Shown here: positions 1-64,000 of the stretch, piece after piece
Position numbering within the stretch: the stretch's first letter is position 1
Layout: every line of letters starts with the position of its first letter
From: Dokdonia pacifica
GTDB taxonomy: Bacteria > Bacteroidota > Bacteroidia > Flavobacteriales > Flavobacteriaceae
Direction: 5' to 3'
Length of the DNA: 64,000 nucleotides
NCBI RefSeq assembly: GCF_900188275.1
Contig: NZ_FZNY01000001.1
Coordinates: 682,001-746,000 of the forward strand
Notes under the pieces: generated by a model
Seen by the model: the letters and a program-made list of their open reading frames with translations, nothing else
What the model was told of the DNA's origin: nothing
Databases searched by the model: none
Position numbers and translations under genes: made by a program

Positions 1-413
1 TTAAAATCGGGCGTGATTGTTTTAAAATTAAACGTAAAAGCACGTATTTCCTTTGGGAGATCATCATAGAGCTTATCCAAAAGTAAGGTTACAGAATACT
101 CGGTATCTGAATTGAGAGGCTCATCGGGAACAAATCGCAAAACACGCTGTCCTGACACTGTCACTTTTCCAGATGTTTTAGGAATAATTTTAAACACATC
201 TGATGGGATTTCCTGATCTACTTCAAACTGCGTTAATGCCTTTCCTACCTTGACCGTAATGGGGTTTGCAATAGATTGCCTACCACTCGTAGCATAAGAG
301 ATATACTCTTTGTATTTAAATAGATTATCAGTGGGTTGGTCGGCACCTTTTTTGTCACAAGTGATTAAAAAAAGGCTTAGTACTGCGGTGAGAAAAACAT
401 GGATGTTACGCAT
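1..413 (-). CDS. N-terminus of alpha-2-macroglobulin-like lipoprotein (partial)
   Basis: This is the first ~137 codons of a leftward gene that runs off the left edge. The start reads MRNIHVFLTAVLSLFLITCDKK, a lipoprotein signal with a Cys at residue 19, so the product should be anchored in the envelope. The next ~110 residues form a beta-rich, Ig-like domain with the phrases NLFKYKEYISYATSG and RFVPDEPLNSDTEYSV. These resemble, from memory, the N-terminal domain of the very large bacterial alpha-2-macroglobulins of Bacteroidota, thought to trap proteases at the cell surface. The thioester and macroglobulin domains lie outside the window, so the assignment rests on the N-terminus only. Another Ig-like lipoprotein is possible. 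Confidence 0.65.
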   Translation of the reverse strand, partial: MRNIHVFLTAVLSLFLITCDKKGADQPTDNLFKYKEYISYATSGRQSIANPITVKVGKALTQFEVDQEIPSDVFKIIPKTSGKVTVSGQRVLRFVPDEPLNSDTEYSVTLLLDKLYDDLPKEIRAFTFNFKTITPDF

Positions 414-441
414 AATGATGGTGTTAGTTAGCCTCTCTATC

Positions 442-463
442 TTTTATTCTAAATAGAATAAAA
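442..463. promoter_or_regulatory. 22-bp perfect palindrome upstream of the A2M-like gene
   Basis: TTTTATTCTA, two A, then TAGAATAAAA: two perfect 10-bp arms 29 bases upstream of the lipoprotein start. It could be an operator or a leader hairpin. The rest of 414-726 holds no gene: AT-rich sequence and one copy of the CTCTCCC-type repeat at 690-712. Confidence 0.35.
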
Positions 464-689
464 TCAGATAAACAGGTATTCAAAATATGTTACTAAAGAT
501 AACAGATTTTAAATGGATTAATATGAATTTAAAATGATGCTTTTTATAGGTTGAGATTGGTTAATTCAACATATAAAATAGGTATAGAAAATCGAGTGGT
601 TATGGTGGTAACGTAACTGTTAAAATTTCTAGTATATGAATTTTAACATTTGTGACGGATTTAACAGTTTTCCTCCCTCTCTACCTTTC

Positions 690-712
690 AGGCATCTCTC
701 CCAAAGGGAGAG
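690..712. repeat. Interspersed repeat, 'CATCTCTCCCAAAGGGAGAG' type
   Basis: A short inverted repeat (CTCTCCC AAA GGGAGAG) preceded by GGCAT. The same unit, some copies inverted or imperfect, is seen at 30815-30840 and 60992-61020. It lies in the gap downstream of the ABM-domain gene and could work as a terminator hairpin there. Confidence 0.55.
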
Positions 713-726
713 AATTATATGCTTAT

Positions 727-1068
727 TTAAAGATTAGAAAAATCATAGTGACGCTCTACTTTACAAATACGTATAGTATACGCTTCATACCAAGTACTTT
801 TTCCTTTAGCCTGTGCTGCTTGATGATCTGTTTGCGCTTTCCATCTCGCAATATCTTCTAGGGTTTTCCAATAAGAAATCGTAATGCCCACTTCATTACG
901 CGCATGGTCTATTCCTAAATATCCAGGCATGTCTTGTGCAAGTTCTTCAAGATGTTGTGCAGCTAGACTATAGCCTCTAGTGACACTGGTTTGTGTACTT
1001 GCAAAAACAACTGCGTAATAAGGGAGTTCTTTGTGTAATGGGGTTAAAAGTGAGTTTTGTGATGCCAT
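727..1068 (-). CDS. ABM-domain (antibiotic biosynthesis monooxygenase-like) protein
   Basis: A 113-residue single-domain protein of the dimeric alpha-beta barrel (ABM/YqjZ-like) type. The middle reads GYLGIDHARNEVGITISYW followed by KTLEDIARWKAQTDHQAAQ and then WYEAYTIRICKVERHY. This matches the usual pattern 'xPGYLGxExxRxxxGxxxxYWxSxExIxxWKxxxxHxxAQxxGxxxWYxxYxxRIxxVER' of this group. Family members are small cytoplasmic enzymes or heme/quinone-binding proteins; the substrate cannot be read from sequence. The gene stands alone between intergenic repeats and a type IX-secreted protein gene on the same strand. Confidence 0.8.
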   Translation of the reverse strand: MASQNSLLTPLHKELPYYAVVFASTQTSVTRGYSLAAQHLEELAQDMPGYLGIDHARNEVGITISYWKTLEDIARWKAQTDHQAAQAKGKSTWYEAYTIRICKVERHYDFSNL

Positions 1069-1130
1069 ACCAGAAAGTTATCATCCAAAATTACTCTTTT
1101 ATATTGTGAATAAATATAGTTATGCTAGAT

Positions 1131-1868
1131 TTAGTTTTTAAGAAATCGTTTTGCTGTCACCTTTCCCTTTTGATCTTCTATACGAAGAAAATACAATCCA
1201 GATTTCCAATGTTGAACATCTATTGAGTTTATACCTAATGCTTCTTTAGAGGTTGTTATAAGCATTCTTCCTTGTATATCAAATACAGTTATGGTATAAT
1301 CTTCTTGACTATCAGTTTCTATATATAATTGACTTTGAACAGGGTTTGGATAGATAGAAAAAGAAGGCAACGTATTATCTCTTAAAGACAAAAAAGGATT
1401 CCCATAAAAAGCAGCATCTCCATTCGTATTATATACAGATAATGTTGGGGCATTACCAAGATATATAATATCATACTCAAATACATCTTCAATCCCATTT
1501 AAATAAAAATTAAAATATAAGTTCTCAAAAACACTATTCTCAGACAAATCACACTCTATTAAGGTCATTGAGTATTCATCAAATGAAAAAGAAGGAAGCA
1601 TTCCTGTTTCTTCTTGAAAAGATAAAAATCCAAAAAAGCCATTACACACATAAGTATCAAATACGGGAGGAATTCCTTCACTTTCTTCTTCAAAAACAAG
1701 ACCTATCATTTCTACTTCATCATTCATAGGAGGAACAAAATCTTCTCCGTCTATCGTTAAAAGTTCTAATTTCCACTCTCCTTCAAAGAGAACAGGAAAT
1801 TGTGCAAATACACTTTGAGATACCATTAAAGATATGCATGTAATAAAAAACAACTGTTTTTTCATCAT
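1131..1868 (-). CDS. Secreted protein with type IX (Por) C-terminal sorting domain
   Basis: A 245-residue exported protein of unknown function. The first ~22 residues (MMKKQLFFITCISLMVSQSVFA) are a signal peptide. Residues ~25-165 are an acidic beta-rich domain containing two Cys (VCNGFF and IECDLS) that I do not recognise. The last ~75 residues, starting near FSIYPNPVQSQLYIET and ending GLYFLRIEDQKGKVTAKRFLKN, form a clear type A sorting domain, so the protein should cross the outer membrane by the type IX system. A second ATG two codons in (MKKQLFF) is an equally good start. It is divergent from the PhoD gene. Confidence 0.8.
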   Translation of the reverse strand: MMKKQLFFITCISLMVSQSVFAQFPVLFEGEWKLELLTIDGEDFVPPMNDEVEMIGLVFEEESEGIPPVFDTYVCNGFFGFLSFQEETGMLPSFSFDEYSMTLIECDLSENSVFENLYFNFYLNGIEDVFEYDIIYLGNAPTLSVYNTNGDAAFYGNPFLSLRDNTLPSFSIYPNPVQSQLYIETDSQEDYTITVFDIQGRMLITTSKEALGINSIDVQHWKSGLYFLRIEDQKGKVTAKRFLKN

Positions 1869-2024
1869 TGATTATTTAGAAATTTAAGATACTATTTATT
1901 CTGTAAAATAATAGAAAATAGATAGATAGATATTTTTTTAATAGCTATATTCATATCTTACTTTTAATACTAGCATAACACTGGTGTCTTTTCTTTTTAA
2001 AAACTTTGCATAAAACAACTCATT

Positions 2025-3353
2025 ATGAAACGTACAATATTCATTTTTTTAGTTAGTGTGTTTATTTCTGTAGCTACTTTTGCGCAAGCAGACTTATTGC
2101 AATCAGGGCCTATGGTAGGGTATTCAGATTTTAGAGAAGCACTGATCTGGGTACAAACCAAAGCACCCGCCGATGTAAAAATTGGATATTTCGCTCAAGG
2201 CGAAAAAGAACGATTTACTAAAACCGTTTCTACAACAGAAGAAGGAGATTATATCGCAAAATTATATCCGAGCGATGTCGCATATGGAACCACATACACT
2301 TATAAACTATATCTTAATGATCAGCTAGTACCACGTTTATATCCCTTAGAATTCCAAACACAAACTTTGTGGCAATATCGTACCGATCCACCGCCATTTA
2401 CCTTTGCTATTGGGTCTTGTTTTTATCGTAATGAACCCAAAGACGATCGTCCAGGAAGACCTTATGGAGATGCTTATGGTATTTTTGAGAGTATTGTTCA
2501 AAAAGATCCTGATTTCATGGTCTGGTTAGGAGATAATATTTATTTACGCACTCCCGATTTTCAAACCGAACGCGGTATTCGTCATCGCAATCGTCAGGCA
2601 CGTGCAACTCCCGAATTACAAGCTTTGTTAGGAAGTGTACATCATTATGCTATTTGGGATGATCATGATTATGGTCCTAATGATTCTGATCGTAGTTATG
2701 TACATAAAAAAATAGCTGAAAAGGCATTTAATGAGTACTGGGGGAACCCAAGTACCAATGCTACTGGAGAAGGAGGTATTACAGGACAATTTGTATGGAA
2801 TGATGTCGAATTCTTCTTGATGGACGATCGATATCATCGTGCTCCAAACAGAAGTCTTGATTCGGCTAAAGATTATTTAGGAGACGTACAACTCAACTGG
2901 CTTATTGATGCTTTAACTGCGAGTAAAGCTTCTTTTAAAATTGTATGTATTGGTGGACAAACCATCAGTGATGCTGCTGTTTATGAAAATTATGCTACCT
3001 ATCCTGAGGCACGTAAACGTTTACTAGATCGCATTGCTGCTGAAAAGATAGAAGGCGTTGTATTTATGAGTGGTGATAGACATCATACCGAGATCTCACG
3101 TTTAGAACGTCCCGATGCGTATCCGCTTATTGATATTACCTGCTCACCACTTACATCTGGAACTCATAAAGCACGTGATGAAGGAAATACACTTCAAGTA
3201 AAGGATAAAACGTATTATGAGCGCAACTTTGGACTTGTAAATGTTTCTGGAGCGTACGGAGAGCGTACATTACTCCTTACCATTTACGATCAGAAAGGAC
3301 AAAAGGTATGGGATTACAGCATCGCACAACAAGAATTACGTTATAAAAAATAG
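2025..3353 (+). CDS. PhoD-family alkaline phosphatase, exported
   Basis: A 442-residue metallophosphoesterase of the PhoD family, which hydrolyses phosphate mono- and diesters outside the cytoplasm. Residues 1-21 (ending ATFAQA) are a Sec signal peptide; ~25-110 is a fibronectin-like PhoD N-terminal domain. Metal-site motifs follow in the expected order: GSC at 130-132, GDN at 169-171, WDDHDYG at 211-217 and SGDRHH at 349-354. The Cys of GSC and the DDHD cluster are the usual iron/calcium ligands of PhoD. The C-terminus has no type IX sorting domain, so a periplasmic location is likely. It ends 15 bases before the stop of the convergent HtrA-like gene. Confidence 0.85.
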   Translation: MKRTIFIFLVSVFISVATFAQADLLQSGPMVGYSDFREALIWVQTKAPADVKIGYFAQGEKERFTKTVSTTEEGDYIAKLYPSDVAYGTTYTYKLYLNDQLVPRLYPLEFQTQTLWQYRTDPPPFTFAIGSCFYRNEPKDDRPGRPYGDAYGIFESIVQKDPDFMVWLGDNIYLRTPDFQTERGIRHRNRQARATPELQALLGSVHHYAIWDDHDYGPNDSDRSYVHKKIAEKAFNEYWGNPSTNATGEGGITGQFVWNDVEFFLMDDRYHRAPNRSLDSAKDYLGDVQLNWLIDALTASKASFKIVCIGGQTISDAAVYENYATYPEARKRLLDRIAAEKIEGVVFMSGDRHHTEISRLERPDAYPLIDITCSPLTSGTHKARDEGNTLQVKDKTYYERNFGLVNVSGAYGERTLLLTIYDQKGQKVWDYSIAQQELRYKK

Positions 3354-3368
3354 GTTGAATTGGTACTA

Positions 3369-4475
3369 TTATTTCTTCACTAAGAAATTACGACGGGTAT
3401 CTGTAATGTCTAACGTTGCTGTATACTCTTTTCCTTCTCTTAAATACCGTATGTTTATTTTATTATCGTCGGCATGTGTGCTTTTTGAATGTTCTAAACA
3501 ACCTACATGGCATGTCACTTGTTTTCCTATTTGAAGGATAATATCGCCTCCAAATAAAATCTCTCTTCCTGCTACATTTGCTGAAATATAACCTCCTCGC
3601 AATCCTGCTTTTTCTGCTGGACTATTGGCAGCTACTCGTTGGATGAGTAGCCCTCCATTTTGAATAGGAAGATTAAACAAACGTGCATATTCTTCTTGTG
3701 TCAGGAAAATACTTTCTACACCTACCCATGGACGATCTTCAAAAGCGAGTAAATCTTTTGCTGTATTGATAGAAACTACCATTCCTATGCCTTGAAAACC
3801 TCCTGAAACTGTAAGTATACTGGAAGCAATTCCTACCACTTCACCTTGTGAATTAAAAAGAGGACCACCACTATTTCCTGAGTTGATTGCTGCATCGGTT
3901 TGGATAAACTCTACACGAACAGTTCCGTCATACAATCGATCGTCGCCTCTAAATGCTGAGATAATTCCTGATGAAAATGAATTTTCAAGACCATACGGGC
4001 TTCCTATAGCATATACATTTTGTCCTACCACAAGATTATCTGAGTTTCCGAGTTTGGCATGTGATAAAGTAGGATCTAATACTTTTAATTGTAATAAAGC
4101 GATATCGGCTGTTTTTTCACTAAATAAGATAGACGCTTTACGCATTTTTCCATCTTGTGTTTTGACCAAAATTTCAGATGCGCCATCTACTACGTGTGCC
4201 GCTGTAAGAATATAACAATCATGAGAAATAAGCACCCCAGAACCTTGCCCTTGACTTTTAATAGCTCCTTTTTCGGTGTAGTTATTTGAGGTTGTAAAAA
4301 TGGTCACAACCGCAGGTAATACTTTTTTATAGATATTAGAAACGGTAGTTTCTTCTTTACTTAAATACGTAGGGGTGGTCCTTTTTTTAGGGCTCGCATG
4401 CGTGCCTGCGGTTTGCGCGACTAGGAATGTTGAGACACTAAAAAGACTTATCAATAAGAGAATATACTTTCTCAT
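3369..4475 (-). CDS. HtrA/DegP-like S1C serine protease with one PDZ domain
   Basis: A 368-residue exported trypsin-like protease. Signal peptide 1-20 (ending FLVAQ). The catalytic triad can be read as His94 (TAAHVVD), Asp124 (TADIALL) and Ser202 (GNSGGP). A PDZ domain covers about 250-345 (PWVGVESIFL; GLLIQRVAANSPAEKAGLRGG). Family members degrade or hold misfolded periplasmic proteins. The length fits the one-PDZ group (DegS-like) rather than two-PDZ DegP/DegQ. A ~20-residue tail follows the PDZ. The gene is monocistronic and convergent with phoD. Confidence 0.85.
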   Translation of the reverse strand: MRKYILLLISLFSVSTFLVAQTAGTHASPKKRTTPTYLSKEETTVSNIYKKVLPAVVTIFTTSNNYTEKGAIKSQGQGSGVLISHDCYILTAAHVVDGASEILVKTQDGKMRKASILFSEKTADIALLQLKVLDPTLSHAKLGNSDNLVVGQNVYAIGSPYGLENSFSSGIISAFRGDDRLYDGTVRVEFIQTDAAINSGNSGGPLFNSQGEVVGIASSILTVSGGFQGIGMVVSINTAKDLLAFEDRPWVGVESIFLTQEEYARLFNLPIQNGGLLIQRVAANSPAEKAGLRGGYISANVAGREILFGGDIILQIGKQVTCHVGCLEHSKSTHADDNKINIRYLREGKEYTATLDITDTRRNFLVKK

Positions 4476-4621
4476 GACATAAAAGGTTTTTGATTTATAA
4501 AATGATTGGCAGCAACCGTATAGTCACTTACAACCGATTTGTCGAAGAAAAATTTAAAACCTTATTTTTTTGTCGTTTTTTCCTTTAGAAATATATTCTC
4601 TTATATCAAATTATTGCTGTA

Positions 4622-4641
4622 TACGCTTTCGCGAAAGCGTA
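4622..4641. repeat. Palindrome TACGCTTTCGCGAAAGCGTA, perfect copy
   Basis: A perfect 20-bp palindrome in the 391-base gap 4476-4866 (no gene). The gap also contains two CTTCTCCC/CTCTCCC-type hairpins (4668-4692 and 4756-4790). Confidence 0.9.
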
Positions 4642-4667
4642 AAAATGAGTAACGCAATAGTAAAGTT

Positions 4668-4790
4668 CCTTCTCCCTTAAGGAGAAGATTTGTCTAAGGG
4701 AACTACTCTATTTACCCCAAACAAGAAGATTTGGAAGAGAGATTTGTACTATTTCGCCCTCACCTTTATCCTCTCCCTGAGGGAGAGTAA
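4668..4790. repeat. Pair of interspersed CCTTCTCCC / CTCTCCCTGAGGGAGAG repeats
   Basis: Unit one at 4668-4692 (CCTTCTCCCTTAAGGAGAAG) and unit two at 4756-4790 (CCCTCACC ... CCTCTCCCTGAGGGAGAG) face each other. The same two-unit arrangement recurs at 6590-6682 and a single unit at 24456-24491. Each unit can fold as a hairpin. They may be mobile-element derivatives or terminator hairpins. Confidence 0.6.
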
Positions 4791-4866
4791 ACAAACTATA
4801 TTAATAGGTGAGATTATATGGGTAAAAATCCCTTCTTCTTAAAAGGATAAAGCGAAGAAGAGGAAA

Positions 4867-6363
4867 TTACTCCACTACTTCAAATGCTTGAATGGCGGCA
4901 TTGGGTTCCATAATGCTGTGACCTGTCCAGAAATTAGGATCATACTTAGATAAATAGGTCGCTTTTATATTTTCATTTTCAGAAGCAGCTTCATAGGCTG
5001 TACTAGAAATATCTTCAGAATTAAATACAACCATTTCATATTTAGACACGGAAGTTCCTTGAACATCTAGGGCAAGTGAAAGTTCATTTTGCTTACGACG
5101 TCCTTTTACATGCTTGTTTTTTTCGATCACTTTTAAAGGACGGTCTACGCCAAAATAATTGCCGTTTTCCAATTCTAAATAACGCGGACTATAACTACCA
5201 CTACTATTTTTTGCAAATAACATCTTTCCTCTATACACATCTTCTCCATATCTAATCCCTAATAATCCGAACTTAAACAACGGACGTACATTGGCAAATT
5301 CTAATCGTACAATAGCAAAATCATTGGTATTTACATAGGCTGTACCTTTAAAATCTTTTTTCCCTTTTGGTAAAAAATCAATAATGTACACAGGCTCTTG
5401 ATCTATAAATGTGTAATCTCTAATTTCAAATTCATAGCGATTTGATTTTTCTAGAATGTCAATCTTAGAGTCTTCGTTAAAGAATAATTGCGTGTACAGT
5501 TCTGAAATACGATCTTTCATTTGTTGTTGGAAGTAGTTTTTCTCACTTGCATTTTCTACCTCTACTTTTACTTTATTAGCATCTTCATTGGCTGCAGTGA
5601 TAGAGTCTAATTGTACTTTGGTTCCAAAAAGTCCTGACTTGATTTTAAGGTATGAGTCTGGTTTTACGTTTTCTTTAAAAATAGTTTCTAGACGCTCACT
5701 AAGACCATCTACCGAAACGTCTTTAGACTTATCATACAGCTCGGCTGCTTTATCAATATGGAACTTATGTTTACGGTAATTACCATAAAAATCTCCTACA
5801 ACTTCGCGATAATATGAAGATTCACGAGGCACTAAGGTTGCAATACTATCGATAAGTTCTTTATTTAACTCTTCAATGGTAGATTTTTTAAACCCAAAAT
5901 CCACTTTTTTCATCGTATTAAAATCCGATTGTCTAAAGAAAATTTTCTTTTTAGATAGGTCTTGTACGTAATAGTTTTTATCCAGATTCTCTTTTACTTT
6001 TTCAATTACCTCTTTTGCAGAAAGAGGATTACTAGAAAGAAATACGCCTTTTAATTCGAACGATTTTGGTGCTAACTGAATAATACTATCGGTAAGGGAT
6101 GCAAGTAAAATTCCTTTACGCTCATATCCCATAGAAGAAATATATACAGAGTCTTTTACTTTTTTTAATTGCGCTTCGGTAATGGTAAAAATACCATCCT
6201 CGTTAGAAATAACGCCTTGATTTTCTGAAAGCTCAATGGTAGCAAAAGGAACAGGCGCTTGTGTTTTACTATCTATAAGTGTTGCCGATACTGTTTGTGC
6301 AGTCATTCCTGAGATCAGTAATCCTGCAAGTAAGGTGATGATGTATTTGATAATTGTTGTCAT
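4867..6363 (-). CDS. Exported carboxypeptidase-like regulatory-domain protein
   Basis: A 498-residue protein. Residues 1-23 are a signal peptide (ending SGMTAQ). Residues ~24-105 are a CarboxypepD_reg-like beta-sandwich (ATLIDSKTQAPVPFATIELS, then NEDGIFTI). The rest (~110-498) is a mixed region with VYIIDFLPKGKKDFKGTAYV followed by a lipoprotein-carrier-like stretch (TNDFAIVRLEFANVRPLFKFG) typical of flavobacterial surface proteins with this N-terminus. No TonB plug or barrel is present. It is probably a periplasmic or outer-membrane-associated protein of unknown function. It is monocistronic, with repeat-rich gaps on both sides. Confidence 0.7.
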   Translation of the reverse strand: MTTIIKYIITLLAGLLISGMTAQTVSATLIDSKTQAPVPFATIELSENQGVISNEDGIFTITEAQLKKVKDSVYISSMGYERKGILLASLTDSIIQLAPKSFELKGVFLSSNPLSAKEVIEKVKENLDKNYYVQDLSKKKIFFRQSDFNTMKKVDFGFKKSTIEELNKELIDSIATLVPRESSYYREVVGDFYGNYRKHKFHIDKAAELYDKSKDVSVDGLSERLETIFKENVKPDSYLKIKSGLFGTKVQLDSITAANEDANKVKVEVENASEKNYFQQQMKDRISELYTQLFFNEDSKIDILEKSNRYEFEIRDYTFIDQEPVYIIDFLPKGKKDFKGTAYVNTNDFAIVRLEFANVRPLFKFGLLGIRYGEDVYRGKMLFAKNSSGSYSPRYLELENGNYFGVDRPLKVIEKNKHVKGRRKQNELSLALDVQGTSVSKYEMVVFNSEDISSTAYEAASENENIKATYLSKYDPNFWTGHSIMEPNAAIQAFEVVE

Positions 6364-6536
6364 GATGAATGAATGATTGTTTTTTATATAGACGCATCAT
6401 TTTTGCAAATGGTTGCCTGCTATCTTTTTTTCATGACGATTTTAAGGGGATTGTGTTACTTGTAAGTTTTAGAATTCGGGGCTTCGATACAATCTTGATT
6501 TCATCGAGATCACTCAGCCTCCTTTGATGCGTTTTT

Positions 6537-6564
6537 GTTATACGCTTTCGCGAAAGCGTATAAC
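6537..6564. repeat. Extended perfect copy of the TTTCGCGAAA palindrome (28 bp)
   Basis: The 20-bp palindrome is extended by 4 matching bases on each side (GTTA ... TAAC), giving a perfect 28-bp palindrome. It lies in the gap 6364-6655, which otherwise contains a TTTCGATACAAT...ATCACTCAG repeat (6484-6530) and the CTTCTCCC repeat pair. Confidence 0.9.
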
Positions 6565-6589
6565 AATTGATTATTAGATGTTAAAATTC

Positions 6590-6682
6590 CTTCTCCCTCG
6601 GGGAGAAGGTTAGGATGAGGGGAAGCGAGAGATTATCGCAATCAACACCCTCACCTTAATCCTCTCCCTCAGGGAGAGGAGA
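6590..6682. repeat. CTTCTCCC / CTCTCCCTCAGGGAGAG repeat pair
   Basis: Unit one 6590-6620 (CCTTCTCCCTCGGGGAGAAGG, then TTAGGATGAGGGG) and unit two 6646-6682 (CCCTCACCTTAATCCTCTCC...GGGAGAGGAG). The second unit supplies the stop codon and last ~9 codons of the small gene at 6656-6835. Confidence 0.65.
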
Positions 6683-6835
6683 TATATTATTTTGTAATTT
6701 TATTTTTTCATTGAGTGCTTTTAAACGTGCTTTATGTGCTTCTTTTTTTTCACGTTCTTTCTTTTTCTTTTGAGCCATAAGCTTAGAGTGCTTGGCTTTA
6801 TTTTTTGTGTTTTTAGGACTTCCTGCTTTTGCCAT
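6656..6835 (-). CDS. Small Lys-rich basic protein
   Basis: A 59-residue ORF, shorter than common gene-finding cut-offs. It starts MAKAGSPKNTKNKAKHSKLM and continues with a run of Lys/Arg/Glu/Ala that is surely helical (AQKKKKEREKKEAHKARLKA). The strong composition bias and MAKAGSPKN-like start look like a real small protein, possibly nucleic-acid binding. Its last residues (NNISPLPEGED) come from an intergenic CTCTCCC repeat, so the natural C-terminus may have been replaced or extended by that repeat. Function unknown. Confidence 0.5.
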   Translation of the reverse strand: MAKAGSPKNTKNKAKHSKLMAQKKKKEREKKEAHKARLKALNEKIKLQNNISPLPEGED

Positions 6836-6861
6836 AGTTAAATATAATAAGAATAAAATCG

Positions 6862-6910
6862 GGATTTCTATACAATTTCTGCTTGTACGAAAATCACTCA
6901 GCTACCTTAT
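6862..6910. repeat. Interspersed repeat of the 'ATACAAT...ATCACTCAG' type
   Basis: TTTCTATACAATTTCTGCTTGTACG then AAAATCACTCAGCTACCTTA. A similar unit occurs at 6484-6530 and inverted at 24043-24085 and 24250-24295. Confidence 0.45.
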
Positions 6911-7518
6911 ATTTTTTTATTATACGCTTTCGCGAAAGCGGACTGCATTTCTTTAAATGCTTGTATGGGGTCTTTAGCATTCCACACACCGCCTAAGGCA
7001 CCTACGCCTTGAAAGCCTAGTTTGACTGCTTCTGGGGTGGTTTGTGCATTAATACCACCCATTCCTGCAATGAATTTAGGAATGTCTCGCACATCAAACC
7101 CTCTGCCTTGCATATCGCTTTTAGAAATGGCTGCAAATACAGGACTGAGTAGATGGTAAGCAAAAGTTACCGGTTGTGCTGCGAGGTCTTCAGGTTCGTG
7201 ATAGGAGCTACTTACGGCAAAACCTTTATCGGTAAAGGACTTTACATAGGTTTCTAATGCGGCTCCTTGCTCACGCCACTTACGTTCTTCCAAATGAATT
7301 CCTTTAATCGCATATTCTTGCGTCAACTCCACTGGAAAATTATGCGTCATGATATATGGATAATACGTTGGATCTATCTGCTCTAAATAGGCACGATGTT
7401 CGTCTAGCGTAGCGTTTGGTTTTCTAAAATGAAAGTGTTCTAAACCAGCTTCAAAGAGTTGATGAAGGGTTTTAATTTCGATATCATCAGTTTGTTCTGG
7501 AGATATAAGGAGGATCAT
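6907..7518 (-). CDS. ThiE/TenI-like thiamine phosphate synthase family protein
   Basis: A 203-residue TIM-barrel protein of the thiamine monophosphate synthase/TenI superfamily. ThiE joins the pyrimidine and thiazole phosphates; TenI aromatises the thiazole. Visible family features: LLISPEQ at the start, GLEHFHFRKP (beta-strand with the substrate region), VSSSYHEPEDL, LLSPVFAAISKSD (matching the usual 'GPIFPTxxK') and FIAGMGGINAQTTPEAVKLGFQGVGALGGVW (phosphate-binding GGI and G-x-G-A). It is slightly short and stands alone with no other thi gene, which favours TenI or a side role. The last codons (SAFAKAYNKKI) are made from a copy of the TTTCGCGAAA palindrome. Confidence 0.75.
   Translation of the reverse strand: MILLISPEQTDDIEIKTLHQLFEAGLEHFHFRKPNATLDEHRAYLEQIDPTYYPYIMTHNFPVELTQEYAIKGIHLEERKWREQGAALETYVKSFTDKGFAVSSSYHEPEDLAAQPVTFAYHLLSPVFAAISKSDMQGRGFDVRDIPKFIAGMGGINAQTTPEAVKLGFQGVGALGGVWNAKDPIQAFKEMQSAFAKAYNKKI
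6923..6940. repeat. TTTCGCGAAA palindrome inside the ThiE-like gene
   Basis: TACGCTTTCGCGAAAGCG lies in frame at the 3' end of the ThiE-like gene and encodes SAFAKAY. Confidence 0.9.
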
Positions 7519-8041
7519 AGTGGGTTTGTTTTCATTCCCACACTTCGACTATGCTCAGCATAAACTCCATTGGGAATATCATCATAACGTAAAAATACGT
7601 TTTAATTTATCTATGAGGAATTGGATTGATCATATAACACTTAAAATTCTTTATTTCAGCCTTCGAAAAGTTATCGTAAAATGTGAAGCGAGTATTTCGT
7701 AGAATTTCATACTGTTTGAGCGTAGCGAGATTCCAAAATTCAGGAATGGAGCAATATATTTAGATAAGGTTTCGTCAGCCTAGCCTTTTTTGATTCTTTT
7801 TTTGGCAATGAAAAAAGAATAGGATATAATAAAAAATCATTATGTTCATTTTCTTTGCTTGCCCAAAGAAAACGAACCAAAAGAAAAGGCACTTTCTCTT
7901 AGGTGTTTTTCGCTTAAAGCGAAAACCGCAAACTGTTTTCTAAATTTTTTCCAAGGCTTCAAAAATTCTTAACGAAAACTTTTTACTACACTGAAGAAAA
8001 AGAAAACTAAACTGATTAACTTTATTCTTTTGAAGATTAAC
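7519..8041. repeat. Gene-free gap with flavobacterial interspersed repeats
   Basis: No credible gene in 523 bases. It holds a hairpin near 7793-7816 (TTCTTTTTTTGGCAATGAAA, arms of T and A runs around GGCAATG), whose inverse recurs at 34912-34935. It also holds a stem at 7844-7877 (GTTCATTTTCTTTG / CAAAGAAAACGAAC around TTGCC). A CTTTGCTTGCCCAAAGAAAA-type element is common between genes in many Bacteroidota. Confidence 0.5.
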
Positions 8042-8335
8042 TCACTGTTGAATCACTTCTATTAACTGTTCTTTTGGCACCACACCTGACTGTCTCCAGA
8101 CTTGTTTTCCATTCTTGTATAAAATCATAGTCGGGACACCGCGTACTTGATATTTGGTGGCTAAGGGTTGATTTTTATCTACGTCTATTTTGACAATTTT
8201 AACGGCATCGCCTAGTTCTTCTTTGACTTGTTCTAGAATAGGCCCTAAGGTTTTACAAGGACCACACCATGTTGCATAAAAATCAACTAAAACGGTGGGA
8301 GAACTGGATATAATAGTTTGAAAAGAGGATTTCAT
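8042..8335 (-). CDS. trxA: Thioredoxin
   Basis: A 97-residue cytoplasmic thioredoxin, a protein disulfide reductase. The redox site is W23-C24-G25-P26-C27 in YATWCGPCKTLGP, with KIDVDKNQPLATKYQVRGVP (cis-Pro) and TMILYKNGKQV further on. The length (about 100) is normal. It is a single gene whose upstream region faces the rightward DUF2188 gene. Confidence 0.9.
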   Translation of the reverse strand: MKSSFQTIISSSPTVLVDFYATWCGPCKTLGPILEQVKEELGDAVKIVKIDVDKNQPLATKYQVRGVPTMILYKNGKQVWRQSGVVPKEQLIEVIQQ

Positions 8336-8395
8336 TTTTTTGATGTAAAATTAGGGTATAAAAATAGTATATTCAACATCGATAATTTCATTACT

Positions 8396-8680
8396 ATGCC
8401 TAAAGACAAGTCCTGGAAACAACTCATCTTAGATCTCGCCAAAGCCATCTCTGAAAGTTTAAGTGGTACCTCACGAGCGAGAACTTGGCACCAACATGTA
8501 GTTCCGTATGAGAATGGCTGGGCTGTACGCCGTGAAGGGAATAAGCGGATTACCTCCAAACACCGCAAACAGAGTACAGCGATTAACAAAGCTAAAATCA
8601 TCGCTAAAAGAAAGAAAGCTGATGTGATTATTCATCGAGCCAGTGGCGGGATTCGAGAGCGGATTAGGTATGGGGATTAA
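8396..8680 (+). CDS. DUF2188-domain protein
   Basis: A 94-residue basic protein. I choose ATG 8396 (MPKDKSWKQL) because the longer reading from 8318 would overlap the start of the divergent trxA. Residues ~30-94 match the DUF2188 pattern: WHQHVVPYENGWAVRREG, then KQSTAINKAKIIAKRKKADV, then IIHRASGGIRERIRYGD. Its role is unknown. Its last 4 bases overlap the end of the convergent hsdR, so it may be tied to the restriction locus. Confidence 0.7.
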   Translation: MPKDKSWKQLILDLAKAISESLSGTSRARTWHQHVVPYENGWAVRREGNKRITSKHRKQSTAINKAKIIAKRKKADVIIHRASGGIRERIRYGD

Positions 8681-11646
8681 TAATATTCCTTTATATAAGC
8701 ATAAGCCCTCTCAAACAAAGTTTGATCCTTATGTAATTTATATTTTAGTAACGCTTTACGCAATGACTTTTGTACTTCTCTCTCTCCTGAACTTGTTTTT
8801 TGCCATCCTGGAAAACGAACAACTCTAACTATAGCATCAATATCTTCAACAATACGCTCTACAACTGCTGGTGTCTTATCTGTTTTTAGTTCTAAAAATA
8901 ACTCTGTTAATGCTGCTTTTGGTGTCTTTTCTATTAATAGTTCTTCTAATTCTTTTTCTGCTTCAACAGTTTCTTTTGCCAACTTACAAAGCTCTTTTAC
9001 AAACTCTATTGAGGTAATTAATCCTTGTTCCGCTTGATCTCGAAGTTCTTCAAGACGTTCACTTAAAGATTTAAACTTAGGATTACCCGCGTTCTTCTTG
9101 AAACGCTTTATTAAAAGTTTCTCTAATTTTTTGGCGTTTTTAGGGTCTGGGTTATTGAATATATCCTCAATTACATCAGCATCTAATATAAATTCGTCTA
9201 AGTGATGAACTTCTCCTACATGTACGTTTTCATGAATCAACTTTGTCGTTTCTGCTCCTAAAGAGAACCAAAGTAATTTCCCAATATTATCAGCTGCAGG
9301 TTTAACGGACTCAAACACCTGAGACAACCATTTATAATCTTCTTGATATATGTTTAAAATAGTGTCTGGAGATAAAGATTCCCAAAGTTTAGATAAGAAT
9401 TTATAATCCTTTGCAAAGGCATCTTTTTTATCATTATTTCCTATTGCATTTTGAGCAGCTTCCAAACCTTCAAAACCTTGTATTGTTCTATCAACGCTTT
9501 CAAAATGAGATAATGTATCTCTCATTGCTTGAGGCAGTTTATCTCTTAATTCTGAAAGATTAGAGATTACGGTCTGTATACTTTCTTCGTCAAATTGCAG
9601 TGCTTTTGCGGCATCATCAAAGACTCCAAAATAATCTACAACACGACCAAAAGATTTTTCAGGATATAATCTATTAGTTCTACAGATTGCTTGAAGTAGT
9701 GTATGATCTTTGATAGATTTATCTAGATACATGGTTTGTAAAATAGGCGCATCAAAACCTGTTAAGAGTTTTGCCGTTACAATGATAAACTGCAAATCAG
9801 ATAATGCATCATTAAACTCATCTACTATTTTTTCTTGCTGACTCTTATCAATTCCCCATTTTTGTTTGAATTCTAGAGGATCGTTTGAAGATGTTGAAAT
9901 CACCACGCGACTCGCTTCTACAGGGAAATACTTATCCAACTCTTCTTTATATTGTACACATGCATACCTATCTGGGGTCACAATCATTGCTTTAAAACCA
10001 TGTGGTGCCACTTTCTCTTTAAAGTGAGTAGCAATGTCTTTCGCAATTTTAGCCACACGTTCTGGCGATTTTAAAAAAGCAGCCATTTTTGCTGATTTCT
10101 TATTTAAAGCATCTGCTTCTTCATCGGTTAAAGCGGTACTTTCTTTAAATTCTGCAAAGGCTTTATCCAGGGTTTCTTTGTCTACATGCACATCGACCAA
10201 TCGAGGTTCAAAATGCAAAGGCAGGGTTGCATTATCTCTAATAGAATCATGGAAGGTGTACCGTGACATATATCCTCCTTCATCTTCTTCTGCTCCAAAA
10301 GCCCAAAACGTATTTTTATCTGCTTTATTCACAGGAGTTCCTGTTAAACCAAACAGGAAGGCATTAGGTAATGCAGCACGCATTTGACGCCCTAAATCAC
10401 CTTCTTGTGTTCTATGCGCTTCATCTACCAGAACAATAATGTTCTCGCGCGTATTCATATTAGGTTTGGCATCTCTAAACTTAAAAATCATAGAAATGAT
10501 AATCTTCCGTGTATCATTTTCTAATAATGTTTGAAGCTGTTTGATATTATCTGTTGTCTCTACATTAGAAATATCTGCTGCATTAAACGTGCCTGTGATT
10601 TGGGTATCTAGATCCGTTCTATCAACGAGTACTATAACGGTTGGGCTTTTCAACTCTTTCTCGCGTCTCAATTTTTGAGCAGCAAATACCATTAATAAGG
10701 ATTTGCCAGAGCCTTGAAAATGCCAAAGAAGTCCTTTTTTTATCTTTCCCTCTTTTACACGATCTACAATTTTATTTGCTCCTTCGTATTGTTGAAATCT
10801 GGGGATTATCTTGATACGTTGCTTCTTTTTATTGGTCGTGAATAATGAAAAATTTTGTAGAATATCTAATACCCGTTTTGGATGTAACAGATCAGATAAT
10901 TCTTTCCCTACTTCCCCAAGTCCTAAACGTTTTGCAATAGCATCTTCATCATTTTCTAATCGCCAAGGTGCCCAATAATCTAAAGGCGTTCTAATCGCCC
11001 CATAATAGAGTTCTTTTCCTTCTGTAGCAAAAGATAAAATATTTGGTACAAATAATTGTGAAACAGCATTCTCATAGATATCATGAACCTCATGTGCACC
11101 ATCTAACCAACTTATGGCAGAACGTATAGGTGTTTTTGCCTCTCCAATAATGACAGGAATCCCATTGATAAATAATACCACATCGGGAATTTTGGTTTCA
11201 CGATGATGAATACGAAACTGTGTCGTGGCTATAAAATCATTATTCTTTAGCTCTTCAAAATCTATTAATCGTACAGGTACATGACGATTATTTTCGCCGA
11301 AAGGCATGGTTTTATCACCTTGTAACCATTTAAAAAATTCTTCGTTGGCACGTACTAAACCTACTTGATGCACAGAAATTAAGATGGCACGTAGTTTATA
11401 AATCACTTCATCAGCCAGATCTGGATTTGCTGTGATTTCAGGATTTAATCGAATTAAAGCAACCTTTAGATCACTTTCTATTAAAACTTCATTAACGGAG
11501 CGTTGTAACTCTTGTGGGGATTTATAGTGCCACGAACTTGTAGTGTAAGGGTCATTATCTTCCGCGATTTCTTGGGTATTTAAATTAATACCTGTGAGTT
11601 GCTTAATGATGTAGTTTTCTACACTGTTTAGTTCGTTGAAACTCAT
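8677..11646 (-). CDS. hsdR: Type I restriction enzyme, R subunit
   Basis: A 989-residue HsdR, the motor and nuclease of a type I restriction complex that cuts unmodified DNA far from the recognition site. The N-terminal PD-ExK nuclease shows Asp155 (IPDVV) and E169-A-K171 (IIGEAK). The helicase motor follows: Walker A-like FQGSGKS at 310-316, DEAH box at 408-411, then LTGTPV and the motif V/VI region (LLTGFDAPILQTMYLDK; LLQAICRTNRLYP). The C-terminal ~250 residues are helical, as usual for binding the methylase. It is last in the eight-gene leftward operon, 3 bases after the HNH gene. All motifs look intact. Confidence 0.95.
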   Translation of the reverse strand: MSFNELNSVENYIIKQLTGINLNTQEIAEDNDPYTTSSWHYKSPQELQRSVNEVLIESDLKVALIRLNPEITANPDLADEVIYKLRAILISVHQVGLVRANEEFFKWLQGDKTMPFGENNRHVPVRLIDFEELKNNDFIATTQFRIHHRETKIPDVVLFINGIPVIIGEAKTPIRSAISWLDGAHEVHDIYENAVSQLFVPNILSFATEGKELYYGAIRTPLDYWAPWRLENDEDAIAKRLGLGEVGKELSDLLHPKRVLDILQNFSLFTTNKKKQRIKIIPRFQQYEGANKIVDRVKEGKIKKGLLWHFQGSGKSLLMVFAAQKLRREKELKSPTVIVLVDRTDLDTQITGTFNAADISNVETTDNIKQLQTLLENDTRKIIISMIFKFRDAKPNMNTRENIIVLVDEAHRTQEGDLGRQMRAALPNAFLFGLTGTPVNKADKNTFWAFGAEEDEGGYMSRYTFHDSIRDNATLPLHFEPRLVDVHVDKETLDKAFAEFKESTALTDEEADALNKKSAKMAAFLKSPERVAKIAKDIATHFKEKVAPHGFKAMIVTPDRYACVQYKEELDKYFPVEASRVVISTSSNDPLEFKQKWGIDKSQQEKIVDEFNDALSDLQFIIVTAKLLTGFDAPILQTMYLDKSIKDHTLLQAICRTNRLYPEKSFGRVVDYFGVFDDAAKALQFDEESIQTVISNLSELRDKLPQAMRDTLSHFESVDRTIQGFEGLEAAQNAIGNNDKKDAFAKDYKFLSKLWESLSPDTILNIYQEDYKWLSQVFESVKPAADNIGKLLWFSLGAETTKLIHENVHVGEVHHLDEFILDADVIEDIFNNPDPKNAKKLEKLLIKRFKKNAGNPKFKSLSERLEELRDQAEQGLITSIEFVKELCKLAKETVEAEKELEELLIEKTPKAALTELFLELKTDKTPAVVERIVEDIDAIVRVVRFPGWQKTSSGEREVQKSLRKALLKYKLHKDQTLFERAYAYIKEYY

Positions 11647-11649
11647 CTG

Positions 11650-12552
11650 TTAAATAGATTTAAATGCCGCTAATACTATATTTCTAATACTGCTTGCTAA
11701 ATATGGCAATACAATAGCTGAAAAGTTTTGATGCGACTTTACAATAAACTTTCTTAATAAAGTATGCGTACTCTTTTCATTACTAGCATTAATAATTAAT
11801 TGGTTGATCTGGAAAATGATTTGTTGCACAAATTGATCATCATTATATATCCCATCACCTAACATTACAAAAGCACTTTCAACAGATTGTTTAAAAGGAT
11901 TGATTACATTTTCAACTCTTTCCAATCTTAATTCTTGGCGATTTAACAAACAAACTTCTATTGTTCCGTCACCTCTATTTTGAGTATCAACACCTTTTAT
12001 TCTAATTCCATTTCCAGATGGATCAATAAAAAAGCCAAAAAATAAATCTGGATTATCCACCTCAGGATGTAATAAATAAGGAATTTCATTCATTAATGGA
12101 TTGTTTTGCGCCTTCTGATGATCTTCGTCTAATTGATTATTAGCTAAAAAACTTGGAGTATAAACCCTATTCCCAATAATTGGGAATTTACTATGTTTAG
12201 CTCCCTCTCGATTACATTTCACACATGAAGGAAGTAGATTAGTCCATTCATAGCACAACCAATAATAACCATTATGGGCATTATCTTCTGCCACTTTCTT
12301 TTTAGGCCTATAGTGTTCTATATCTGCCTTTGCGAGACGTTCACAATAAGCACATTTATTGTGATAACTTAATGCTAATTGATCCTCAACCCTAGACCTT
12401 TTTTCATCTGGATCTCCATAAGATTCTCTATAAATCTTATCTGTAATATTATCCTTAGACATATTAGTTGCAATCTCTAATATAGCATCAGCAGTTGCTT
12501 GACTAGATAAAGTAGCTGTTTTATGGTTTTCAGGTTTAATTACAAATCTCAT
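11650..12552 (-). CDS. HNH nuclease, PtuB / TIGR02646-like
   Basis: A 300-residue HNH endonuclease. The zinc/HNH region covers residues 67-125: C67-x2-C70 (CAYCE), E79-H80 (IEHYRPKK), E102-W103-T104-N105-L106 and C110-x2-C113-N114 (PSCVKCN), followed by KHSKFPI. This layout is that of the TIGR02646 family, whose members are PtuB nucleases of Septu defence and of retron Ec78-type systems. Its start overlaps the end of the AAA ATPase gene by 4 bases, which fits the usual PtuA-PtuB order. Here the pair is embedded between hsdS and hsdR. The C-terminal ~150 residues are not recognised. It probably cuts DNA or RNA on a signal from the ATPase. Confidence 0.85.
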   Translation of the reverse strand: MRFVIKPENHKTATLSSQATADAILEIATNMSKDNITDKIYRESYGDPDEKRSRVEDQLALSYHNKCAYCERLAKADIEHYRPKKKVAEDNAHNGYYWLCYEWTNLLPSCVKCNREGAKHSKFPIIGNRVYTPSFLANNQLDEDHQKAQNNPLMNEIPYLLHPEVDNPDLFFGFFIDPSGNGIRIKGVDTQNRGDGTIEVCLLNRQELRLERVENVINPFKQSVESAFVMLGDGIYNDDQFVQQIIFQINQLIINASNEKSTHTLLRKFIVKSHQNFSAIVLPYLASSIRNIVLAAFKSI

Positions 12553-14780
12553 TTTCTTTTATTTTCAAATCTTTCTATTAAAGCTTTTTCTTTTTCGTCT
12601 GTTATAAATTCTTTTATTTTATTTTCTAATTTGTCTACAAACTCAACTTCGGCAAAAGTGTTTTCTGTTCTAATTAAAGCTCCTTTTTCCCTGTTATCAT
12701 TAGTAATATCATCCATGCCAAAAATGGGTGACGTTAAAATAGTATTTGGCAATAACTCTTCGAGATATATCTTATCATCAACTCTTTGCGTATAAACGCC
12801 TCTTTCCCAATCTCGTTTTACTACAAAAACAGCTGAATTTTTAGGAGCACCTAATAATGGAATCGGACTATGTGTGGTCACTATAAATTGTAGTAATGGA
12901 AATGTTTCCGAGAGTGTCACGATGAGGTCTTTTTGCGCTTTTGGATGAAGGTGTAAATCTATTTCGTCTATTAAAACAATACCTCTTAACTCTGAGGGGT
13001 CAATTTCTTTAGGTTGTTGGTGAAATAAACGGATTATGATATCTGAAACTAGATTTAATATATTTTTATTTCCCGAAGACAATTCATCCCATCTTAAGGT
13101 CATTAACTCATCTGAACCTTCAGATCGAATAAGGTATTTAACATCAAACTTATTGCGACTTTTTTGTTCGTATTGTACCTTACGCAAGTCTGGAATAATC
13201 TCAGGAAGAAGTGACATGATACGCCGTATTCTGGATTCTACTATCTTGTGATTTCTTGTCTTCTTATTAGCGTTCTTCGTCCACAATTCCAATTGTTTAT
13301 CAAAACTCAACAATTTTGCTCCATTTTCAAAAAGAGATGCGAATGATCCTACTTTACTCAGTGATTTTCTAAAGGTCTCTTCATTTATAAGATTTGATGT
13401 CTGTTCCAAACGATAGGGCCCGTACATGGCTAATCCTCTGGAAACGACGGCTCTTTTTGCTCGTACATTTTCATTTTGATATCTATTAAACGATATTTCT
13501 CTTCCTTGTGTAATTAAAGTTGCATTTACCTCAAAGATTTTACTCCTTATTTCTTTAGGACTCAGTGTACGATTCCCTAAAGCGGTTCCAATAGTACGTA
13601 ATAACATCGTTTTCCCTGAGCCGTTTTCCCCTGTAATAAACACCCATTTGGCATTTCCAACATTTATGTTTTCTTCTTTAATAAGACCGAAATTCTTGAT
13701 TGAAATTTCTTGCAGATAATCAGCTTTCCCTTCATCTTCTATCGAATATAGAGTTAATTCTGGTAGGTTATTATTATTTTGTCGATATCTGAATAGATTA
13801 TTGAGTCGATTATTGAACTCCTCTTCAGGAAATTTAATAATCATATCTCCACTTAAGCGATCTTTTTGTGTAATGGTTGTCCTTTGAAATTCTTCCAACA
13901 AATTATTGATAGAGTGATAATCAGTCTTTAAAAACGCACCTAAACAATTGATGTAATCTGTAAATTGAAAATTGTCATATTTCTTTATAAATAAGCTTTC
14001 TTGTTGTTCTACGTCTAATTTCTGTTGAAGGACATTATTAATATTTAAAAAGTTTTTTAAGCTTTTATAAATATCTGTTTGAATGATTAATCTACAATGT
14101 CTATTAGGATTTATCAAAAATGATATAACAGGTCTTTTATGGATATGATCCATCCCTGTCCAAAAAGAAATAGCTACAGTTTCTTCTCCATAAAACCAAT
14201 AACCTTTATCTAAGTTACTTCTGTTATTTGAGTCTCTAATTACAAACGTAAATTCTGGATCTTCATCAGATTTATCTAACAAAAAATTGAATAACTCCTC
14301 ATGTAAATCAAAATAATCACCATCTTTTTCAAGATTAGAACTGATCTCTTCAAGTCGATAATAAATTAAATCAAAAGATGGATGTGCATCATTGATGAGT
14401 CTAATTTTATCTAAACCAAAATTGGGTCTAACGGTTTTCACGGTTCCATATCTGCCACCTCCAATTGTTGCATTTTGGATACCGTATCTTGTTACGCCTT
14501 CTCTTGGGTTATCCATATCATAATAAACCCATTCATCAACTATTGTTCTCAATGAAAACTTTTTCTTAGGGTTTTCGTATTGTTCAATAACAACTCCATA
14601 AGCAACAAAATGTTGCTTATATTTTAATATTAGCACATCTCCTTTTTCAATTGAAAAATAAGTTCCTTTCTGAGTTGTGTTGGGATGTAGCGCAAATTCA
14701 CTAGAATCGATAATATCCTTGAAATTACTTTCAATATAATCTGATCCTGGTTTACCTGCACTAACAACAAAAAAATTCAT
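12549..14780 (-). CDS. AAA ATPase (PtuA/OLD-like) with EVE/PUA-like N-terminus
   Basis: A 743-residue protein. The ABC/SMC-type ATPase half has Walker A GENGSGKT at 384-391, a signature-like ELSSGNK at ~566-572, Walker B VLIDEIDLHLHP at ~602-613 and a TTHSPIPLL switch at ~635. This is the pattern of PtuA, RloC-like and OLD-like defence ATPases; no TOPRIM domain follows. The N-terminal ~130 residues (FFVVSAGKPGSDYIESNF ... KGDVLILKYKQHFVAYGVVI) look like an EVE/PUA-like domain of the kind that reads modified bases in type IV restriction enzymes; this is my inference from sequence feel. Residues ~130-350 are unassigned. It is translationally coupled to the HNH gene. Confidence 0.8.
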   Translation of the reverse strand: MNFFVVSAGKPGSDYIESNFKDIIDSSEFALHPNTTQKGTYFSIEKGDVLILKYKQHFVAYGVVIEQYENPKKKFSLRTIVDEWVYYDMDNPREGVTRYGIQNATIGGGRYGTVKTVRPNFGLDKIRLINDAHPSFDLIYYRLEEISSNLEKDGDYFDLHEELFNFLLDKSDEDPEFTFVIRDSNNRSNLDKGYWFYGEETVAISFWTGMDHIHKRPVISFLINPNRHCRLIIQTDIYKSLKNFLNINNVLQQKLDVEQQESLFIKKYDNFQFTDYINCLGAFLKTDYHSINNLLEEFQRTTITQKDRLSGDMIIKFPEEEFNNRLNNLFRYRQNNNNLPELTLYSIEDEGKADYLQEISIKNFGLIKEENINVGNAKWVFITGENGSGKTMLLRTIGTALGNRTLSPKEIRSKIFEVNATLITQGREISFNRYQNENVRAKRAVVSRGLAMYGPYRLEQTSNLINEETFRKSLSKVGSFASLFENGAKLLSFDKQLELWTKNANKKTRNHKIVESRIRRIMSLLPEIIPDLRKVQYEQKSRNKFDVKYLIRSEGSDELMTLRWDELSSGNKNILNLVSDIIIRLFHQQPKEIDPSELRGIVLIDEIDLHLHPKAQKDLIVTLSETFPLLQFIVTTHSPIPLLGAPKNSAVFVVKRDWERGVYTQRVDDKIYLEELLPNTILTSPIFGMDDITNDNREKGALIRTENTFAEVEFVDKLENKIKEFITDEKEKALIERFENKRK

Positions 14781-14793
14781 ACTTCTATTATTT

Positions 14794-14821
14794 TAAAACA
14801 CCTGATTAATTAAACTCTTTT
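14794..14821. repeat. 28-bp direct repeat, copy downstream of HEPN-like gene
   Basis: Identical over 28 bases to 15785-15812 (begins TAAAACACCTGATTAATTAA). On the minus strand it still reads KSLINQVF-stop, a ghost of the hsdS 3' end, although here it supplies the last codons and stop of the HEPN-like gene in another frame. Confidence 0.9.
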
Positions 14822-15780
14822 TCACTCCAACAATTCTCATATACTTTTTTCTCCAAATTCCATAATGCTTCTTGGCTGTTAATCTGCTTAAACATATCTA
14901 TATCATTTTGAGAAACTTTATCAATATCAGCATTATATTGTTTGAGTAATTCAACATCATTCTTCTTCTTCGTTACATACATTTTAAATACACATCCGTT
15001 ATCTTCTTTACCAACAATAGTCATTTTATCTATTTTGAATTCCGTAAGTCCTACAATAAGAGGTTTATTAAACCTATGTTCTGTTAAGCTATTATATGCA
15101 TTTGTTATAACTGGATTTACATATAAGAGTAAAAGCTTGCGATTCCCTTTTTGAAAATATTTGAATAGATAAACAACATCGACAAGTAGTTTTCCCTTAT
15201 GACATTCGAACACATACAATCCCTTTTGAAATGCAGATAATGCAGTCTCTAATTGATTATTTTTTTGATGAACCTTTTTAAGTGTCTTGGTATCTAGAAA
15301 CAATTGATTGATAATATTAATAAATAACATGATATTATTATTAGTTCTACCTGCTATCCCCATCAAACTTCTTTGATCAGGATGCATTTTCATATTTCTA
15401 ATATTACGTGCTCTATCAAAATCTGATTTCAAAAACGACAACTCATCGATAGCGCACATCTCATCAATTAACGTACTTAAATTTTTATCACGAACAACTC
15501 CTTTTTTGTTAGGAGGCAACTTTACATCAATGCTAAGTTGTTTTGCCTTTAGTTTTACAGCCATTTCCATTACTAACAATGCTTTTGACATTGCTTCATC
15601 ATACATCGGGTAATGAAAATAAGAATGTGCCATTATATAACTTATCGTTATATACGATTTTACGATATCATCTGGGACATTGTCATGAAACTTTCCAACC
15701 ACAACATATTTTTCAACAAATTCTTCTTTAGTTTTAATTCCTAAAGCATTCCATGTCTCATCTGACTCATAATATCCCAT
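14806..15780 (-). CDS. Candidate HEPN-domain protein inserted in the hsd operon
   Basis: A 324-residue soluble protein with no family I can name. Residues ~40-160 are helical and carry R128-N129-M-K-M-H133 (RARNIRNMKMHPDQRSLMG), matching the R-x4-6-H active-site motif with a polar residue after Arg that marks HEPN ribonucleases. The preceding helices (YMAHSYFHYPMYDEAMSKAL, then LLVMEMAVKLKAKQ) also fit HEPN or DUF4145-like folds. The C-terminal half (~190-324) is beta-rich with KGKLLVDVVYLFKYFQKG. It sits 3 bases after hsdS and 25 bases before the AAA gene, bounded by a perfect 28-bp repeat of the hsdS end. Best guess is an RNA-cutting effector or partner; unproven. Confidence 0.6.
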   Translation of the reverse strand: MGYYESDETWNALGIKTKEEFVEKYVVVGKFHDNVPDDIVKSYITISYIMAHSYFHYPMYDEAMSKALLVMEMAVKLKAKQLSIDVKLPPNKKGVVRDKNLSTLIDEMCAIDELSFLKSDFDRARNIRNMKMHPDQRSLMGIAGRTNNNIMLFINIINQLFLDTKTLKKVHQKNNQLETALSAFQKGLYVFECHKGKLLVDVVYLFKYFQKGNRKLLLLYVNPVITNAYNSLTEHRFNKPLIVGLTEFKIDKMTIVGKEDNGCVFKMYVTKKKNDVELLKQYNADIDKVSQNDIDMFKQINSQEALWNLEKKVYENCWSEKEFN

Positions 15781-15783
15781 CCC

Positions 15784-17016
15784 CTAAAACACCTGATTAA
15801 TTAAACTCTTTTGTAATGCTTTACTCCTTGATATTTTTTCTTCTAAACTAAAAACATTATTAGAAATTTTTTCAAGTTTTTCAGCAATTTTGACTTGATC
15901 TTCCTTATCAATTTTTGGAACTTTTACTTTAGCTAAATCTGAATTATAAATATGCATAACAGTTGCTCCTGTTCCATACTTGTTTAGTTGCTGTCTAACA
16001 AATTGTGAATTCATTAAATAACCTAAATAATAACCATCCATATCGTAAGGTCTAAACAATAAGGTATCACTTCCTGCGTAAGCTTCTATGTCATCAATAA
16101 AAGCAGCCGATTTACCTATTTCTGTTATAGTTTCACCCGAACCTGCAAAAAGAATATCATTCTTCTTGAGTAAAAAACTTTTCGCTTTGACTTCTTCTGA
16201 AATGAATGAATTGAAATTCCTAATTACCCTATGATGCTTAGTATATAATTCTCCATATCTGACACAAGGTAAACCTTGAGTTTTAACATCAGCTTTTGGT
16301 ATTCCTTTTCCTTTTAATAACTCCCCAAGTTCGACTAATGGAACTAATTCACTTTTTTTAGAAAATTCATCTAAAACTTCACGAATAACTTTTCCTTTCA
16401 AAGAAATACCATGAATTTCATTTTCGATATTTGAATTTAAAGTAGCTTCAATCTTATTTAACGCTAAAATATCCCTCTCAACAACCTCATCCATCGCCCA
16501 AAGTAATTCTGCAAGTTTGGCTTGTTGGTCTTTGGGTGGTAGTAGGAATTCATATTTAGCAATATCCTTCCAATTGATATATGGGTTAACAGAACCTTTA
16601 GAGTTCTTAATTGAGTTTTCTGTAAAACCCTCAGACATCATTATAAAAGGCAATAATCTTTTGTCAATTTTAGTTTCATTTGCTTTTATTACAAATGTTG
16701 TATTGGAGGTTATACCATCAAAATCTGCAATAGCAACTTTTCTTAAATACGTTCTTCGTGAACCATATAAAATATCTCCTTTTTCAAACTTTCTTATGAA
16801 AGCAGGACCTAAATATTCATCTGTTAAATCTCCCCATTTTCTAATATGAAGATCTTTCGACCCCATATGCTCACCTTTAATATATCGTGTTAGATTAGTA
16901 TTTTCACGGTCCACTTTACCCTTTTGTTGAATAGCAACATCACCAAACTTAGTTAGCTTCCACTTACTTTTATCTAAACAAAGTTCTTTATTTGTATTTT
17001 CTAATATTTCACACAT
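15784..17016 (-). CDS. hsdS: Type I restriction-modification specificity subunit
   Basis: A 410-residue HsdS that gives sequence recognition to the methylase and nuclease complexes. Two target recognition domains are visible: ~15-165 (WKLTKFGDVAIQQKGKV ... SVNPYINWKDIAKYEFLLPP) and ~225-370 (VPLVELGELLKGKGIPKADV ... GTGATVMHIYNSDLAKVKVP). Each is followed by a helical spacer (DQQAKLAELLWAMDEVVERD; DQVKIAEKLEKISNNVFSLE). The end KSLINQVF is the usual HsdS terminus. It begins directly after the stop of the upstream hsdM. Its 3' 28 bases are duplicated beyond the next gene. Confidence 0.93.
   Translation of the reverse strand: MCEILENTNKELCLDKSKWKLTKFGDVAIQQKGKVDRENTNLTRYIKGEHMGSKDLHIRKWGDLTDEYLGPAFIRKFEKGDILYGSRRTYLRKVAIADFDGITSNTTFVIKANETKIDKRLLPFIMMSEGFTENSIKNSKGSVNPYINWKDIAKYEFLLPPKDQQAKLAELLWAMDEVVERDILALNKIEATLNSNIENEIHGISLKGKVIREVLDEFSKKSELVPLVELGELLKGKGIPKADVKTQGLPCVRYGELYTKHHRVIRNFNSFISEEVKAKSFLLKKNDILFAGSGETITEIGKSAAFIDDIEAYAGSDTLLFRPYDMDGYYLGYLMNSQFVRQQLNKYGTGATVMHIYNSDLAKVKVPKIDKEDQVKIAEKLEKISNNVFSLEEKISRSKALQKSLINQVF
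15785..15812. repeat. 28-bp direct repeat, copy at the hsdS 3' end
   Basis: Perfect match to 14794-14821; encodes the last residues of HsdS (KSLINQVF). The two copies start 991 bases apart and bound the HEPN-like gene. Confidence 0.9.
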
Positions 17017-18474
17017 TTAGTTAAGTAATTCAAATAGGTTATTCATAGATTCATTCAACCTTTTGCCATCTTCATTCCATTTTTTAAATGCTTTTGGAAA
17101 TGAAATTTCATTTTCTGAATTATCTTTCTTTACATAAAAGTTGATATTCATATTACCATCAAACTCAAGTATTTCTTTAGTTGTTGCTACTTTAGAATAA
17201 TGAGGAATATCAACAAAATCTTTATAAGCTTGATACATTTTATTAATATGGTCTTCAGTTAAATATGCTAAGCCTTTATTATCTATCACATCATCCTTTC
17301 CATTAACAAATAACACTTTACCTTTTCTCTCTTTTGTTTTATTAGTATTACCTATAAGTATCATAGCTTCCATTGGCGAATTATAAAATAAGTTTGCACC
17401 TAAACCAATAACAGCTTCAATTTGATCTTCTGCAACCATTTTACGTCGCATTTCAGCCTCCATATCTCTAAACAGAATACCATGAGGCCAAAGAATAGCA
17501 AAACGACCATTTTCTTTATCTAGACTTTTATGTATATGTTGCTGGAATGCATAATCTGCACATCCTTGCGGGGGTGTGCCCCAAAGGTTACGCCCAAAAG
17601 GATCGTTTGTAAATGCTTTTTGATCCCACGCTTTGATAGAATAGGGTGGGTTGGCCAGAATTACGTTAAAAGTTTTTAAAGTATCGTTTTCTAAAAAAGC
17701 AGGTTGTGCTAGCGTATCACCACGAATAATACTAAACTCTTCTATACCATGCATAAACATATTCATACGCGCTATGGCAGAGGTAATCAGGTTAATTTCT
17801 TGTCCGTATAATTTGAGGGTTCTGTATTCCTTGCCTTCATCACGTAAATGCAGGGCGCAGTTTAATAATAAACCTCCAGAACCACAGGTAGGATCGTATA
17901 CGCTTTCTCCGGGTTGTGGGTCCATGATCATAGTCATGAGTTTTACCACGGTACGGTTGGTATAAAACTCGGCGGCGGTATGGCCAGAATCATCTGCAAA
18001 CTCTTTTATTAAATACTCGTACGCATTTCCTAACTGGTCATCGGGTACGTTTTCTAAATTGAGTTTATGTTGTGAGTAATGTTCAATAAGATTGGTTAAT
18101 GTTGCATCACTCAATCTATTTTTATTGGTCCAAGAGGCATCTCCAAAAATACCATATAAAGTTTCTGGATTAGCCTTTTCAATAGCGCGCATAGCATCTT
18201 GTATGGCGACACCAACATTAACCGTAGTTTCTCTTACGGTATTCCAATGGGCGTTTTCGGGGACTACAAAATGATGATGTTCTGCAAAAGCGGCATACTC
18301 TAAGTCTCCATCACTTTCTTGTAATGCTTTTTCAAACTCTTCATCATATACATCACAAATGCGTTTAAAAAACAATAACGGAAAGATGTATTGTTTATAA
18401 TCTCCAGCATCTATGGTCCCACGTAATGCGGTGGCTGCTCCCCATAAATATTTTTCTAGGTTTTGTTGGGTCAT
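17017..18474 (-). CDS. hsdM: Type I N6-adenine methyltransferase subunit (second copy)
   Basis: A 485-residue HsdM. N-terminal helical domain 1-150 (YIFPLLFFKRICDVYDEEFE), then the methylase: AdoMet-binding motif I DPTCGSGG at 194-201 and catalytic motif IV NPPY at 275-278, followed by the FAILWPHGILFRDMEAEMRR region. The usual 'EFYTPR' reads EFYTNR here. It lies directly upstream of hsdS, so it is the likely partner of that HsdS. It is clearly homologous to the hsdM at 20285-21766 but diverged throughout, so this is an old paralogue or a second system rather than a recent duplication. Confidence 0.93.
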   Translation of the reverse strand: MTQQNLEKYLWGAATALRGTIDAGDYKQYIFPLLFFKRICDVYDEEFEKALQESDGDLEYAAFAEHHHFVVPENAHWNTVRETTVNVGVAIQDAMRAIEKANPETLYGIFGDASWTNKNRLSDATLTNLIEHYSQHKLNLENVPDDQLGNAYEYLIKEFADDSGHTAAEFYTNRTVVKLMTMIMDPQPGESVYDPTCGSGGLLLNCALHLRDEGKEYRTLKLYGQEINLITSAIARMNMFMHGIEEFSIIRGDTLAQPAFLENDTLKTFNVILANPPYSIKAWDQKAFTNDPFGRNLWGTPPQGCADYAFQQHIHKSLDKENGRFAILWPHGILFRDMEAEMRRKMVAEDQIEAVIGLGANLFYNSPMEAMILIGNTNKTKERKGKVLFVNGKDDVIDNKGLAYLTEDHINKMYQAYKDFVDIPHYSKVATTKEILEFDGNMNINFYVKKDNSENEISFPKAFKKWNEDGKRLNESMNNLFELLN

Positions 18475-20283
18475 TTAATTTGGAATATTATTTATAGTCT
18501 CGGTTTCAACAATCTTAACATTTAATATTTTTATTAATTTTTGTTTTAATAACTCTCTTCTTGCATCATAAAAGTTTACAAAATTTGAAAATGTAACGCT
18601 TTCATCAACTGGAAAGAAGTGCATATGTTTAAAAGCTAATTGTTCTTGTTCTGACGGGTAAGCTTCATCTAACCAAACATCTAACTTCTTTGCATTCTTT
18701 TGTTTATTCTCAACAGCTTCTATTAATTGTAAATTTGGCAAAGAATTATATCTTGAGATGTAAGCTTCTCTTTCATCAAAAGTTTCAATTCCAAATTTCT
18801 CTAATTTCTTATGGGTAAAAAAGGTTTTTGGATGCATATGATCTTGATGAAATTCATAACTTCCTTTTAAAGGATAAATCAAACTAAGAACCATAAAAGC
18901 AAATGAACTACCGTAATTAGTAGTTAATAGATGCTCTATATTATCTTCATAAAACTCTAAGGACTTATTACTCCCTTTGTATCTTTCTATTAAAGCTTCT
19001 AAAGGAAAATCTCCTTCATTTTGATTTATAATGTTTCTATAAACAGGATATAAACTATCTGGCGTGCCACCAAATACTTTTTTAAGTAAAGCGCGAATTA
19101 ACCATTCTTTTATTAGTTTCCTGTTGTTTTCTTGACTTGAATGGTTTAGTAAATTAGATTCTGAAATACCACGTTTTTTAATAAAATAAGCAATGGGTAT
19201 AATAGCATTATTTGCAGTTAACGCTTTATTATTGAAACCAAAATGATAGATTAGCTTTATAGTGGATGTAATCGCACTTGAAATATCATCCCATTCATCT
19301 TCAATCTTACTCATGTTTTCTGAGCTAAAATTGTCTACATGAAAACGAATATCTTTTATATTAGACAAAACAAGACAAGATTTTAACACAATATCTTTAT
19401 TAAAAGAATACCCTCCTCCAATTGCGTTTATTTTATCTACAAATTCATGTATTATTTTTCTAGCATCTTTCTTTTTCCATTGCGCTGTTGCAATAGACAA
19501 TAATAAATCAGAATAACTCAACTTTGTTCCTCCACTATTAATTCTAATAAAAATTTGAAGCACTTTATCTAGTTCTTCACTTTTCTCTAAGAAGAAATTT
19601 ATGGTTTCATTTTCACAAATTACTTTGAATAATTTTGAAAGCGTATTCATTGAAAAATCAATTTCATTTTGAGTCCATAATGAACTATCCATTAATTTGT
19701 TTTTCACTAAAAATTGCATTACTTCGGTTATATCTTTAAATCCAAGAACATCACCTACTCTAAACCAAAAATACTTTTTTTCTGTTTCATGCTCATACCA
19801 ATTCAAATCATCCTCTGACAAAAATTGAAAATCATATTCTCTATCTGAATCTGAAGATTTCTCTAACAAGTTTACATATAATTTCTTTGTAGGGAAAGCA
19901 TAGTCACTACTCCATTGGTATTTAGGTAATTTTCTGGAATCACTTCCTTTAAGTCCAATATATAAAGAAGTTAGTCTTTGCTGTCCATCTAAAATTGCTA
20001 TTCTATCTTTCTCTGAACTTATATCTGCTGGTTGATTATGTTTATTATCTCTTTGATGATAATCTTTCAGAAACCGATAAAACTTAAACTTATCAATATT
20101 TTCAGATTTTACTTTCCAAAATAAAAAAGTACTAATTGGATAGTCTCTCATTAAAGAATCAAACAATGTTTCAATTTGATAAGTTCCCCAAACAAACTCC
20201 CTTTGTATTGACGGTAGAATAAATTCTTGATCCTGTATAGCTGTGATAGCTTCTTTTATGGTTATTGGTTTTTCGTAAGCCAT
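18475..20283 (-). CDS. DUF262-DUF1524 (GmrSD-like) protein
   Basis: A 602-residue fusion protein of the GmrSD type IV restriction group, whose members bind nucleotide and cut modified phage DNA. The N-terminal ParB-like DUF262 shows LPSIQREFVW (23-32) and ILDGQQRLTSLY (97-108), the usual nucleotide-handling motifs. The C-terminal HNH-like DUF1524 shows D481-H-M-H-P and NLQLIEAVENKQKNAKK. The middle is helical. It is packed between the two hsdM genes (1-base gap to the upstream one, directly followed by the ATG of the next), so it is surely co-transcribed. GmrSD-like proteins are usually separate loci; here it is part of a type I operon. Confidence 0.88.
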   Translation of the reverse strand: MAYEKPITIKEAITAIQDQEFILPSIQREFVWGTYQIETLFDSLMRDYPISTFLFWKVKSENIDKFKFYRFLKDYHQRDNKHNQPADISSEKDRIAILDGQQRLTSLYIGLKGSDSRKLPKYQWSSDYAFPTKKLYVNLLEKSSDSDREYDFQFLSEDDLNWYEHETEKKYFWFRVGDVLGFKDITEVMQFLVKNKLMDSSLWTQNEIDFSMNTLSKLFKVICENETINFFLEKSEELDKVLQIFIRINSGGTKLSYSDLLLSIATAQWKKKDARKIIHEFVDKINAIGGGYSFNKDIVLKSCLVLSNIKDIRFHVDNFSSENMSKIEDEWDDISSAITSTIKLIYHFGFNNKALTANNAIIPIAYFIKKRGISESNLLNHSSQENNRKLIKEWLIRALLKKVFGGTPDSLYPVYRNIINQNEGDFPLEALIERYKGSNKSLEFYEDNIEHLLTTNYGSSFAFMVLSLIYPLKGSYEFHQDHMHPKTFFTHKKLEKFGIETFDEREAYISRYNSLPNLQLIEAVENKQKNAKKLDVWLDEAYPSEQEQLAFKHMHFFPVDESVTFSNFVNFYDARRELLKQKLIKILNVKIVETETINNIPN

Positions 20284-20284
20284 A

Positions 20285-21766
20285 CTATATAAACTCTTTT
20301 AAAATCGTTTTAAATTTCTCCTCTGCTTTTTGACTTTCGCGCCAAGCGAGCTTTAAATCAGCTAAAGCTTCCTCAACACTTGGTAAATTATCTTCAATGA
20401 TCTTTTCTACATATAAAGGGATATTCAAGTTGAAATCATTTTCTATAATCTCATCAATGCTTGCCACTTTCACATAATTCTCAACATCTTGATACGTAGC
20501 ATACCAATCAAATAATTGGTTTACATGGCTTGTTTCTAGGTAGTTTTGCGCACGACCTATTCTTACTTGATCTGATCCATCAATAAACAGTACTTTATTT
20601 TTTTTTGAAGTTTCTTTATTTTGTTTGAATACCATCACACAGGCTGCTAATTGTGTCCCATAAAAAATGTTTGATCCCAAACCAATAACGGCTTCTAACA
20701 AATCATCTTCTAGGAGTTTCTTGCGAATCTTTCCTTCTGCCCCCTTTCTGAATAAAGCACCATGAGGTAAGACTACTGTCATACGCCCTGTACTATTCAT
20801 AGATTTAATCATGTGCTGTACCCAAGCCATATCTCCATTACCTTTTGGTGGCACTCCAGCAATGTTTCTACCGTAAGGATCATTTGCCCAATTTTCTGCT
20901 CCCCATTCTTTTAAAGAGAAGGGAGGATTTGCAATTACACAGTCAAATGTTTTTAAACCATCTGCTGCAAAAAAAGCAGGATTTTTCAAGGTGTCTCCTC
21001 GGGCAATTTGAAAATCTTCTATCCCGTGCAAAAACATATTCATTCTTGCGATAGAACTGGACGTTAAGTTTTTTTCTTGACCAAATAGCCTAAGGGTTCT
21101 ATAATCTTCTTTATTCTCTTTTAAATGATCTACACACTCTAAGAGCATGCCTCCTGTACCACAAGCAGGGTCGTAAATAGTTTCACCTTCATGAGGATCA
21201 AGGATTAATCCAAGCAAGTGAACTACAGAACGTGGCGTATAAAACTCTCCTGCTTTCTTATTTGTTAGGTCTGCAAAATGCTTGATTAAATATTCATAGG
21301 CATTTCCTAACATATCTGGTTCAACCAAAGAGTTAGATAAGTTATACTGCGAAAAATGCTCTATTAAATCTATTAATAATCGATCTGATAGTTTGTTTTT
21401 ATTGCTCCATTGAGCATCTCCAAAAATGCCATACAATAACTCTTGGTTGGCTTGCTCAATACCTCTCAATGCTTTTTCAATCACGAGTCCGACATTAACA
21501 GTCGTTTCTCTTACATCTTTCCAGTGACACCCTTCTGGAATTTCAAATCGATGAAATTCTGGTAATGATGCATATTCAATATCTCCATCTGATTCTTCAA
21601 ATGCTTGTTGGTATTCTTCATCATACACATCGGATAATCGTTTAAAGAATAGTAATGGGAATATATATACTTTAAAATCTGAAGCATCTACGGGTCCTTT
21701 AAGAATCCAAGCTGCTCTGGACAGGTATTGTTCTAATTGAGAGAGTGTAATCTTTTCTTGCGGCAT
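20285..21766 (-). CDS. hsdM: Type I N6-adenine methyltransferase subunit (first copy)
   Basis: A 493-residue HsdM and the first gene of the operon. Motif I DPACGTGG at 199-206, GEFYTPRSVV just before it, motif IV NPPF at 280-283, and TGRMTVVLPHGALFRKGAEG. All parts of a working adenine-N6 methylase subunit are present. It resembles the other HsdM of the operon along its length (for example YIFPLLFFKRLSDVYDEEYQ here), yet differs at many positions. No hsdS follows it directly; the next gene is DUF262. It may share the single HsdS or serve the DUF262 protein. Confidence 0.93.
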   Translation of the reverse strand: MPQEKITLSQLEQYLSRAAWILKGPVDASDFKVYIFPLLFFKRLSDVYDEEYQQAFEESDGDIEYASLPEFHRFEIPEGCHWKDVRETTVNVGLVIEKALRGIEQANQELLYGIFGDAQWSNKNKLSDRLLIDLIEHFSQYNLSNSLVEPDMLGNAYEYLIKHFADLTNKKAGEFYTPRSVVHLLGLILDPHEGETIYDPACGTGGMLLECVDHLKENKEDYRTLRLFGQEKNLTSSSIARMNMFLHGIEDFQIARGDTLKNPAFFAADGLKTFDCVIANPPFSLKEWGAENWANDPYGRNIAGVPPKGNGDMAWVQHMIKSMNSTGRMTVVLPHGALFRKGAEGKIRKKLLEDDLLEAVIGLGSNIFYGTQLAACVMVFKQNKETSKKNKVLFIDGSDQVRIGRAQNYLETSHVNQLFDWYATYQDVENYVKVASIDEIIENDFNLNIPLYVEKIIEDNLPSVEEALADLKLAWRESQKAEEKFKTILKEFI

Positions 21767-21831
21767 TAATTAGTGTCTATTAGGTTACTATGTAAATATA
21801 AAAATCCCATACCACAACACATACTGTATTG

Positions 21832-21846
21832 CAGTACAATTTTATT
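21832..21846. promoter_or_regulatory. Inverted repeat upstream of the restriction operon
   Basis: TACTG TATTG CAGTA, 65 bases before the first hsdM start and close to an A/T-rich stretch (TATATTTA on the minus strand at 21793-21800) resembling a Bacteroidota -7 element. Possible operator; weak evidence. Confidence 0.3.
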
Positions 21847-21939
21847 TTGAATTTAGGGAGTGAATCTTGAAGTGTGAAGATACGCTTTTCTAGGAAGAAC
21901 TATTTTACGGGTTTCCGTAAAGAACTGTTTCTAAAAGGG

Positions 21940-22365
21940 CTACAACAACTCCTCCTTACACATTCTACCAGGTACTTTGACAAACTCGCCATTTACTGTT
22001 GTAGAAGCTGTAATATACGCGCAGCTATCTACTATTTTTAGAATCTCTACATGAACAATGGAGACTTTAAACGTCGTATCTTTTTTTATAAAATCTGGGT
22101 CGTTATGGCTAGACTTATAGGTTAAATCATAGGTGCAATCACTGGTCCACTCAACGCCAACCACCACTTCTGAAGTTTCACCATTATAATCTACGATTTC
22201 TCTTTGCTCTTTTCCTTGTCGGATAATAAGTGTTTCAAAAGGAATATATTCTTCCATAGGAATAATAAAAGAACCTTCTTTAAAATCGGCGCAGGTTAAT
22301 ACACTTTGTTGTGCATGAAGGGTACACATAAATACTAGAAACAGACAACTAAAAATATACTTCAA
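21940..22365 (-). CDS. Small exported protein of unknown function
   Basis: A 141-residue protein with a signal peptide (MKYIFSCLFLVFMCTLHAQQ). Mature part begins SVLTCADFKEGSFIIP and has four Cys (TCADF, DCTYD, DSCAY and RMCKE), with acidic beta-rich sequence. I do not recognise a named family, although small flavobacterial secreted proteins with 'CxDFKxGxF' starts are common in my memory. It lies between the restriction operon and the membrane-barrel pair; an independent terminator (22398-22432) lies just upstream of it. Confidence 0.6.
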   Translation of the reverse strand: MKYIFSCLFLVFMCTLHAQQSVLTCADFKEGSFIIPMEEYIPFETLIIRQGKEQREIVDYNGETSEVVVGVEWTSDCTYDLTYKSSHNDPDFIKKDTTFKVSIVHVEILKIVDSCAYITASTTVNGEFVKVPGRMCKEELL

Positions 22366-22397
22366 AAGATTGTTTTTTGTGAAGATAGAAAAAAATA

Positions 22398-22432
22398 AAA
22401 CCCTCTCTAATAAAAACTATTAGAGAGGGTTT
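22398..22432 (-). terminator. Perfect 15-bp stem terminator after the barrel gene
   Basis: AAACCCTCTCTAATA / TATTAGAGAGGGTTT with a 5-base loop (AAAAC), 28 bases after the stop of the 22460-23371 gene. T-rich on both sides, so it may stop transcription both ways. Confidence 0.85.
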
Positions 22433-22459
22433 AAAATGTGTGGTGTTTTGATTAATTGA

Positions 22460-23371
22460 TTATCCTTTATTACTAATCTCAATGATAAACTTGACGGTAA
22501 GAGATCTAAATTCTTGATTAGCTAATCCTGCAAAAGGATTGGCTCCTTTAGATAAATTATAGGCTAATGACAAGGTGGTTTCTTCATTGATTTTATAGGA
22601 AGATCCTGCAGAAAAGGTATGTAATGGATTTATATCTAAGGTCGTATCTCCACTAATAGCTGATCGAGCATTTAAGTTGTAGCTCACAAATAGTATTTCT
22701 GGTTGCTTAAATTCCTTTTTAAACAGTCCATATAATGGAAAAGCTTCTATCTGAGTATTTACTTTTGCAAACAACACCTCTTCATCACCTCCTATATACC
22801 CTAATCCTGTACTATAATCAAATCTAAACGCTAGGTAATGCCCAAAATCTCCTTTCTGGTCATCATAGGGGAAAACTGTTTGCGTCTTAAATAACCAGTT
22901 TTTATTTCTAAAATCATGGTATTTAATACCTGCATGTGCTTGAAATGCTTCTTCATCTTTAATCAAATCTTTAGATTGTTTTAAACTCCCGCTTACCACA
23001 AACTGACCGTTGCCTTTATTCGGAATTTTCCCTAGGAATGTAAGACCAAATTGTCGTACATCTTGTTCCTTGTCAATTAAAGTATTCTTTTGAATTTCCC
23101 CAGTAACTCCTATGGAAAGATCTCCATCAAACCAATTCAGAGAAAACTCAGAATAGGCATTAATCAAATATGAATCAGGAATACTATCACCTGTTGGGAA
23201 ACTCGCAATGAGTTGCGCTGGTTTACTTTTGGTAAATGCATTATCTGACGACTGCCCTAACTTTAAAGAAAAGTAAGGATTCGGCGTCGAATCTTTATCC
23301 TCTGTGTCCTGTGCTTTTATGGTCGCAAATGCAAAGACACATAAAATGATAATTAAGTTATACTTTTTCAT
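22460..23371 (-). CDS. Predicted outer-membrane beta-barrel protein
   Basis: A 303-residue protein with a signal peptide (MKKYNLIIILCVFAFATIKAQ). Alternating hydrophobic/polar strands run through the mature part (FSLNWFDGDLSIGVTGEIQ; LAFRFDYSTGLGYIGGDEEV; TTLSLAYNLSKGANPFAG), which fits a beta-barrel; the end is FIIEISNKG rather than a C-terminal aromatic, so the assignment is moderate. Its start overlaps the end of the upstream 142-residue gene by 14 bases, so the two are translationally coupled. Function unknown. Confidence 0.6.
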   Translation of the reverse strand: MKKYNLIIILCVFAFATIKAQDTEDKDSTPNPYFSLKLGQSSDNAFTKSKPAQLIASFPTGDSIPDSYLINAYSEFSLNWFDGDLSIGVTGEIQKNTLIDKEQDVRQFGLTFLGKIPNKGNGQFVVSGSLKQSKDLIKDEEAFQAHAGIKYHDFRNKNWLFKTQTVFPYDDQKGDFGHYLAFRFDYSTGLGYIGGDEEVLFAKVNTQIEAFPLYGLFKKEFKQPEILFVSYNLNARSAISGDTTLDINPLHTFSAGSSYKINEETTLSLAYNLSKGANPFAGLANQEFRSLTVKFIIEISNKG

Positions 23372-23786
23372 AATATTTTACAATAACGTCTACGACATTT
23401 TTTACGGTTTTACATTTCTTTATAGGCGTGAGTGAGATTCGAGGAACTTGCTTACCAGGTTTTGTTTTTAATACTAGATTTTTAAGAATATGTTGACTCA
23501 ACAATCGTAATCCATTAGTAGCTTCTACAAAAGGAGCTCCCATACGTAAGCCTTCTCTAAGATCAGATGTTCTTAAAAAAGGAACGTTTGTATTTCTAAA
23601 ATCTCTTGATTTGTATTCTAAATTTCTAAACACAATTTCTTCAACACGAACATCTTTATCTATCTCTCGAATGATTTTCTGTAATGCATTTAAGGTTTTT
23701 GGATTTTGCGTTTGTCCCATTAAGCGTTTTAGGCCTCTCAATAGTAGATGCGCTTCTTTCTTATCTACTTCAAATGCTATTTTCAT
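23358..23786 (-). CDS. Hypothetical basic cytoplasmic protein
   Basis: A 142-residue protein with no signal peptide or membrane segment, rich in Lys/Arg/Leu. The start KIAFEVDKKEAHLLLRGLKR suggests a helical N-terminus; the end KTVKNVVDVIVKYYEKV is also helical. I recognise no family. Its end overlaps the barrel gene by 14 bases. An unusual pairing: a cytoplasmic protein coupled to a predicted outer-membrane protein. Confidence 0.55.
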   Translation of the reverse strand: MKIAFEVDKKEAHLLLRGLKRLMGQTQNPKTLNALQKIIREIDKDVRVEEIVFRNLEYKSRDFRNTNVPFLRTSDLREGLRMGAPFVEATNGLRLLSQHILKNLVLKTKPGKQVPRISLTPIKKCKTVKNVVDVIVKYYEKV

Positions 23787-24189
23787 AATTCCCCATTTTT
23801 ATATTTTGTTCAAATGTGGAAAGAAATCAAATGAAGAAACATACCCAATAGAGGGTATTTCCTATTCAACACACTCATAATCAGCCGTAAAATTTATAAA
23901 AAAGGTCATTTCGATACCATTCCATCGCTCTTCAATGCAACCCATTTTCAATGAGCCACTCAGCATCCTAGAATCTAATAGAGAGCAAGGAGTTTGAATG
24001 ATGCAGAGATACGAAGTATTGTATCGAAGCCTCAAATTTGAAAACGAATCAAAGGTGACTGAGTGATTTCGAAGGATGAGAAATTATATCGAAGTCATCG
24101 ACTATGAGAACCAAAAAATAGAGTAACACTCTAAATTAGAGTAATACTCTATTTTTGATTTAAGAATTGTGAGTCCGGCATTTCGGTAC

Positions 24190-24222
24190 GATTCTATAAT
24201 TGTGTGAAGCAATTATAGAATC
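24190..24222. repeat. Perfect 13-bp stem hairpin in an intergenic gap
   Basis: GATTCTATAATTG / CAATTATAGAATC with a 7-base loop (TGTGAAG), followed by ACTCAATG. It is far from any gene end and is part of the ATCACTCA-type repeat array. Confidence 0.7.
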
Positions 24223-24455
24223 ACTCAATGTCCTATCATTGTTACAATGTAAGGTAGCTGAGTAATACAGAAACACGAAGTATTGTATCGAAGTTACTTT
24301 CTTGAACAACTATCGTCATATAACACACCCCTTACTCCCCTCTTTCTAGAGGGGAAACTCAGACTTATAAAATATTAGATTCAAAATCGGTATACATAAA
24401 GAAGTTGACATCTCGACATCATTTCGCAAAAGCAAAATACACCAAAACAAAAAAG

Positions 24456-24491
24456 CCCCTTCTCCCTCTGGGAGAAGGTTGGGATGAGGGG
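24456..24491. repeat. CCTTCTCCC...GGGAGAAGG interspersed repeat
   Basis: CCCCTTCTCCCTCTGGGAGA then AGGTTGGGATGAGGGG; same unit as at 6590-6620. It ends 1-2 bases before the acs stop codon and can form the acs terminator hairpin. Confidence 0.6.
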
Positions 24492-24492
24492 A

Positions 24493-26400
24493 TTACAACG
24501 CCTCCTTTATCACTGCTTCTACCACTTCTGGATTCAGTAAGGTGCTGATATCCCCTAGTTGATCGCTTTCGCCGTGAGCGATTTTACGTAAAATACGACG
24601 CATAATTTTACCTGATCGGGTTTTGGGGAGACCTATTGTAAATTGGATTTTATCCAGCTTGGCAATAGGGCCAATCTTTTCTGTAATCACTTGATTGATT
24701 TCTTTACGAAGGTTCTCATGATTTCTAGTTTCGCCCGTTTCTTTTAGGATCACATATCCATACAATGCATTTCCTTTAATATCATGTGGGAAACCTACAA
24801 TAGCACTTTCGGCAACAGCGGGGTGTTCATTAATAGCATCTTCGATGGGTGCAGTACCCAAATTATGACCTGATACAATAATGACATCATCTACACGGCC
24901 TGTGATTCGGTAATAACCGGTAGCATCTCTAAAAGCACCATCGCCGGTGAAATACTTTTTCGCGAAAGCGGAAAAATACGTATCTATATAGCGTTGGTGA
25001 TTCCCCCAAATAGTTCGCGCCATGGATGGCCATGGAAATTTGATACAGAGACGACCGTCGACCTGATTGCCTAGAATCTCCTTCCCATGCTCATCCATCA
25101 ATGCAGGTTGAATACCTGGTAACGGCAAGGTCGCAAACGTAGGAATAGTAGGGGTTGCAAATGGGATGGGACTAATCATAATCCCACCTGTTTCCGTCTG
25201 CCACCACGTATCTACAATAGGGCTACGTTTCTTACCAATATTATCATTATACCAATGCCATGCCTCCTCATTAATGGGTTCGCCTACAGTGCCCAAAACT
25301 TTCAACGAAGAGAGGTTATATTTTTCTACAAATTCTAAATTTTCTTTAGCCAATGCTCGTATGGCTGTAGGCGCTGTATAGAATTGTGTGATTTTATGCT
25401 TCTGGACTACCTCCCAAAACCGTCCCCAATCGGGATAGGAAGGTACGCCTTCATACATGACTGTAGTAGCTCCATTTGCTAGTGGTCCATACACAATATA
25501 ACTATGTCCTGTAATCCATCCAATATCGGCCGTACACCAATACACATCGTCTTCTTGGTATTGGAATACGTTCTTAAAGGTATAAGCGCTATACACCATA
25601 TATCCTGCGGTAGTATGCACCATGCCTTTAGGTTTTCCAGTAGATCCAGAGGTATATAGAATAAACAGTGGGTCTTCGGCATCCATCACTTCAATAGGGC
25701 AATCTCCAGAGGCAACATCTAGCAAAGGTTGCACCAAGTAATCTCGCCCTTCTTTCATAACAATATCTGAGTGAATCCTTTTTACAACGAGTACGTTTTC
25801 TATGGTAGGCGTGTCTTCTAGGGCTTCATCTACAATTCCTTTAAGATCTATGGTTTTGCTTCCGCGAAAAGAACCATCACTGGTAATCACCATGCTACAC
25901 TCGGCATCATTAATACGAGTTGAGAGTGCCGTTGCAGAAAACCCTGCAAATACCACCGAATGAATCGCTCCAATACGTGCACAGGCTAATACTGCGATGG
26001 CAAGCTCAGGGATCATGGGTAAATAAATACAAATACGATCTCCTTTTTTAATGCCTTTATCTTTTAGCACATTGGCAAATTTACATACCCGTGTATGCAA
26101 TTCTTTATAGGTAATATGTTCTGCTGGGTCATTGGGATCATTTGGCTCAAAAAGAATGGCGGTTTTATCTCCTCGGGTTTCTAAATGTCTGTCGAGACAG
26201 TTTTCTGTAATATTGAGTTGTGCTCCTTCAAACCAGCGAACTTCTGCCGTGTCTGGATTCCAATTTAGAATGGTATTCCATGGTTTTTGCCACACAAAAT
26301 TATCTTGAGCAATTTGTGCCCAAAATTGTTCTGGCGCATCTACAGAATGTCGATATACTTGAAAATAATGTTCGAGGTTTTGGATATGGTATAAATTCAT
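24493..26400 (-). CDS. acs: Acetyl-CoA synthetase
   Basis: A 635-residue AMP-forming acetate:CoA ligase (acetate + ATP + CoA to acetyl-CoA). Landmarks: IYLPMIPELAIAVLACARIG, the P-loop-like YTSGSTGKPKGMVHT, WWQTETGG (acetate pocket), the TGDGAFRDATGYYRITGRVDD adenylation motifs and catalytic Lys598 in PKTRSGKIMRR, the site acetylated in this family. Length is normal. A half-palindrome copy (24956-24970) encodes the surface stretch SAFAKKYF, an insertion-like spot after HQRYIDTY. The gene sits near a divergent sensor kinase and an acetate-type symporter, so it serves acetate uptake and use. Confidence 0.95.
   Translation of the reverse strand: MNLYHIQNLEHYFQVYRHSVDAPEQFWAQIAQDNFVWQKPWNTILNWNPDTAEVRWFEGAQLNITENCLDRHLETRGDKTAILFEPNDPNDPAEHITYKELHTRVCKFANVLKDKGIKKGDRICIYLPMIPELAIAVLACARIGAIHSVVFAGFSATALSTRINDAECSMVITSDGSFRGSKTIDLKGIVDEALEDTPTIENVLVVKRIHSDIVMKEGRDYLVQPLLDVASGDCPIEVMDAEDPLFILYTSGSTGKPKGMVHTTAGYMVYSAYTFKNVFQYQEDDVYWCTADIGWITGHSYIVYGPLANGATTVMYEGVPSYPDWGRFWEVVQKHKITQFYTAPTAIRALAKENLEFVEKYNLSSLKVLGTVGEPINEEAWHWYNDNIGKKRSPIVDTWWQTETGGIMISPIPFATPTIPTFATLPLPGIQPALMDEHGKEILGNQVDGRLCIKFPWPSMARTIWGNHQRYIDTYFSAFAKKYFTGDGAFRDATGYYRITGRVDDVIIVSGHNLGTAPIEDAINEHPAVAESAIVGFPHDIKGNALYGYVILKETGETRNHENLRKEINQVITEKIGPIAKLDKIQFTIGLPKTRSGKIMRRILRKIAHGESDQLGDISTLLNPEVVEAVIKEAL
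24956..24970. repeat. TTTCGCGAAA copy inside acs
   Basis: TTTTTCGCGAAAGCG, in frame, encodes AFAKK; an imperfect copy of the palindrome with the left arm changed to CTTTTT. Confidence 0.8.
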
Positions 26401-26663
26401 AAATCAATACATACATTTAGAATCACTAAAATTACCATTTTAAACAGATCAAAACAATCTTATTCGGTATAGGAATGCTATTAATTTTATTGCACCTCTT
26501 TTATGAAAATTTCTTTAAAATGGAATTATTAGATGTAATTTTCTTAAAAAAACATGCTTTTCATCTTCAAAATCACTCTATCTATAGGTTTTATCCATAA
26601 ATAATGAGATAGATACCTATCTAGTTAAAGATAAAATAGTTATATTTCTGCTCCCAAACCAAT

Positions 26664-28892
26664 TTGATGTTTAAAACCCCGAATATCCTCTTTGTTTTCT
26701 TCTGCTTGTTATGTACTTCTATAACAGCGCAAGACTTGCAACAATCTGAAAGTTTTAAGGATATTCCATACACCTATACAAATGTTCAAATAGATTCTAT
26801 GATAGGTGTGTTACGTGATGATTTTCATAATGCTAATTATGATAAAATTATTGACAAAACGCCAGATCTTATTAGTAACGCACGTGATATTGAATACAAA
26901 GCTGGAGAAAGAGGGCTTATTTCTGTATTAGGAAATGCTTTTATTCAGATAGATGATACCGAAAAAGCAAGTGAAATTTTTAATGAAGCACTAGTAAAAG
27001 CTCAACAGCAAAAAGACACCTTATACATAGGAATATTAAATATTAATTTAGGGAATACCTACTTTAAAGAAGATCATCAACGGGCTATTACATATTTTGA
27101 AAATGCCTATAAAACTGGACAACAATTAAAAGATGATCGTTTCACCTTTATTTCTCTTAATAATTTATCCGAACTTTATGTAGGCATTAAAGACCCAGAT
27201 AAAGCGCAATATTATGTTGACAAAACATTACCAATGGCGCTAAAATCAAAAGATTTAGAAGATAGAAAAGAAGAATATCTTGCTACCATATATCACGTGC
27301 AAGGAGGCATCTTTTTACTCAAAAAGCAATACAACCAAGCCATAGAATATCTTTTACAATCTATGGAGATTGGAAAAGATGGTGTCTATCAAGAAGAAAC
27401 ATTGCTTAATAATTACAAATACTTGATTGAGGCTTATGAAAATACAGAACAATACAAAGTTCTTAATGATGTAAGAAAAGAGTATGAGGCTTTAAGAGAT
27501 AAGCGTTATGATACAGATAACATATCGCAGCAGCAACTTGCGCGATCTAAGTTTAATTTAGATCAATATGAACAACGATTAAAAGCTTCTGAGCTCGAAA
27601 AACAATTAGCACAACAAAAAGCATCTAGTAGTAAATTACTCTCTACATTTTCACTAATAGTAGGAAGCATTTTATTACTCTTTGTAGGGCTCTTATTGTA
27701 TATGCGTAGAAAGCGTTTTAAATTATTAAAAGACTTAAAAGCTAAAAACCAACAATATTTAGAAGCCAAAGAAAAATCTGAAAAACTTACACAAGCAAAA
27801 ACACAATTATTCTCTACGATTAGTCATGAACTTCGTACACCATTATACGGTATTATAGGTTTATCATCAATACTTCTTAAAGACCCTAAGCTTAAAGACA
27901 ATCTCGAAGACCTTACTTCTCTTAAGTTTTCTGCAGATTACTTACTAGCCCTTGTAAATGATGTTTTAAATTTAAATAAGCTTGAATCGCAAACGGGACA
28001 ACTCATTCAAAATAGCAATTTCAATCTAGAAACACTTATTCACAGTATTACACAGTCTTTTGAATTTATCAATCAGCAAAACAATAATGTAGTTTATATT
28101 GATATAGACCCTACTATTCCTAAGACGCTTGTGGGAGATCAAGTTAAGATTTCTCAAATATTAATGAACTTAGTGAGTAATGCCAGTAAATTTACGCAAG
28201 ATGGACGTATTGATGTTATTGTAAAAAAACAGCGGGTAGACGATCAAAATATATCGCTACTGTTTATGATTAAGGATACGGGTATTGGTATTCCAGAGGA
28301 GCAACAAGAAAAAATATTTGAAGAGTTTACACAGGGCACTAACTTAAGTGAATATGAAGGTACAGGATTAGGGCTTCCAATAGTCAATAAAATTCTAGCG
28401 ATTCTAGGAAGTAAAATCATGTTTGAAAGCACCTATGGAAAGGGAACGACATTCTCTTGTGTCCTTTCTTTTTCTAAAAGTATTATATCACAACAGAACA
28501 CAGGGCAAGAAAATGTGTGCATCGAAAAACTACAAGACAAAAAGATTTTAATTGTAGATGATAATAAGATTAATCAACTTGTTACTCAAAAAGTATTAGA
28601 GCAACATGGGATGTCACATGGTATTGCTGACAACGGCCTTGATGCTATAGAAAAAGTAAAAGAACAATCGTATGATGCAATTCTTATGGATGTGAATATG
28701 CCTGTTATGAATGGGCTTGACTCTAGTAGAGAGATTCGAAATATTGGCTTAAACACCCCCATTATTGCACTTACAGCCATCAATGCTATTAATCCAGAAA
28801 AAGACTTTGGTTCTTATGGTATAGATGATGCCATAGTAAAGCCCTATAGAACAGAGCGATTACTAGAACTTCTGGTAAAGTATATCAATTAG
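26664..28892 (+). CDS. TPR-containing hybrid sensor histidine kinase / response regulator
   Basis: A 742-residue inner-membrane signalling protein. Signal peptide 1-22; periplasmic TPR-like repeats ~45-285; helix ~290-322; one TM segment ~325-347; HisKA with His388 (STISHELRTPL); HATPase with N506 (LVSNASKF), D538-x-G-x-G (DTGIGIP) and GTGLGLPI; receiver ~626-742 with acidic pair D632-D633 and phospho-acceptor D676 (LMDVNMPVMNG). No DNA-binding domain is fused, so output goes to another partner. It lies between acs and the acetate-type symporter and may control them; the location is the only evidence. Confidence 0.9.
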   Translation: MMFKTPNILFVFFCLLCTSITAQDLQQSESFKDIPYTYTNVQIDSMIGVLRDDFHNANYDKIIDKTPDLISNARDIEYKAGERGLISVLGNAFIQIDDTEKASEIFNEALVKAQQQKDTLYIGILNINLGNTYFKEDHQRAITYFENAYKTGQQLKDDRFTFISLNNLSELYVGIKDPDKAQYYVDKTLPMALKSKDLEDRKEEYLATIYHVQGGIFLLKKQYNQAIEYLLQSMEIGKDGVYQEETLLNNYKYLIEAYENTEQYKVLNDVRKEYEALRDKRYDTDNISQQQLARSKFNLDQYEQRLKASELEKQLAQQKASSSKLLSTFSLIVGSILLLFVGLLLYMRRKRFKLLKDLKAKNQQYLEAKEKSEKLTQAKTQLFSTISHELRTPLYGIIGLSSILLKDPKLKDNLEDLTSLKFSADYLLALVNDVLNLNKLESQTGQLIQNSNFNLETLIHSITQSFEFINQQNNNVVYIDIDPTIPKTLVGDQVKISQILMNLVSNASKFTQDGRIDVIVKKQRVDDQNISLLFMIKDTGIGIPEEQQEKIFEEFTQGTNLSEYEGTGLGLPIVNKILAILGSKIMFESTYGKGTTFSCVLSFSKSIISQQNTGQENVCIEKLQDKKILIVDDNKINQLVTQKVLEQHGMSHGIADNGLDAIEKVKEQSYDAILMDVNMPVMNGLDSSREIRNIGLNTPIIALTAINAINPEKDFGSYGIDDAIVKPYRTERLLELLVKYIN

Positions 28893-28904
28893 TAAATTTC
28901 TTAT

Positions 28905-29027
28905 ATACGCTTTCAAAGAATTTATGACGTAGAAGTTTATACTGAGCTTGTCGAAGTGCGAAATCGAGCTTGCGAGACCTGCCTGCCGACAGGTTCACGA
29001 CTAAAAGGAGAGTAAAACGATAAAGCC
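28905..29027. repeat. Composite interspersed repeat (degenerate palindrome plus 'CGAGACCTG...AGGTTCACGA' module)
   Basis: Begins TATACGCTTTC-AAAG (a half copy of the palindrome), then GAGCTTGCGAGACCTG, GCCGACAGGTTCACGAC and AGGAGAGTAAAACGATAAAGC. The same modules in the same order occur at 51357-51470 and partly at 55486-55545; inverted at 57697-57813. Confidence 0.6.
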
Positions 29028-29029
29028 TA

Positions 29030-30754
29030 CTAATGTGCACTCGCATCTCCAGCCCCACTAGGAATCCTAATGGTTTCTACAATTTCTTGAACTTCTTCTG
29101 GTGGATCTGGTGTAAAACGATTTACGATAAGCGCTACTATAAAATTAACTGCCATCGCAACACTTCCAAATCCTTCTGGAGAAATACCAAACCACCACTC
29201 TTTTTGAAGTCCAACTACAGCACTTTTCCCTCCATCAAAAACACCAAATTTAAACTTCAGCATATAAAAAATCATCAATGTAATACCGACAACCATTCCA
29301 GCGATAGCCCCTTCTTTATTCATCTTTTTATAAAAAATCCCTAACACAATAGCAGGAAAGAAGGATGCTGCAGCGAGTCCAAAAGCAAGGGCAACTACGG
29401 CGGCAACAAATCCTGGTGGATCAATACCAAAATACCCTGCAATGACTACCGCTACAGTTGCGGCACCACGTGCAATCCAAAGTTCTTGTTTATCTGTCAA
29501 GTCAGGTTTAAATGTTTTCTTTACTAAATCATGAGACACAGATGATGAGATAACAAGTAATAGTCCCGCTGCTGTAGATAATGCTGCAGCCAGTCCTCCA
29601 GCTGCTACCAACGCAATAACCCATGCCGGGAGGTTGGCAATCTCAGGATTTGCCAACACCATGATATCACGATCTACAGTAAGCTCATTTGCAGGGTGTC
29701 CATTTTCTGCTTTCGCGAAAGCGGTATACTGCACTTTACCATCGCCATTTTTATCTTCAAATGTAATCAGGCCTGTATTTTCCCATTTGGTGAACCATTC
29801 AGGCATTTCTGAATACGGTTGATCACTTACAGTGGTAATCATATTGGTACGTGCAAATACGGCTACTGCGGGTGCTGTTGTATATAAAATAGCAATCAAT
29901 AATAAGGCTATTCCTGCCGATTTACGTGCATCTTTTACTCGCTTTACCGTAAAAAATCGAACAATCACATGCGGAAGTCCTGCTGTTCCTACCATAAGCG
30001 CCAATGTGATCATAAATACATCTATCTTTGATTTAGAACCATTGGTATATTGTGCAAATCCCAAGTCTTGTGAAAGTCCGTTGAGTTTATCTAAAAGATA
30101 GGTACCATCTTCTACGGTTCCACCCATACCTACTTGCGGGATTGGGTTACCCGTCATTTGAATAGAGATAAAGATAGCAGGAACCATAAAGGCAAAAATT
30201 AATACACAGTATTGTGCGACTTGGGTATAAGTAATCCCTTTCATCCCACCGAGCACTGCATAAAACAACACGATTGCCATACCAATAATCACTCCTGTAT
30301 TGATATCTACTTCTAGGAATCTAGAAAACACCAACCCTACACCACGCATTTGCCCTGCAACATAGGTAAATGAAACGAGTAATGCACACAGTACCGCAAC
30401 GACTCTTGCAGTTTTTGAATAGTACCGATCCCCTATAAAATCAGGGACGGTAAACTTGCCAAATTTTCGAAGATATGGAGCTAGTAATAACGCTAAAAGC
30501 ACATAACCTCCCGTCCATCCCATGAGGTATACAGAACCGTCATATCCTCCAAAAGAGATAATACCTGCCATTGAAATAAATGAAGCTGCGCTCATCCAGT
30601 CGGCAGCGGTGGCCATTCCATTTGCCCATGGGGAAACACCGCCTCCTGCAACATAAAACTCTTTGGTAGATCCTGCGCGAGACCATATGGCAATACCTAT
30701 ATAAATAGCAAAAGTGACGCCTACAAGTATATATGTCCAGGTTTGTACGTTCAT
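29030..30754 (-). CDS. Sodium:solute symporter, acetate-type (large subunit)
   Basis: A 574-residue SSS-family inner-membrane transporter with about 13 TM helices. Typical SSS phrases: GGGVSPWANGMATAADWMSAASFISMAG, MGWTGGYVLLALLLAPYLRK, ALVSFTYVAGQMRGVGLVFSR and LAAALSTAAGLLLVISSSVSHD. These are the ActP-type cation/acetate symporters. A DUF4212 small subunit gene is just upstream, as in the VC2705-type two-subunit symporters. A palindrome copy (29708-29724) encodes TAFAKAENGH within a hydrophilic loop (~residues 330-345). It probably supplies acetate or another short-chain acid to Acs. Confidence 0.9.
   Translation of the reverse strand: MNVQTWTYILVGVTFAIYIGIAIWSRAGSTKEFYVAGGGVSPWANGMATAADWMSAASFISMAGIISFGGYDGSVYLMGWTGGYVLLALLLAPYLRKFGKFTVPDFIGDRYYSKTARVVAVLCALLVSFTYVAGQMRGVGLVFSRFLEVDINTGVIIGMAIVLFYAVLGGMKGITYTQVAQYCVLIFAFMVPAIFISIQMTGNPIPQVGMGGTVEDGTYLLDKLNGLSQDLGFAQYTNGSKSKIDVFMITLALMVGTAGLPHVIVRFFTVKRVKDARKSAGIALLLIAILYTTAPAVAVFARTNMITTVSDQPYSEMPEWFTKWENTGLITFEDKNGDGKVQYTAFAKAENGHPANELTVDRDIMVLANPEIANLPAWVIALVAAGGLAAALSTAAGLLLVISSSVSHDLVKKTFKPDLTDKQELWIARGAATVAVVIAGYFGIDPPGFVAAVVALAFGLAAASFFPAIVLGIFYKKMNKEGAIAGMVVGITLMIFYMLKFKFGVFDGGKSAVVGLQKEWWFGISPEGFGSVAMAVNFIVALIVNRFTPDPPEEVQEIVETIRIPSGAGDASAH
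29708..29724. repeat. TTTCGCGAAA copy inside the symporter gene
   Basis: TGCTTTCGCGAAAGCGG in frame, encoding AFAKA in a soluble loop. Confidence 0.85.
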
Positions 30755-30786
30755 GTATGTAATGGTTTAATGTGATTGATATCTTT

Positions 30787-30841
30787 ATGCTTTCGCGAAA
30801 ATCCTCTCTGCCCCCTGGGCATCTCTCCCAAAGGGAAAGAG
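30787..30841. repeat. Palindrome half-copy followed by CTCTCCC repeat
   Basis: TATGCTTTCGCGAAAAT (30787-30803) is directly followed by CTCTCTGCCCCCTGGGCATC and TCTCCCAAAGGGAAAGAG (to 30841). Two repeat families are joined in the 114-base gap of the symporter pair. Confidence 0.65.
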
Positions 30842-30868
30842 TATCCTTCTATAAAATAATATTTCGAA

Positions 30869-31129
30869 TTATTCATCGTATCCATGTTTTTTGTCCAATC
30901 GATTCATTAACCAGACATAGACAAAAATGAGAATAACAAATACATAAATAGCTCCTTGTTGTGCAAACCAAAATCCTAGCGGAAATCCCCCTAAGCGAAC
31001 AGTATCTAGGGTATCTTTAAAGAGAATGCCTGCTCCGTAAGAAACAGCAAACCATATCAAGAGTAAGATGAGAAGGTATTTGAGGTTTTTTTTCCAGTAC
31101 GCCTTTGGCGTGTTAGGTGATGGTGTCAT
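30869..31129 (-). CDS. DUF4212 small subunit of a sodium/substrate symporter
   Basis: An 86-residue membrane protein with two TM segments (KYLLILLLIWFAVSYGAGIL and AIYVFVILIFVYVWLM). GFPLGFWFAQQGA is the hallmark of DUF4212, the small partner of SSS acetate-type transporters. The C-terminal MNRLDKKHGYDE is cytoplasmic. It is the first gene of the pair with the large subunit, 114 bases upstream of it; that gap holds repeats. Confidence 0.88.
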   Translation of the reverse strand: MTPSPNTPKAYWKKNLKYLLILLLIWFAVSYGAGILFKDTLDTVRLGGFPLGFWFAQQGAIYVFVILIFVYVWLMNRLDKKHGYDE

Positions 31130-31371
31130 AAAGATACATAACGTATTAGGGTATGTAAATTAGTAAATTAAATCGTAACTTATAGTGTTACTATATTTAG
31201 AATATACATTCCTAAAGGAATTTATGGAATGGCTTAGGCAAACTATGTTTTAGTGCAATTCAGATTTTATTGTTGTGAGTTTAATCCTTTTTACACTTCT
31301 GTTTTGAACAATTAAATCTTTAAATGTATCCGATTTAATAGGTAAAGCGCTACAATTATATAATTCAGCTC

Positions 31372-31758
31372 CTAAGTCTCGTCTTTTTTAATTGTTGATT
31401 TTGAATTGTCCGATAATTTAAAATTTGAGTTTCGCATTTTTTTCAGATGTGCTTCTGGCCATAAAAAGTTATATTTTTCAAAATAATGCTCTAGATCAAC
31501 ACTCCATAACCAATCTCCATCAGATTTATTTGTCAGAAAATGTGAAATCCATTTATCCGAAAAAATACACTGAGTTTTATCAAGTAAAATATTTTCAAAT
31601 TCACATTTTTTGAGATACTCCAGATAGATGTCTTTATTAGCTAAATCTACTTTTAAGTTCCAACATTCTTTTAAATATTTATTGGTAACCTCATAAATAA
31701 CAACTTCACTTTCTCTTATATGTACTATCTCTCTCATTATTTTTTTACCAATCCTCAA
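31372..31758 (-). CDS. Hypothetical protein, possibly frameshifted
   Basis: A 128-residue protein of unknown family. An internal ATG eight codons in (MREIVHIRESEV) is an equally likely start. Features: several Trp and Cys and the phrase LWSVDLEHYFEKYNFLWPEA. The ORF ends just after a 6-base A run (minus strand). In another frame, coding-like sequence goes on for about 40 codons down to 31250 (LGAELYNCSALPIKSDTFKD, then LIVQNRSVKRIK). The native protein may thus be ~170 residues, with a frameshift at the A run. It resembles in size small immunity-like proteins, but I cannot assign it. Confidence 0.5.
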   Translation of the reverse strand: MRIGKKIMREIVHIRESEVVIYEVTNKYLKECWNLKVDLANKDIYLEYLKKCEFENILLDKTQCIFSDKWISHFLTNKSDGDWLWSVDLEHYFEKYNFLWPEAHLKKMRNSNFKLSDNSKSTIKKDET

Positions 31759-31816
31759 TAGTTAATATAACATGTATTTTTTAAAGAATATTTCATTAAA
31801 TATTTACAACCTATAA

Positions 31817-33178
31817 CTACTCGACGGGTTTTAGTTTTTCTAAGGATGTTGGGATTAGTTCAGAAACGGTTGGGTGTAATACGACCGAATCTTTAATAAG
31901 ATCATAGGTTTTACCGGCATACATGACATTTAAAACACTGGTCACAATCTCATCTCCTCCAGTTCCTAACACACATGCGCCTATAATTTTTTGGGTATCG
32001 CCATCTACCAGTATGCTCATAAAGCCATGGGTTTCTCCTTTTTCTTTGGCGCGTGCAATTCTGGACATTTCGCGTCTTCCTTCCAGTACATTAATACCTT
32101 TTTCTTTGGCTTCTGTTTTGGTCATCCCACAGCGTCCTAATGGCGGATCTACAAAAAGACCATACGTCATAATACGATCGGAAACCTTTCTGCTTTTACT
32201 TCCAAAAATATAGTCTTCTACAATCTGAAAATCATTGTATGCTGTATGTGTAAATGCTCCCTTGCCATTACAATCGCCCATCGCAAAAACGCCTTCTACA
32301 TTGGTACGGCAATAATCATCTACTTCTATAAATCCTCTTGAACTAGTTTGTATAGTAGTATTTTCTAGTTGTAAAGTATCTGTATTTGGTACTCTCCCGA
32401 TAGCTAATAGCAAATGTGATCCTTTTACAGTTGTCGTATCATTAATAGTTAATGTTACCTCATCATCTTGATAAGAAGGCGTTATTTTTTTGGCATTAAA
32501 CACAAAGTTGATTCCTTCTTCTTTTAAGAATGTATGTATGCTATCACTTACTTCTTGATCTTCTCTTTTAATGATACAATCGCCTCGTTCTATAATCGTT
32601 ACTTCACTTCCAAAACGTTTAAAGATTTGTCCAAACTCTAATCCTATATAACTTCCGCCTACAATGACTAAGTGTTTTGGAAGCTCTGTAAGCTCTAAAA
32701 TAGATTGATTGGTAAGGTGTGGTATTTCTTTATATTCTGATGGCACAAAAGGTCTTCCTCCTACATTAATTGCAATCGTTGGTGCTGTAATTTCTTCTCC
32801 ATTTATAGAAACTGTGGTGTTATTTATGAAATGGGCTTCGCCTTTGTAATACGTAATATTTTTATGGTTTTCTACACCGCTAGTAATGCCTTTTACAGAT
32901 TTTGCAATAAGCGCATCCTTCCTTGCTTTAATCTTAGGCATATTGCTTTTAAAGCTTCCCGAAAAATCAACACCTAAGGACTCACTTTGAGAGATGTCCC
33001 ACATTCTTCTAGCACTTGCTACATAGGTTTTGGTAGGGGTACATCCTATATTTAAACAGGTTCCTCCTAGATGTTCTTTTTCTATAAAAGCTACTTTCTG
33101 GCCTTTGCTTGCCATTGAAAATACAAGCGGTGTTCCTGCTTGTCCTGATCCTACAATAATGCTATCAAATTGTTTCAT
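31817..33178 (-). CDS. MerA-like FAD/NAD(P) disulfide oxidoreductase
   Basis: A 453-residue pyridine nucleotide-disulfide oxidoreductase. FAD-binding IIVGSGQAGTP near the start, the redox pair C41-x4-C46 (GGTCLNIGCTPTK), an NAD(P)-binding VIVGGSYIGLEFGQIFKRFG and FAMGDCNGKGAF. The C-terminal dimer domain ends with LHPTVSELIPTSL, which supplies the His-Glu pair. It lacks the N-terminal metal-binding domain and the C-terminal Cys pair of true mercuric reductases, so mercury reduction is unlikely. The substrate is unknown. It lies 8 bases after the cupin gene in one operon. Confidence 0.85.
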   Translation of the reverse strand: MKQFDSIIVGSGQAGTPLVFSMASKGQKVAFIEKEHLGGTCLNIGCTPTKTYVASARRMWDISQSESLGVDFSGSFKSNMPKIKARKDALIAKSVKGITSGVENHKNITYYKGEAHFINNTTVSINGEEITAPTIAINVGGRPFVPSEYKEIPHLTNQSILELTELPKHLVIVGGSYIGLEFGQIFKRFGSEVTIIERGDCIIKREDQEVSDSIHTFLKEEGINFVFNAKKITPSYQDDEVTLTINDTTTVKGSHLLLAIGRVPNTDTLQLENTTIQTSSRGFIEVDDYCRTNVEGVFAMGDCNGKGAFTHTAYNDFQIVEDYIFGSKSRKVSDRIMTYGLFVDPPLGRCGMTKTEAKEKGINVLEGRREMSRIARAKEKGETHGFMSILVDGDTQKIIGACVLGTGGDEIVTSVLNVMYAGKTYDLIKDSVVLHPTVSELIPTSLEKLKPVE

Positions 33179-33186
33179 CCGCTTTG

Positions 33187-34293
33187 TTATGAATGTTGTA
33201 TGGTTTTAAAATTTCCCGGCAATGCTACTTCCAGTAACTCCAAATCTTCTGCTATGTTTTTAAATGTATATTTCATATCTGGTGGAATGACAAAAGCATC
33301 GCCTTCAGTAAGTGATTGTATTTCTTGATTTTCTACTTCTAATATCATTGATCCTGATAATATAAAGCTAAACAAAATATCTGTTGTATGACTTATGGTT
33401 TTTGTTTCTTTAATTGCCTGAATAGGTTGTATTACCTGCACAGAAGCATCTCCTTGGGTGGCTTCTTTAATTCCGCTTTCGCGAAAGCGGAAACCTTCTA
33501 AACGCCAATGATCCCAGGTTGCATCTTTTAACTGATGATGACAAAACCGTTGTCCTTGAAAAAGACGATCAGGATTGTAAGTTTTTGTAGGGAGTTCTAC
33601 ATCATGATCTATCGTTGTCATATGTTCTGCGGGAACTCCTATTTCTATGACTTCTAGATTATCTGAAGACTCTAATACTCTATGGCGTATTTCTGGGGGT
33701 TGTGTCACACAATCTCCTGCTTTTAAAATAAAGGGAGGACCTTGATCTTCATATACGAGTTTTACCCAACCGCTTTTACAAAATATGAGTTGAAAACCAA
33801 TAGTATGGTAATGCACCATATCAGGTACAGGGCCTCCATTAGGAATTCTAATATGAGAGGCTATAATACTACCTCCTAGTCGGTCGGGGATCAGGTCACG
33901 ATAGAGCATGCCCGCACGACCAATAACCCATGAAGCGCCATCTGTAAGTTTACGTACTTCAAAATGATGCTGTGTACTTGGTGTTACCAGTGTTTGGGTT
34001 CTGGGCAGAATATGAATCACAGCACCATTGGGTGCTGTGAGTTCTGTTTTTCCTTGAGCAATCGTATCTGGGTAGTCTGTAATAATATTGATGACTGCCG
34101 GTGGGCTTGTTACTCTTTTGTCTAATATCACATGTATTCCAAATCCAGAAAGCATGGCTACCGCAGGATCATCTGCTGGGAAGATTTTATCTAATCGAAA
34201 CCCCAATTGGATAAAGAAATCCATATCTGCTGTCAGGTCTTCTGATGGCAAACGCAATTGTGCGTAGGATTGGTTTGGATGGTATGTGCTCAT
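33187..34293 (-). CDS. VOC-like plus bicupin protein
   Basis: A 368-residue protein. The N-terminal ~95 residues (YAQLRLPSEDLTADMDFFIQ, then LGFRLDKIFPADDPAVAMLSG) read like one vicinal-oxygen-chelate (glyoxalase-fold) half. Two cupin domains follow: ~130-225 (MVHYHTIGFQLIFCKSGWV; AGDCVTQPPEIRHRV) and ~265-360 (VSHTTDILFSFILSGSMILE-like; EGDAFVIPPDMKYTF). Cupin metal ligands (H-x-H, E/D, H) can be seen in the first cupin; the second keeps fewer. A palindrome copy (33473-33490) encodes GFRFRESGIK. It is probably a small-molecule enzyme or sensor working with the downstream flavoprotein. Confidence 0.65.
   Translation of the reverse strand: MSTYHPNQSYAQLRLPSEDLTADMDFFIQLGFRLDKIFPADDPAVAMLSGFGIHVILDKRVTSPPAVINIITDYPDTIAQGKTELTAPNGAVIHILPRTQTLVTPSTQHHFEVRKLTDGASWVIGRAGMLYRDLIPDRLGGSIIASHIRIPNGGPVPDMVHYHTIGFQLIFCKSGWVKLVYEDQGPPFILKAGDCVTQPPEIRHRVLESSDNLEVIEIGVPAEHMTTIDHDVELPTKTYNPDRLFQGQRFCHHQLKDATWDHWRLEGFRFRESGIKEATQGDASVQVIQPIQAIKETKTISHTTDILFSFILSGSMILEVENQEIQSLTEGDAFVIPPDMKYTFKNIAEDLELLEVALPGNFKTIQHS
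33473..33490. repeat. TTTCGCGAAA copy inside the cupin gene
   Basis: CCGCTTTCGCGAAAGCGG, perfect 18-bp palindrome, read in a different frame from the other coding copies (encodes FRFRESG). Confidence 0.9.
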
Positions 34294-34365
34294 ACGTTTT
34301 TCAATATTATAATAAATGCAAATAGAAAATAATAGACTTTTGCATGTTTATATTATAGCAAGTTG

Positions 34366-34857
34366 TTATTCTTTATTAAACAAGTATATATCTCCCTTAC
34401 CGTCTTTACATTCTATAAAGAATTGTTCTGGTATTCCTTTATCAAAAGATATACAGGTGATTAAATCTTTATCACAATTATCTTCTTTAGAAGGTAAAAA
34501 TACAATTTGATTATTTTCAATTTTTTCAGGCAAATCATATTTCATAGTTATATAATAATTACCTAAATATTTATTTTTTTCACTAAATACTAAAATCTTA
34601 TTAGTTGCTCTTTTTGACAATCCCCAGAGTCTAGACGAAATAACTATTTTGAAGTTCTCATTTTTGCCACATATAATTCCTAAATATTTCAAATGAGTTT
34701 CTATTCCATCAATTTTATTCCATTGCCCGAAAACATATATACTATCAATACTATTTTCACTCAAAACTTTTTGATATGACACATTACTATCTATTTGTCC
34801 ATATATATTCAATCCAATAAACGATAAGATAAAAGACACGTATAATTTGAGACTCAT
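34366..34857 (-). CDS. Small exported protein of unknown function
   Basis: A 163-residue protein with a signal peptide (MSLKLYVSFILSFIGLNIYGQ). The mature part is a mix of short strands and has Cys at IICGKN, EDNCDK, ITCISF and IECKDG. No family recognised. It stands alone between the cupin operon and the peroxiredoxin gene. Confidence 0.5.
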   Translation of the reverse strand: MSLKLYVSFILSFIGLNIYGQIDSNVSYQKVLSENSIDSIYVFGQWNKIDGIETHLKYLGIICGKNENFKIVISSRLWGLSKRATNKILVFSEKNKYLGNYYITMKYDLPEKIENNQIVFLPSKEDNCDKDLITCISFDKGIPEQFFIECKDGKGDIYLFNKE

Positions 34858-34979
34858 TATTACAAATTGATTAAAAATTGTTGAATAATGTTATTAATAT
34901 CTAAAGTGATCTTTCTTTTTTTCATTGCCAAAAAAAGAAACAGATTCCCGCCTTCGCGGGAATTGAAAATCTTGTATTG

Positions 34980-35621
34980 CTACTCGATATTAGGTTGTGG
35001 GGTGAGTCTAAGATACGGTTTTACTTCTGTATGTCCTTTAGGGAATAATTCTGGAATTTGCTCATTGGTTACAGAAGGTACAATGACACAATCATCTCCT
35101 TGTTTCCAATTGGCTGGTGTGGCTACTTTATGGTATGCTGTCAATTGTAAAGAGTCTACTACACGAAGTAATTCATCAAAATTCCTTCCTGTTGCAGCTG
35201 GATACGTAAGGGTTAATTTTACTTTTTTATCTGGACCTATTAAGAATACAGAACGCACTGTTAACGTACTATCTGCATTAGGATGAATCATATCATAAAG
35301 GGTGGCTACTTTACGATCTTCATCTCCTATAATTGGAAAGTTTACGGTGGTATTTTGAGTTTCATTAATGTCTTTAATCCATCCGTGATGCGAGGCAACA
35401 CCATCTACACTTAGTGCTGCAACTTTTACATTACGTTTATTGAACTCGTCTGTGTATTGTGCTACAGTTCCTAATTCTGTAGTACATACTGGGGTATAAT
35501 CTGCTGGGTGTGAAAATAAAATTCCCCAGCTGTCTCCTAACCATTCATGAAAATTGATATCTCCTTCTGTAGTAGGTGCTGTAAAGTCTGGCGCGATGTC
35601 TCCTAATTTAATTGTGCTCAT
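34980..35621 (-). CDS. Peroxiredoxin of the Prx6 (1-Cys-like) group
   Basis: A 213-residue thiol peroxidase that reduces peroxides. Peroxidatic Cys46 lies in HPADYTPVCTTELG, with the usual Thr43/Pro44 context, and the Prx6-type C-terminal domain has GDDCVIVPSVTNEQIPELFP with a further Cys, then KPYLRLTPQP. The length fits Prx6 (200-225). No AhpF or thioredoxin partner is adjacent. The 140-base upstream gap has a half-palindrome copy (35742-35757). Confidence 0.92.
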   Translation of the reverse strand: MSTIKLGDIAPDFTAPTTEGDINFHEWLGDSWGILFSHPADYTPVCTTELGTVAQYTDEFNKRNVKVAALSVDGVASHHGWIKDINETQNTTVNFPIIGDEDRKVATLYDMIHPNADSTLTVRSVFLIGPDKKVKLTLTYPAATGRNFDELLRVVDSLQLTAYHKVATPANWKQGDDCVIVPSVTNEQIPELFPKGHTEVKPYLRLTPQPNIE

Positions 35622-35741
35622 TTTTTTAAGTTTTAGTTGAATCTGTATGATGCATTGTGAAGTTCTAATACATCATGGGATTTGATTTCTTTCTCTTTCG
35701 TCGAATAAAGATATGAAAGTTATCAGCGCAGGAGTGGTTTA

Positions 35742-35757
35742 TTTTCGCGAAAGCGTG
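35742..35757. repeat. TTTCGCGAAA palindrome, right half intact
   Basis: TTTTCGCGAAAGCGTG; left arm lacks the CGC. Intergenic, between the peroxiredoxin promoter region and the ECF operon end. Confidence 0.8.
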
Positions 35758-35781
35758 ACTAAAAAAAGAGGAGCTAAAAAA

Positions 35782-36768
35782 TCACAATCCGTAATCTAAC
35801 GGAAGGGCATCGCCTAGACGTTGTTGTCCCATAAGACCACTAAAAACCAAAGCGTCTGGTGGATAGAAATTTCCAAAGCCATCAATGGTATAATGTGTAT
35901 ATTTTGCGCGAATATCAGAGCGTTTTTTCTTATCATATAGGATCGCTACTGGGTCTGTAAGTTGTACTTTTTTTATGCCTAAGGTGTCACTTACAATAAA
36001 ATGTGTTTTAGGGTATGCGGGTAATCCTTTTTTATAAATGGTAAAGTCTTCTTCATCCCATTTCTCTGTTGCGACCGTTCTCATAAAATGCAAGGATGAG
36101 CCTTCGTATACTTCTTGTCTTCTTTTCTTATATCTTCTCACATCTTTTTTCTGATCAATAAAGAAGCTAGTCCCTGCATAATAGGATTGTTGTACATCAA
36201 AAGGTGAAAGTGATTTTCTGAAATAGGAAATCTTGCAATCATAGAGACGGAAACGTATTTCATATCCTAGATATGGATTTTTTACACGCAAGATCTCGTT
36301 GGAACTTACGATAAGTTGTTTTTTGGAAGCATTATAACGTAATCTAAGTGCATCTTCATTCAGAATTTTACAGGATTGCCCCGCCTTTGTTCTTCCTAAA
36401 AACTGCGCCCGAAATGCTATAAGCATTTGCTCTCTCGTAAATAATGGTGTAGCAGTTACGACTACCTCATCAAGCGATTCTTCTTTAGGGAGAAGGTAAA
36501 TAGTTAATGGTTTTTTTCCTGATGCATTAAGTACAACATCTGTATATCCTAGATAGGTGACTACAAGTTGAGAGGTGCTTGTTATTTCTGTGTATAGTGA
36601 AAATTTACCTTGCTCATTGGTAATGCCTCCTATGGTGGTGCCTTCAAAATATACAGAGGCACCTAGCAAAGGTTCTTTGGTTACACCATCGTATACGATA
36701 CCGCTTACTGATTGCGCATATAAACTTCCATAAAAGAGAAAACAAAAGATGTAGAATAGTGCTTTCAT
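35782..36768 (-). CDS. Carboxypeptidase-like regulatory-domain protein (ECF operon, gene 4)
   Basis: A 328-residue exported protein. Signal peptide 1-18 (ending SLYAQ), a CarboxypepD_reg-like domain ~19-105 (VSGIVYDGVTKEPLLGASVY, then FEGTTIGGITNEQGKFSLY), then a linker with DEVVVTA (a TonB-box-like phrase, normally at the start of a TonB plug), and a basic C-terminal region with no barrel. Such proteins are surface or outer-membrane associated. It is the last of four genes headed by an ECF sigma factor, so it is likely controlled by that sigma factor. Confidence 0.7.
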   Translation of the reverse strand: MKALFYIFCFLFYGSLYAQSVSGIVYDGVTKEPLLGASVYFEGTTIGGITNEQGKFSLYTEITSTSQLVVTYLGYTDVVLNASGKKPLTIYLLPKEESLDEVVVTATPLFTREQMLIAFRAQFLGRTKAGQSCKILNEDALRLRYNASKKQLIVSSNEILRVKNPYLGYEIRFRLYDCKISYFRKSLSPFDVQQSYYAGTSFFIDQKKDVRRYKKRRQEVYEGSSLHFMRTVATEKWDEEDFTIYKKGLPAYPKTHFIVSDTLGIKKVQLTDPVAILYDKKKRSDIRAKYTHYTIDGFGNFYPPDALVFSGLMGQQRLGDALPLDYGL

Positions 36769-36788
36769 AGAACTATCTAAGTTACAAC

Positions 36789-37460
36789 TTACTGCTTAAG
36801 TTTGATAACGACAACTCCGTTTTTACCATCTTTGCCATAGGCTGTAGTTGCTGCTTTGCCTTTAATGACGTTAACACTCTCTATATTGTCTGGAGAAATG
36901 CCTAATAGTCCTTCCTTAGCTTCTCCATTCACAAATTTTTTCTCTCCATTTTTATCAATAATTACATACATAGGGCTTTTCCCATCTTTTGAAGCGCTAC
37001 CTCGTAATACGATTCTTGGATTTTCACTAATAGGTGTGGTTAATTTAAAGACAGAAATATCTCCATCTTTTCTTAACTCTTTGAGTTTTGATTGTTGACT
37101 TGCTGTGAGTTCGTTTTTGATTTTGATGAGCATTTTAAGGCGCTGATTTTTTAGTTTTTGTTCCATTGCTGAAATCTTATCCATTGCAGCAAGTGCTGTT
37201 TTTTCGTCTACTTTACTTTCGGAAATTAATTTATTAAGATCTACTTGCATCGCGTCTAAATCCCATTTAGTAGAGTTAAATAGTGAGATATTGTCATTAT
37301 AAATCTTTTTAATAGTACTTACCTGAGCATCTGAAAGCTCTAATTCAGATCTGTATTTTAATACGGTTTCTGCAGAAAATAACTCGCTTTGAAACGCATC
37401 TTGTGCTGACATGGTTCCACATGCTATGATGCATAGTAATAGTATAAATAATTGTTTCAT
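36789..37460 (-). CDS. Spy/CpxP-like protein with a TonB-plug-like tail (ECF operon, gene 3)
   Basis: A 223-residue exported protein with a signal peptide (ending GTMSAQ). Residues ~25-130 are helical with LELSDAQVSTIKKIYND and LTASQQSKLKELRKDG, as in Spy/CpxP/heavy-metal-resistance 'LTxxQ' proteins that bind unfolded proteins. The last ~55 residues (GISPDNIESVNVIKGKAATT, then AYGKDGKNGVVVIKLK) are the plug signature of TonB-dependent receptors, here without plug or barrel. Same strand as the sigma gene; 12 bases after the anti-sigma gene. A periplasmic sensor for the sigma system is a fair guess. Confidence 0.65.
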   Translation of the reverse strand: MKQLFILLLCIIACGTMSAQDAFQSELFSAETVLKYRSELELSDAQVSTIKKIYNDNISLFNSTKWDLDAMQVDLNKLISESKVDEKTALAAMDKISAMEQKLKNQRLKMLIKIKNELTASQQSKLKELRKDGDISVFKLTTPISENPRIVLRGSASKDGKSPMYVIIDKNGEKKFVNGEAKEGLLGISPDNIESVNVIKGKAATTAYGKDGKNGVVVIKLKQ

Positions 37461-37472
37461 TGTATATATAAT

Positions 37473-37799
37473 TTAATCGTTAAAGTCGTTTATTAATGAT
37501 GCTGTAGATGATTCCCAAGAGAATACAGAAGGGTCTTCAAGAAGCAATGTTTCTGTAGTTGATTCTTGATTTTCTATAGTAATTACTAGTGCTTCTTCTT
37601 GTTCTGTCGTTTTAGGGTTTTTAGTCCATACTCCAAACCCTAAGAGAAGAGAAGCTGCAATACCAATAGGCAGTAAGTATCTTAACTTTGAAGTTTTCTT
37701 TTCTGGAAATACCTCTTCAAATTCAGGAATTGTATGTTTTGAATCTTCTTTGCGCATATCCTCAAAAAAGGATTTGATATCTTGGTTTTCTGTATTCAT
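37473..37799 (-). CDS. Anti-sigma factor-like membrane protein (ECF operon, gene 2)
   Basis: A 108-residue single-pass protein: acidic/basic N-terminus (~45 residues, cytoplasmic), one TM segment (YLLPIGIAASLLLGFGVWT), and an acidic periplasmic tail. Its start overlaps the end of the sigma gene by 4 bases, the classic sigma/anti-sigma coupling. The N-terminal part does not show a clear zinc anti-sigma motif. It very likely binds and restrains the adjacent sigma factor, on context. Confidence 0.7.
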   Translation of the reverse strand: MNTENQDIKSFFEDMRKEDSKHTIPEFEEVFPEKKTSKLRYLLPIGIAASLLLGFGVWTKNPKTTEQEEALVITIENQESTTETLLLEDPSVFSWESSTASLINDFND

Positions 37800-38275
37800 A
37801 CGTTCTCTTTTAATACTAAAGTTCTCATAGTTTCTTTACCTCTTTCATAATGAGTTCTGACGGTGCCTATATGTAATTGAGTGATGGTTGCTATTTCTGT
37901 TAAGGTCATATCATGATAAAATGCCAGTAACAATACTTGATGTTGTCTTTCGGGTAATTGTTTTAAAAGTTTTTTATAATCAATGGTATGAATCTCATAG
38001 GGAGTATCTTCTATTCCTATTTTTACATTTTCTAAAGACTCATAGGTTTTTTTCTTTTTTAAATAATCTATTGCCGTAAATCGAATCACAGAAAACAACC
38101 ATGTTTTGAATGTTGATTTCTCTTTAAAAATAGCTTTCTTGTCTACTATTTTTAAATAGGTGCGTTGTAATACTTCTTTACCTTCTTCTTGATTGTAATA
38201 ACAACAGTGACTTGCCCATAAAAAAGCATCTTTATGGTGTTTTTTTAACAACGTAGCCAACTCGTTTTTATTCAT
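37796..38275 (-). CDS. ECF RNA polymerase sigma factor (ECF operon, gene 1)
   Basis: A 159-residue extracytoplasmic-function sigma factor. Region 2 (~15-75): AFLWASHCCYYNQEEGKEVL and KSTFKTWLFSVIRFTAIDYL. Region 4 (~105-155): LPERQHQVLLLAFYHDMTLT, then EIATITQLHIGTVRTHYERG, a helix-turn-helix that binds the -35 region. It lacks region 3, as ECF factors do. An inverted repeat AGTCTAT-TAG-ATAGACT lies 12 bases upstream of its start (38287-38303). Confidence 0.9.
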   Translation of the reverse strand: MNKNELATLLKKHHKDAFLWASHCCYYNQEEGKEVLQRTYLKIVDKKAIFKEKSTFKTWLFSVIRFTAIDYLKKKKTYESLENVKIGIEDTPYEIHTIDYKKLLKQLPERQHQVLLLAFYHDMTLTEIATITQLHIGTVRTHYERGKETMRTLVLKENV

Positions 38276-38286
38276 TGTTATCTATT

Positions 38287-38303
38287 AGTCTATTAGATAG
38301 ACT
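38287..38303. promoter_or_regulatory. Inverted repeat before the ECF sigma gene
   Basis: AGTCTAT TAG ATAGACT, perfect 7-bp arms, immediately upstream of the sigma start. It could be an operator or leader hairpin. Confidence 0.35.
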
Positions 38304-38426
38304 TCATATATGACATGAAAAGTACTTTTTTTATAGAACTTATTACAAATTGATTTAATTTAACACATAAGTTGCTGTTTTTAAGTTTATTATACCTAAT
38401 TTAATGTAGCTTTAATTTTAAAACAC

Positions 38427-38567
38427 ATGATTATGTTAGACAAATTTTTAAACTTAGAAGGGGTAACTCCATTGGATGAGGAACAACAAAAAGCAATCGT
38501 AGGAAGTCTTTGTCCTCCTGATTGTCAAGGTCCACCTCCATACACACCCACTGGAAACTGTTGTTAA
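38427..38567 (+). CDS. Short Cys-rich peptide with leader/core layout (putative RiPP/bacteriocin precursor)
   Basis: A 46-residue peptide too short for normal gene calling. The first ~27 residues look like a leader (LNLEGVTPLDEEQQKAIVGS), the same pattern as Bacteroidota natural-product precursors of the type 'LxxxxVxxLSxxEQKxIxGG', with GS in place of the Gly-Gly processing site. The following ~19 residues form a Pro- and Cys-rich core (LCPPDCQGPPPYTPTGNCC) with four Cys. A second ATG two codons in is possible. A strong terminator follows (38611-38639), so it is a separate transcription unit. No modification enzyme or peptidase-transporter is adjacent; enzymes elsewhere would be needed. It is divergent from the ECF sigma operon. 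Confidence 0.6.
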   Translation: MIMLDKFLNLEGVTPLDEEQQKAIVGSLCPPDCQGPPPYTPTGNCC

Positions 38568-38576
38568 ACTTCAGCT

Positions 38577-38595
38577 CGTTTTACGATGTAAAACG
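38577..38595. repeat. Inverted repeat after the peptide gene
   Basis: CGTTTTAC GAT GTAAAACG, perfect 8-bp arms with a 3-base loop, between the peptide stop and the terminator. Confidence 0.5.
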
Positions 38596-38610
38596 TACTG
38601 TATAAAATTA

Positions 38611-38639
38611 AATAACCCCGCTAAAAAAGCGGGGTTATT
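38611..38639. terminator. Bidirectional terminator with 11-bp GC-rich stem
   Basis: AATAACCCCGC / GCGGGGTTATT with a 7-base loop (TAAAAAA), followed by T-rich sequence. It separates the rightward peptide gene from the leftward type IX-secreted gene. Confidence 0.85.
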
Positions 38640-38750
38640 AGTAGGGTGGTTATAAAGAAATTTGAATTCAACTAATTATTTAAAATAAAAGTTGCATTCA
38701 AAAAAGAACCTACATTATTATAAGCTCTCTTATAAAACATGAAACATCAT

Positions 38751-40277
38751 TTATTGTTTTACCAATCGCATAGTAGCTGTATTCCCTATTTCACTAGCTA
38801 TTTGCCCTATATAGACCCCTCTAGGTAGCGTGTTCATGTTTACTGTAAATGTATCTTGGTTTTCTATAGACTTAGTCATTACTGCGCGCCCTAAAAGATC
38901 ATATATCGTCATTGTAACTTCTGCTTTATTTTCTCCTAAATTGACAGTAAGAATATCTTGTACTGGATTTGGAAAAGCAGTAATCTCAGCGGTAAATGTA
39001 TTGTCTTCTACACTTAAAATATCTGTATTGATGTAGGTACGAACTCCTCCTACAGCATCATTATTATCATTTGGATCATAAAAGGGCCCTCCAGAAACAA
39101 TTAAAGCTCCATCTCCACTTATTGCTATATCCGTTCCTAAAGCTTCAAAAATAATTTCTCCAGAAAACTCATCGTTAAATACCCAATCCCCATTTTGGAA
39201 TGTATATATTTTAAAAACGCCTTCATTTTCTACAACTGGATCTATAATGGGCGCTCCAAAAACAATGGTATTTCCATCATCTGTAATACCAACAGACTCT
39301 CCGTAGCCTTGAAATCCTAGTTCTGATTCTATCCTACTGCCTTTTAAAACAAAGACATCACCTTCTCTTTGATATACTTCAACGTATGAAGGTTCTCCAA
39401 TGTCTAAATTTGCACTCGCTCCAACAATAAGTGTATTTCCATCTGGAGTGATTTCTAGATCACTTCCTAAAAATACTGCTTGATCACCTATAACTCTATT
39501 CCCTAATTGTATCCATGCCGCTGTTGTATCATCATACTCATAAATATCCATAGCTCCTTGAACAGCATTATCAGTGCCTCTTTGAATTCCTACCACTAAT
39601 ATAGAACCATCTTCATCTAAACTAACTGATTCTCCAAAACGTAAATCATTTGTAGTATTCCCTCCTAGTACCTGACCAAATTGCACCCAAGCACTTCCGT
39701 CATATCTAAACGTATAGACTAAGCCTTCATCAGCGCCATTAGGAACTAAAAATGGTCTTCCAACGGCTATAGTTGTTCCATCTGGACTAATACTTACACC
39801 TCCTCCAAAATAAGATCCCTCGCCAGGATTTATGATATCCTCTCCTAGTTGCGTATATGAATTATCATCTTGTCTCTCATACACTGATACGATACCTCTA
39901 TTTTGAACTACATCAAAAGCAAGTTTTGGGTTTCCAATAACGAGTCGGCTTCCATCATAACTGAGTTCTATTTCTTCTCCAAATCTTTGTTCAAGATCTC
40001 CCTCAGGAACTACTGGGGAATCTACACGATCAATCTCTACCCAATCTACACCATTACGTTCGTAAATGATAACTGGAGCAGGAAGGTTTGCATTTGCTGA
40101 GCTTCCTCTCGAAAATTGTCCAGCTGCCATATAATTTCCATCCCCACTAATAGTAACTGATTCTCCAAAAAAGGCTAAAGGGGATTCTCCTGAAATAATA
40201 TCTCCTACTTCTGTCCATTGAGCAGAAGTTACATACGTCATCAATAAGCTTATTGCTAAAAATAGTTTTGTTTTCAT
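38751..40277 (-). CDS. Secreted beta-propeller-like protein with type IX sorting domain
   Basis: A 508-residue protein from ATG 40277 (MKTKLFLAISLLMTYVTSAQ is the signal peptide; an upstream in-frame ATG at 40334 would bury it). The mature part has about seven to eight repeats of ~50-60 residues with 'GDGNYMAAGQFSRG', 'SPDGTTIAVGRPF' and 'TPDGNTLIVGASA' type strands: an FG-GAP/kelch-like propeller. The end (ITAFPNPVQDILTVNLGENK ... GVYIGQIASEIGNTATMRLVKQ) is a type A sorting domain, so it is surface-exposed or released by the type IX system. Possible adhesion role, by family only. Confidence 0.85.
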   Translation of the reverse strand: MKTKLFLAISLLMTYVTSAQWTEVGDIISGESPLAFFGESVTISGDGNYMAAGQFSRGSSANANLPAPVIIYERNGVDWVEIDRVDSPVVPEGDLEQRFGEEIELSYDGSRLVIGNPKLAFDVVQNRGIVSVYERQDDNSYTQLGEDIINPGEGSYFGGGVSISPDGTTIAVGRPFLVPNGADEGLVYTFRYDGSAWVQFGQVLGGNTTNDLRFGESVSLDEDGSILVVGIQRGTDNAVQGAMDIYEYDDTTAAWIQLGNRVIGDQAVFLGSDLEITPDGNTLIVGASANLDIGEPSYVEVYQREGDVFVLKGSRIESELGFQGYGESVGITDDGNTIVFGAPIIDPVVENEGVFKIYTFQNGDWVFNDEFSGEIIFEALGTDIAISGDGALIVSGGPFYDPNDNNDAVGGVRTYINTDILSVEDNTFTAEITAFPNPVQDILTVNLGENKAEVTMTIYDLLGRAVMTKSIENQDTFTVNMNTLPRGVYIGQIASEIGNTATMRLVKQ

Positions 40278-40429
40278 AGTAGTTTTTTTAAATATCAATA
40301 CCCTATTGACGGTTGACCTATTAAAAACTAACATTTTTAAAATATTTTTTTAAAACCACAATTATCTGATATAAGGCAATTATATACCTGATTACACAAG
40401 ATGAAATAAATTTTTAAAATACACTGAAA

Positions 40430-40915
40430 ATGAATATATTACAAGAAGTGAAAAAAGGTAAAGAGTTAGAATATAGAAAGTGGGAATCCCACGTTAGCAG
40501 ATCAAAAGACAACGCTTTTTATGCTGTTAAGAGAATGGACTTATTGATTATATCTATTTGTGGTGCGGGTATATATTTAATATTTCAAACATTTAAAGAG
40601 ATAAACACTACTGAATTAAACCCCGACAATCTTTGGGCTATTAAATTAAGCGGTATTATATTTTTGTTGGCAATTTCTATAAATTTTATTTCTCAGCTAA
40701 CAGGAAAGGAGTCCAATAAGAATGAAGTGAAATATTCTAGTATGGTACTGAAGGAATTAGAAGGAAAAAAAATAAATGAAGAAGAAAAAAACAATGTAGA
40801 TTGCTTAGCGAGTTCTTATAATAAAGCAACAAGAATTTTAAATATATCTGCTATTGTATTAATGTTTATAGGATTAATACTTATTACATATTTTAATTAT
40901 CATCTTTTATCTTAG
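40430..40915 (+). CDS. Three-TM membrane protein of unknown function
   Basis: A 161-residue protein with a basic/charged N-terminus and TM segments ~35-55 (LLIISICGAGIYLIF), ~72-92 (IKLSGIIFLLAISINFI) and ~138-157 (ILNISAIVLMFIGLILITYF). Between the second and third is a hydrophilic stretch with many Lys/Glu. No family recognised. Its 3' end overlaps the convergent small ORF (40893-41045) by 23 bases. First gene of an accessory region. Confidence 0.55.
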   Translation: MNILQEVKKGKELEYRKWESHVSRSKDNAFYAVKRMDLLIISICGAGIYLIFQTFKEINTTELNPDNLWAIKLSGIIFLLAISINFISQLTGKESNKNEVKYSSMVLKELEGKKINEEEKNNVDCLASSYNKATRILNISAIVLMFIGLILITYFNYHLLS

Positions 40916-41045
40916 GTCTAACGTCTGTACCACCACCTTTATTTGGATTAATTTTTGGTCTATCTGAGTCTGGTATACGATTAGGACTACTATCTCCGTC
41001 TCTTTTTTTTGGATCTACTGTTGGTATTATTATTTTCTTAGCCAT
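40893..41045 (-). CDS. 50-residue disordered small protein
   Basis: MAKKIIIPTVDPKKRDGDSS ... PDSDRPKINPNKGGGTDVRP: a small, Pro/Asp/Lys-rich peptide with two similar halves (TVDPKKRDGDSSPNR / DSDRPKINPNKGG), surely disordered. It overlaps the 3' end of the rightward membrane-protein gene by 23 bases, tail to tail. The biased codon choice and Met start suggest a real gene. Function unknown; similar small proteins occur in flavobacteria to my memory, without known role. Confidence 0.45.
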   Translation of the reverse strand: MAKKIIIPTVDPKKRDGDSSPNRIPDSDRPKINPNKGGGTDVRPKIKDDN

Positions 41046-41137
41046 ATTGTAAATATCTATTTATCAAATATATAGATTTTTGATTTAATAAATTAGAATT
41101 TATTAACACTACAAAAAAGACACTGAAACTACAGATA

Positions 41138-41158
41138 TGTAAATGTATAAAATTTACA
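41138..41158. promoter_or_regulatory. Inverted repeat upstream of the Panacea pair
   Basis: TGTAAAT, 7 bases, ATTTACA (8-bp arms when A/T outside is counted), 143 bases before the Panacea gene in an AT-rich gap. Candidate operator for an autoregulated toxin-antitoxin pair. Nothing else seen in 41046-41300. Confidence 0.35.
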
Positions 41159-41300
41159 TTTTTGGAATATTTCCTTAAATTTGGAATAACTAACAATATA
41201 TTAATATTTATAGCGTTTATAATGTCAATAAAATTTCGTATCTTATAGTAAAATCAACGTTTAAAAAAAACATTGTACTTTTACAACCTATCCCAGCAAC

Positions 41301-41762
41301 ATGTATAAGCCAATAGACATATCAAACTACTTCATAAAAAAATATTCTTCGATTGGAGCGCTTACCCCTATGAAGCTCATAAAATTGACATATATTTCTT
41401 ATGCTTGGTATATGACCTTATTTAAAGGTAAAAAGTTTTTATTAGCTGAAAAACCACAAGCATGGGAATACGGGCCAGTGTTTCCTTCTTTGTATAGTGA
41501 GCTAAGGCATTACGGAAAAATAGGGATTACAAGACCAATTAAGCCTTTGTTAAAAAAAACCGTTGCAATTTCACAAGATGATTCAATTTTTTTAGATAGA
41601 ATGTGGTCTATGTACGGAGAGTTTGGCGGTATATATCTTAGCGCAATTACACATACAACTGACTCCCCTTGGGATAGAGCTTATAAAAAAGGAAGAAATA
41701 CCATTATTAAAGATGAAGACATCTTAGAACACTATCAATCTAAATTAAAAAATATAGATTAA
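41301..41762 (+). CDS. Panacea/SocA-domain antitoxin-like protein
   Basis: A 153-residue protein of the Panacea (DUF4065/SocA, GepA-like) family. Landmarks: ISNYFIKKYSSIGALTPMKLIKLTYISYAWYM (typical 'T.MKLQKLLYYAQAWxL' helix), EKPQAWEYGPVFPSLYSELR (the conserved 'AWxxGPVxPxxYxxxk') and SPWDRAYKKGRN with KDEDILEHY near the end. Panacea proteins neutralise many unrelated toxins in two-gene modules and are antitoxins in known PanAT pairs. The next gene, 7 bases downstream, encodes a small membrane protein, in keeping with that. Confidence 0.82.
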   Translation: MYKPIDISNYFIKKYSSIGALTPMKLIKLTYISYAWYMTLFKGKKFLLAEKPQAWEYGPVFPSLYSELRHYGKIGITRPIKPLLKKTVAISQDDSIFLDRMWSMYGEFGGIYLSAITHTTDSPWDRAYKKGRNTIIKDEDILEHYQSKLKNID

Positions 41763-41769
41763 TACATAG

Positions 41770-42156
41770 ATGAGTAGTGCCTACGAAGATGAAATAATAA
41801 GCAACCTTTTAAATCGCCTTCCCGATGAGCCAGAAGACATTGTTAATGTCGAAGATTTTAAAGAGGCTGAAAAAGATGAGAACGAAATTCATTTAAAAAT
41901 CCTTCAAAATGCAAAAGCTCGTCGTTATAGATTTAATACAGCTTTAAGAATTGTATTAGCTTTTTGGTCTATTCTATTAGTAAGCACTTGGATGTGGAAA
42001 GTAGGAGAGATATTAGTTAATAATAATGAATATTACCACTTATCTGATAATGTCTTAATAACACTTCTAACTACTACAACCATTGAGGTAATCGCGATTG
42101 TATTAATTGCAATGAGAGATTTGTTTGGCGGAAAGTCTGAAGAAAACATTAAATAG
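41770..42156 (+). CDS. Two-TM small protein, candidate PanAT toxin
   Basis: A 128-residue protein. Hydrophilic N-terminal ~60 residues (acidic) followed by basic NAKARRYRF, then two TM helices (TALRIVLAFWSILLVSTWMW ~60-80 and LLTTTTIEVIAIVLIAMRDL ~97-116). No family recognised. The small size, membrane topology and 7-base spacing after a Panacea gene suggest a membrane-acting toxin. A benign membrane anchor that recruits the Panacea protein is an alternative. A 13-bp-arm inverted repeat follows its stop (42164-42198). Confidence 0.5.
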   Translation: MSSAYEDEIISNLLNRLPDEPEDIVNVEDFKEAEKDENEIHLKILQNAKARRYRFNTALRIVLAFWSILLVSTWMWKVGEILVNNNEYYHLSDNVLITLLTTTTIEVIAIVLIAMRDLFGGKSEENIK

Positions 42157-42163
42157 CTAGAAT

Positions 42164-42198
42164 TTAATTACACTAATTTTAGTTATTAGTGTAATTAA
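42164..42198. terminator. 13-bp-arm inverted repeat after the PanAT pair
   Basis: TTAATTACACTAA / TTAGTGTAATTAA with a 9-base loop. It can act as a terminator for the pair, but may instead belong to the left end of the IS1595-like element, whose gene begins 33 bases later. Confidence 0.5.
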
Positions 42199-42231
42199 GT
42201 GCTATATTAGTGATGTAATAAATACGTCACT

Positions 42232-43134
42232 ATGTTTAACGAAGAAGTAAAATCAATACTACAATTAATACAAGCCTTTCCTGATGAACAATCTTGTATC
42301 GATCATTTAGAGAAATTAAGATGGAACGGTAACGTTGTAAGTCCTTTTGATTCAACTTCTAAAGTTTATAACTGTAAAGGTAACAGATATAAATGTAAAG
42401 AAACAGGAAAGTATTTTAACGTAAAAACGAATACTATTTTTGATAATACTAAAATGCCATTACAAAAATGGTTTCTTGCTATTTGGTTGGTTACTTCTCA
42501 TAAGAAGGGTATTTCATCATTACAGTTAGGGCGTGACCTTGATATTACACAGAAATCTGCTTGGTTTATGTTACAGCGTATTAGAAACTGTTTTGGTCTT
42601 AATAATGACGATCAAATGGACGGCGAAATTGAAGCGGACGAAACGTACGTGGGCGGTAAAGACAAAAACCGTCACGCAAATAAGAAAGTAAAAGGAAATA
42701 GAGACGATAAAGCCCCTGTTTTGGGAATGGTGCAAAGAGACGGTAAACTAAAAGCCGTGAAAGTTCCTAACACCACAACGGAAACGCTCTCAACTGAAAT
42801 CATAAATGCAGTAAAAGAAGGAGCGACACTTTATACTGATGAATATTCATCATACAAGGCTTTAAAGCGCATATACGACCACCAATTCGTTAAGCACAGC
42901 AGTAAGCAATATGTAAACGGTAGAATCCATACAAACACAATAGAGGGCTTTTGGTCACTTTTAAAAAGAGGTATCTTTGGCATCTATCATTTTACATCTA
43001 AAAAACACCTTCAAATGTATGTTGACGAGTTTGTATTCAGATACAATACACGCAAAGGAACTGAAAACGAAAGATTTAATTTACTTTTGAGTAATATTGA
43101 GAATCGAATTACTTACAAGGAGTTGATAAAATAA
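42232..43134 (+). mobile_element. IS1595-family (ISXO2-like) transposase
   Basis: A 300-residue transposase that cuts and pastes an insertion sequence. N-terminal degenerate zinc ribbon (YNCKGNRYKCKETGKYFNVK), then NTIFDNTKMPLQKWFLAIWL and the helical LGRDLDITQKSAWFMLQRIR. The DDE-type catalytic core shows GEIEADETYVGGKDKNRH, LYTDEYSSYKALKRI and NGRIHTNTIEGFWSLLKRGI. The core looks intact and unframeshifted. I cannot find matching terminal inverted repeats on both sides, so the ends are undefined and the copy may be immobile or domesticated. Confidence 0.9.
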
Positions 43135-43206
43135 TCTCATTTTTGATACAAAATGTAGGAATATCGATAATTATAAGGTATTTTTGTGTCTCAATTTTGA
43201 GACATT

Positions 43207-44400
43207 ATGCATAAAGACCCAGATATTTCAGCAATTTACGATCTTTTAGGGATTAGCGATCAAAAGACACTTAAAAATTTGATTGACGAAAAAAAGCAAA
43301 CTCTAAATATATCGTCAGACAGGCAACTATCTTCTCTAGTTGGTATTAATAAAGACACCTTGTCAAGAATTATAAATGGGGACAGTAAAAAAGTTGACTT
43401 AATATCGATAATTAAAATCAGTAATTTCCTAGATCTTAAAATAGAAGACACCGTGAAGGTGTATGTTTCATCTTTACAACCTGAATATATTTCTGAGATA
43501 GAAGATAACAGAAAAGCGAATTATATAGTTAGAAATTTTGACTTAGAAGGGTTGAGAAAGATGGGATTTATTAAATCCAAAACAGATTTTAAAGCTATAG
43601 AAAAACGAATATTATCTTACTTTAAGATACCTTCTATTTTCGATTACACAACCTATGTTGCACAACCTTTATTTAGTAAAGGCAAAAGGTCAGGAAGCGA
43701 TTTAATGAATGACTTTTGGGTTAAATCAGCTTATAATAATTTAGAAGCAATCAATAACCCAAATGATTTCGATTTTGACGACTTTAAAAAATTAATTCCT
43801 AAAATCAGACCTTATACTCGATTAGAAAAAAATGGATTACTAACAGTAATTCGCGCATTATATATCGTTGGGGTTACTGTAATTGTGCAAAAACATGTTA
43901 CCAAAACATCTGTAAAAGGGGCAACTTTTGTTGTAAACAACAAGCCTTGCATTGTGTTAACCGATTATTACAATAGATACGATATGCTATGGTTCACATT
44001 ATTTCATGAGTTATGCCATATAATGTATGATTTGGAAGATTTAAGAGCAAACAAATATCATCTAACAGGTCATCCTGATTTATTATTATTAAATGAGGAT
44101 AGGGCGAATCACTTTGCTAGAACAATGTTATTTTCTGATGAAAAAATGAAATTTATACACCCCAACATTAAGACTCATTTCATAGTGTCAAAGTATGCTG
44201 AGGATAATAGTGTACACCCTTCAATAATTTATGGGTTTTACCTACGTGACAATCCTTCTAAAAGAAAGTCGCATTATCCTTTATTTAGTAGGCATCTAAT
44301 TTCTTCAGAAGTTGCATACAAATCCATAAAATTAAACACTTGGACTTCTGGAGATCCACTAGAAGAAATAAAAAAAGTATTAGAAACAATATCGAATTAA
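43207..44400 (+). CDS. XRE-type HTH plus ImmA/IrrE metallopeptidase protein
   Basis: A 397-residue protein. HTH region ~37-85 (SSDRQLSSLVGINKDTLSRI INGDSKKVDLISIIKISNFL); a middle helical part; and a zinc protease domain with H267-E-L-C-H271 (LFHELCHIMYD) followed by the third ligand region DRANHFARTMLF. This COG2856-type architecture cleaves repressors or acts as the regulator of toxin-antitoxin modules and mobile elements. It starts 72 bases after the transposase gene and leads a three-gene rightward set. Confidence 0.85.
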   Translation: MHKDPDISAIYDLLGISDQKTLKNLIDEKKQTLNISSDRQLSSLVGINKDTLSRIINGDSKKVDLISIIKISNFLDLKIEDTVKVYVSSLQPEYISEIEDNRKANYIVRNFDLEGLRKMGFIKSKTDFKAIEKRILSYFKIPSIFDYTTYVAQPLFSKGKRSGSDLMNDFWVKSAYNNLEAINNPNDFDFDDFKKLIPKIRPYTRLEKNGLLTVIRALYIVGVTVIVQKHVTKTSVKGATFVVNNKPCIVLTDYYNRYDMLWFTLFHELCHIMYDLEDLRANKYHLTGHPDLLLLNEDRANHFARTMLFSDEKMKFIHPNIKTHFIVSKYAEDNSVHPSIIYGFYLRDNPSKRKSHYPLFSRHLISSEVAYKSIKLNTWTSGDPLEEIKKVLETISN

Positions 44401-44407
44401 AATAAAG

Positions 44408-44956
44408 ATGAAAGATAAAAACAAGAAATCAGAAATTAATTTTGACGAAATAAGAAGACTCGCAAAGGAAGCTGACAATAATAAAGGGTTTGACTTAGGT
44501 TTTGAGGAGGATCTTGTTGAAAACAATTACGATATTGATTTCACTGACGATCAACAAAACCCAGAAGAGTCTCATAGGCTATTTTATGCGATCGAGGGGA
44601 TCTTAAGAAACCACCTCCCTAAAGGTGACGCGTACGAGGAGTTAAGGACTGTTGTTAGGGAAGAAAAGACAATATTTTTAACAGGAAAGAAAAAAGACAT
44701 TACAGGAAGACGAAATGCAGATAGCAGACAGGCTTATATTTCTTCCCACCTAAAAGTTGCTTTAAACACTCTTTTTGAATGGGTAAGCGAAGGAGGTAAT
44801 AGCTTTGATCTATTCATGAAATTTAGAGCATTAAATATTGAAAGGGGTTACTTTAAAGAGGAGGAATTATCTGACTACAACCAAAAATTAAAAAAAGGAC
44901 TTAATTGGAATCCTAAAGATCATAAAAAAAATAGTGGTCAAGCAGGAAACGGATAA
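44408..44956 (+). CDS. Hypothetical partner of the ImmA/IrrE protein
   Basis: A 182-residue soluble protein with no recognised domain. It begins 7 bases after the ImmA/IrrE gene, so the two are coupled. Features: charged, mostly helical; the phrases FYAIEGILRNHLPKGDAYEEL and FMKFRALNIERGYFKEEELS. The position suggests a target or partner of the protease-repressor, perhaps the toxin or stress effector of a two-gene module, but nothing in the sequence shows activity. Confidence 0.5.
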   Translation: MKDKNKKSEINFDEIRRLAKEADNNKGFDLGFEEDLVENNYDIDFTDDQQNPEESHRLFYAIEGILRNHLPKGDAYEELRTVVREEKTIFLTGKKKDITGRRNADSRQAYISSHLKVALNTLFEWVSEGGNSFDLFMKFRALNIERGYFKEEELSDYNQKLKKGLNWNPKDHKKNSGQAGNG

Positions 44957-44987
44957 ACCCTATATTTGTTTATATAACACTCTTAAA

Positions 44988-45401
44988 ATGAACGTACGCC
45001 TACCAAAAGACGAAGATATACACATTGCTAATACAAAAGATATAGCGCGTATCATGCGTAAAATTCTTTTAAGGCAAAATAGGCTACATCGTAAAAAGGA
45101 GTACTTATGGGCTATTGGTTTAAGCACTTCAAATAACATCGAGTACATCGAACTTTTAACGATAGGTACGCTCAATAAGAATAGCGTTAAACCTATTGAC
45201 GTTTTTAATTTTGCAGTAGCTAAGAAGTGCGAAAAGATTATTGTGTGCCATAACCACCCATCGGGAAATATAGAGCCTAGTAAGGATGATATAGCAATGA
45301 CACAATTATTAACAGCGGGTGCGACTGTATTGGGCATTCAGTTACTAGATTCGATTATTATTTGTGAAGATAAAGAGTACACAAGCATAAAAAATAAATA
45401 G
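44988..45401 (+). CDS. RadC-family JAB-domain protein
   Basis: A 137-residue protein from ATG 44988 (MNVRLPKDEDIHIANTKD); an upstream in-frame ATG at 44934 overlaps the previous gene and is less likely. The JAB/MPN+ zinc site is seen as the E in SNNIEYIELLTIG followed by IIVCHNHPSGNIEPSKDD, giving the H-x-H...D metal ligands. The middle LNKNSVKPIDVFNFAVAKKC is the typical RadC core. RadC proteins of Bacteroidota are often carried by plasmids and islands. Function is unproven; old claims of DNA repair are doubtful. Confidence 0.85.
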   Translation: MNVRLPKDEDIHIANTKDIARIMRKILLRQNRLHRKKEYLWAIGLSTSNNIEYIELLTIGTLNKNSVKPIDVFNFAVAKKCEKIIVCHNHPSGNIEPSKDDIAMTQLLTAGATVLGIQLLDSIIICEDKEYTSIKNK

Positions 45402-45480
45402 CATCGGTTTTGACCGTACGTTAGGGTTAAGCTCCAAGAGATAACATTAACAAATGCGCTAAGTTCATAAACATTGAAGA

Positions 45481-45618
45481 TTGTATTTTGACGGCTACCG
45501 TCCGCAAGAGCGCATACCATTTAGAGGTGTGAAATATGTCCTTCCAGAAAAAAAGCCGATTTCTTCACGGCGAAATAAAACTTTACTTTCTGGTGTAAAG
45601 TTATATATAGTTCCCTGA
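45481..45618 (+). CDS. Possible small ORF or structured RNA region
   Basis: A 45-codon reading frame from TTG 45481 with a sensible composition (DGYRPQERIPFRGVKYVLPE, then KKPISSRRNKTLLSGVKLY) follows radC. It has no ATG start or clear leader. The same DNA has several overlapping hairpins: GACGG-CTA-CCGTC (45490-45502), CCAGAAA/TTTCTGG (45544-45593) and CTTTAC/GTAAAG (45581-45600). It may be a gene remnant at the edge of the accessory region, or a non-coding RNA. The rest of 45402-45833 has no other credible gene. Confidence 0.25.
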   Translation: MYFDGYRPQERIPFRGVKYVLPEKKPISSRRNKTLLSGVKLYIVP

Positions 45619-45708
45619 TATAATGTCTTTTATTCAATTACAAACGACTACAAACATTTGTAAACGAAAGTAACTATTTAGTAACCGAATCGTATTGACT
45701 TCCTGTTA

Positions 45709-45716
45709 TATGTTTG
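45709..45716 (+). promoter_or_regulatory. Possible -7 element of the ssb promoter
   Basis: TATGTTTG matches the Bacteroidota -7 pattern TAnnTTTG, ~118 bases before the ssb start. No clear -33 box at the usual distance, so weak. Confidence 0.3.
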
Positions 45717-45758
45717 CACTGTTCGATATCAATAACACATTTGATTAGAACAATGAGC

Positions 45759-45818
45759 TCTTCAGAATACGTCTGAAGATGTAGATATATAACTAATTTC
45801 TTGAGCATATCTCAAGAA
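45759..45818 (+). promoter_or_regulatory. Two hairpins in the ssb leader
   Basis: TCTTCAGA-ATACG-TCTGAAGA (45759-45779) and TTCTTGAG-CATAT-CTCAAGAA (45798-45818), each with 8-bp perfect arms and a 5-base loop. The second ends 15 bases before the ssb start codon. They may control ssb translation or be protein-binding sites. Confidence 0.45.
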
Positions 45819-45833
45819 GAAAACACACACATT

Positions 45834-46166
45834 ATGAACTTAAGAAACAAAGTACAGTTAATTGGAAACTTAGGAAATGACCCAGAAATTATCACATTAG
45901 ATTCTGGCAAAAAACTTGCTAAATTCTCTATTGCCACAAATGAAACTTATAAAAATGCTCAAGGCGAAAAAGTGACGGATACGCAATGGCACAATGTAGT
46001 CGCTTGGAACAAAACAGCCGATATCATTGAGCAGTATGTCACCAAAGGGAAAGAAATTGCTATTGAAGGAAAATTAACCTCGCGTAGTTATGAAGATACA
46101 GAAGGTATCAAACGATATGTAACTGAGGTGGTTTGTAATGAATTGTTGCTATTGGGGAGTAAATAA
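45834..46166 (+). CDS. ssb: Single-stranded DNA-binding protein
   Basis: A 110-residue SSB from ATG 45834 (MNLRNKVQLIGNLGNDPEII); the upstream in-frame ATG at 45801 is part of a leader hairpin. The OB-fold core is complete (SIATNETYKNAQGEKVTDTQ; WHNVVAWNKTADIIEQYVTK; AIEGKLTSRSYEDTEGIKRY). It lacks the usual Gly/Pro-rich acidic tail with DIPF, so this is a short form without the partner-binding tip, common in Bacteroidota as a second SSB. It binds ssDNA during replication and repair. A strong terminator follows. Confidence 0.9.
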   Translation: MNLRNKVQLIGNLGNDPEIITLDSGKKLAKFSIATNETYKNAQGEKVTDTQWHNVVAWNKTADIIEQYVTKGKEIAIEGKLTSRSYEDTEGIKRYVTEVVCNELLLLGSK

Positions 46167-46175
46167 ATTTTATAA

Positions 46176-46205
46176 AAAAGAGACGTCTAGCAAGACGTCT
46201 CTTTT
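46176..46205. terminator. Terminator after ssb
   Basis: AAAAGAGACGTCT-AGCA-AGACGTCTCTTTT: perfect 13-bp arms with a 4-base loop, 9 bases after the ssb stop. Confidence 0.9.
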
Positions 46206-46219
46206 AGTTTAAATTAAAA

Positions 46220-46627
46220 TCAATGAATACAATCACAAGTCTCTTCATTTTTCTCTTCCTGATTGCTTTCAATAATAGAAATTAAAGATAAAACCGATAA
46301 TCTTTCTTTTGTCTCTTTAAACTCTATAACAATTTCGCTTAGTTCAATAAGGTTTTTCTTGATTTTTACGTTTTTAAAAGCCAATTCTGATGGTTGTTTA
46401 CTAATTAAACCATACTTAAAGTTTTTATCTACTAAAACAGCAATATCATTTGAAAAATGCTCTCCTCCAATAGAAATTGTAGTAGTGTCTGTTCCTCCGC
46501 TAGATTGGCCTAAAGGAGGTAATGAATCACATCCTTTTCCTATGCAAATTCTTCTTAATTTGCCTTTTTTGTTTTCCCATTCGATAAGTATCATACTATC
46601 ATATTTTAAATGTTGTCTACTCTTCAT
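46220..46627 (-). CDS. Hypothetical Cys-containing protein
   Basis: A 135-residue protein with no signal peptide or TM segment. N-terminal ~60 residues are beta-like (MILIEWENKKGKLRRICIGK, then GCDSLPPLGQSSGGTDTTTI); the end is EETCDCIH. No family recognised. It is convergent with ssb, with the shared terminator between them. Confidence 0.45.
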   Translation of the reverse strand: MKSRQHLKYDSMILIEWENKKGKLRRICIGKGCDSLPPLGQSSGGTDTTTISIGGEHFSNDIAVLVDKNFKYGLISKQPSELAFKNVKIKKNLIELSEIVIEFKETKERLSVLSLISIIESNQEEKNEETCDCIH

Positions 46628-46844
46628 TACAGTTTTCGACTTCCCTGTTTTTACACTACAAATCTTGCAACAAACTCATAATCAATTGATGAGTGGTTAG
46701 CGTAAATACGAAGGCATGAGTAACGGAATTTAATAAGGTGATTTACCCCTACAACTTTAGGTTTTGTAACTTGGAAGAATAGAGGTGATTGATTGTTAAT
46801 TTGTTCCTGACAAAAACAACTTTGATTCACTAAAACTAAATATT

Positions 46845-47543
46845 ATGAAAATTAGATTTTTAATGCTTGTCATATTAGGAGGAATTACTTCTTTTATAAT
46901 TTACAGTTGTAGTCTTACTCAAGGGACTATATCAATTCATAAAGACACTATTTGTTCCAATTATACAGATGTAAATACCTTAGAAGTAAAATTGATTCAT
47001 GCAATGACTCAAAAATATAGTGATAAACAACTAGACGCTATAAATACAGGCACACGAACAAGATTTACGCAACCCACTGCACAACAACCAGAAAAAGGAG
47101 ATTCAGAAGCAATATGGTTTGATTTAGAAACCCTAAAAGCATTCATTTATCATATTGAAAACGAAGCAAAAAAGCATCCACAAAAACCTGCTCAAAGTAA
47201 AGACTTAGGGATACGTATTTATTATGCGAGTTATCCTGATTCTACTCATTGGGGAAATTATACAAACCTACCTGGTACTGGAAATCATCAATTAACAAAC
47301 GATTATAGTGAACGCCATACACTCATAATGGTACCCACCATAAGAAGAGATGGTATTGAGTTTGATTTTAACCCACTAGATTATAACACCTACTATGATG
47401 GAATGGATCTGACTGGTATATATTCACTTGTATCATCAAGTGCATTTCTAGCCTTAACAGGTACGCCTAGTTCTGGTTCGACTGGGGCTCAAAACCATGG
47501 TAAATTATATCCGCCATTAGGTGATACTGGTAACGCCTTTTAA
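46845..47543 (+). CDS. Hypothetical lipoprotein, first gene of a two-component locus
   Basis: A 232-residue protein with a lipoprotein-like start (MKIRFLMLVILGGITSFIIYSC; Cys near residue 22). The mature part is rich in Gly, Thr and Asp: GDSEAIWFDLETLKAFIYHI and THWGNYTNLPGTGNHQLTND, then STGAQNHGKLYPPLG. No family recognised. It starts a four-gene rightward set (10 bases to the next gene), so it likely senses or responds to the same signal as the kinase. Confidence 0.55.
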   Translation: MKIRFLMLVILGGITSFIIYSCSLTQGTISIHKDTICSNYTDVNTLEVKLIHAMTQKYSDKQLDAINTGTRTRFTQPTAQQPEKGDSEAIWFDLETLKAFIYHIENEAKKHPQKPAQSKDLGIRIYYASYPDSTHWGNYTNLPGTGNHQLTNDYSERHTLIMVPTIRRDGIEFDFNPLDYNTYYDGMDLTGIYSLVSSSAFLALTGTPSSGSTGAQNHGKLYPPLGDTGNAF

Positions 47544-47552
47544 ACGATACGC

Positions 47553-48200
47553 ATGGAGAATTTTTGGGATGTATTAAATACTAGTCTGTTAGTAACACAG
47601 TTTATAGCAGCACTCGTAGGATGTCTTTATTTTAAAAGAATTAAGAACAGCTATTGGAAATGGTTTACAGTCTATTTAGTTCTCTTATTTATTTCGGAAA
47701 TTGTATTTACTTTTTTCTCTGACATTCCAATGGATGTCAATTATAGATACAACCTATTCATTGGGTTGCCTTTAGAGTTTATATTCCTCTATTGGCTTTA
47801 CGGGCAAAAATCTTTAAAAAACAAAAAACTATTTCTAGTATGCAGCGCACTCATTGTAGTGACGACATTAATCACTTTTTCTATAAAAAACCTCAAAGAT
47901 GCATCGAGTTTAGTATTAAATGTAGGGTCATTATTATTAACCATTTTGATAGTCTTTGAATATTTTAAACAAATTAGAAATGATGATATTCTAAGGTTTA
48001 AAGAAAATAAAATGTTTTATATCAACGTAGGAGTTATATTATTCTATGTAGGTTCACTCCCTTTTCATGTTTTCCAGAAATACTTATATCCTGAGTACCC
48101 AACGCTTGTTGAGTATTATTATGTTTATTTTCTTATTTCAAATTGTATCATGTATTTATTATTTACAGCATCATTTATATGGGGGAAAGAGCAATCATAA
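47553..48200 (+). CDS. Multi-TM membrane protein of the two-component locus
   Basis: A 215-residue integral membrane protein with about seven TM helices (for example TQFIAALVGCLYF, WFTVYLVLLFISEIVFTFF, KLFLVCSALIVVTTLITF, MFYINVGVILFYVGSLPF). No recognised family. Its end overlaps the kinase start (48179) by 22 bases. It is a plausible membrane sensor for the kinase next to it. Confidence 0.65.
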   Translation: MENFWDVLNTSLLVTQFIAALVGCLYFKRIKNSYWKWFTVYLVLLFISEIVFTFFSDIPMDVNYRYNLFIGLPLEFIFLYWLYGQKSLKNKKLFLVCSALIVVTTLITFSIKNLKDASSLVLNVGSLLLTILIVFEYFKQIRNDDILRFKENKMFYINVGVILFYVGSLPFHVFQKYLYPEYPTLVEYYYVYFLISNCIMYLLFTASFIWGKEQS

Positions 48201-48958
48201 TTATATCCTTGATTATTTTCAATATCGTATTCATTGTTTTTATAGGAGCGATCATCACTTTTATTAAACAATATCGAATAAAAAAGAGAGCACATCTAGC
48301 CGAAATACAAAATATTGATGAAGTCCATAAGAGAGAGTTATTAGAAACTGAAATTGAAATTCAATCACAAACCATGAAGCATATTGGACGGGAAATTCAT
48401 GATAATATTGGCCAAAAACTCACCCTTGCTAGTTTATATACACAACAACTAGCATTTGAAAATAAAGCCCCACAGGTTAATGAAAAAATAGAACACATCG
48501 GTGATATCATCAACCAGACATTAACTGAATTACGAGAACTATCTAAGTCATTAATCGATAACACGATTGAAAACACTTCCATTTCGGTATTAATTGAAAA
48601 CGAATGTGATACGATTGCTGAATTACAAAAATGCAATGTTAACTATACAAGTAATATTCGCGTTGATATATCTTCCTATCAAGTCAAAAGCATCTTATTT
48701 AGAATCACCCAGGAGTTTCTTCAAAACAGTATCAAACATGCACAGTGTAAAAACATCATAGTATCCTTACATAAGAACACCTCTACGATAGTCTTGACTC
48801 TAAAAGACGATGGGAAAGGTTTTGATATTACCCAATTAAAAGCCCATGGGGTAGGGCTTAAAAACATGCAAAAAAGAACAGAATTAATAGGCGGAAAATT
48901 CATCCTAGAAAGTCAACCACATCAAGGCACAACAGTAATCATTCAAATTCCTGTATAA
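48179..48958 (+). CDS. Sensor histidine kinase (HisKA_3 type)
   Basis: A 259-residue kinase from ATG 48179 (MGERAIIIISLIIFNIVFIV); the upstream ATG 48143 adds 12 residues overlapping the previous gene. One TM helix (~4-27), a coiled linker, the HisKA_3 site IGREIHDNIGQKLTLASLYT (His ~81), and HATPase with ITQEFLQNSIKHAQCKNIIV, LTLKDDGKGFDITQLKAHGV and GLKNMQKRTELIGGKFILES. The 1-base overlap with the following regulator gene (stop/start at 48958) shows coupling. It should phosphorylate the LuxR-type regulator. Confidence 0.85.
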   Translation: MGERAIIIISLIIFNIVFIVFIGAIITFIKQYRIKKRAHLAEIQNIDEVHKRELLETEIEIQSQTMKHIGREIHDNIGQKLTLASLYTQQLAFENKAPQVNEKIEHIGDIINQTLTELRELSKSLIDNTIENTSISVLIENECDTIAELQKCNVNYTSNIRVDISSYQVKSILFRITQEFLQNSIKHAQCKNIIVSLHKNTSTIVLTLKDDGKGFDITQLKAHGVGLKNMQKRTELIGGKFILESQPHQGTTVIIQIPV

Positions 48959-49599
48959 TGAAACATACTATAGCTATTATAGACGACCACATACTCATTG
49001 CACAAGCATTGCGTAGTATTATTTCAAATTTTGCACAATTTGAAGTACTGTATACTGCTGAAAATGGTGTAGATTTTCAACAAAAACTTACATCAAAACC
49101 TGTACCTGATGTCGTTTTATTAGATATAACAATGCCTATAATGGATGGTTTTGAAACTGCAAAATGGCTATCTACCACACATCCAAATGTTTTGATTATG
49201 GCATTAAGTATGCAGGATGATGAACAAAGCTTAATTAAAATGATCAAGAACGGTTCAAAAGGATACATGCTTAAAAATGCGCATCCTTTAGAGCTAGAAA
49301 ATGCATTAAACGCTCTTGTAAAAAATGGGCAATTTTTTCCAGAATGGGCAGCAAGCAAAGTATTTACAAGTATCCGAGAAGATACTATTGATGCGCGTTC
49401 AAAATTAAATCTATCTGATCGCGAAATCGAATTTCTTACGTATACCGTCACCGAAATGAACTATAAAGAAATTTCAGAAAAAATGTTTTGTAGCCCAAGA
49501 ACTATCGAAAATTATAGGGATAGTTTATTTGAAAAATTAGAACTCAAATCAAGAGTTGGCCTTGCCGTATTTGCTTTAAAAAATGGCTATGCAAAATAA
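48958..49599 (+). CDS. LuxR/NarL-type response regulator
   Basis: A 213-residue regulator. Receiver ~1-120 with the acidic pair in AIIDDHILIAQAL and phospho-Asp in VVLLDITMPIMDGFET; GYMLKNAHPLELENAL marks the end of the domain. HTH ~145-210: LSDREIEFLTYTVTEMNYKE, then ISEKMFCSPRTIENYRDSLF. It starts at the stop of the kinase gene (ATGA-type overlap). A terminator hairpin begins at its stop codon. Confidence 0.92.
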   Translation: MKHTIAIIDDHILIAQALRSIISNFAQFEVLYTAENGVDFQQKLTSKPVPDVVLLDITMPIMDGFETAKWLSTTHPNVLIMALSMQDDEQSLIKMIKNGSKGYMLKNAHPLELENALNALVKNGQFFPEWAASKVFTSIREDTIDARSKLNLSDREIEFLTYTVTEMNYKEISEKMFCSPRTIENYRDSLFEKLELKSRVGLAVFALKNGYAK

Positions 49600-49617
49600 C
49601 GTGTATTCGTACACGTT
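49598..49617 (+). terminator. UUCG-loop terminator after the response regulator
   Basis: AACGTGTA-TTCG-TACACGTT plus T: 8-bp stem with a very stable TTCG tetraloop, overlapping the stop codon of the regulator gene. Confidence 0.85.
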
Positions 49618-49646
49618 TTGTCATTCTACTATTGGTTTGCTTCTTT

Positions 49647-49669
49647 TATACGTTTTCACGAAAGTGTAT
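49647..49669. repeat. Degenerate copy of the palindrome
   Basis: TATACGTTTTCACGAAAGTG then TAT: like the palindrome but with C-to-T or G-to-A changes at three places. Confidence 0.65.
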
Positions 49670-49840
49670 GCATTCGGAAAAGAAACAGAAAAGTGTATGA
49701 ATATATTATCTATAACATCGCTTTCTTATAATACAATACGAAAAGAGGCACCATTGCTGGCACCTCTATTTGTTTTAGTGAGATAAATTGCTTCTAATAA
49801 TTAGTACACGCCCGAAGCAAAAAGCGTGTCCTATATTGGT

Positions 49841-51187
49841 TTATTCTGTTTTTTGTTTTGGAATATTGCATCCCATTCCATTCCATGGATACAAACCAGC
49901 TGGCAATGCTTCTTCTACGGTGATTAAGGGTAAAAAGATTTCTGCATCCATCGCAACGGCGCCGCCTTGTAAATTAAGCCCAAAGATGCTTCTTAATTGA
50001 TTTGCTCCTGTGTTTGGAACTGTGACTGCGGCATCTACTGCTGCTCTGCTTATTTCTTGTCGTCCTGCATATATTTCTGCCCATCTTTCTGCAACTGCAA
50101 TTTGAATAAGTAATCCTTGATTGCCATCACTTTCTGGCGCTAAATGCATCGCTTCATCTACAATATCTGCGACTGCCATTTTATCATTTACTTCTCTATA
50201 ATCATATTTACTATTCCCTGTAAATAAATTATTCATCATCGTGAGTTTTGCTCCTTTATTATAAAGTCCACCCATATGACCGTATCCAAACACATTATTC
50301 TCTACAGTAGCATATAAGTTTTGATCAAAGGCCATCGCATCACCTCCATAAGATGCAATTGCATCGTGTTTCCAAGTAAATAGTGAGGTGTTGCGTCTAA
50401 TGGTAAATTGCGGGATTTTACGTTCGTCAGAACCTACATAACCCGTTCTTGCATGAATCCCATATCCGGTATTATTAATTGTAAAATTATTTTCAATTAC
50501 GCCTTTTCCTCCAGCAAATACTCTTACTGAAATAGCGCCTTCGGTAGGTGCTGTATTCATTACCACACAATTACGAACATTAATATTTGTATAATGACTC
50601 CCCACAATTACAATACCTCCAGATTCTGGAGAGGGATTTTGTTGAGATTTTGGACTTGCTTTTCTACGTATTGCTAAGTTTTTATTTTTATGATACCTAT
50701 TACGAGGTCCGTTATCTATAATAATGCCATCCACCACGATTACTGATCCAGTAGATTTTTGCCCGTTACTCTCTCGTTGTTGATCTGTTCTGATATAAAT
50801 TCTTGGGTCTGTTAATTTCATATATTCATTAACACCTGTAAAAATTGTTTTATGAGCATCCCAAGGGTCTCGTATAGAAAATGTAGTATCATAACCTCCA
50901 TAGATTTGTACGGGAACATTAATCTCATCGGCGCCTCTTTTTCCTTTACTCATATAGATGCCTTCGGCAATATGAATACGGTCATTTGGTTTTAAATGAT
51001 GAATGATATTTCCTAAATCCTTCGCTGGGCGTTCTTTAGTTCCTAACTGTCCAGAGCCTGTATTTTTACTTACATACCAGTCTCTGCCTTGGTTTGAGAA
51101 ATTACGAGATGTGTTTTGTGCATTTATAGTTGAAATGGTGAAAATCATTACTAGTAAAATGCTGAGAGATTGCATTATTCCTTTCAT
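49841..51187 (-). CDS. Exported right-handed beta-helix protein
   Basis: A 448-residue protein with a signal peptide (MKGIMQSLSILLVMIFTISTINAQ). An N-terminal DUF1565-like part (GRDWYVSKNTGSGQLGTKER, PAKDLGNIIHHLKPNDRIHIAEGIY) leads to repeated parallel beta-helix turns (~150-350: NINVRNCVVMNTAPTEGAIS, VIENNFTINNTGYGIHAR, YATVENNVFGYGHMGGLYNK, LTMMNNLFTGNS). Such proteins often bind or cut acidic polysaccharides, but I see no clear lyase site. It has no C-terminal sorting domain. 49620-49840 downstream has weak hairpins (for example 49744-49768) and a degenerate palindrome. Confidence 0.8.
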   Translation of the reverse strand: MKGIMQSLSILLVMIFTISTINAQNTSRNFSNQGRDWYVSKNTGSGQLGTKERPAKDLGNIIHHLKPNDRIHIAEGIYMSKGKRGADEINVPVQIYGGYDTTFSIRDPWDAHKTIFTGVNEYMKLTDPRIYIRTDQQRESNGQKSTGSVIVVDGIIIDNGPRNRYHKNKNLAIRRKASPKSQQNPSPESGGIVIVGSHYTNINVRNCVVMNTAPTEGAISVRVFAGGKGVIENNFTINNTGYGIHARTGYVGSDERKIPQFTIRRNTSLFTWKHDAIASYGGDAMAFDQNLYATVENNVFGYGHMGGLYNKGAKLTMMNNLFTGNSKYDYREVNDKMAVADIVDEAMHLAPESDGNQGLLIQIAVAERWAEIYAGRQEISRAAVDAAVTVPNTGANQLRSIFGLNLQGGAVAMDAEIFLPLITVEEALPAGLYPWNGMGCNIPKQKTE

Positions 51188-51356
51188 AACTTGATGGTTT
51201 TGTATGGTTAGCTTACCGCTAAGCTATTTTTAAAACTTCAAAACCCCTTCTAAGAAAACGAAGAGCCCAAAAAAATATATGAATTCCCATAGGTTGGGAT
51301 ATATTCTTAAAACACTCACATGTAATATCTTTTCTGATCACTTGAGATGAATGTTT

Positions 51357-51470
51357 TATACGCTTTCGCGAAAGCGAACTTATAAGATTCACAACCAGAG
51401 GGAGAGTGAAACGGTAAAGCGAGCTTGCGAGACCTGTCTGCCGGTAGGTTCACGTCCGTAGGGAGATCAA
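51357..51470. repeat. Palindrome copy plus composite repeat modules
   Basis: TATACGCTTTCGCGAAAGCG (51357-51376) is followed by modules GATTCACAACCAGAGGGAGA, GTGAAACGGTAAAGCGAGCT, TGCGAGACCTGTCTGCCGGT and AGGTTCACGTCCGTAGGGAG. The gap 51188-51525 has no gene. The same modules occur at 28905-29027, 55486-55545 and inverted at 57697-57813. Confidence 0.7.
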
Positions 51471-51525
51471 AGATTTAAAGCCTATATAATCTCGCTATAC
51501 ACAACACAATCGCTAAAGAAAAGGG

Positions 51526-52170
51526 CTATTTATGAAGATCGTATTCTAATGCTACCCTCACAAGACCTGCTGTATTTCTTGTTCCTGTTTTTATGAGCAT
51601 ATTTCGTCTATGGGTTTCTACAGTTCCAAATCCAATAAATAATTTATCTGCAATTTCTTGTGTCGTATGCTCATTAATAATTAATAAGAGCACTTCTTTT
51701 TCTCTTCTAGATAATTTTGGAAATAGGCTTTCTGAATCTTTATTTTTTTTAGAATTAGTCATGGTATTTATAACAATCTCATTGGCTGTTTTGTCTAAAT
51801 ACATCTTGCCATCATTCACTGTTTTGATAGCAGTGATTAATTCTTCTTTACTCGCATTTTTAAGCACATAGCCTTTTGCTCCATTACTAAGCATCATCTT
51901 GATAAGGCTGCTTTCTTTGTGCATTGTAATGGCTATTATTTTTAAATCTGGGTGTGATTTTTTTAATAATTTACAAGTGTCAATTCCATTTGTTCCTGGC
52001 ATATTAATGTCCAGTAAAACCACATCGACATTATAGTTATTTATATTTTTAATAGCATGATCTCCGCTTAACTCATGTCCAACAACTACAATATCCTTTT
52101 CAGGTTTTAATAGCAATTTGAATCCTTCTATGACCATCTCATGATCATCAACAATTAAAACGTTAATCAT
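51526..52170 (-). CDS. LuxR/NarL-type response regulator
   Basis: A 214-residue regulator. Receiver domain with IVDDHEMVIEG, phospho-Asp in VVLLDINMPGTNGIDTCK and GYVLKNASKEELITA; HTH ~150-212 (LSRREKEVLLLIINEHTTQE, IADKLFIGFGTVETHRRNML). It overlaps the end of the upstream kinase gene by 4 bases, so they form a pair. Confidence 0.92.
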   Translation of the reverse strand: MINVLIVDDHEMVIEGFKLLLKPEKDIVVVGHELSGDHAIKNINNYNVDVVLLDINMPGTNGIDTCKLLKKSHPDLKIIAITMHKESSLIKMMLSNGAKGYVLKNASKEELITAIKTVNDGKMYLDKTANEIVINTMTNSKKNKDSESLFPKLSRREKEVLLLIINEHTTQEIADKLFIGFGTVETHRRNMLIKTGTRNTAGLVRVALEYDLHK

Positions 52171-54128
52171 ACTTTTGGAATATTAATGGTTATTGTTGTT
52201 CCTTTTCCAATACTTGTGTCCCAATCAATAGAACCGTCTAAAAACTTCACTCTGCTATTAATACTTTTTAAACCTACGCCATCTTTTGCAATAGCATCTT
52301 TATAATTAAACCCATGACCGTCATCTTCAATAATTAATCCGATACCATCATCTATTCCAAAAATCTGAATAAGGATGCTTTTTGCATGAGCATGCTTCCT
52401 GATATTTGATATAATTTCCTGGATTAATCGATATAACATTGATTGTTTTGCTTTAGGCACCTCGCTTGGAAACCTCTTTATTTCTAGCTCTACTTCAAAT
52501 CCTTCCATTTGAAGAGTCTCAACTAAATCTTCTACAGCACCAGGAACCCCAGAAATCGTTAATGCATGCGGAATCATATTATGAGAAATACGTCTTACTT
52601 CCGTACAGGCTTCATCAATTAATTCATTTGTTTTCTGAGTTATATTAAGTTCTTCTATCATTTTAACCTCATTTTGCACAGCATTAAAATGTGCTTTTAC
52701 GGTACTTAATAATCCTCCTAAACTATCGTGTAAATCTTTAGCAATACGTATGCGTTCTGTTTCTTGTCCTTCAATCATTCCATTTAAGGCAAGTAATTTA
52801 TTTTCTTGTTGTAGTTCTATTACTTTTTGTTTGTGGATGGCTTCTTTCTGAGAAGTCATCGTTTTTTGATAACGTAATCGTTTTCTAAAAAAAACGCTAG
52901 TCATCAAGAGTAATATACCTAGCGCTACCAACCCTCCAATTAATTGTATTTTCTGACTATTTCTTTTTTGAATATCTAATGCTTGCTGTGCAATTTGACG
53001 GTCTTTTTTTTCAGCTTCAAATTTTACTTCAAGATTTGCAACATTCTTGCGCATTTTCTCAGAAAGGATGCTGTCACGTATTTGGACTTCTTTGTTTTTA
53101 TAATAGAAAGCCCCTTCATAGTCTTTGAGATCCATATGATTCTTGACGAGTGCTTGGTATATGCCTATTAAAAAGTGAGGTTTCTGTACACCTAATATTT
53201 TATGTTCTGCATTTTTAAGATACTGGATCCCTTCTTCATACCTATTTTCTGCCCCATAAATTCTTACTAAGGTTTCTGTAGAATGATAAAAAGAATTGAT
53301 CTGATCTAAACTATCGCTTAAATGCACAATATTCTTGTATTTAGCGATGTTCTCTTTCTTAATTTCATCTTTAAAGAGACTTTGTACAGAGATGTGGCCT
53401 GAAGGCACATCGGGATCTTTGTTATCATAATGAGCAGATAATAACTCTACAAATTTGATTTGGTCTTCAGGGTAATTACCCGCTTCTGTAAAGAAATAAG
53501 CAATAGTATATAATGCAAAACCTTTTTGTTTAGGGTTCGAAGTGTTCTTTATGTTTTCCCACATTAACCGATAATAATAAGCTGCAGCATCTAGATTACC
53601 TAAAGACCCTTGTACCAATCCTCTATTGTAATAAATATTCCAGAGCCAACCCCTGTTTTTCTCATTATTTTCGGCAATGGCTTCTGCAATATTTAAATGA
53701 TAGGTCGCACTATCTAGCTTACTTTTAAAATGATATGCACCTGCCAAAGAATTATGATAATAGACAACCATTCCTTCTATTCCATTTTTTTCGGCCAACT
53801 TTAGTCCTTTGCGCCTATATGCTATAGCAGCATCCATTTGTCCAATCTTCCCTAAATTCCTCCCATATCCTTGATACAAAAACATTCTAGAAAGCTCAGT
53901 ACTATCTCTAGAAATTGCATACTTAAAAATCTTTTCACCATCTTCTCCAGAAGCTCTAGATATTAAATCAGATAAATCTTCATAGGCATTAAATACCGTA
54001 TCATTTTTTGCTACTTGAAAAAGACTATCTACTTGGGTTTTATATACCTCTTGACTATAAACTATGGTAACGCTTAATAGCATTAAAAGAGTGAAAAATG
54101 TATGTTTTTTGTTTATAGTAAATAGCAT
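52167..54128 (-). CDS. TPR sensor histidine kinase (HisKA_3 type)
   Basis: A 653-residue kinase from ATG 54128 (MLFTINKKHTFFTLLMLLSV), which gives a clean signal sequence; a more upstream ATG at 54152 is possible. Mature part: periplasmic TPR repeats (~30-380), one TM helix (~400-425: LIGGLVALGILLLMTSVFF), a coiled coil, then HisKA_3 with IAKDLHDSLGGLLSTVKAHF and the HATPase (LIQEIISNIRKHAHAKSILI, IIEDDGHGFNYKDA, DGVGLKSINSRVKFLDGSID). This TPR-kinase layout is frequent in Bacteroidota, where the input is mostly unknown. Coupled to the response-regulator gene. Confidence 0.9.
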   Translation of the reverse strand: MLFTINKKHTFFTLLMLLSVTIVYSQEVYKTQVDSLFQVAKNDTVFNAYEDLSDLISRASGEDGEKIFKYAISRDSTELSRMFLYQGYGRNLGKIGQMDAAIAYRRKGLKLAEKNGIEGMVVYYHNSLAGAYHFKSKLDSATYHLNIAEAIAENNEKNRGWLWNIYYNRGLVQGSLGNLDAAAYYYRLMWENIKNTSNPKQKGFALYTIAYFFTEAGNYPEDQIKFVELLSAHYDNKDPDVPSGHISVQSLFKDEIKKENIAKYKNIVHLSDSLDQINSFYHSTETLVRIYGAENRYEEGIQYLKNAEHKILGVQKPHFLIGIYQALVKNHMDLKDYEGAFYYKNKEVQIRDSILSEKMRKNVANLEVKFEAEKKDRQIAQQALDIQKRNSQKIQLIGGLVALGILLLMTSVFFRKRLRYQKTMTSQKEAIHKQKVIELQQENKLLALNGMIEGQETERIRIAKDLHDSLGGLLSTVKAHFNAVQNEVKMIEELNITQKTNELIDEACTEVRRISHNMIPHALTISGVPGAVEDLVETLQMEGFEVELEIKRFPSEVPKAKQSMLYRLIQEIISNIRKHAHAKSILIQIFGIDDGIGLIIEDDGHGFNYKDAIAKDGVGLKSINSRVKFLDGSIDWDTSIGKGTTITINIPKV

Positions 54129-54265
54129 ATACAAATAGTACAAGAGTAACACTTATGTGCTACTCAACTGTTTTTCTTAGTTTTAAAGATAGTGATATCT
54201 TATTATTCCATATTTGGTCATAAATGATCCTCTTTTGATTGCCACAAGATAAAGCAGTATGTACG

Positions 54266-54622
54266 CTATGTATTACTCGTATAAGTGTTTTGCAAGTACG
54301 CTCCAATAGTTTCTTCCATTGCTTTGTACTCTTTCTTTTTGATTTGCATCATCACAATTAGAAAAATAAACCCTGTGATTAAAAACAAAGCAACGCCAAC
54401 AATAAATGGAATAAATATTCGTAGATCTAGCATATTCAAATTTCCAACACAAATCATTTTTTGATTTTTGAGTTGCCCTACAACCACTTGATTCATTCCT
54501 TGGGTAATACGAAGTGTTTTTTTATTTAAAAAAGCATTTTTTACGCTGTATTCTGGAAAATTGTCGGCTAATTTTTGTTTTAAATCTTCTATAGCTATCG
54601 TTTGAGAAAGTGTTAATTCCAT
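54266..54622 (-). CDS. Small single-TM protein of unknown function
   Basis: A 118-residue protein from ATG 54622 (MELTLSQTIAIEDLKQKLAD); the first ATG upstream (54673) is likely non-coding. N-terminal ~70 residues form a soluble domain with repeated strands (SVKNAFLNKKTLRITQGMNQ, VVVGQLKNQKMICVGNLNML); a single TM helix follows (FIPFIVGVALFLITGFIFLIVMM), then a basic tail. No family recognised. It stands alone. Confidence 0.5.
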   Translation of the reverse strand: MELTLSQTIAIEDLKQKLADNFPEYSVKNAFLNKKTLRITQGMNQVVVGQLKNQKMICVGNLNMLDLRIFIPFIVGVALFLITGFIFLIVMMQIKKKEYKAMEETIGAYLQNTYTSNT

Positions 54623-54673
54623 GATGGTACGTTTTTGAATATAGTGTCTTATTATGCTATGAGGTACATACAA

Positions 54674-54909
54674 TTATTTACGAACCTAATTCATTACATA
54701 AAAAACATGCTATTAATTGTTATTACAATATACCGATAGAAAAAAACGAGTATATCTATTAATACCATTAGCAGAAAAAAATCTATGATTTCGTAGAGTA
54801 AAAAATAACGATTAGCTTACCAAGGGATTACATAACGTCCATTACTCTAAAACGTGCAATAGGTTATTATTCAACAAGTAAGAAACAATTAAAACAGACA
54901 AAACTATTA
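54674..54909. other. AT-rich gap with no feature seen
   Basis: About 240 bases (288 counting from the chosen start of the previous gene) with no ORF, no obvious promoter, and no copy of the interspersed repeats. Confidence 0.4.
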
Positions 54910-55362
54910 TTATATCAAAACAAACTCAATAGAAGTCTTCATTTTAGAATTTACAGCTTTCCCATCTTTTAAAGCGGGTATAAATTTTAATAATTCTACA
55001 CTATACATAAGATTTTCTAGAATAGGCTGGTTGAGCTTTAATACCTCTTTTTCTTGTATACGTTTGCGAGCTATTGCAGATGCTGCATGTTGATCATCAG
55101 TTATTACAAATGCAGTAACATCTTTTACAGTACCCTCTTTGGTCACTATCCAAGACAGTTCAACAATGCCCGCTCTATTTACATTATGCTCGCTTTTAGG
55201 GTATATCATATAATGATTAATTAACCACCCTAAATCATACTCGGCATTTACGACAGCAACTCTATCGGGATGTTCTTCTATAGTGTCAGTATTACACGAT
55301 AGTATGAGTATAGATATAAAAACAAGAAGATACTTTCGTATGGTATTCTTTTGATGATTCAT
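54910..55362 (-). CDS. Lipoprotein with TonB-C-like domain
   Basis: A 150-residue lipoprotein (MNHQKNTIRKYLLVFISILI then LSCNTD; lipid Cys23). The mature part has YPKSEHNVNRAGIVELSWIV, TKEGTVKDVTAFVI, and LKFIPALKDGKAVNSKMKTS, IEFVLI. This is the typical C-terminal TonB fold ('YP...AxxxGxVxVxFxVxxDGxVxxVxV...FxPAxxxGxPVxxxxxxPIxF'). Without a TM helix it is not an energy transducer; it may be a stand-alone TonB-like domain protein of the envelope. Confidence 0.7.
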   Translation of the reverse strand: MNHQKNTIRKYLLVFISILILSCNTDTIEEHPDRVAVVNAEYDLGWLINHYMIYPKSEHNVNRAGIVELSWIVTKEGTVKDVTAFVITDDQHAASAIARKRIQEKEVLKLNQPILENLMYSVELLKFIPALKDGKAVNSKMKTSIEFVLI

Positions 55363-55485
55363 AACGGTTGTTTTTTGATTGAATGATGAGAAGTAGCCAT
55401 TCCTAAAAATGATGAGCTATTCATTTTCATTAGTCTTTACAACTGTCTTTTTATATGACAAGAGATTGTTTTTTATACGCTTTCG

Positions 55486-55545
55486 CGAAATCGAACTCGT
55501 GAGATTCACGACCTTTAGGAGAGCAAAGCGTTAAAGCGTATACAA
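55486..55545. repeat. Palindrome copy plus repeat module
   Basis: TACGCTTTCGCGAAATCGAA (one base off) followed by CTCGTGAGATTCACGACC and TTTAGGAGAGCAAAGCGTTA. Located directly after the stop of the 55550 gene, so it may be used as a terminator. Confidence 0.7.
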
Positions 55546-55549
55546 CTTG

Positions 55550-56329
55550 CTAGTCATTTACATCTGTTTCTAACACTTCTTTAAATTCTTTTCCTAAATT
55601 AATAAACTCATCTATGAGCAAGAATTTATTTTTCTCTTTTAGAAGTTCTGAATCTACATTTTTTGAAACACAGAAATCAATAAATAACGGTTTAAATTCA
55701 AATGGAATTTTTATAGTTTCTATCAAAAACCTGTCATTAATAACGGGATCTTCTTTAAAAAGACCGATATACTCTTCTAGCTTAATCGGGACAAATGGAG
55801 GAGGTTTTGATTTCTCTTTTTTAATAAGTCTCCAAAGACGTTTCCCAATATTTACAAAGTTTAAATTGTTATTAGGATTTGAATTAAACTCATACTGCTC
55901 TGGATATAGTTCTATATGTTTTTGAAGTTGACTTTCAAACGTATCTGCAAATTCTTCTTTTTTAAAAACAGGTTTGACCTCTTTTTTTATAATCACCTCA
56001 TCAAGCTCATTTACTTTTCGCGTAAGCTCAATAACAATATCTGTATAGGAAACACCTTCTTTTAAAACCATCAATTTATGCTCATGTGTAAATATCTCAA
56101 AAGAAATAGAATCCTGAGCACTTGCAGTAACCTCAAAGCGCCCTTCTTTAGTAGAAATGGTTGCCATTTTAGTACTTAGATTTTTTACAACAACACCTTC
56201 TACAATGGCTTTATCATCATAAATGGTTCCTGTAATACTTTGACCAACAACTGCATGAGATATAAAAATCACAAAACAAGAAAGAAGTAGTTTATACAAT
56301 GATGGCGTGGTGTTGGTTAGAAAAATCAA
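55550..56329 (-). CDS. Carboxypeptidase-like regulatory-domain exported protein
   Basis: A 259-residue protein. Signal peptide ~1-29 (ending AVVGQ). CarboxypepD_reg-like domain ~30-110 (SITGTIYDDKAIVEGVVVKN, LSTKMATISTKEGRFEVTAS, IVIELTRKVNELDEVIIKKE). A basic C-terminal half with no barrel. It looks like other flavobacterial proteins of this kind that sit near TonB-dependent receptors. It is divergent from the rrf2 gene. Confidence 0.7.
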   Translation of the reverse strand: MIFLTNTTPSLYKLLLSCFVIFISHAVVGQSITGTIYDDKAIVEGVVVKNLSTKMATISTKEGRFEVTASAQDSISFEIFTHEHKLMVLKEGVSYTDIVIELTRKVNELDEVIIKKEVKPVFKKEEFADTFESQLQKHIELYPEQYEFNSNPNNNLNFVNIGKRLWRLIKKEKSKPPPFVPIKLEEYIGLFKEDPVINDRFLIETIKIPFEFKPLFIDFCVSKNVDSELLKEKNKFLLIDEFINLGKEFKEVLETDVND

Positions 56330-56408
56330 TATAGATCATATCTTGAGGCCAAAACTAGAAGGAAAGGTTAAAACATGATAAGGTTTTCTTAAACAATCAA
56401 CATATTTA

Positions 56409-56432
56409 ATTTCGGATAAATTTGTCCGAAAT
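56409..56432. promoter_or_regulatory. 24-bp near-perfect palindrome, likely Rrf2 operator
   Basis: ATTTCGGATAAATTTG then TCCGAAAT: 24 bases with symmetric arms (ATTTCGGA / TCCGAAAT) and a single non-pairing position pair. It overlaps the -33 box (TTTG 56421-56424) of the promoter for the Rrf2 gene, so a bound repressor would block RNA polymerase. Confidence 0.8.
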
Positions 56433-56452
56433 AAAGTTTGTGTTTATATTTG
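56421..56452 (+). promoter_or_regulatory. Bacteroidota-type promoter of the rrf2-globin operon
   Basis: TTTG (56421-56424), 20 bases, TATATTTG (56445-56452): both elements match the Bacteroidota consensus TTTG/TAnnTTTG. It is 22 bases before the Rrf2 ATG. This is the clearest promoter in the window. Confidence 0.75.
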
Positions 56453-56473
56453 TACTCTATTAAGTAACTAAAT

Positions 56474-56908
56474 ATGTTTTCTAAAACGTGTACATACGGT
56501 ATTAAAGCAACGCTTTTTATAGCTCAAAAGGCACAGCTAGATGAGCGTGTAAGTCTTAAAGAGATTGCTACGGCAATAGATTCTCCTGTGGCTTTTACTG
56601 CTAAGATTTTACAAGTACTCGCAAAAGAACATATTATTAACTCTATAAAAGGTCCTAAAGGAGGTTTTGAAATAGCGAAAGCCCAATTACCTAACATTAC
56701 TATAAAACAAGTGGTCAAAGCCATAGATGGCGATTCACTATTTAATGGATGTGCTTTGGGTCTTCAGGAATGTAATGAAAAAGCACCATGCCCAATGCAT
56801 GATAATTTTGTAAGTATTAGAGATCAATTAAATGAAACCCTAGCATCCTCAAACTTATTGCAAGTTGCCGCAGATCTCAATCAAGGGCGTACTGTATTAA
56901 AACGATGA
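56474..56908 (+). CDS. Rrf2-family regulator with three Cys (NsrR/IscR-like)
   Basis: A 144-residue transcription factor. N-terminal winged helix (ATLFIAQKAQLDERVSLKEI, AFTAKILQVLAKEHIINSIK, GPKGGFEIAK), the classic Rrf2 fold. The cluster-binding loop has three Cys: C93-x6-C100-x5-C106 (NGCALGLQECNEKAPCPMHD), close to the spacing in NsrR and IscR, so it probably holds an Fe-S cluster sensing nitric oxide or Fe-S status. Preceded by its own operator/promoter (56409-56452), so it is autoregulated. The neighbours (globin, cupin) favour an NO sensor. Confidence 0.88.
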   Translation: MFSKTCTYGIKATLFIAQKAQLDERVSLKEIATAIDSPVAFTAKILQVLAKEHIINSIKGPKGGFEIAKAQLPNITIKQVVKAIDGDSLFNGCALGLQECNEKAPCPMHDNFVSIRDQLNETLASSNLLQVAADLNQGRTVLKR

Positions 56909-56944
56909 AAAAAATTTACTATAATAAAGGATAAAAAGGTCTTA

Positions 56945-57337
56945 ATGTCTTTATTTAATACAAAACCACTTATGAAAGACATCACAAACAGAAAAGATAT
57001 TGAACATATGGTAGATACTTTCTACACTTACGTACGAGAAGATATTGTTTTAGGCCCCATTTTTAATCGTGTTATAAATGACCATTGGGACAAGCACTTA
57101 GATACGATGTATCGGTTTTGGCAAACAGTGCTTTTACAAGAATCTGCCTATAAAGGGAGCCCTTTTAGACCTCATCGCAAACTTCCTATAGAAGCGCATC
57201 ATTTTGATAGATGGCTTTATCATTTTAACACCACAATAGATCAGAATTTTTCAGGAAAAATAGCAAATGAAGCCAAATGGCGTGCTTCAAAAATGGCACA
57301 AATGTTTATGGTCAAATTAAACAACAATCATCTATAA
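56945..57337 (+). CDS. Group III truncated haemoglobin-like protein
   Basis: A 130-residue globin; an alternative ATG at 56972 (MKDITNRKDIEHMVD) would start nearer to the family start. Landmarks: VDTFYTYVREDIVLGPIFNR, DTMYRFWQTVLLQESAYKGS and PHRKLPIEAHHFDRWLYHFN, whose His is the likely proximal heme ligand. Typical length for TrHb3. These globins detoxify NO or handle oxygen. It is 36 bases after the Rrf2 gene and in the same operon, which fits NO response. Confidence 0.85.
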   Translation: MSLFNTKPLMKDITNRKDIEHMVDTFYTYVREDIVLGPIFNRVINDHWDKHLDTMYRFWQTVLLQESAYKGSPFRPHRKLPIEAHHFDRWLYHFNTTIDQNFSGKIANEAKWRASKMAQMFMVKLNNNHL

Positions 57338-57348
57338 AAAATATAATT

Positions 57349-57690
57349 ATGAAAATAGCATCTCTTACCAAAGACCTTATTTATAAAGATAACAAACCAT
57401 CTATTCAGGTTTTATTAGAAACAGAAACCTCTAAAGAAATACGCATAGCATTTAAAAAAGGACAACACATGAAGGAACATAAAACACCTTTCCCTATTGT
57501 CGTTGAGGTTTTTGAAGGTGAAATAAATTTTGGTGTTAAGGGCATACAACATCTCTTATCTAAAGGAAATCTTATAGCTCTTAAAGGGAATATCCCCCAT
57601 GATCTTACAGCAACAGAAGATAGTATTGTTCGGTTATCTCTAAATCTAAAAGATAGTATCACACGAGTTCAAGAAGTTGCAAATTCATAA
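57349..57690 (+). CDS. Small cupin-domain protein
   Basis: A 113-residue protein from ATG 57349 (MKIASLTKDLIYKDNKPSIQ); the earlier ATG 57277 overlaps the globin gene and is less likely. A single cupin barrel: ETSKEIRIAFKKGQHMKEHK, FPIVVEVFEGEINFGVKG and GNLIALKGNIPHDLTATEDS. One His (NIPHDL) and another (QHMKEH) could bind metal. It is the third gene of the Rrf2 operon. Confidence 0.75.
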   Translation: MKIASLTKDLIYKDNKPSIQVLLETETSKEIRIAFKKGQHMKEHKTPFPIVVEVFEGEINFGVKGIQHLLSKGNLIALKGNIPHDLTATEDSIVRLSLNLKDSITRVQEVANS

Positions 57691-57696
57691 ATAATA

Positions 57697-57813
57697 ACCT
57701 CTATACGCTTTAACGCTCCGCTCTCACTCTAGTTGTGAATCTCACAAGTTCGCTTTACCGTTTCACGCTCCCTCTGGTTGTGAATCTCACGAGTTCGATT
57801 TCGCGAAAGCGTA
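57697..57813. repeat. Inverted composite repeat with palindrome copy
   Basis: TATACGCTTTAACGCTCC, then two tandem copies of a module (TAGTTGTGAATCTCACAAGT, TCGCTTTACCGTTTCACGCT and again GGTTGTGAATCTCACGAGTT), ending TTCGATTTCGCGAAAGCGTA (57794-57813). Modules are the inverse of those at 51377-51420 and 55505-55545. No gene in the gap. Confidence 0.75.
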
Positions 57814-57846
57814 CCCCTATTTACTCACATTTTAAAATAACTAATT

Positions 57847-58134
57847 ATGGAACTTTATAAAAATCTAGTAAAAGAATATACTTCAGGAATGTTTGGATAT
57901 GCTACTATTGGCATTATAGGGCAAAGCTGTATAGGATCGGCTGCTGTAATGCTCATTTTTATGAATGATGATATTTCTAGAAATCTACAAATGATAGAAC
58001 TTTTTTTGGTTACCATCTTTTGTATGGGATTTAATGGCGCTGTTTTATCGCAACAAAAAGGGAAAATTCAATTTAACATCCTTGCAATAAGTGTATTTAC
58101 AAGCATCTTATTTATTATTACGAATATGATTTGA
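57847..58134 (+). CDS. Small three-TM membrane protein
   Basis: A 95-residue membrane protein with three TM segments (MFGYATIGIIGQSCIGSAAV, LQMIELFLVTIFCMGFNGAV and ILAISVFTSILFIITNMI). No family recognised. It follows the Rrf2 operon after a 156-base repeat gap; co-regulation is possible but not shown. Convergent with the PAAR gene, with a shared hairpin between them. Confidence 0.6.
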   Translation: MELYKNLVKEYTSGMFGYATIGIIGQSCIGSAAVMLIFMNDDISRNLQMIELFLVTIFCMGFNGAVLSQQKGKIQFNILAISVFTSILFIITNMI

Positions 58135-58142
58135 AAGTAATA

Positions 58143-58168
58143 AAACCCTAGTATTTAAAACTAGGATT
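58143..58168. terminator. Possible bidirectional terminator
   Basis: CCTAGT-ATTTAAA-ACTAGG: short (6-bp) stem in a gap of 32 bases between convergent genes, with A and T runs on both sides. Confidence 0.5.
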
Positions 58169-58466
58169 ATCCTCCTATCAAAACTGTGGGCTCACCTATT
58201 ATAATGTTACCTCCATGTGCTGTTGCATCTCCCATTCTAGCGGCAGGCATCCCGCCAATCATCACAGATGAAGATCCGGAGACAATACTATCTGGAGGCC
58301 CTACACAAATGGCCATATCTCCTACTCTTGCAGCAGGTAATTTCCCTATCAAAACAGTGGGAGCGCCTGGTCCAGTAATAGGTCCTCCTACATGCGGTAT
58401 GGGAGGAACTGCTGGAGTGCTCATAGGGCATTCATGAAAATCGGTTAATCGTGCTGCTGGTTTCAT
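58167..58466 (-). CDS. PAAR-domain spike tip protein
   Basis: A 99-residue PAAR protein: PAARLTDFHECPMSTPAVPP at the start and tandem PAAR-type turns (LIGKLPAARVGDMAICVGPP, VMIGGMPAARMGDATAHGG, TVLIGG). PAAR proteins form the sharp tip of the VgrG spike and carry effectors. Zinc ligands (His/Cys: DFHEC, ICVG, TAHGG) are present. It lies 11 bases after the VgrG gene. Confidence 0.92.
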   Translation of the reverse strand: MKPAARLTDFHECPMSTPAVPPIPHVGGPITGPGAPTVLIGKLPAARVGDMAICVGPPDSIVSGSSSVMIGGMPAARMGDATAHGGNIIIGEPTVLIGG

Positions 58467-58477
58467 ACGTAGTTATT

Positions 58478-60286
58478 TTAATTGATCATTACCATTGCTG
58501 CCTTAAGTACAAGTTCAGCACCACCTTTTACTTGAGCTGTAGCATTCCCTTCTGCACTATATTGCTCATCAGCAGTTTGTTTAATATTTACTCCCTTAGT
58601 CGTAATATCTCCACCAGATGATTGTGTCGTAACCCCTTGATCACCTTTTATCAAGATCTTTTGATTTGCCTCAAATGTAAGGTCCTTAGCACTCTTTATC
58701 ACAATACCACTTTCAGACATTACGATACGATTATCATTCTGGTCTTTAAGTGTCATTGTTTTGTCTTGATCACTTAACACAATTGTATTGTGACTAGGCG
58801 TCTCTATAGAAAGTACTTTTTTCGAATCATCAAAGGTGAGTTGAATACCAGATTTTGACACAATGGCTTTAAGGCTATTGTTATTATCTGGTTCAAATCC
58901 TGCTGCTGGTTGCTTTTTAGAATTGCTATATAGACTCCCCAGAATCACTGGAAAACGAGCATTATCATCTATAAAACCTACAATCACCTCATCACCTATT
59001 TCTGGAAAGAAAAAAGCACCGGCTCCAGAAGTTGCATAAAAATTAGAGAGTCGCGCCCATAGTACATTATCTCCTGTATCCGAAGTTTGTAACATAGGAG
59101 TAGTAACTTGTACTCTAAATTGATTTGCTGGATCTGAATCTATCTTTACAACAGTTCCATTATATAATCCTCCTACACTATTTGAATTTACGACTGTTGC
59201 ATTTCCCAATGTATCTTCTTGTGGCGTAACCCATTTTGGATCTAATCCAATAGCAACTTCAGTAGTCCAATTACCACCTGAAATCACGTGCTGTACACCC
59301 GACACAAAATGATCTCCATTAAAACGATCACTGACCCTTTCTATAGTTATGTATGATCCCGAAGACACCCTATCAGATCCTTGAATTTTTAATTGACCTT
59401 GTATTTTAGAATAGGTACTTCTAGTAACTTCTGCTTGTGATAAGTTACTAAGTTCATCCTCTTGAAGTGGTGCTGAAGTTCTTGAAGTATAGGTTTCTAA
59501 ACCAACAACCCCAGAAAGTGTTTTTGAAGATAAATTTCCTGGCCCTGCATCACTGTTTGACACATCTTCAGAAAGTACAGACTGCGTCGTATATTCCCAA
59601 GCTTCTGTAGTTGCTGAAGCCAATTGATTTACTGCATTTAATGTAGCATTAAACTCCATTATATTATCTCCATACGATACTGTAAGGACTGGTGATGTAT
59701 CTGCATCTGGTTTTGCAACGCTTACTTTACCATCTTTTGCAATCACAAGGCATCCATTTGCTTCGGCACGATAGCGTATAAAATCCCAATCTGTACATTG
59801 ATATTGTACCATATCTGGAAAAACAATAGAAGTAGTCGTCACATCACTTGATACACCAGCGTATTCTCCAATAATAGACGATATAATGTCACTATCTTTT
59901 TTCTGACTGTATATCTTACTTTTCTCTCCCACTGTCATTTTAATAGCTTCATCATAACAGTCAATGATCAGCATTGAACCTATAATTTCATTAATAGCGA
60001 TCGTTTGCTCTGTAATGATCCCTTTAAAAATTTGTTGATTCTTAGTATCATACCCTGCTTCTATTACTACCGTATTTCCCGGAACAAACGTACTGGAAGA
60101 ACTCGTTGAAAATTCCCCTGTATTTGCATCTCCATCTATAATTTCAATACGTGCATGAGGAATTTCATTTACTTTCGTATCAACAGTGATCGAATATATG
60201 TTAGCTTCATCAGGAATAGATTCCCCATTTACTTTAACATTAAATGTAGTTAGCCCCCCTTTTTCAATAGTACTACTCATAACCAT
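58478..60286 (-). CDS. VgrG spike protein
   Basis: A 602-residue VgrG from ATG 60286 (MVMSSTIEKGGLTTFNVKVN); ATG 60280 is equally good and the far-upstream ATG at 60508 would overlap the divergent carrier gene. The gp27-like N-terminus covers ~20-390 and the OB and needle parts ~390-602 (VVKIDSDPANQFRVQVTTPM, LWARLSNFYATSGAGAFFFP, EIGDEVIVGFIDDNARFPVILGSLYS, then repeated short strands). No toxin domain at the C-terminus. No sheath, baseplate, ClpV or TssJ gene is visible, so this is an orphan VgrG-PAAR pair serving a contractile system encoded elsewhere (T6SSiii or an extracellular injection system). Confidence 0.88.
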   Translation of the reverse strand: MVMSSTIEKGGLTTFNVKVNGESIPDEANIYSITVDTKVNEIPHARIEIIDGDANTGEFSTSSSSTFVPGNTVVIEAGYDTKNQQIFKGIITEQTIAINEIIGSMLIIDCYDEAIKMTVGEKSKIYSQKKDSDIISSIIGEYAGVSSDVTTTSIVFPDMVQYQCTDWDFIRYRAEANGCLVIAKDGKVSVAKPDADTSPVLTVSYGDNIMEFNATLNAVNQLASATTEAWEYTTQSVLSEDVSNSDAGPGNLSSKTLSGVVGLETYTSRTSAPLQEDELSNLSQAEVTRSTYSKIQGQLKIQGSDRVSSGSYITIERVSDRFNGDHFVSGVQHVISGGNWTTEVAIGLDPKWVTPQEDTLGNATVVNSNSVGGLYNGTVVKIDSDPANQFRVQVTTPMLQTSDTGDNVLWARLSNFYATSGAGAFFFPEIGDEVIVGFIDDNARFPVILGSLYSNSKKQPAAGFEPDNNNSLKAIVSKSGIQLTFDDSKKVLSIETPSHNTIVLSDQDKTMTLKDQNDNRIVMSESGIVIKSAKDLTFEANQKILIKGDQGVTTQSSGGDITTKGVNIKQTADEQYSAEGNATAQVKGGAELVLKAAMVMIN

Positions 60287-60475
60287 ATAAAGTTTAAAAA
60301 TTTTAAGATACGATTTTATAAAAGACAATCTTACATATAATTGATAGGTAAATAACAGGTATTTGTACGGATATTTTAAAAGATCTCTTCTTAAAAAAAA
60401 TCCACTTCTTAAAAAGTTAAAAAAATAGTCATTTGCTACTGGTATACTTATATTTATATCGTTATAATTAAATGT

Positions 60476-60973
60476 ATGAGTAAGAACTATAAAACTACCG
60501 TAAATCAAGAATTTGAGTTTGATATCTCAGCCTCAGCTCTTTCAGAATTAGATGCGGTACAAACAACAAAAACAGGATATCATATCCTACATGACAACAC
60601 CTCGTATAAAGCCGAAATTGTCACATCAGATTTTACTAAAAAAACATATCAAGTCCTTGTAAATAATAGAACGTATGAAGTGGCTATAGCAGATGCTGTA
60701 GATATCCTAATTAAAGACATGGGATTCTCTGTGGGTGGTTCTAAACAATCTAATGCACTCACAGCTCCTATGCCAGGACTTATTCTGGATGTTCAAGTCA
60801 CTCCTGGACAAGAAGTAAAAGAAGGAGATACGCTAGTTATTTTAAGTGCTATGAAAATGGAAAACAGCTTTGTTTCTCATATGGATGGTATTATAAAAGC
60901 GGTACACGTCACTAAAGATGACGCTGTAGACAAAGGACAACTTTTAATAGAATTTGAAGAAATAAATAATTAA
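60476..60973 (+). CDS. Biotin carboxyl carrier protein of an acyl-CoA carboxylase
   Basis: A 165-residue protein. The C-terminal ~75 residues are the biotinyl domain: TAPMPGLILDVQVTPGQEVK then LSAMKMENSF, with biotinylated Lys127. The N-terminal ~90 residues (beta-rich) are the domain that docks carboxylase subunits in Bacteroidota acyl-CoA carboxylases. It starts 189 bases from the divergent VgrG start. First gene of a three-gene operon with carboxylase and carboxyltransferase. Confidence 0.92.
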   Translation: MSKNYKTTVNQEFEFDISASALSELDAVQTTKTGYHILHDNTSYKAEIVTSDFTKKTYQVLVNNRTYEVAIADAVDILIKDMGFSVGGSKQSNALTAPMPGLILDVQVTPGQEVKEGDTLVILSAMKMENSFVSHMDGIIKAVHVTKDDAVDKGQLLIEFEEINN

Positions 60974-60991
60974 AAAATAGCCTTATTATTC

Positions 60992-61020
60992 TCTCCCTTT
61001 GGGGGAGATGTCGAAGGCAG
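60992..61020. repeat. CTCTCCC...GGGGGAGATGTC interspersed repeat
   Basis: CTCTCCCTTTGGGGGAGATG then TCGAAGGCAGAGAGGG, in the 55-base gap before the biotin carboxylase gene. It is why a longer, unlikely start (60999) can be read. Confidence 0.6.
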
Positions 61021-61028
61021 AGAGGGAT

Positions 61029-62477
61029 ATGGAGATTAAAAAAATATTAGTAGCAAACCGTGGAGAAATTGCCATTAGAGTAATGACTACGGCAAAAAAA
61101 ATGGGCATCAAAACCGTTGCCATTTATTCTACTGTAGATCGTAATGCACCTCACGTACGATTTGCAGATGAAGCCGTTTGTGTAGGAGAAGCACCATCTA
61201 ACCAATCCTATTTATTAGGCGATAAAATTATTGCTTTTGCTAAAGAACTACAGGTAGATGCCATTCACCCTGGATATGGATTTTTAAGTGAGAATGCTGC
61301 TTTCGCGAAAGCGGTTACAGATAGTGGTATTATTTTTATAGGACCAGAACCTAAGGCTATAGAAGTCATGGGAAGTAAACTGGCTGCCAAAGATGCTGTA
61401 AAAGCATATAACATTCCGATGGTACCCGGAATTGACAAAGCCATTACAGACGTAGAGAAAGCCAAAGCTATTGCAAATGATATCGGATTCCCAATTCTTA
61501 TCAAAGCCTCAGCAGGTGGTGGCGGAAAAGGAATGCGTGTCGTTAATGAAGAAGCAGAACTAGCCTCGCAAATGCAACTTGCCATCAGTGAAGCAACGGC
61601 TGCTTTTGGTGATGGATCTGTTTTTATAGAAAAATATGTCTCTTCACCTAGACATATCGAAATTCAAGTCATGGCAGATACACATGGTAATACAGTACAC
61701 CTTTTTGAAAGGGAATGTAGTATCCAACGCCGCCATCAAAAAGTAGTAGAAGAAGCTCCTTCTGCCGTATTAAGTCCAGAACTACGAGAAAAAATGGGAA
61801 ATGCTGCAGTTCAAGTAGCAAAAGCCTGTGACTATCGAGGGGCAGGAACTGTTGAATTCTTACTCGATGATCAGCATAATTTCTACTTTTTAGAAATGAA
61901 TACACGCCTTCAAGTAGAGCACCCCGTTACCGAATTAATTACAGGAGTAGATCTTGTAGAGTTACAAATACGTGTAGCAAGAGGAGAAGTGCTTCCTATC
62001 ACACAAGAAAGCCTTTCTATAAAAGGACATGCATTAGAGCTACGCGTCTATGCAGAAGATCCTTTAAATGACTTTTTACCAAGTGTAGGAAATCTTTCTA
62101 CATACATTCTTCCAGAAGGAAAAGGAATTCGAGTAGATAATGGTTTTGAACAAGGAATGGATATTCCTATTTATTATGATCCTATGCTTTCAAAGTTGAT
62201 TGTATATGGTGATACAAGAGAGGAAGCTATAGAATTACTTTCATATGCTATAGATCATTATAAGGTAGAAGGTGCACAAACAACATTACCTTTTGGGAAA
62301 TTTGTATGCGAACATGAAGCCTTTAGATCTGGAAATTTTGACACCCATTTTGTTAAAAAATACTACTCACCAGAAGCACTGAAAAAACAATACGAAGAAG
62401 AAGCTAAAATTGCTGCACTTATTGCTGTAAAGCAACACATACAGGAGCAACATATTTTACGTTTACCAACTACATAA
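61029..62477 (+). CDS. Biotin carboxylase subunit of acyl-CoA carboxylase
   Basis: A 482-residue ATP-grasp enzyme (biotin + bicarbonate + ATP to carboxybiotin) from ATG 61029 ([20 protein letters not shown]); the upstream ATG 60999 lies in a repeat. Landmarks: [17 protein letters not shown], the glycine-rich ATP loop [51 protein letters not shown] and the C-terminal [17 protein letters not shown]. The palindrome (61299-61315) encodes AAFAKA, a coincidence of the conserved 'ENAxFAxAv' helix. Length and order are those of propionyl-/methylcrotonyl-type complexes. Confidence 0.92.
61299..61315. repeat. TTTCGCGAAA copy inside the biotin carboxylase gene
   Basis: GCTTTCGCGAAAGCGGT encodes AFAKAV, in frame with the conserved helix of the enzyme, so the palindrome was adopted without harming the protein. 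Confidence 0.9.
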
Positions 62478-62481
62478 ATCT

Positions 62482-64000
62482 ATGGATTCAAAAATAAAAG
62501 CACTCAACGAAAAAATTGAACTCGCACATCTAGGAGGTGGCGAAAAACGTATTGAGAGACAACATCAAAAGAAAAAATTAACAGCTAGAGAACGTATTCA
62601 TTATTTAGTAGATGATGGTTCTTTTGAAGAAATAGGAATTCTTGTCACACATCGTACCACAGATTTTGGTATGGAAAAAGAGATCTATTACGGAGATGGT
62701 GTTGTTACAGGATATGGAACCGTAAACGGACGATTAATTTATCTTTTTGCACAGGATTTTACGGTGTTTGGAGGGGCATTATCTGAAACACATGCAGAGA
62801 AAATATGTAAGGTCATGGACTTGGCGATGAAAGTAGGTGCCCCCTTAATAGGACTTAATGATTCTGGGGGAGCACGTATACAAGAGGGCGTTCGTTCGTT
62901 AGGAGGGTATGCAGATATCTTCTACAGAAATGTGCAAGCATCTGGAGTGATTCCGCAGATTTCTGCTATTATGGGACCGTGTGCTGGTGGTGCCGTATAT
63001 TCTCCAGCCATGACAGATTTTACAATGATGGTGCAGGATACTAGTTATATGTTTGTAACTGGACCTAATGTTGTAAAAACAGTAACTAATGAAGAAGTGA
63101 CTTCAGAAGAGTTAGGAGGCGCAAGTACACACTCAGCAAAATCGGGAGTAGCGCATATTACTTCTTCAAATGATGCCCAGTGCCTCGAAGATTTAAAAAC
63201 ATTGTTGAGTTACTTACCTCAAAACAATAAAGAAACACCAAAAAAGCTACCATTTACTTTACAAGATGAAGTACGTGATCAGCTTGCAACTATCATCCCT
63301 GATAGTGCTAACAAACCGTATGACATGCATGAGGTGATTACAGGGATTATAGATGACGACTCTTTTTATGAAATTCATAAAGATTATGCAGAAAATATTA
63401 TTGTAGGTTTTGCTAGATTAGGAGGTCGTAGTATTGGTATTGTTGCAAATCAGCCTATGTTTTTGGCAGGTGTATTAGATGTAAATAGTTCTAAAAAAGC
63501 AGCCCGTTTTACACGTTTTTGTGATTGCTTTAATATTCCACTATTGGTATTGGTAGATGTTCCTGGATTTCTTCCTGGAACAGATCAGGAATGGAATGGT
63601 ATTATCACGCATGGCGCTAAATTACTCTATGCATTAAGTGAAGCTACCGTACCTAGAGTGACTGTCATTACCCGAAAGGCATATGGAGGAGCCTACGATG
63701 TAATGAACTCTAAACATATAGGTGCCGATCTAAATTATGCATGGCCAAGTGCAGAAATTGCAGTAATGGGTGCTAAAGGTGCTAGTGAGATTATCTTCAG
63801 AAAAGAGATCAAAGCAGCCGATGACCCTGAACAAAAACTACTTGAAAAAGAAAATGAATATGCCACTAAGTTTGCAAATCCATACAGAGCTGCTCAACGT
63901 GGATTTATAGATGAAGTGATCCTTCCAGAGCATTCTAGACGTAAATTAATAAAAGCCTTTAGTATGTTAGAAAATAAAAAAGTAGAACTCCCTAAAAAGA
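62482..64000 (+). CDS. Acyl-CoA carboxylase carboxyltransferase (beta) subunit, partial
   Basis: Open to the right edge: 506 full codons from ATG 62482 ([20 protein letters not shown]), lacking perhaps the last few residues. It is the carboxyltransferase (crotonase fold) that moves CO2 from biotin to an acyl-CoA. Landmarks: [100 protein letters not shown] and [20 protein letters not shown]-like. The set carrier-carboxylase-beta is that of propionyl-CoA carboxylase; substrate is not fixed by sequence. Confidence 0.92.

Follow-up and report, generated by a model that had tools for sequence, protein, structure and literature searches.

Does a row of defence genes gathered around a type I restriction–modification system work as one fixed machine, or does the type I system serve as a frame for exchangeable defence genes? 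The locus that raises this question lies in a 64,000-nucleotide stretch of the Dokdonia pacifica genome (contig NZ_FZNY01000001.1), hereafter the window. Eight leftward ORFs span positions 8677–21766, with spacings of 1, 0, 0, 3, 25, −4 and 3 bases, and are as tightly packed as the first-pass annotation had described them. Their order in the direction of transcription, consistent with family scans, is M1, a DUF262 protein, M2, S, a HEPN-like protein, PtuA, PtuB and R. The place between M1 and M2 is called slot 1 below, and the place between S and R is called slot 2. The features are:

20285..21766, minus strand: M1, methylase subunit of the NPPF class (m6A class by analogy); AGEF at residue 172, NPPF at 280; best solved relative 7vru_A.
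18475..20283, minus strand: slot 1 cargo, BrxU-like protein of the GmrSD family; GmrSD_N; HEC-05, 721 bits over residues 1–589; PDB 7p9k, 437 bits over 3–587; DGQQR at 99.
17017..18474, minus strand: M2, methylase subunit of the NPPY class (m4C class by analogy); AAEF at 167, NPPY at 275; best solved relative 7vru_B.
15784..17016, minus strand: HsdS with two recognition halves; Methylase_S in two stretches, the first half nearest to 7vru_C.
14806..15780, minus strand: slot 2 cargo, HEPN-like protein, probable RNase.
12549..14780, minus strand: slot 2 cargo, Septu PtuA ATPase; PDLC00287, 549 bits over 158–742; GENGSGKT, LSSG and LIDE.
14301..14780, minus strand: N-terminal domain of PtuA (about residues 1–140 of the 160 covered), probable reader domain; 50% identity over 139 residues to an McrB-like start in locus L020.
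11650..12552, minus strand: slot 2 cargo, Septu PtuB HNH nuclease; PDLC00316, 358 bits; CAYC, EHYR and CVKC.
8677..11646, minus strand: HsdR, restriction and translocation subunit; TIGR00348, 537 bits; HSDR_N, SWI2_SNF2; DEAH, and GSGKS in the translation.

The strict Walker pattern used in the motif search missed HsdR, yet GSGKS is visible in its translation. A DUF2188 gene (also matching PHROG 3220) is located at 8318–8680 on the plus strand; its 3′ end and that of hsdR share 4 bases. A promoter scan returned 63 sites against 64.7 expected; a further scan returned 5 against 5.0 expected, none of them inside the operon. The whole operon had no match at the DNA level in a plasmid collection. 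Among 30 genomes, the upstream flank gene was present in one, the window’s own, and the thioredoxin gene of the flank in 27.

The row contains two hsdM genes. M1 and M2 share 51% identity, and a tree of 80 M2, 73 M1 and 3 other rows, built by a quick method, puts each group in a clade of its own. AGEF and NPPF occur in 73/73 M1 proteins, and AAEF and NPPY in 80/80 M2 proteins counted, the window included; the count omitted the split M2 of L067, and one M1 carries an additional DPPF. These two motif pairs mark the non-canonical type I enzymes of the m6A/m4C kind, whose M1M2S trimer methylates adenine on one strand and cytosine on the other, according to the available portions of the PacII study (PMC9613975). 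The nearest solved proteins of M1, M2 and the first half of S are all subunits of PacII (PDB 7vru). With two distinct M subunits of these motif classes and PacII subunits as the closest solved relatives, the frame fits the known PacII-type family and is not a standard type I system to which an extra hsdM has been added. The two fixed motif classes and two clades rule out hsdM2 as a redundant copy or as part of a second merged system. Since the motif classes are those of M1M2S and the nearest solved proteins are PacII subunits, the second hsdM is best read as part of one enzyme, and the two genes as the M1/M2 pair of this family instead of a merger.

As described in those portions (PMC9613975), PacII resembles the operon in its AGEF/NPPF and AAEF/NPPY methylases and single S; unlike it, the window operon has other defence genes inserted at the M1|M2 and S|R boundaries. 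The same text portions nowhere mention inserts, and the words operon, gene cluster and locus do not occur in them. The two-hsdM locus of Mycoplasma agalactiae was considered as a counterpart and set aside, its arrangement, as far as the source portions describe it, being different and including three hsdS genes. In L035, an Oleispira MAG (a gammaproteobacterial bin), both M1 and M2 are placed among Flavobacteriaceae in the tree, by misbinning or transfer.

A scan of genome contigs with M2 found 182 stretches encoding a relative, of which the best 80 were kept; the counts of frame loci given below refer to these best 80 of 182. Loci were annotated by mechanical ORF calling (at least 70 residues) and phmmer, and some short ORFs are possibly spurious. 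M1-M2-S-R is the recurrent frame of these loci, and inserts are found at two places in it. The first-pass annotation had reasoned that its reading would fail if homologous operons nearly always lacked the inserts and these showed separate promoters and no synergy; mostly the operons have inserts, slot 1 being occupied in 60/75 judged loci (empty in 15/75) and slot 2 in 41/67 (empty in 26/67). The slot ORFs lie on the operon strand in 219 of 221 cases, and spacings of 20 bases or less make up 86% in slot 1 and 72% in slot 2. Where slot 1 is empty, a 4-base overlap of M1 and M2 is commonest (7/15); where slot 2 is empty, it is a 2-base gap between S and R (18/26). The M2-S junction is broken by ORFs in one locus of 79, a metagenome contig. 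Two distant probable copies on plasmids, from Exiguobacterium and Streptomyces, consist of two adjacent methylase genes, S and R with zero cargo. Because of these bare copies and the empty slots, the frame does not need the cargo.

The use of the slots differs between phyla. Among the best 80 of 182 loci, slot 2 is filled in 41/51 Bacteroidota vs 0/16 others, and slot 1 in 47/57 vs 13/18. Same-strand genes follow R within 60 bases in 10/15 non-Bacteroidota loci, several of these genes being defence-like, vs 13/37 in Bacteroidota. A third cargo place behind hsdR is possible outside Bacteroidota: genes directly behind hsdR at L096:15676-21300, L073:15619-17409, L093:15568-17466 and L099:15641-17317 match TmtA, UG19 reverse transcriptase (DRT), MkoA and PDC-M62A. 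At L069:15548-18837, L084:15653-18936 and L090:15650-18971, a protein of 841–849 residues is encoded directly behind hsdR and is followed by a gene of 247–271 residues. In L069, the first protein combines an N6-methylase with PtuA in one chain, and the second is PtuB-like; the first gene of L084 matches PtuA and type I methylase profiles. L092:9750-11654 encodes a protein in which an N6-methylase is joined to a single recognition half of HsdS; its gene follows one for an AriA-like ATPase, itself located behind hsdR.

Type I operons with a single M, taken from the same order, served as controls. ORFs were found between M and S in 5/12 and between S and R in 8/11; this count takes in L016, L017 and L019 (in the last, the ORFs are on the other strand), and L115 lacks S and R, and L112 lacks R. 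Since the controls also hold ORFs, embedding is general in type I loci of this order, and published cases exist (PMC11411939 and PMC12255303, in the portions available). Three features are peculiar to the m6A/m4C frame: its slot at M1|M2, the protection of its M2-S junction and, as judged in frame loci alone, the sorting of cargo by slot. Locus L019 is the second type I locus of the window’s own genome (contig C19), a single-M locus with two opposite-strand genes between hsdS and hsdR. Seven of the ten controls L109–L118 (L109, L110, L111, L113, L115, L117 and L118) carry a gene of 184–208 residues, weakly HsdS-like, before hsdM; the one scanned, from L111, is a single Methylase_S half.

Cargo genes of the best 80 of 182 loci formed 64 clusters, open slots and the window included. 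All 31 clusters present in at least two loci were confined to one slot, complete slots being considered; shuffled labels gave a mean of 7.1 and a maximum of 14 in 5000 shuffles that are blind to kinship, so the strength of this separation is overstated, because kinship and linked gene pairs are ignored. Ten slot 1 representatives were scanned and included GmrSD, HEC-06-like GmrSD, Schlafen AlbA_2, HipA_C and DUF4145; the others comprised one doubtful match and four without a Pfam family. A broad GmrSD cluster is found in slot 1 of 30/75 loci, and genes of this cluster occupy slot 1 in 5 of the 8 loci carrying Septu in slot 2. Twenty slot 2 representatives were scanned in Pfam and ten in PADLOC. 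Besides Septu, slot 2 holds McrBC, DarT with a macro domain, AbiEii-like PDC-M21AB, TIR and TmtA-like genes, as well as weakly MkoA-like, GIY-YIG, DUF3644 and Sacsin-like ones and several without a family. The PDC-M21AB/AbiEii-like pair was noted in slot 2 of L023, L026, L030, L043 and 13 other loci. The PDC-M21B-like gene stands directly before R in 17/17 loci (best 80 of 182), and the first gene of the pair has 71–436 bases in front of it in 18/18. Some cargo may have its own promoter, given such leading spaces of 70–436 bases.

Loose clustering of a defence island, with a gene order due to chance, would agree with the general tendency of defence genes to cluster and with the inserts often held by type I operons of the order. 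The two recurrent slots, the nearly uniform strand of their ORFs, the protected M2-S junction and the slot-pure families make such a reading hard to hold, and we consider it extremely improbable.

The slot 1 protein of the window matches HEC-05 over nearly its full length, and this match and the DGQQR motif place it with BrxU/HEC-05. A Pfam scan for GmrSD_C (DUF1524) gave no match and a DUF1524 pattern of guessed spacing missed it; DHMHP is visible in the sequence. The protein is BrxU-like and of the GmrSD family, and it should cut DNA with modified cytosine. The earlier suggestion that defence genes are nested in a compact row, where a type I system encloses a probable modification-dependent nuclease, is supported. 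Some BREX systems carry BrxU, which deals with modified phages able to evade their methylation-based partner. The window operon likewise has a BrxU-type enzyme beside a methylation-based partner, which is type I here and BREX there. BrxU is the same as HEC-05 in the portions available of a study of TgvAB (PMC11411939). That study describes a Vibrio type I operon that harbours GmrSD-like genes acting in a complementary manner against modified phages; there, two DUF262 proteins are encoded between hsdR and hsdS of an ordinary type I frame, whereas the window has one BrxU-like protein between M1 and M2.

The first cargo gene of slot 2 lies directly after hsdS. Its HEPN-like product carries an R-N/D/H-x-x-x-H motif, in the form RNxxxH, that is invariant in 10/10 relatives, and none of the families compared with the model of the protein (VIA) stood out except Csm6. 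It is probably an RNase. Relatives occur in 8/80 frame loci (best 80 of 182) vs 2/296 genomes of the order, one of the two being a weak partial match. The gene for PrrC, a HEPN-fold RNase, sits between hsdS and hsdR of its type I operon; PrrC is held quiet by the type I partner and fires when restriction is disabled. The HEPN-like protein is encoded at the same position and, unlike PrrC, has no ATPase domain; the likeness is one of gene position.

By analogy, the type I complex could keep the slot 2 cargo, especially the HEPN-like protein, quiet until a phage inhibitor disables restriction. The position immediately behind hsdS, the invariant motif and the excess of relatives in frame loci speak for such guarding; most slot 2 cargo is self-contained (Septu, McrBC, DarTG), and a 27% identical HEPN-like relative belongs to another operon, on a Hymenobacter plasmid. 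The latter (L124:8992-9954, Hymenobacter monticola) is at the end of a row of TerB-C, ATPase, DEAD/DEAH helicase and BRCT genes. We regard guarding as unlikely; it is compatible with layered defence and differs from it in the trigger.

The remaining slot 2 genes form a Septu pair, the PtuA ATPase adjoining the PtuB HNH nuclease, with the motifs of both intact. In this they resemble Septu PtuAB (PADLOC profiles; PDB 8ee4, retron PtuA chains), and both score below the NCBIfam cut-offs of the retron Ec78 PtuA and PtuB models. Unlike known Septu, the window PtuA has an extra N-terminal domain in common with an McrB-like protein, and its tail, like PtuB, comes from a lineage other than that of its body. 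A second defence module between hsdS and hsdR, the position of slot 2, is also described in the portions available for the RptR-RMS-DarTG island of E. coli (PMC12255303), which has a single hsdM, no slot 1 and a repressor in front. DarT and macro-domain genes are found in slot 2 of L044 as well.

Residues 1–139 of PtuA are 50% identical to the start of the McrB-like protein encoded in slot 2 of L020, where the gene stands before an McrC-like gene. The domain occurs in 4/80 frame loci (three PtuA, one McrB-like; best 80 of 182), found within this sample with slot 2, and in 1/395 genomes of the phylum, the window’s own; plasmids gave no match. The N-terminus had been labelled EVE-like, and this label failed the sequence tests made: no Pfam family, EVE included, matched at E up to 10, and hhalign with two EVE proteins gave a probability below 1%. 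An EVE-McrB-like protein was found in L120. In McrB-type enzymes, the N-terminal position holds a DNA-reading domain, and the sharing of the domain with an McrB-like protein suggests a part in DNA reading.

A bolder proposal takes in the frame, both slots and this domain. The m6A/m4C frame would be a dedicated chassis with two ports, slot 1 directed against escape-modified DNA and slot 2 holding backup or suicide effectors that are controlled by the frame and triggered by the loss of type I function, with the new PtuA/McrB reader domain linking detection to the choice of effector. We put it forward tentatively, as an improbable elaboration.

Cargo turns over rapidly. In pairs of loci with M2 at least 85% identical, slot 2 sets agree in 0/34 and slot 1 sets, by broad cluster, in 13/60 (best 80 of 182 loci). 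The closest relative of the window also shifts along the operon. The M2 tail and first S half are closest to L020, L021 and L023, the second S half to L043 and L059, PtuA residues 1–640 to L043, L051 and L059, and the PtuA tail and PtuB to L032, to which, among others, R is also close. The identity of PtuA to L043 is 92% at residues 601–650 and then falls to 52% and 26%, and that to L032 is 44% at residues 551–600 and then rises to 66%, 76% and 79%. This pattern suggests a crossover within the conserved core of the ATPase, by which the PtuA tail and PtuB were swapped together.

Over 61 loci, that of the window among them, variation in the M2 tail follows that of the first S half (partial rank correlation 0.47, a value reached in 0/300 permutations) and does not follow that of the second (−0.07, reached in 286/300); the M1 tail shows no covariation with either the first (−0.05) or the second (0.01). 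Contact is one explanation, because TRD1 adjoins M2 in PacII, according to the portions available (PMC9613975); the adjacency of the two gene ends is another.

The turnover bears on the idea of one fixed machine of eight proteins whose parts work only together, akin to the single unit with a fixed gene set that had been proposed at first. All eight genes are tightly spaced, and the HEPN-like protein, PtuA and PtuB are encoded together in L059 and L028 too. The same gene set was found in none of the 67 loci judged for slot 2 (best 80 of 182), the slot 2 sets of close pairs differ without exception, and Septu, BrxU-like and type I genes are each found without the others. A fixed machine is therefore very improbable. 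The composite-operon reading of the first-pass annotation is supported as to the nested row with its probable modification-dependent nuclease, and not as to a unit with a fixed gene set; its EVE label failed at the sequence level. Since inserts are the rule and the exact set is not, exchangeable modules describe the locus better. We favour, with some confidence, a layered modular defence operon, in which an m6A/m4C type I frame carries cargo in two fixed places and the cargo is exchanged among relatives.

The observations behind this reading are the gene identities, the intact motifs, the recurrent slots with their slot-specific cargo and the mosaic ancestry; the activities, co-transcription, triggers and any cooperation of the parts are inferred. 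On that footing, the layered operon might work as follows. M1, M2 and S would form one methyltransferase marking adenine on one strand and cytosine on the other, and HsdR would cut DNA without these marks. Modified cytosines would be the change that lets phages escape the frame, and the BrxU-like type IV enzyme of slot 1, cutting DNA with hydroxymethylated or sugar-bearing cytosines, would cover this escape. The Septu ATPase/HNH pair, perhaps gated by the PtuA reader domain, may be a further or last-resort effector, and the HEPN-like protein, probably an RNase, may be another such effector that stops the infected cell. Cargo in both slots would be exchanged by recombination with relatives.

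Neither the embedding of defence genes in type I operons nor the m6A/m4C family is new. The literature searched, in the portions available (including PMC11411939, PMC7641849, PMC12255303, PMC9465063 and PMC9613975), showed no recognisable cargo in m6A/m4C type I operons, and it contained no account of a two-slot rule in which cargo is specific to its slot, of the domain common to PtuA and McrB or of the joint exchange of the PtuA tail and PtuB; the founding m4C paper and the embedding preprint lie outside this search and may mention inserts. Embedded defence genes have been known case by case, and the 80 frame loci (best 80 of 182) reveal which places admit genes, which places exclude them and how the genes are divided between the slots. 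Natural exchanges of S halves and of the tails of M2 and PtuA indicate contacts that can be tested, and the genes without an identified family in both slots are good candidates for new anti-phage systems. The slot rule itself is a testable claim on the coupling of restriction with backup defences.
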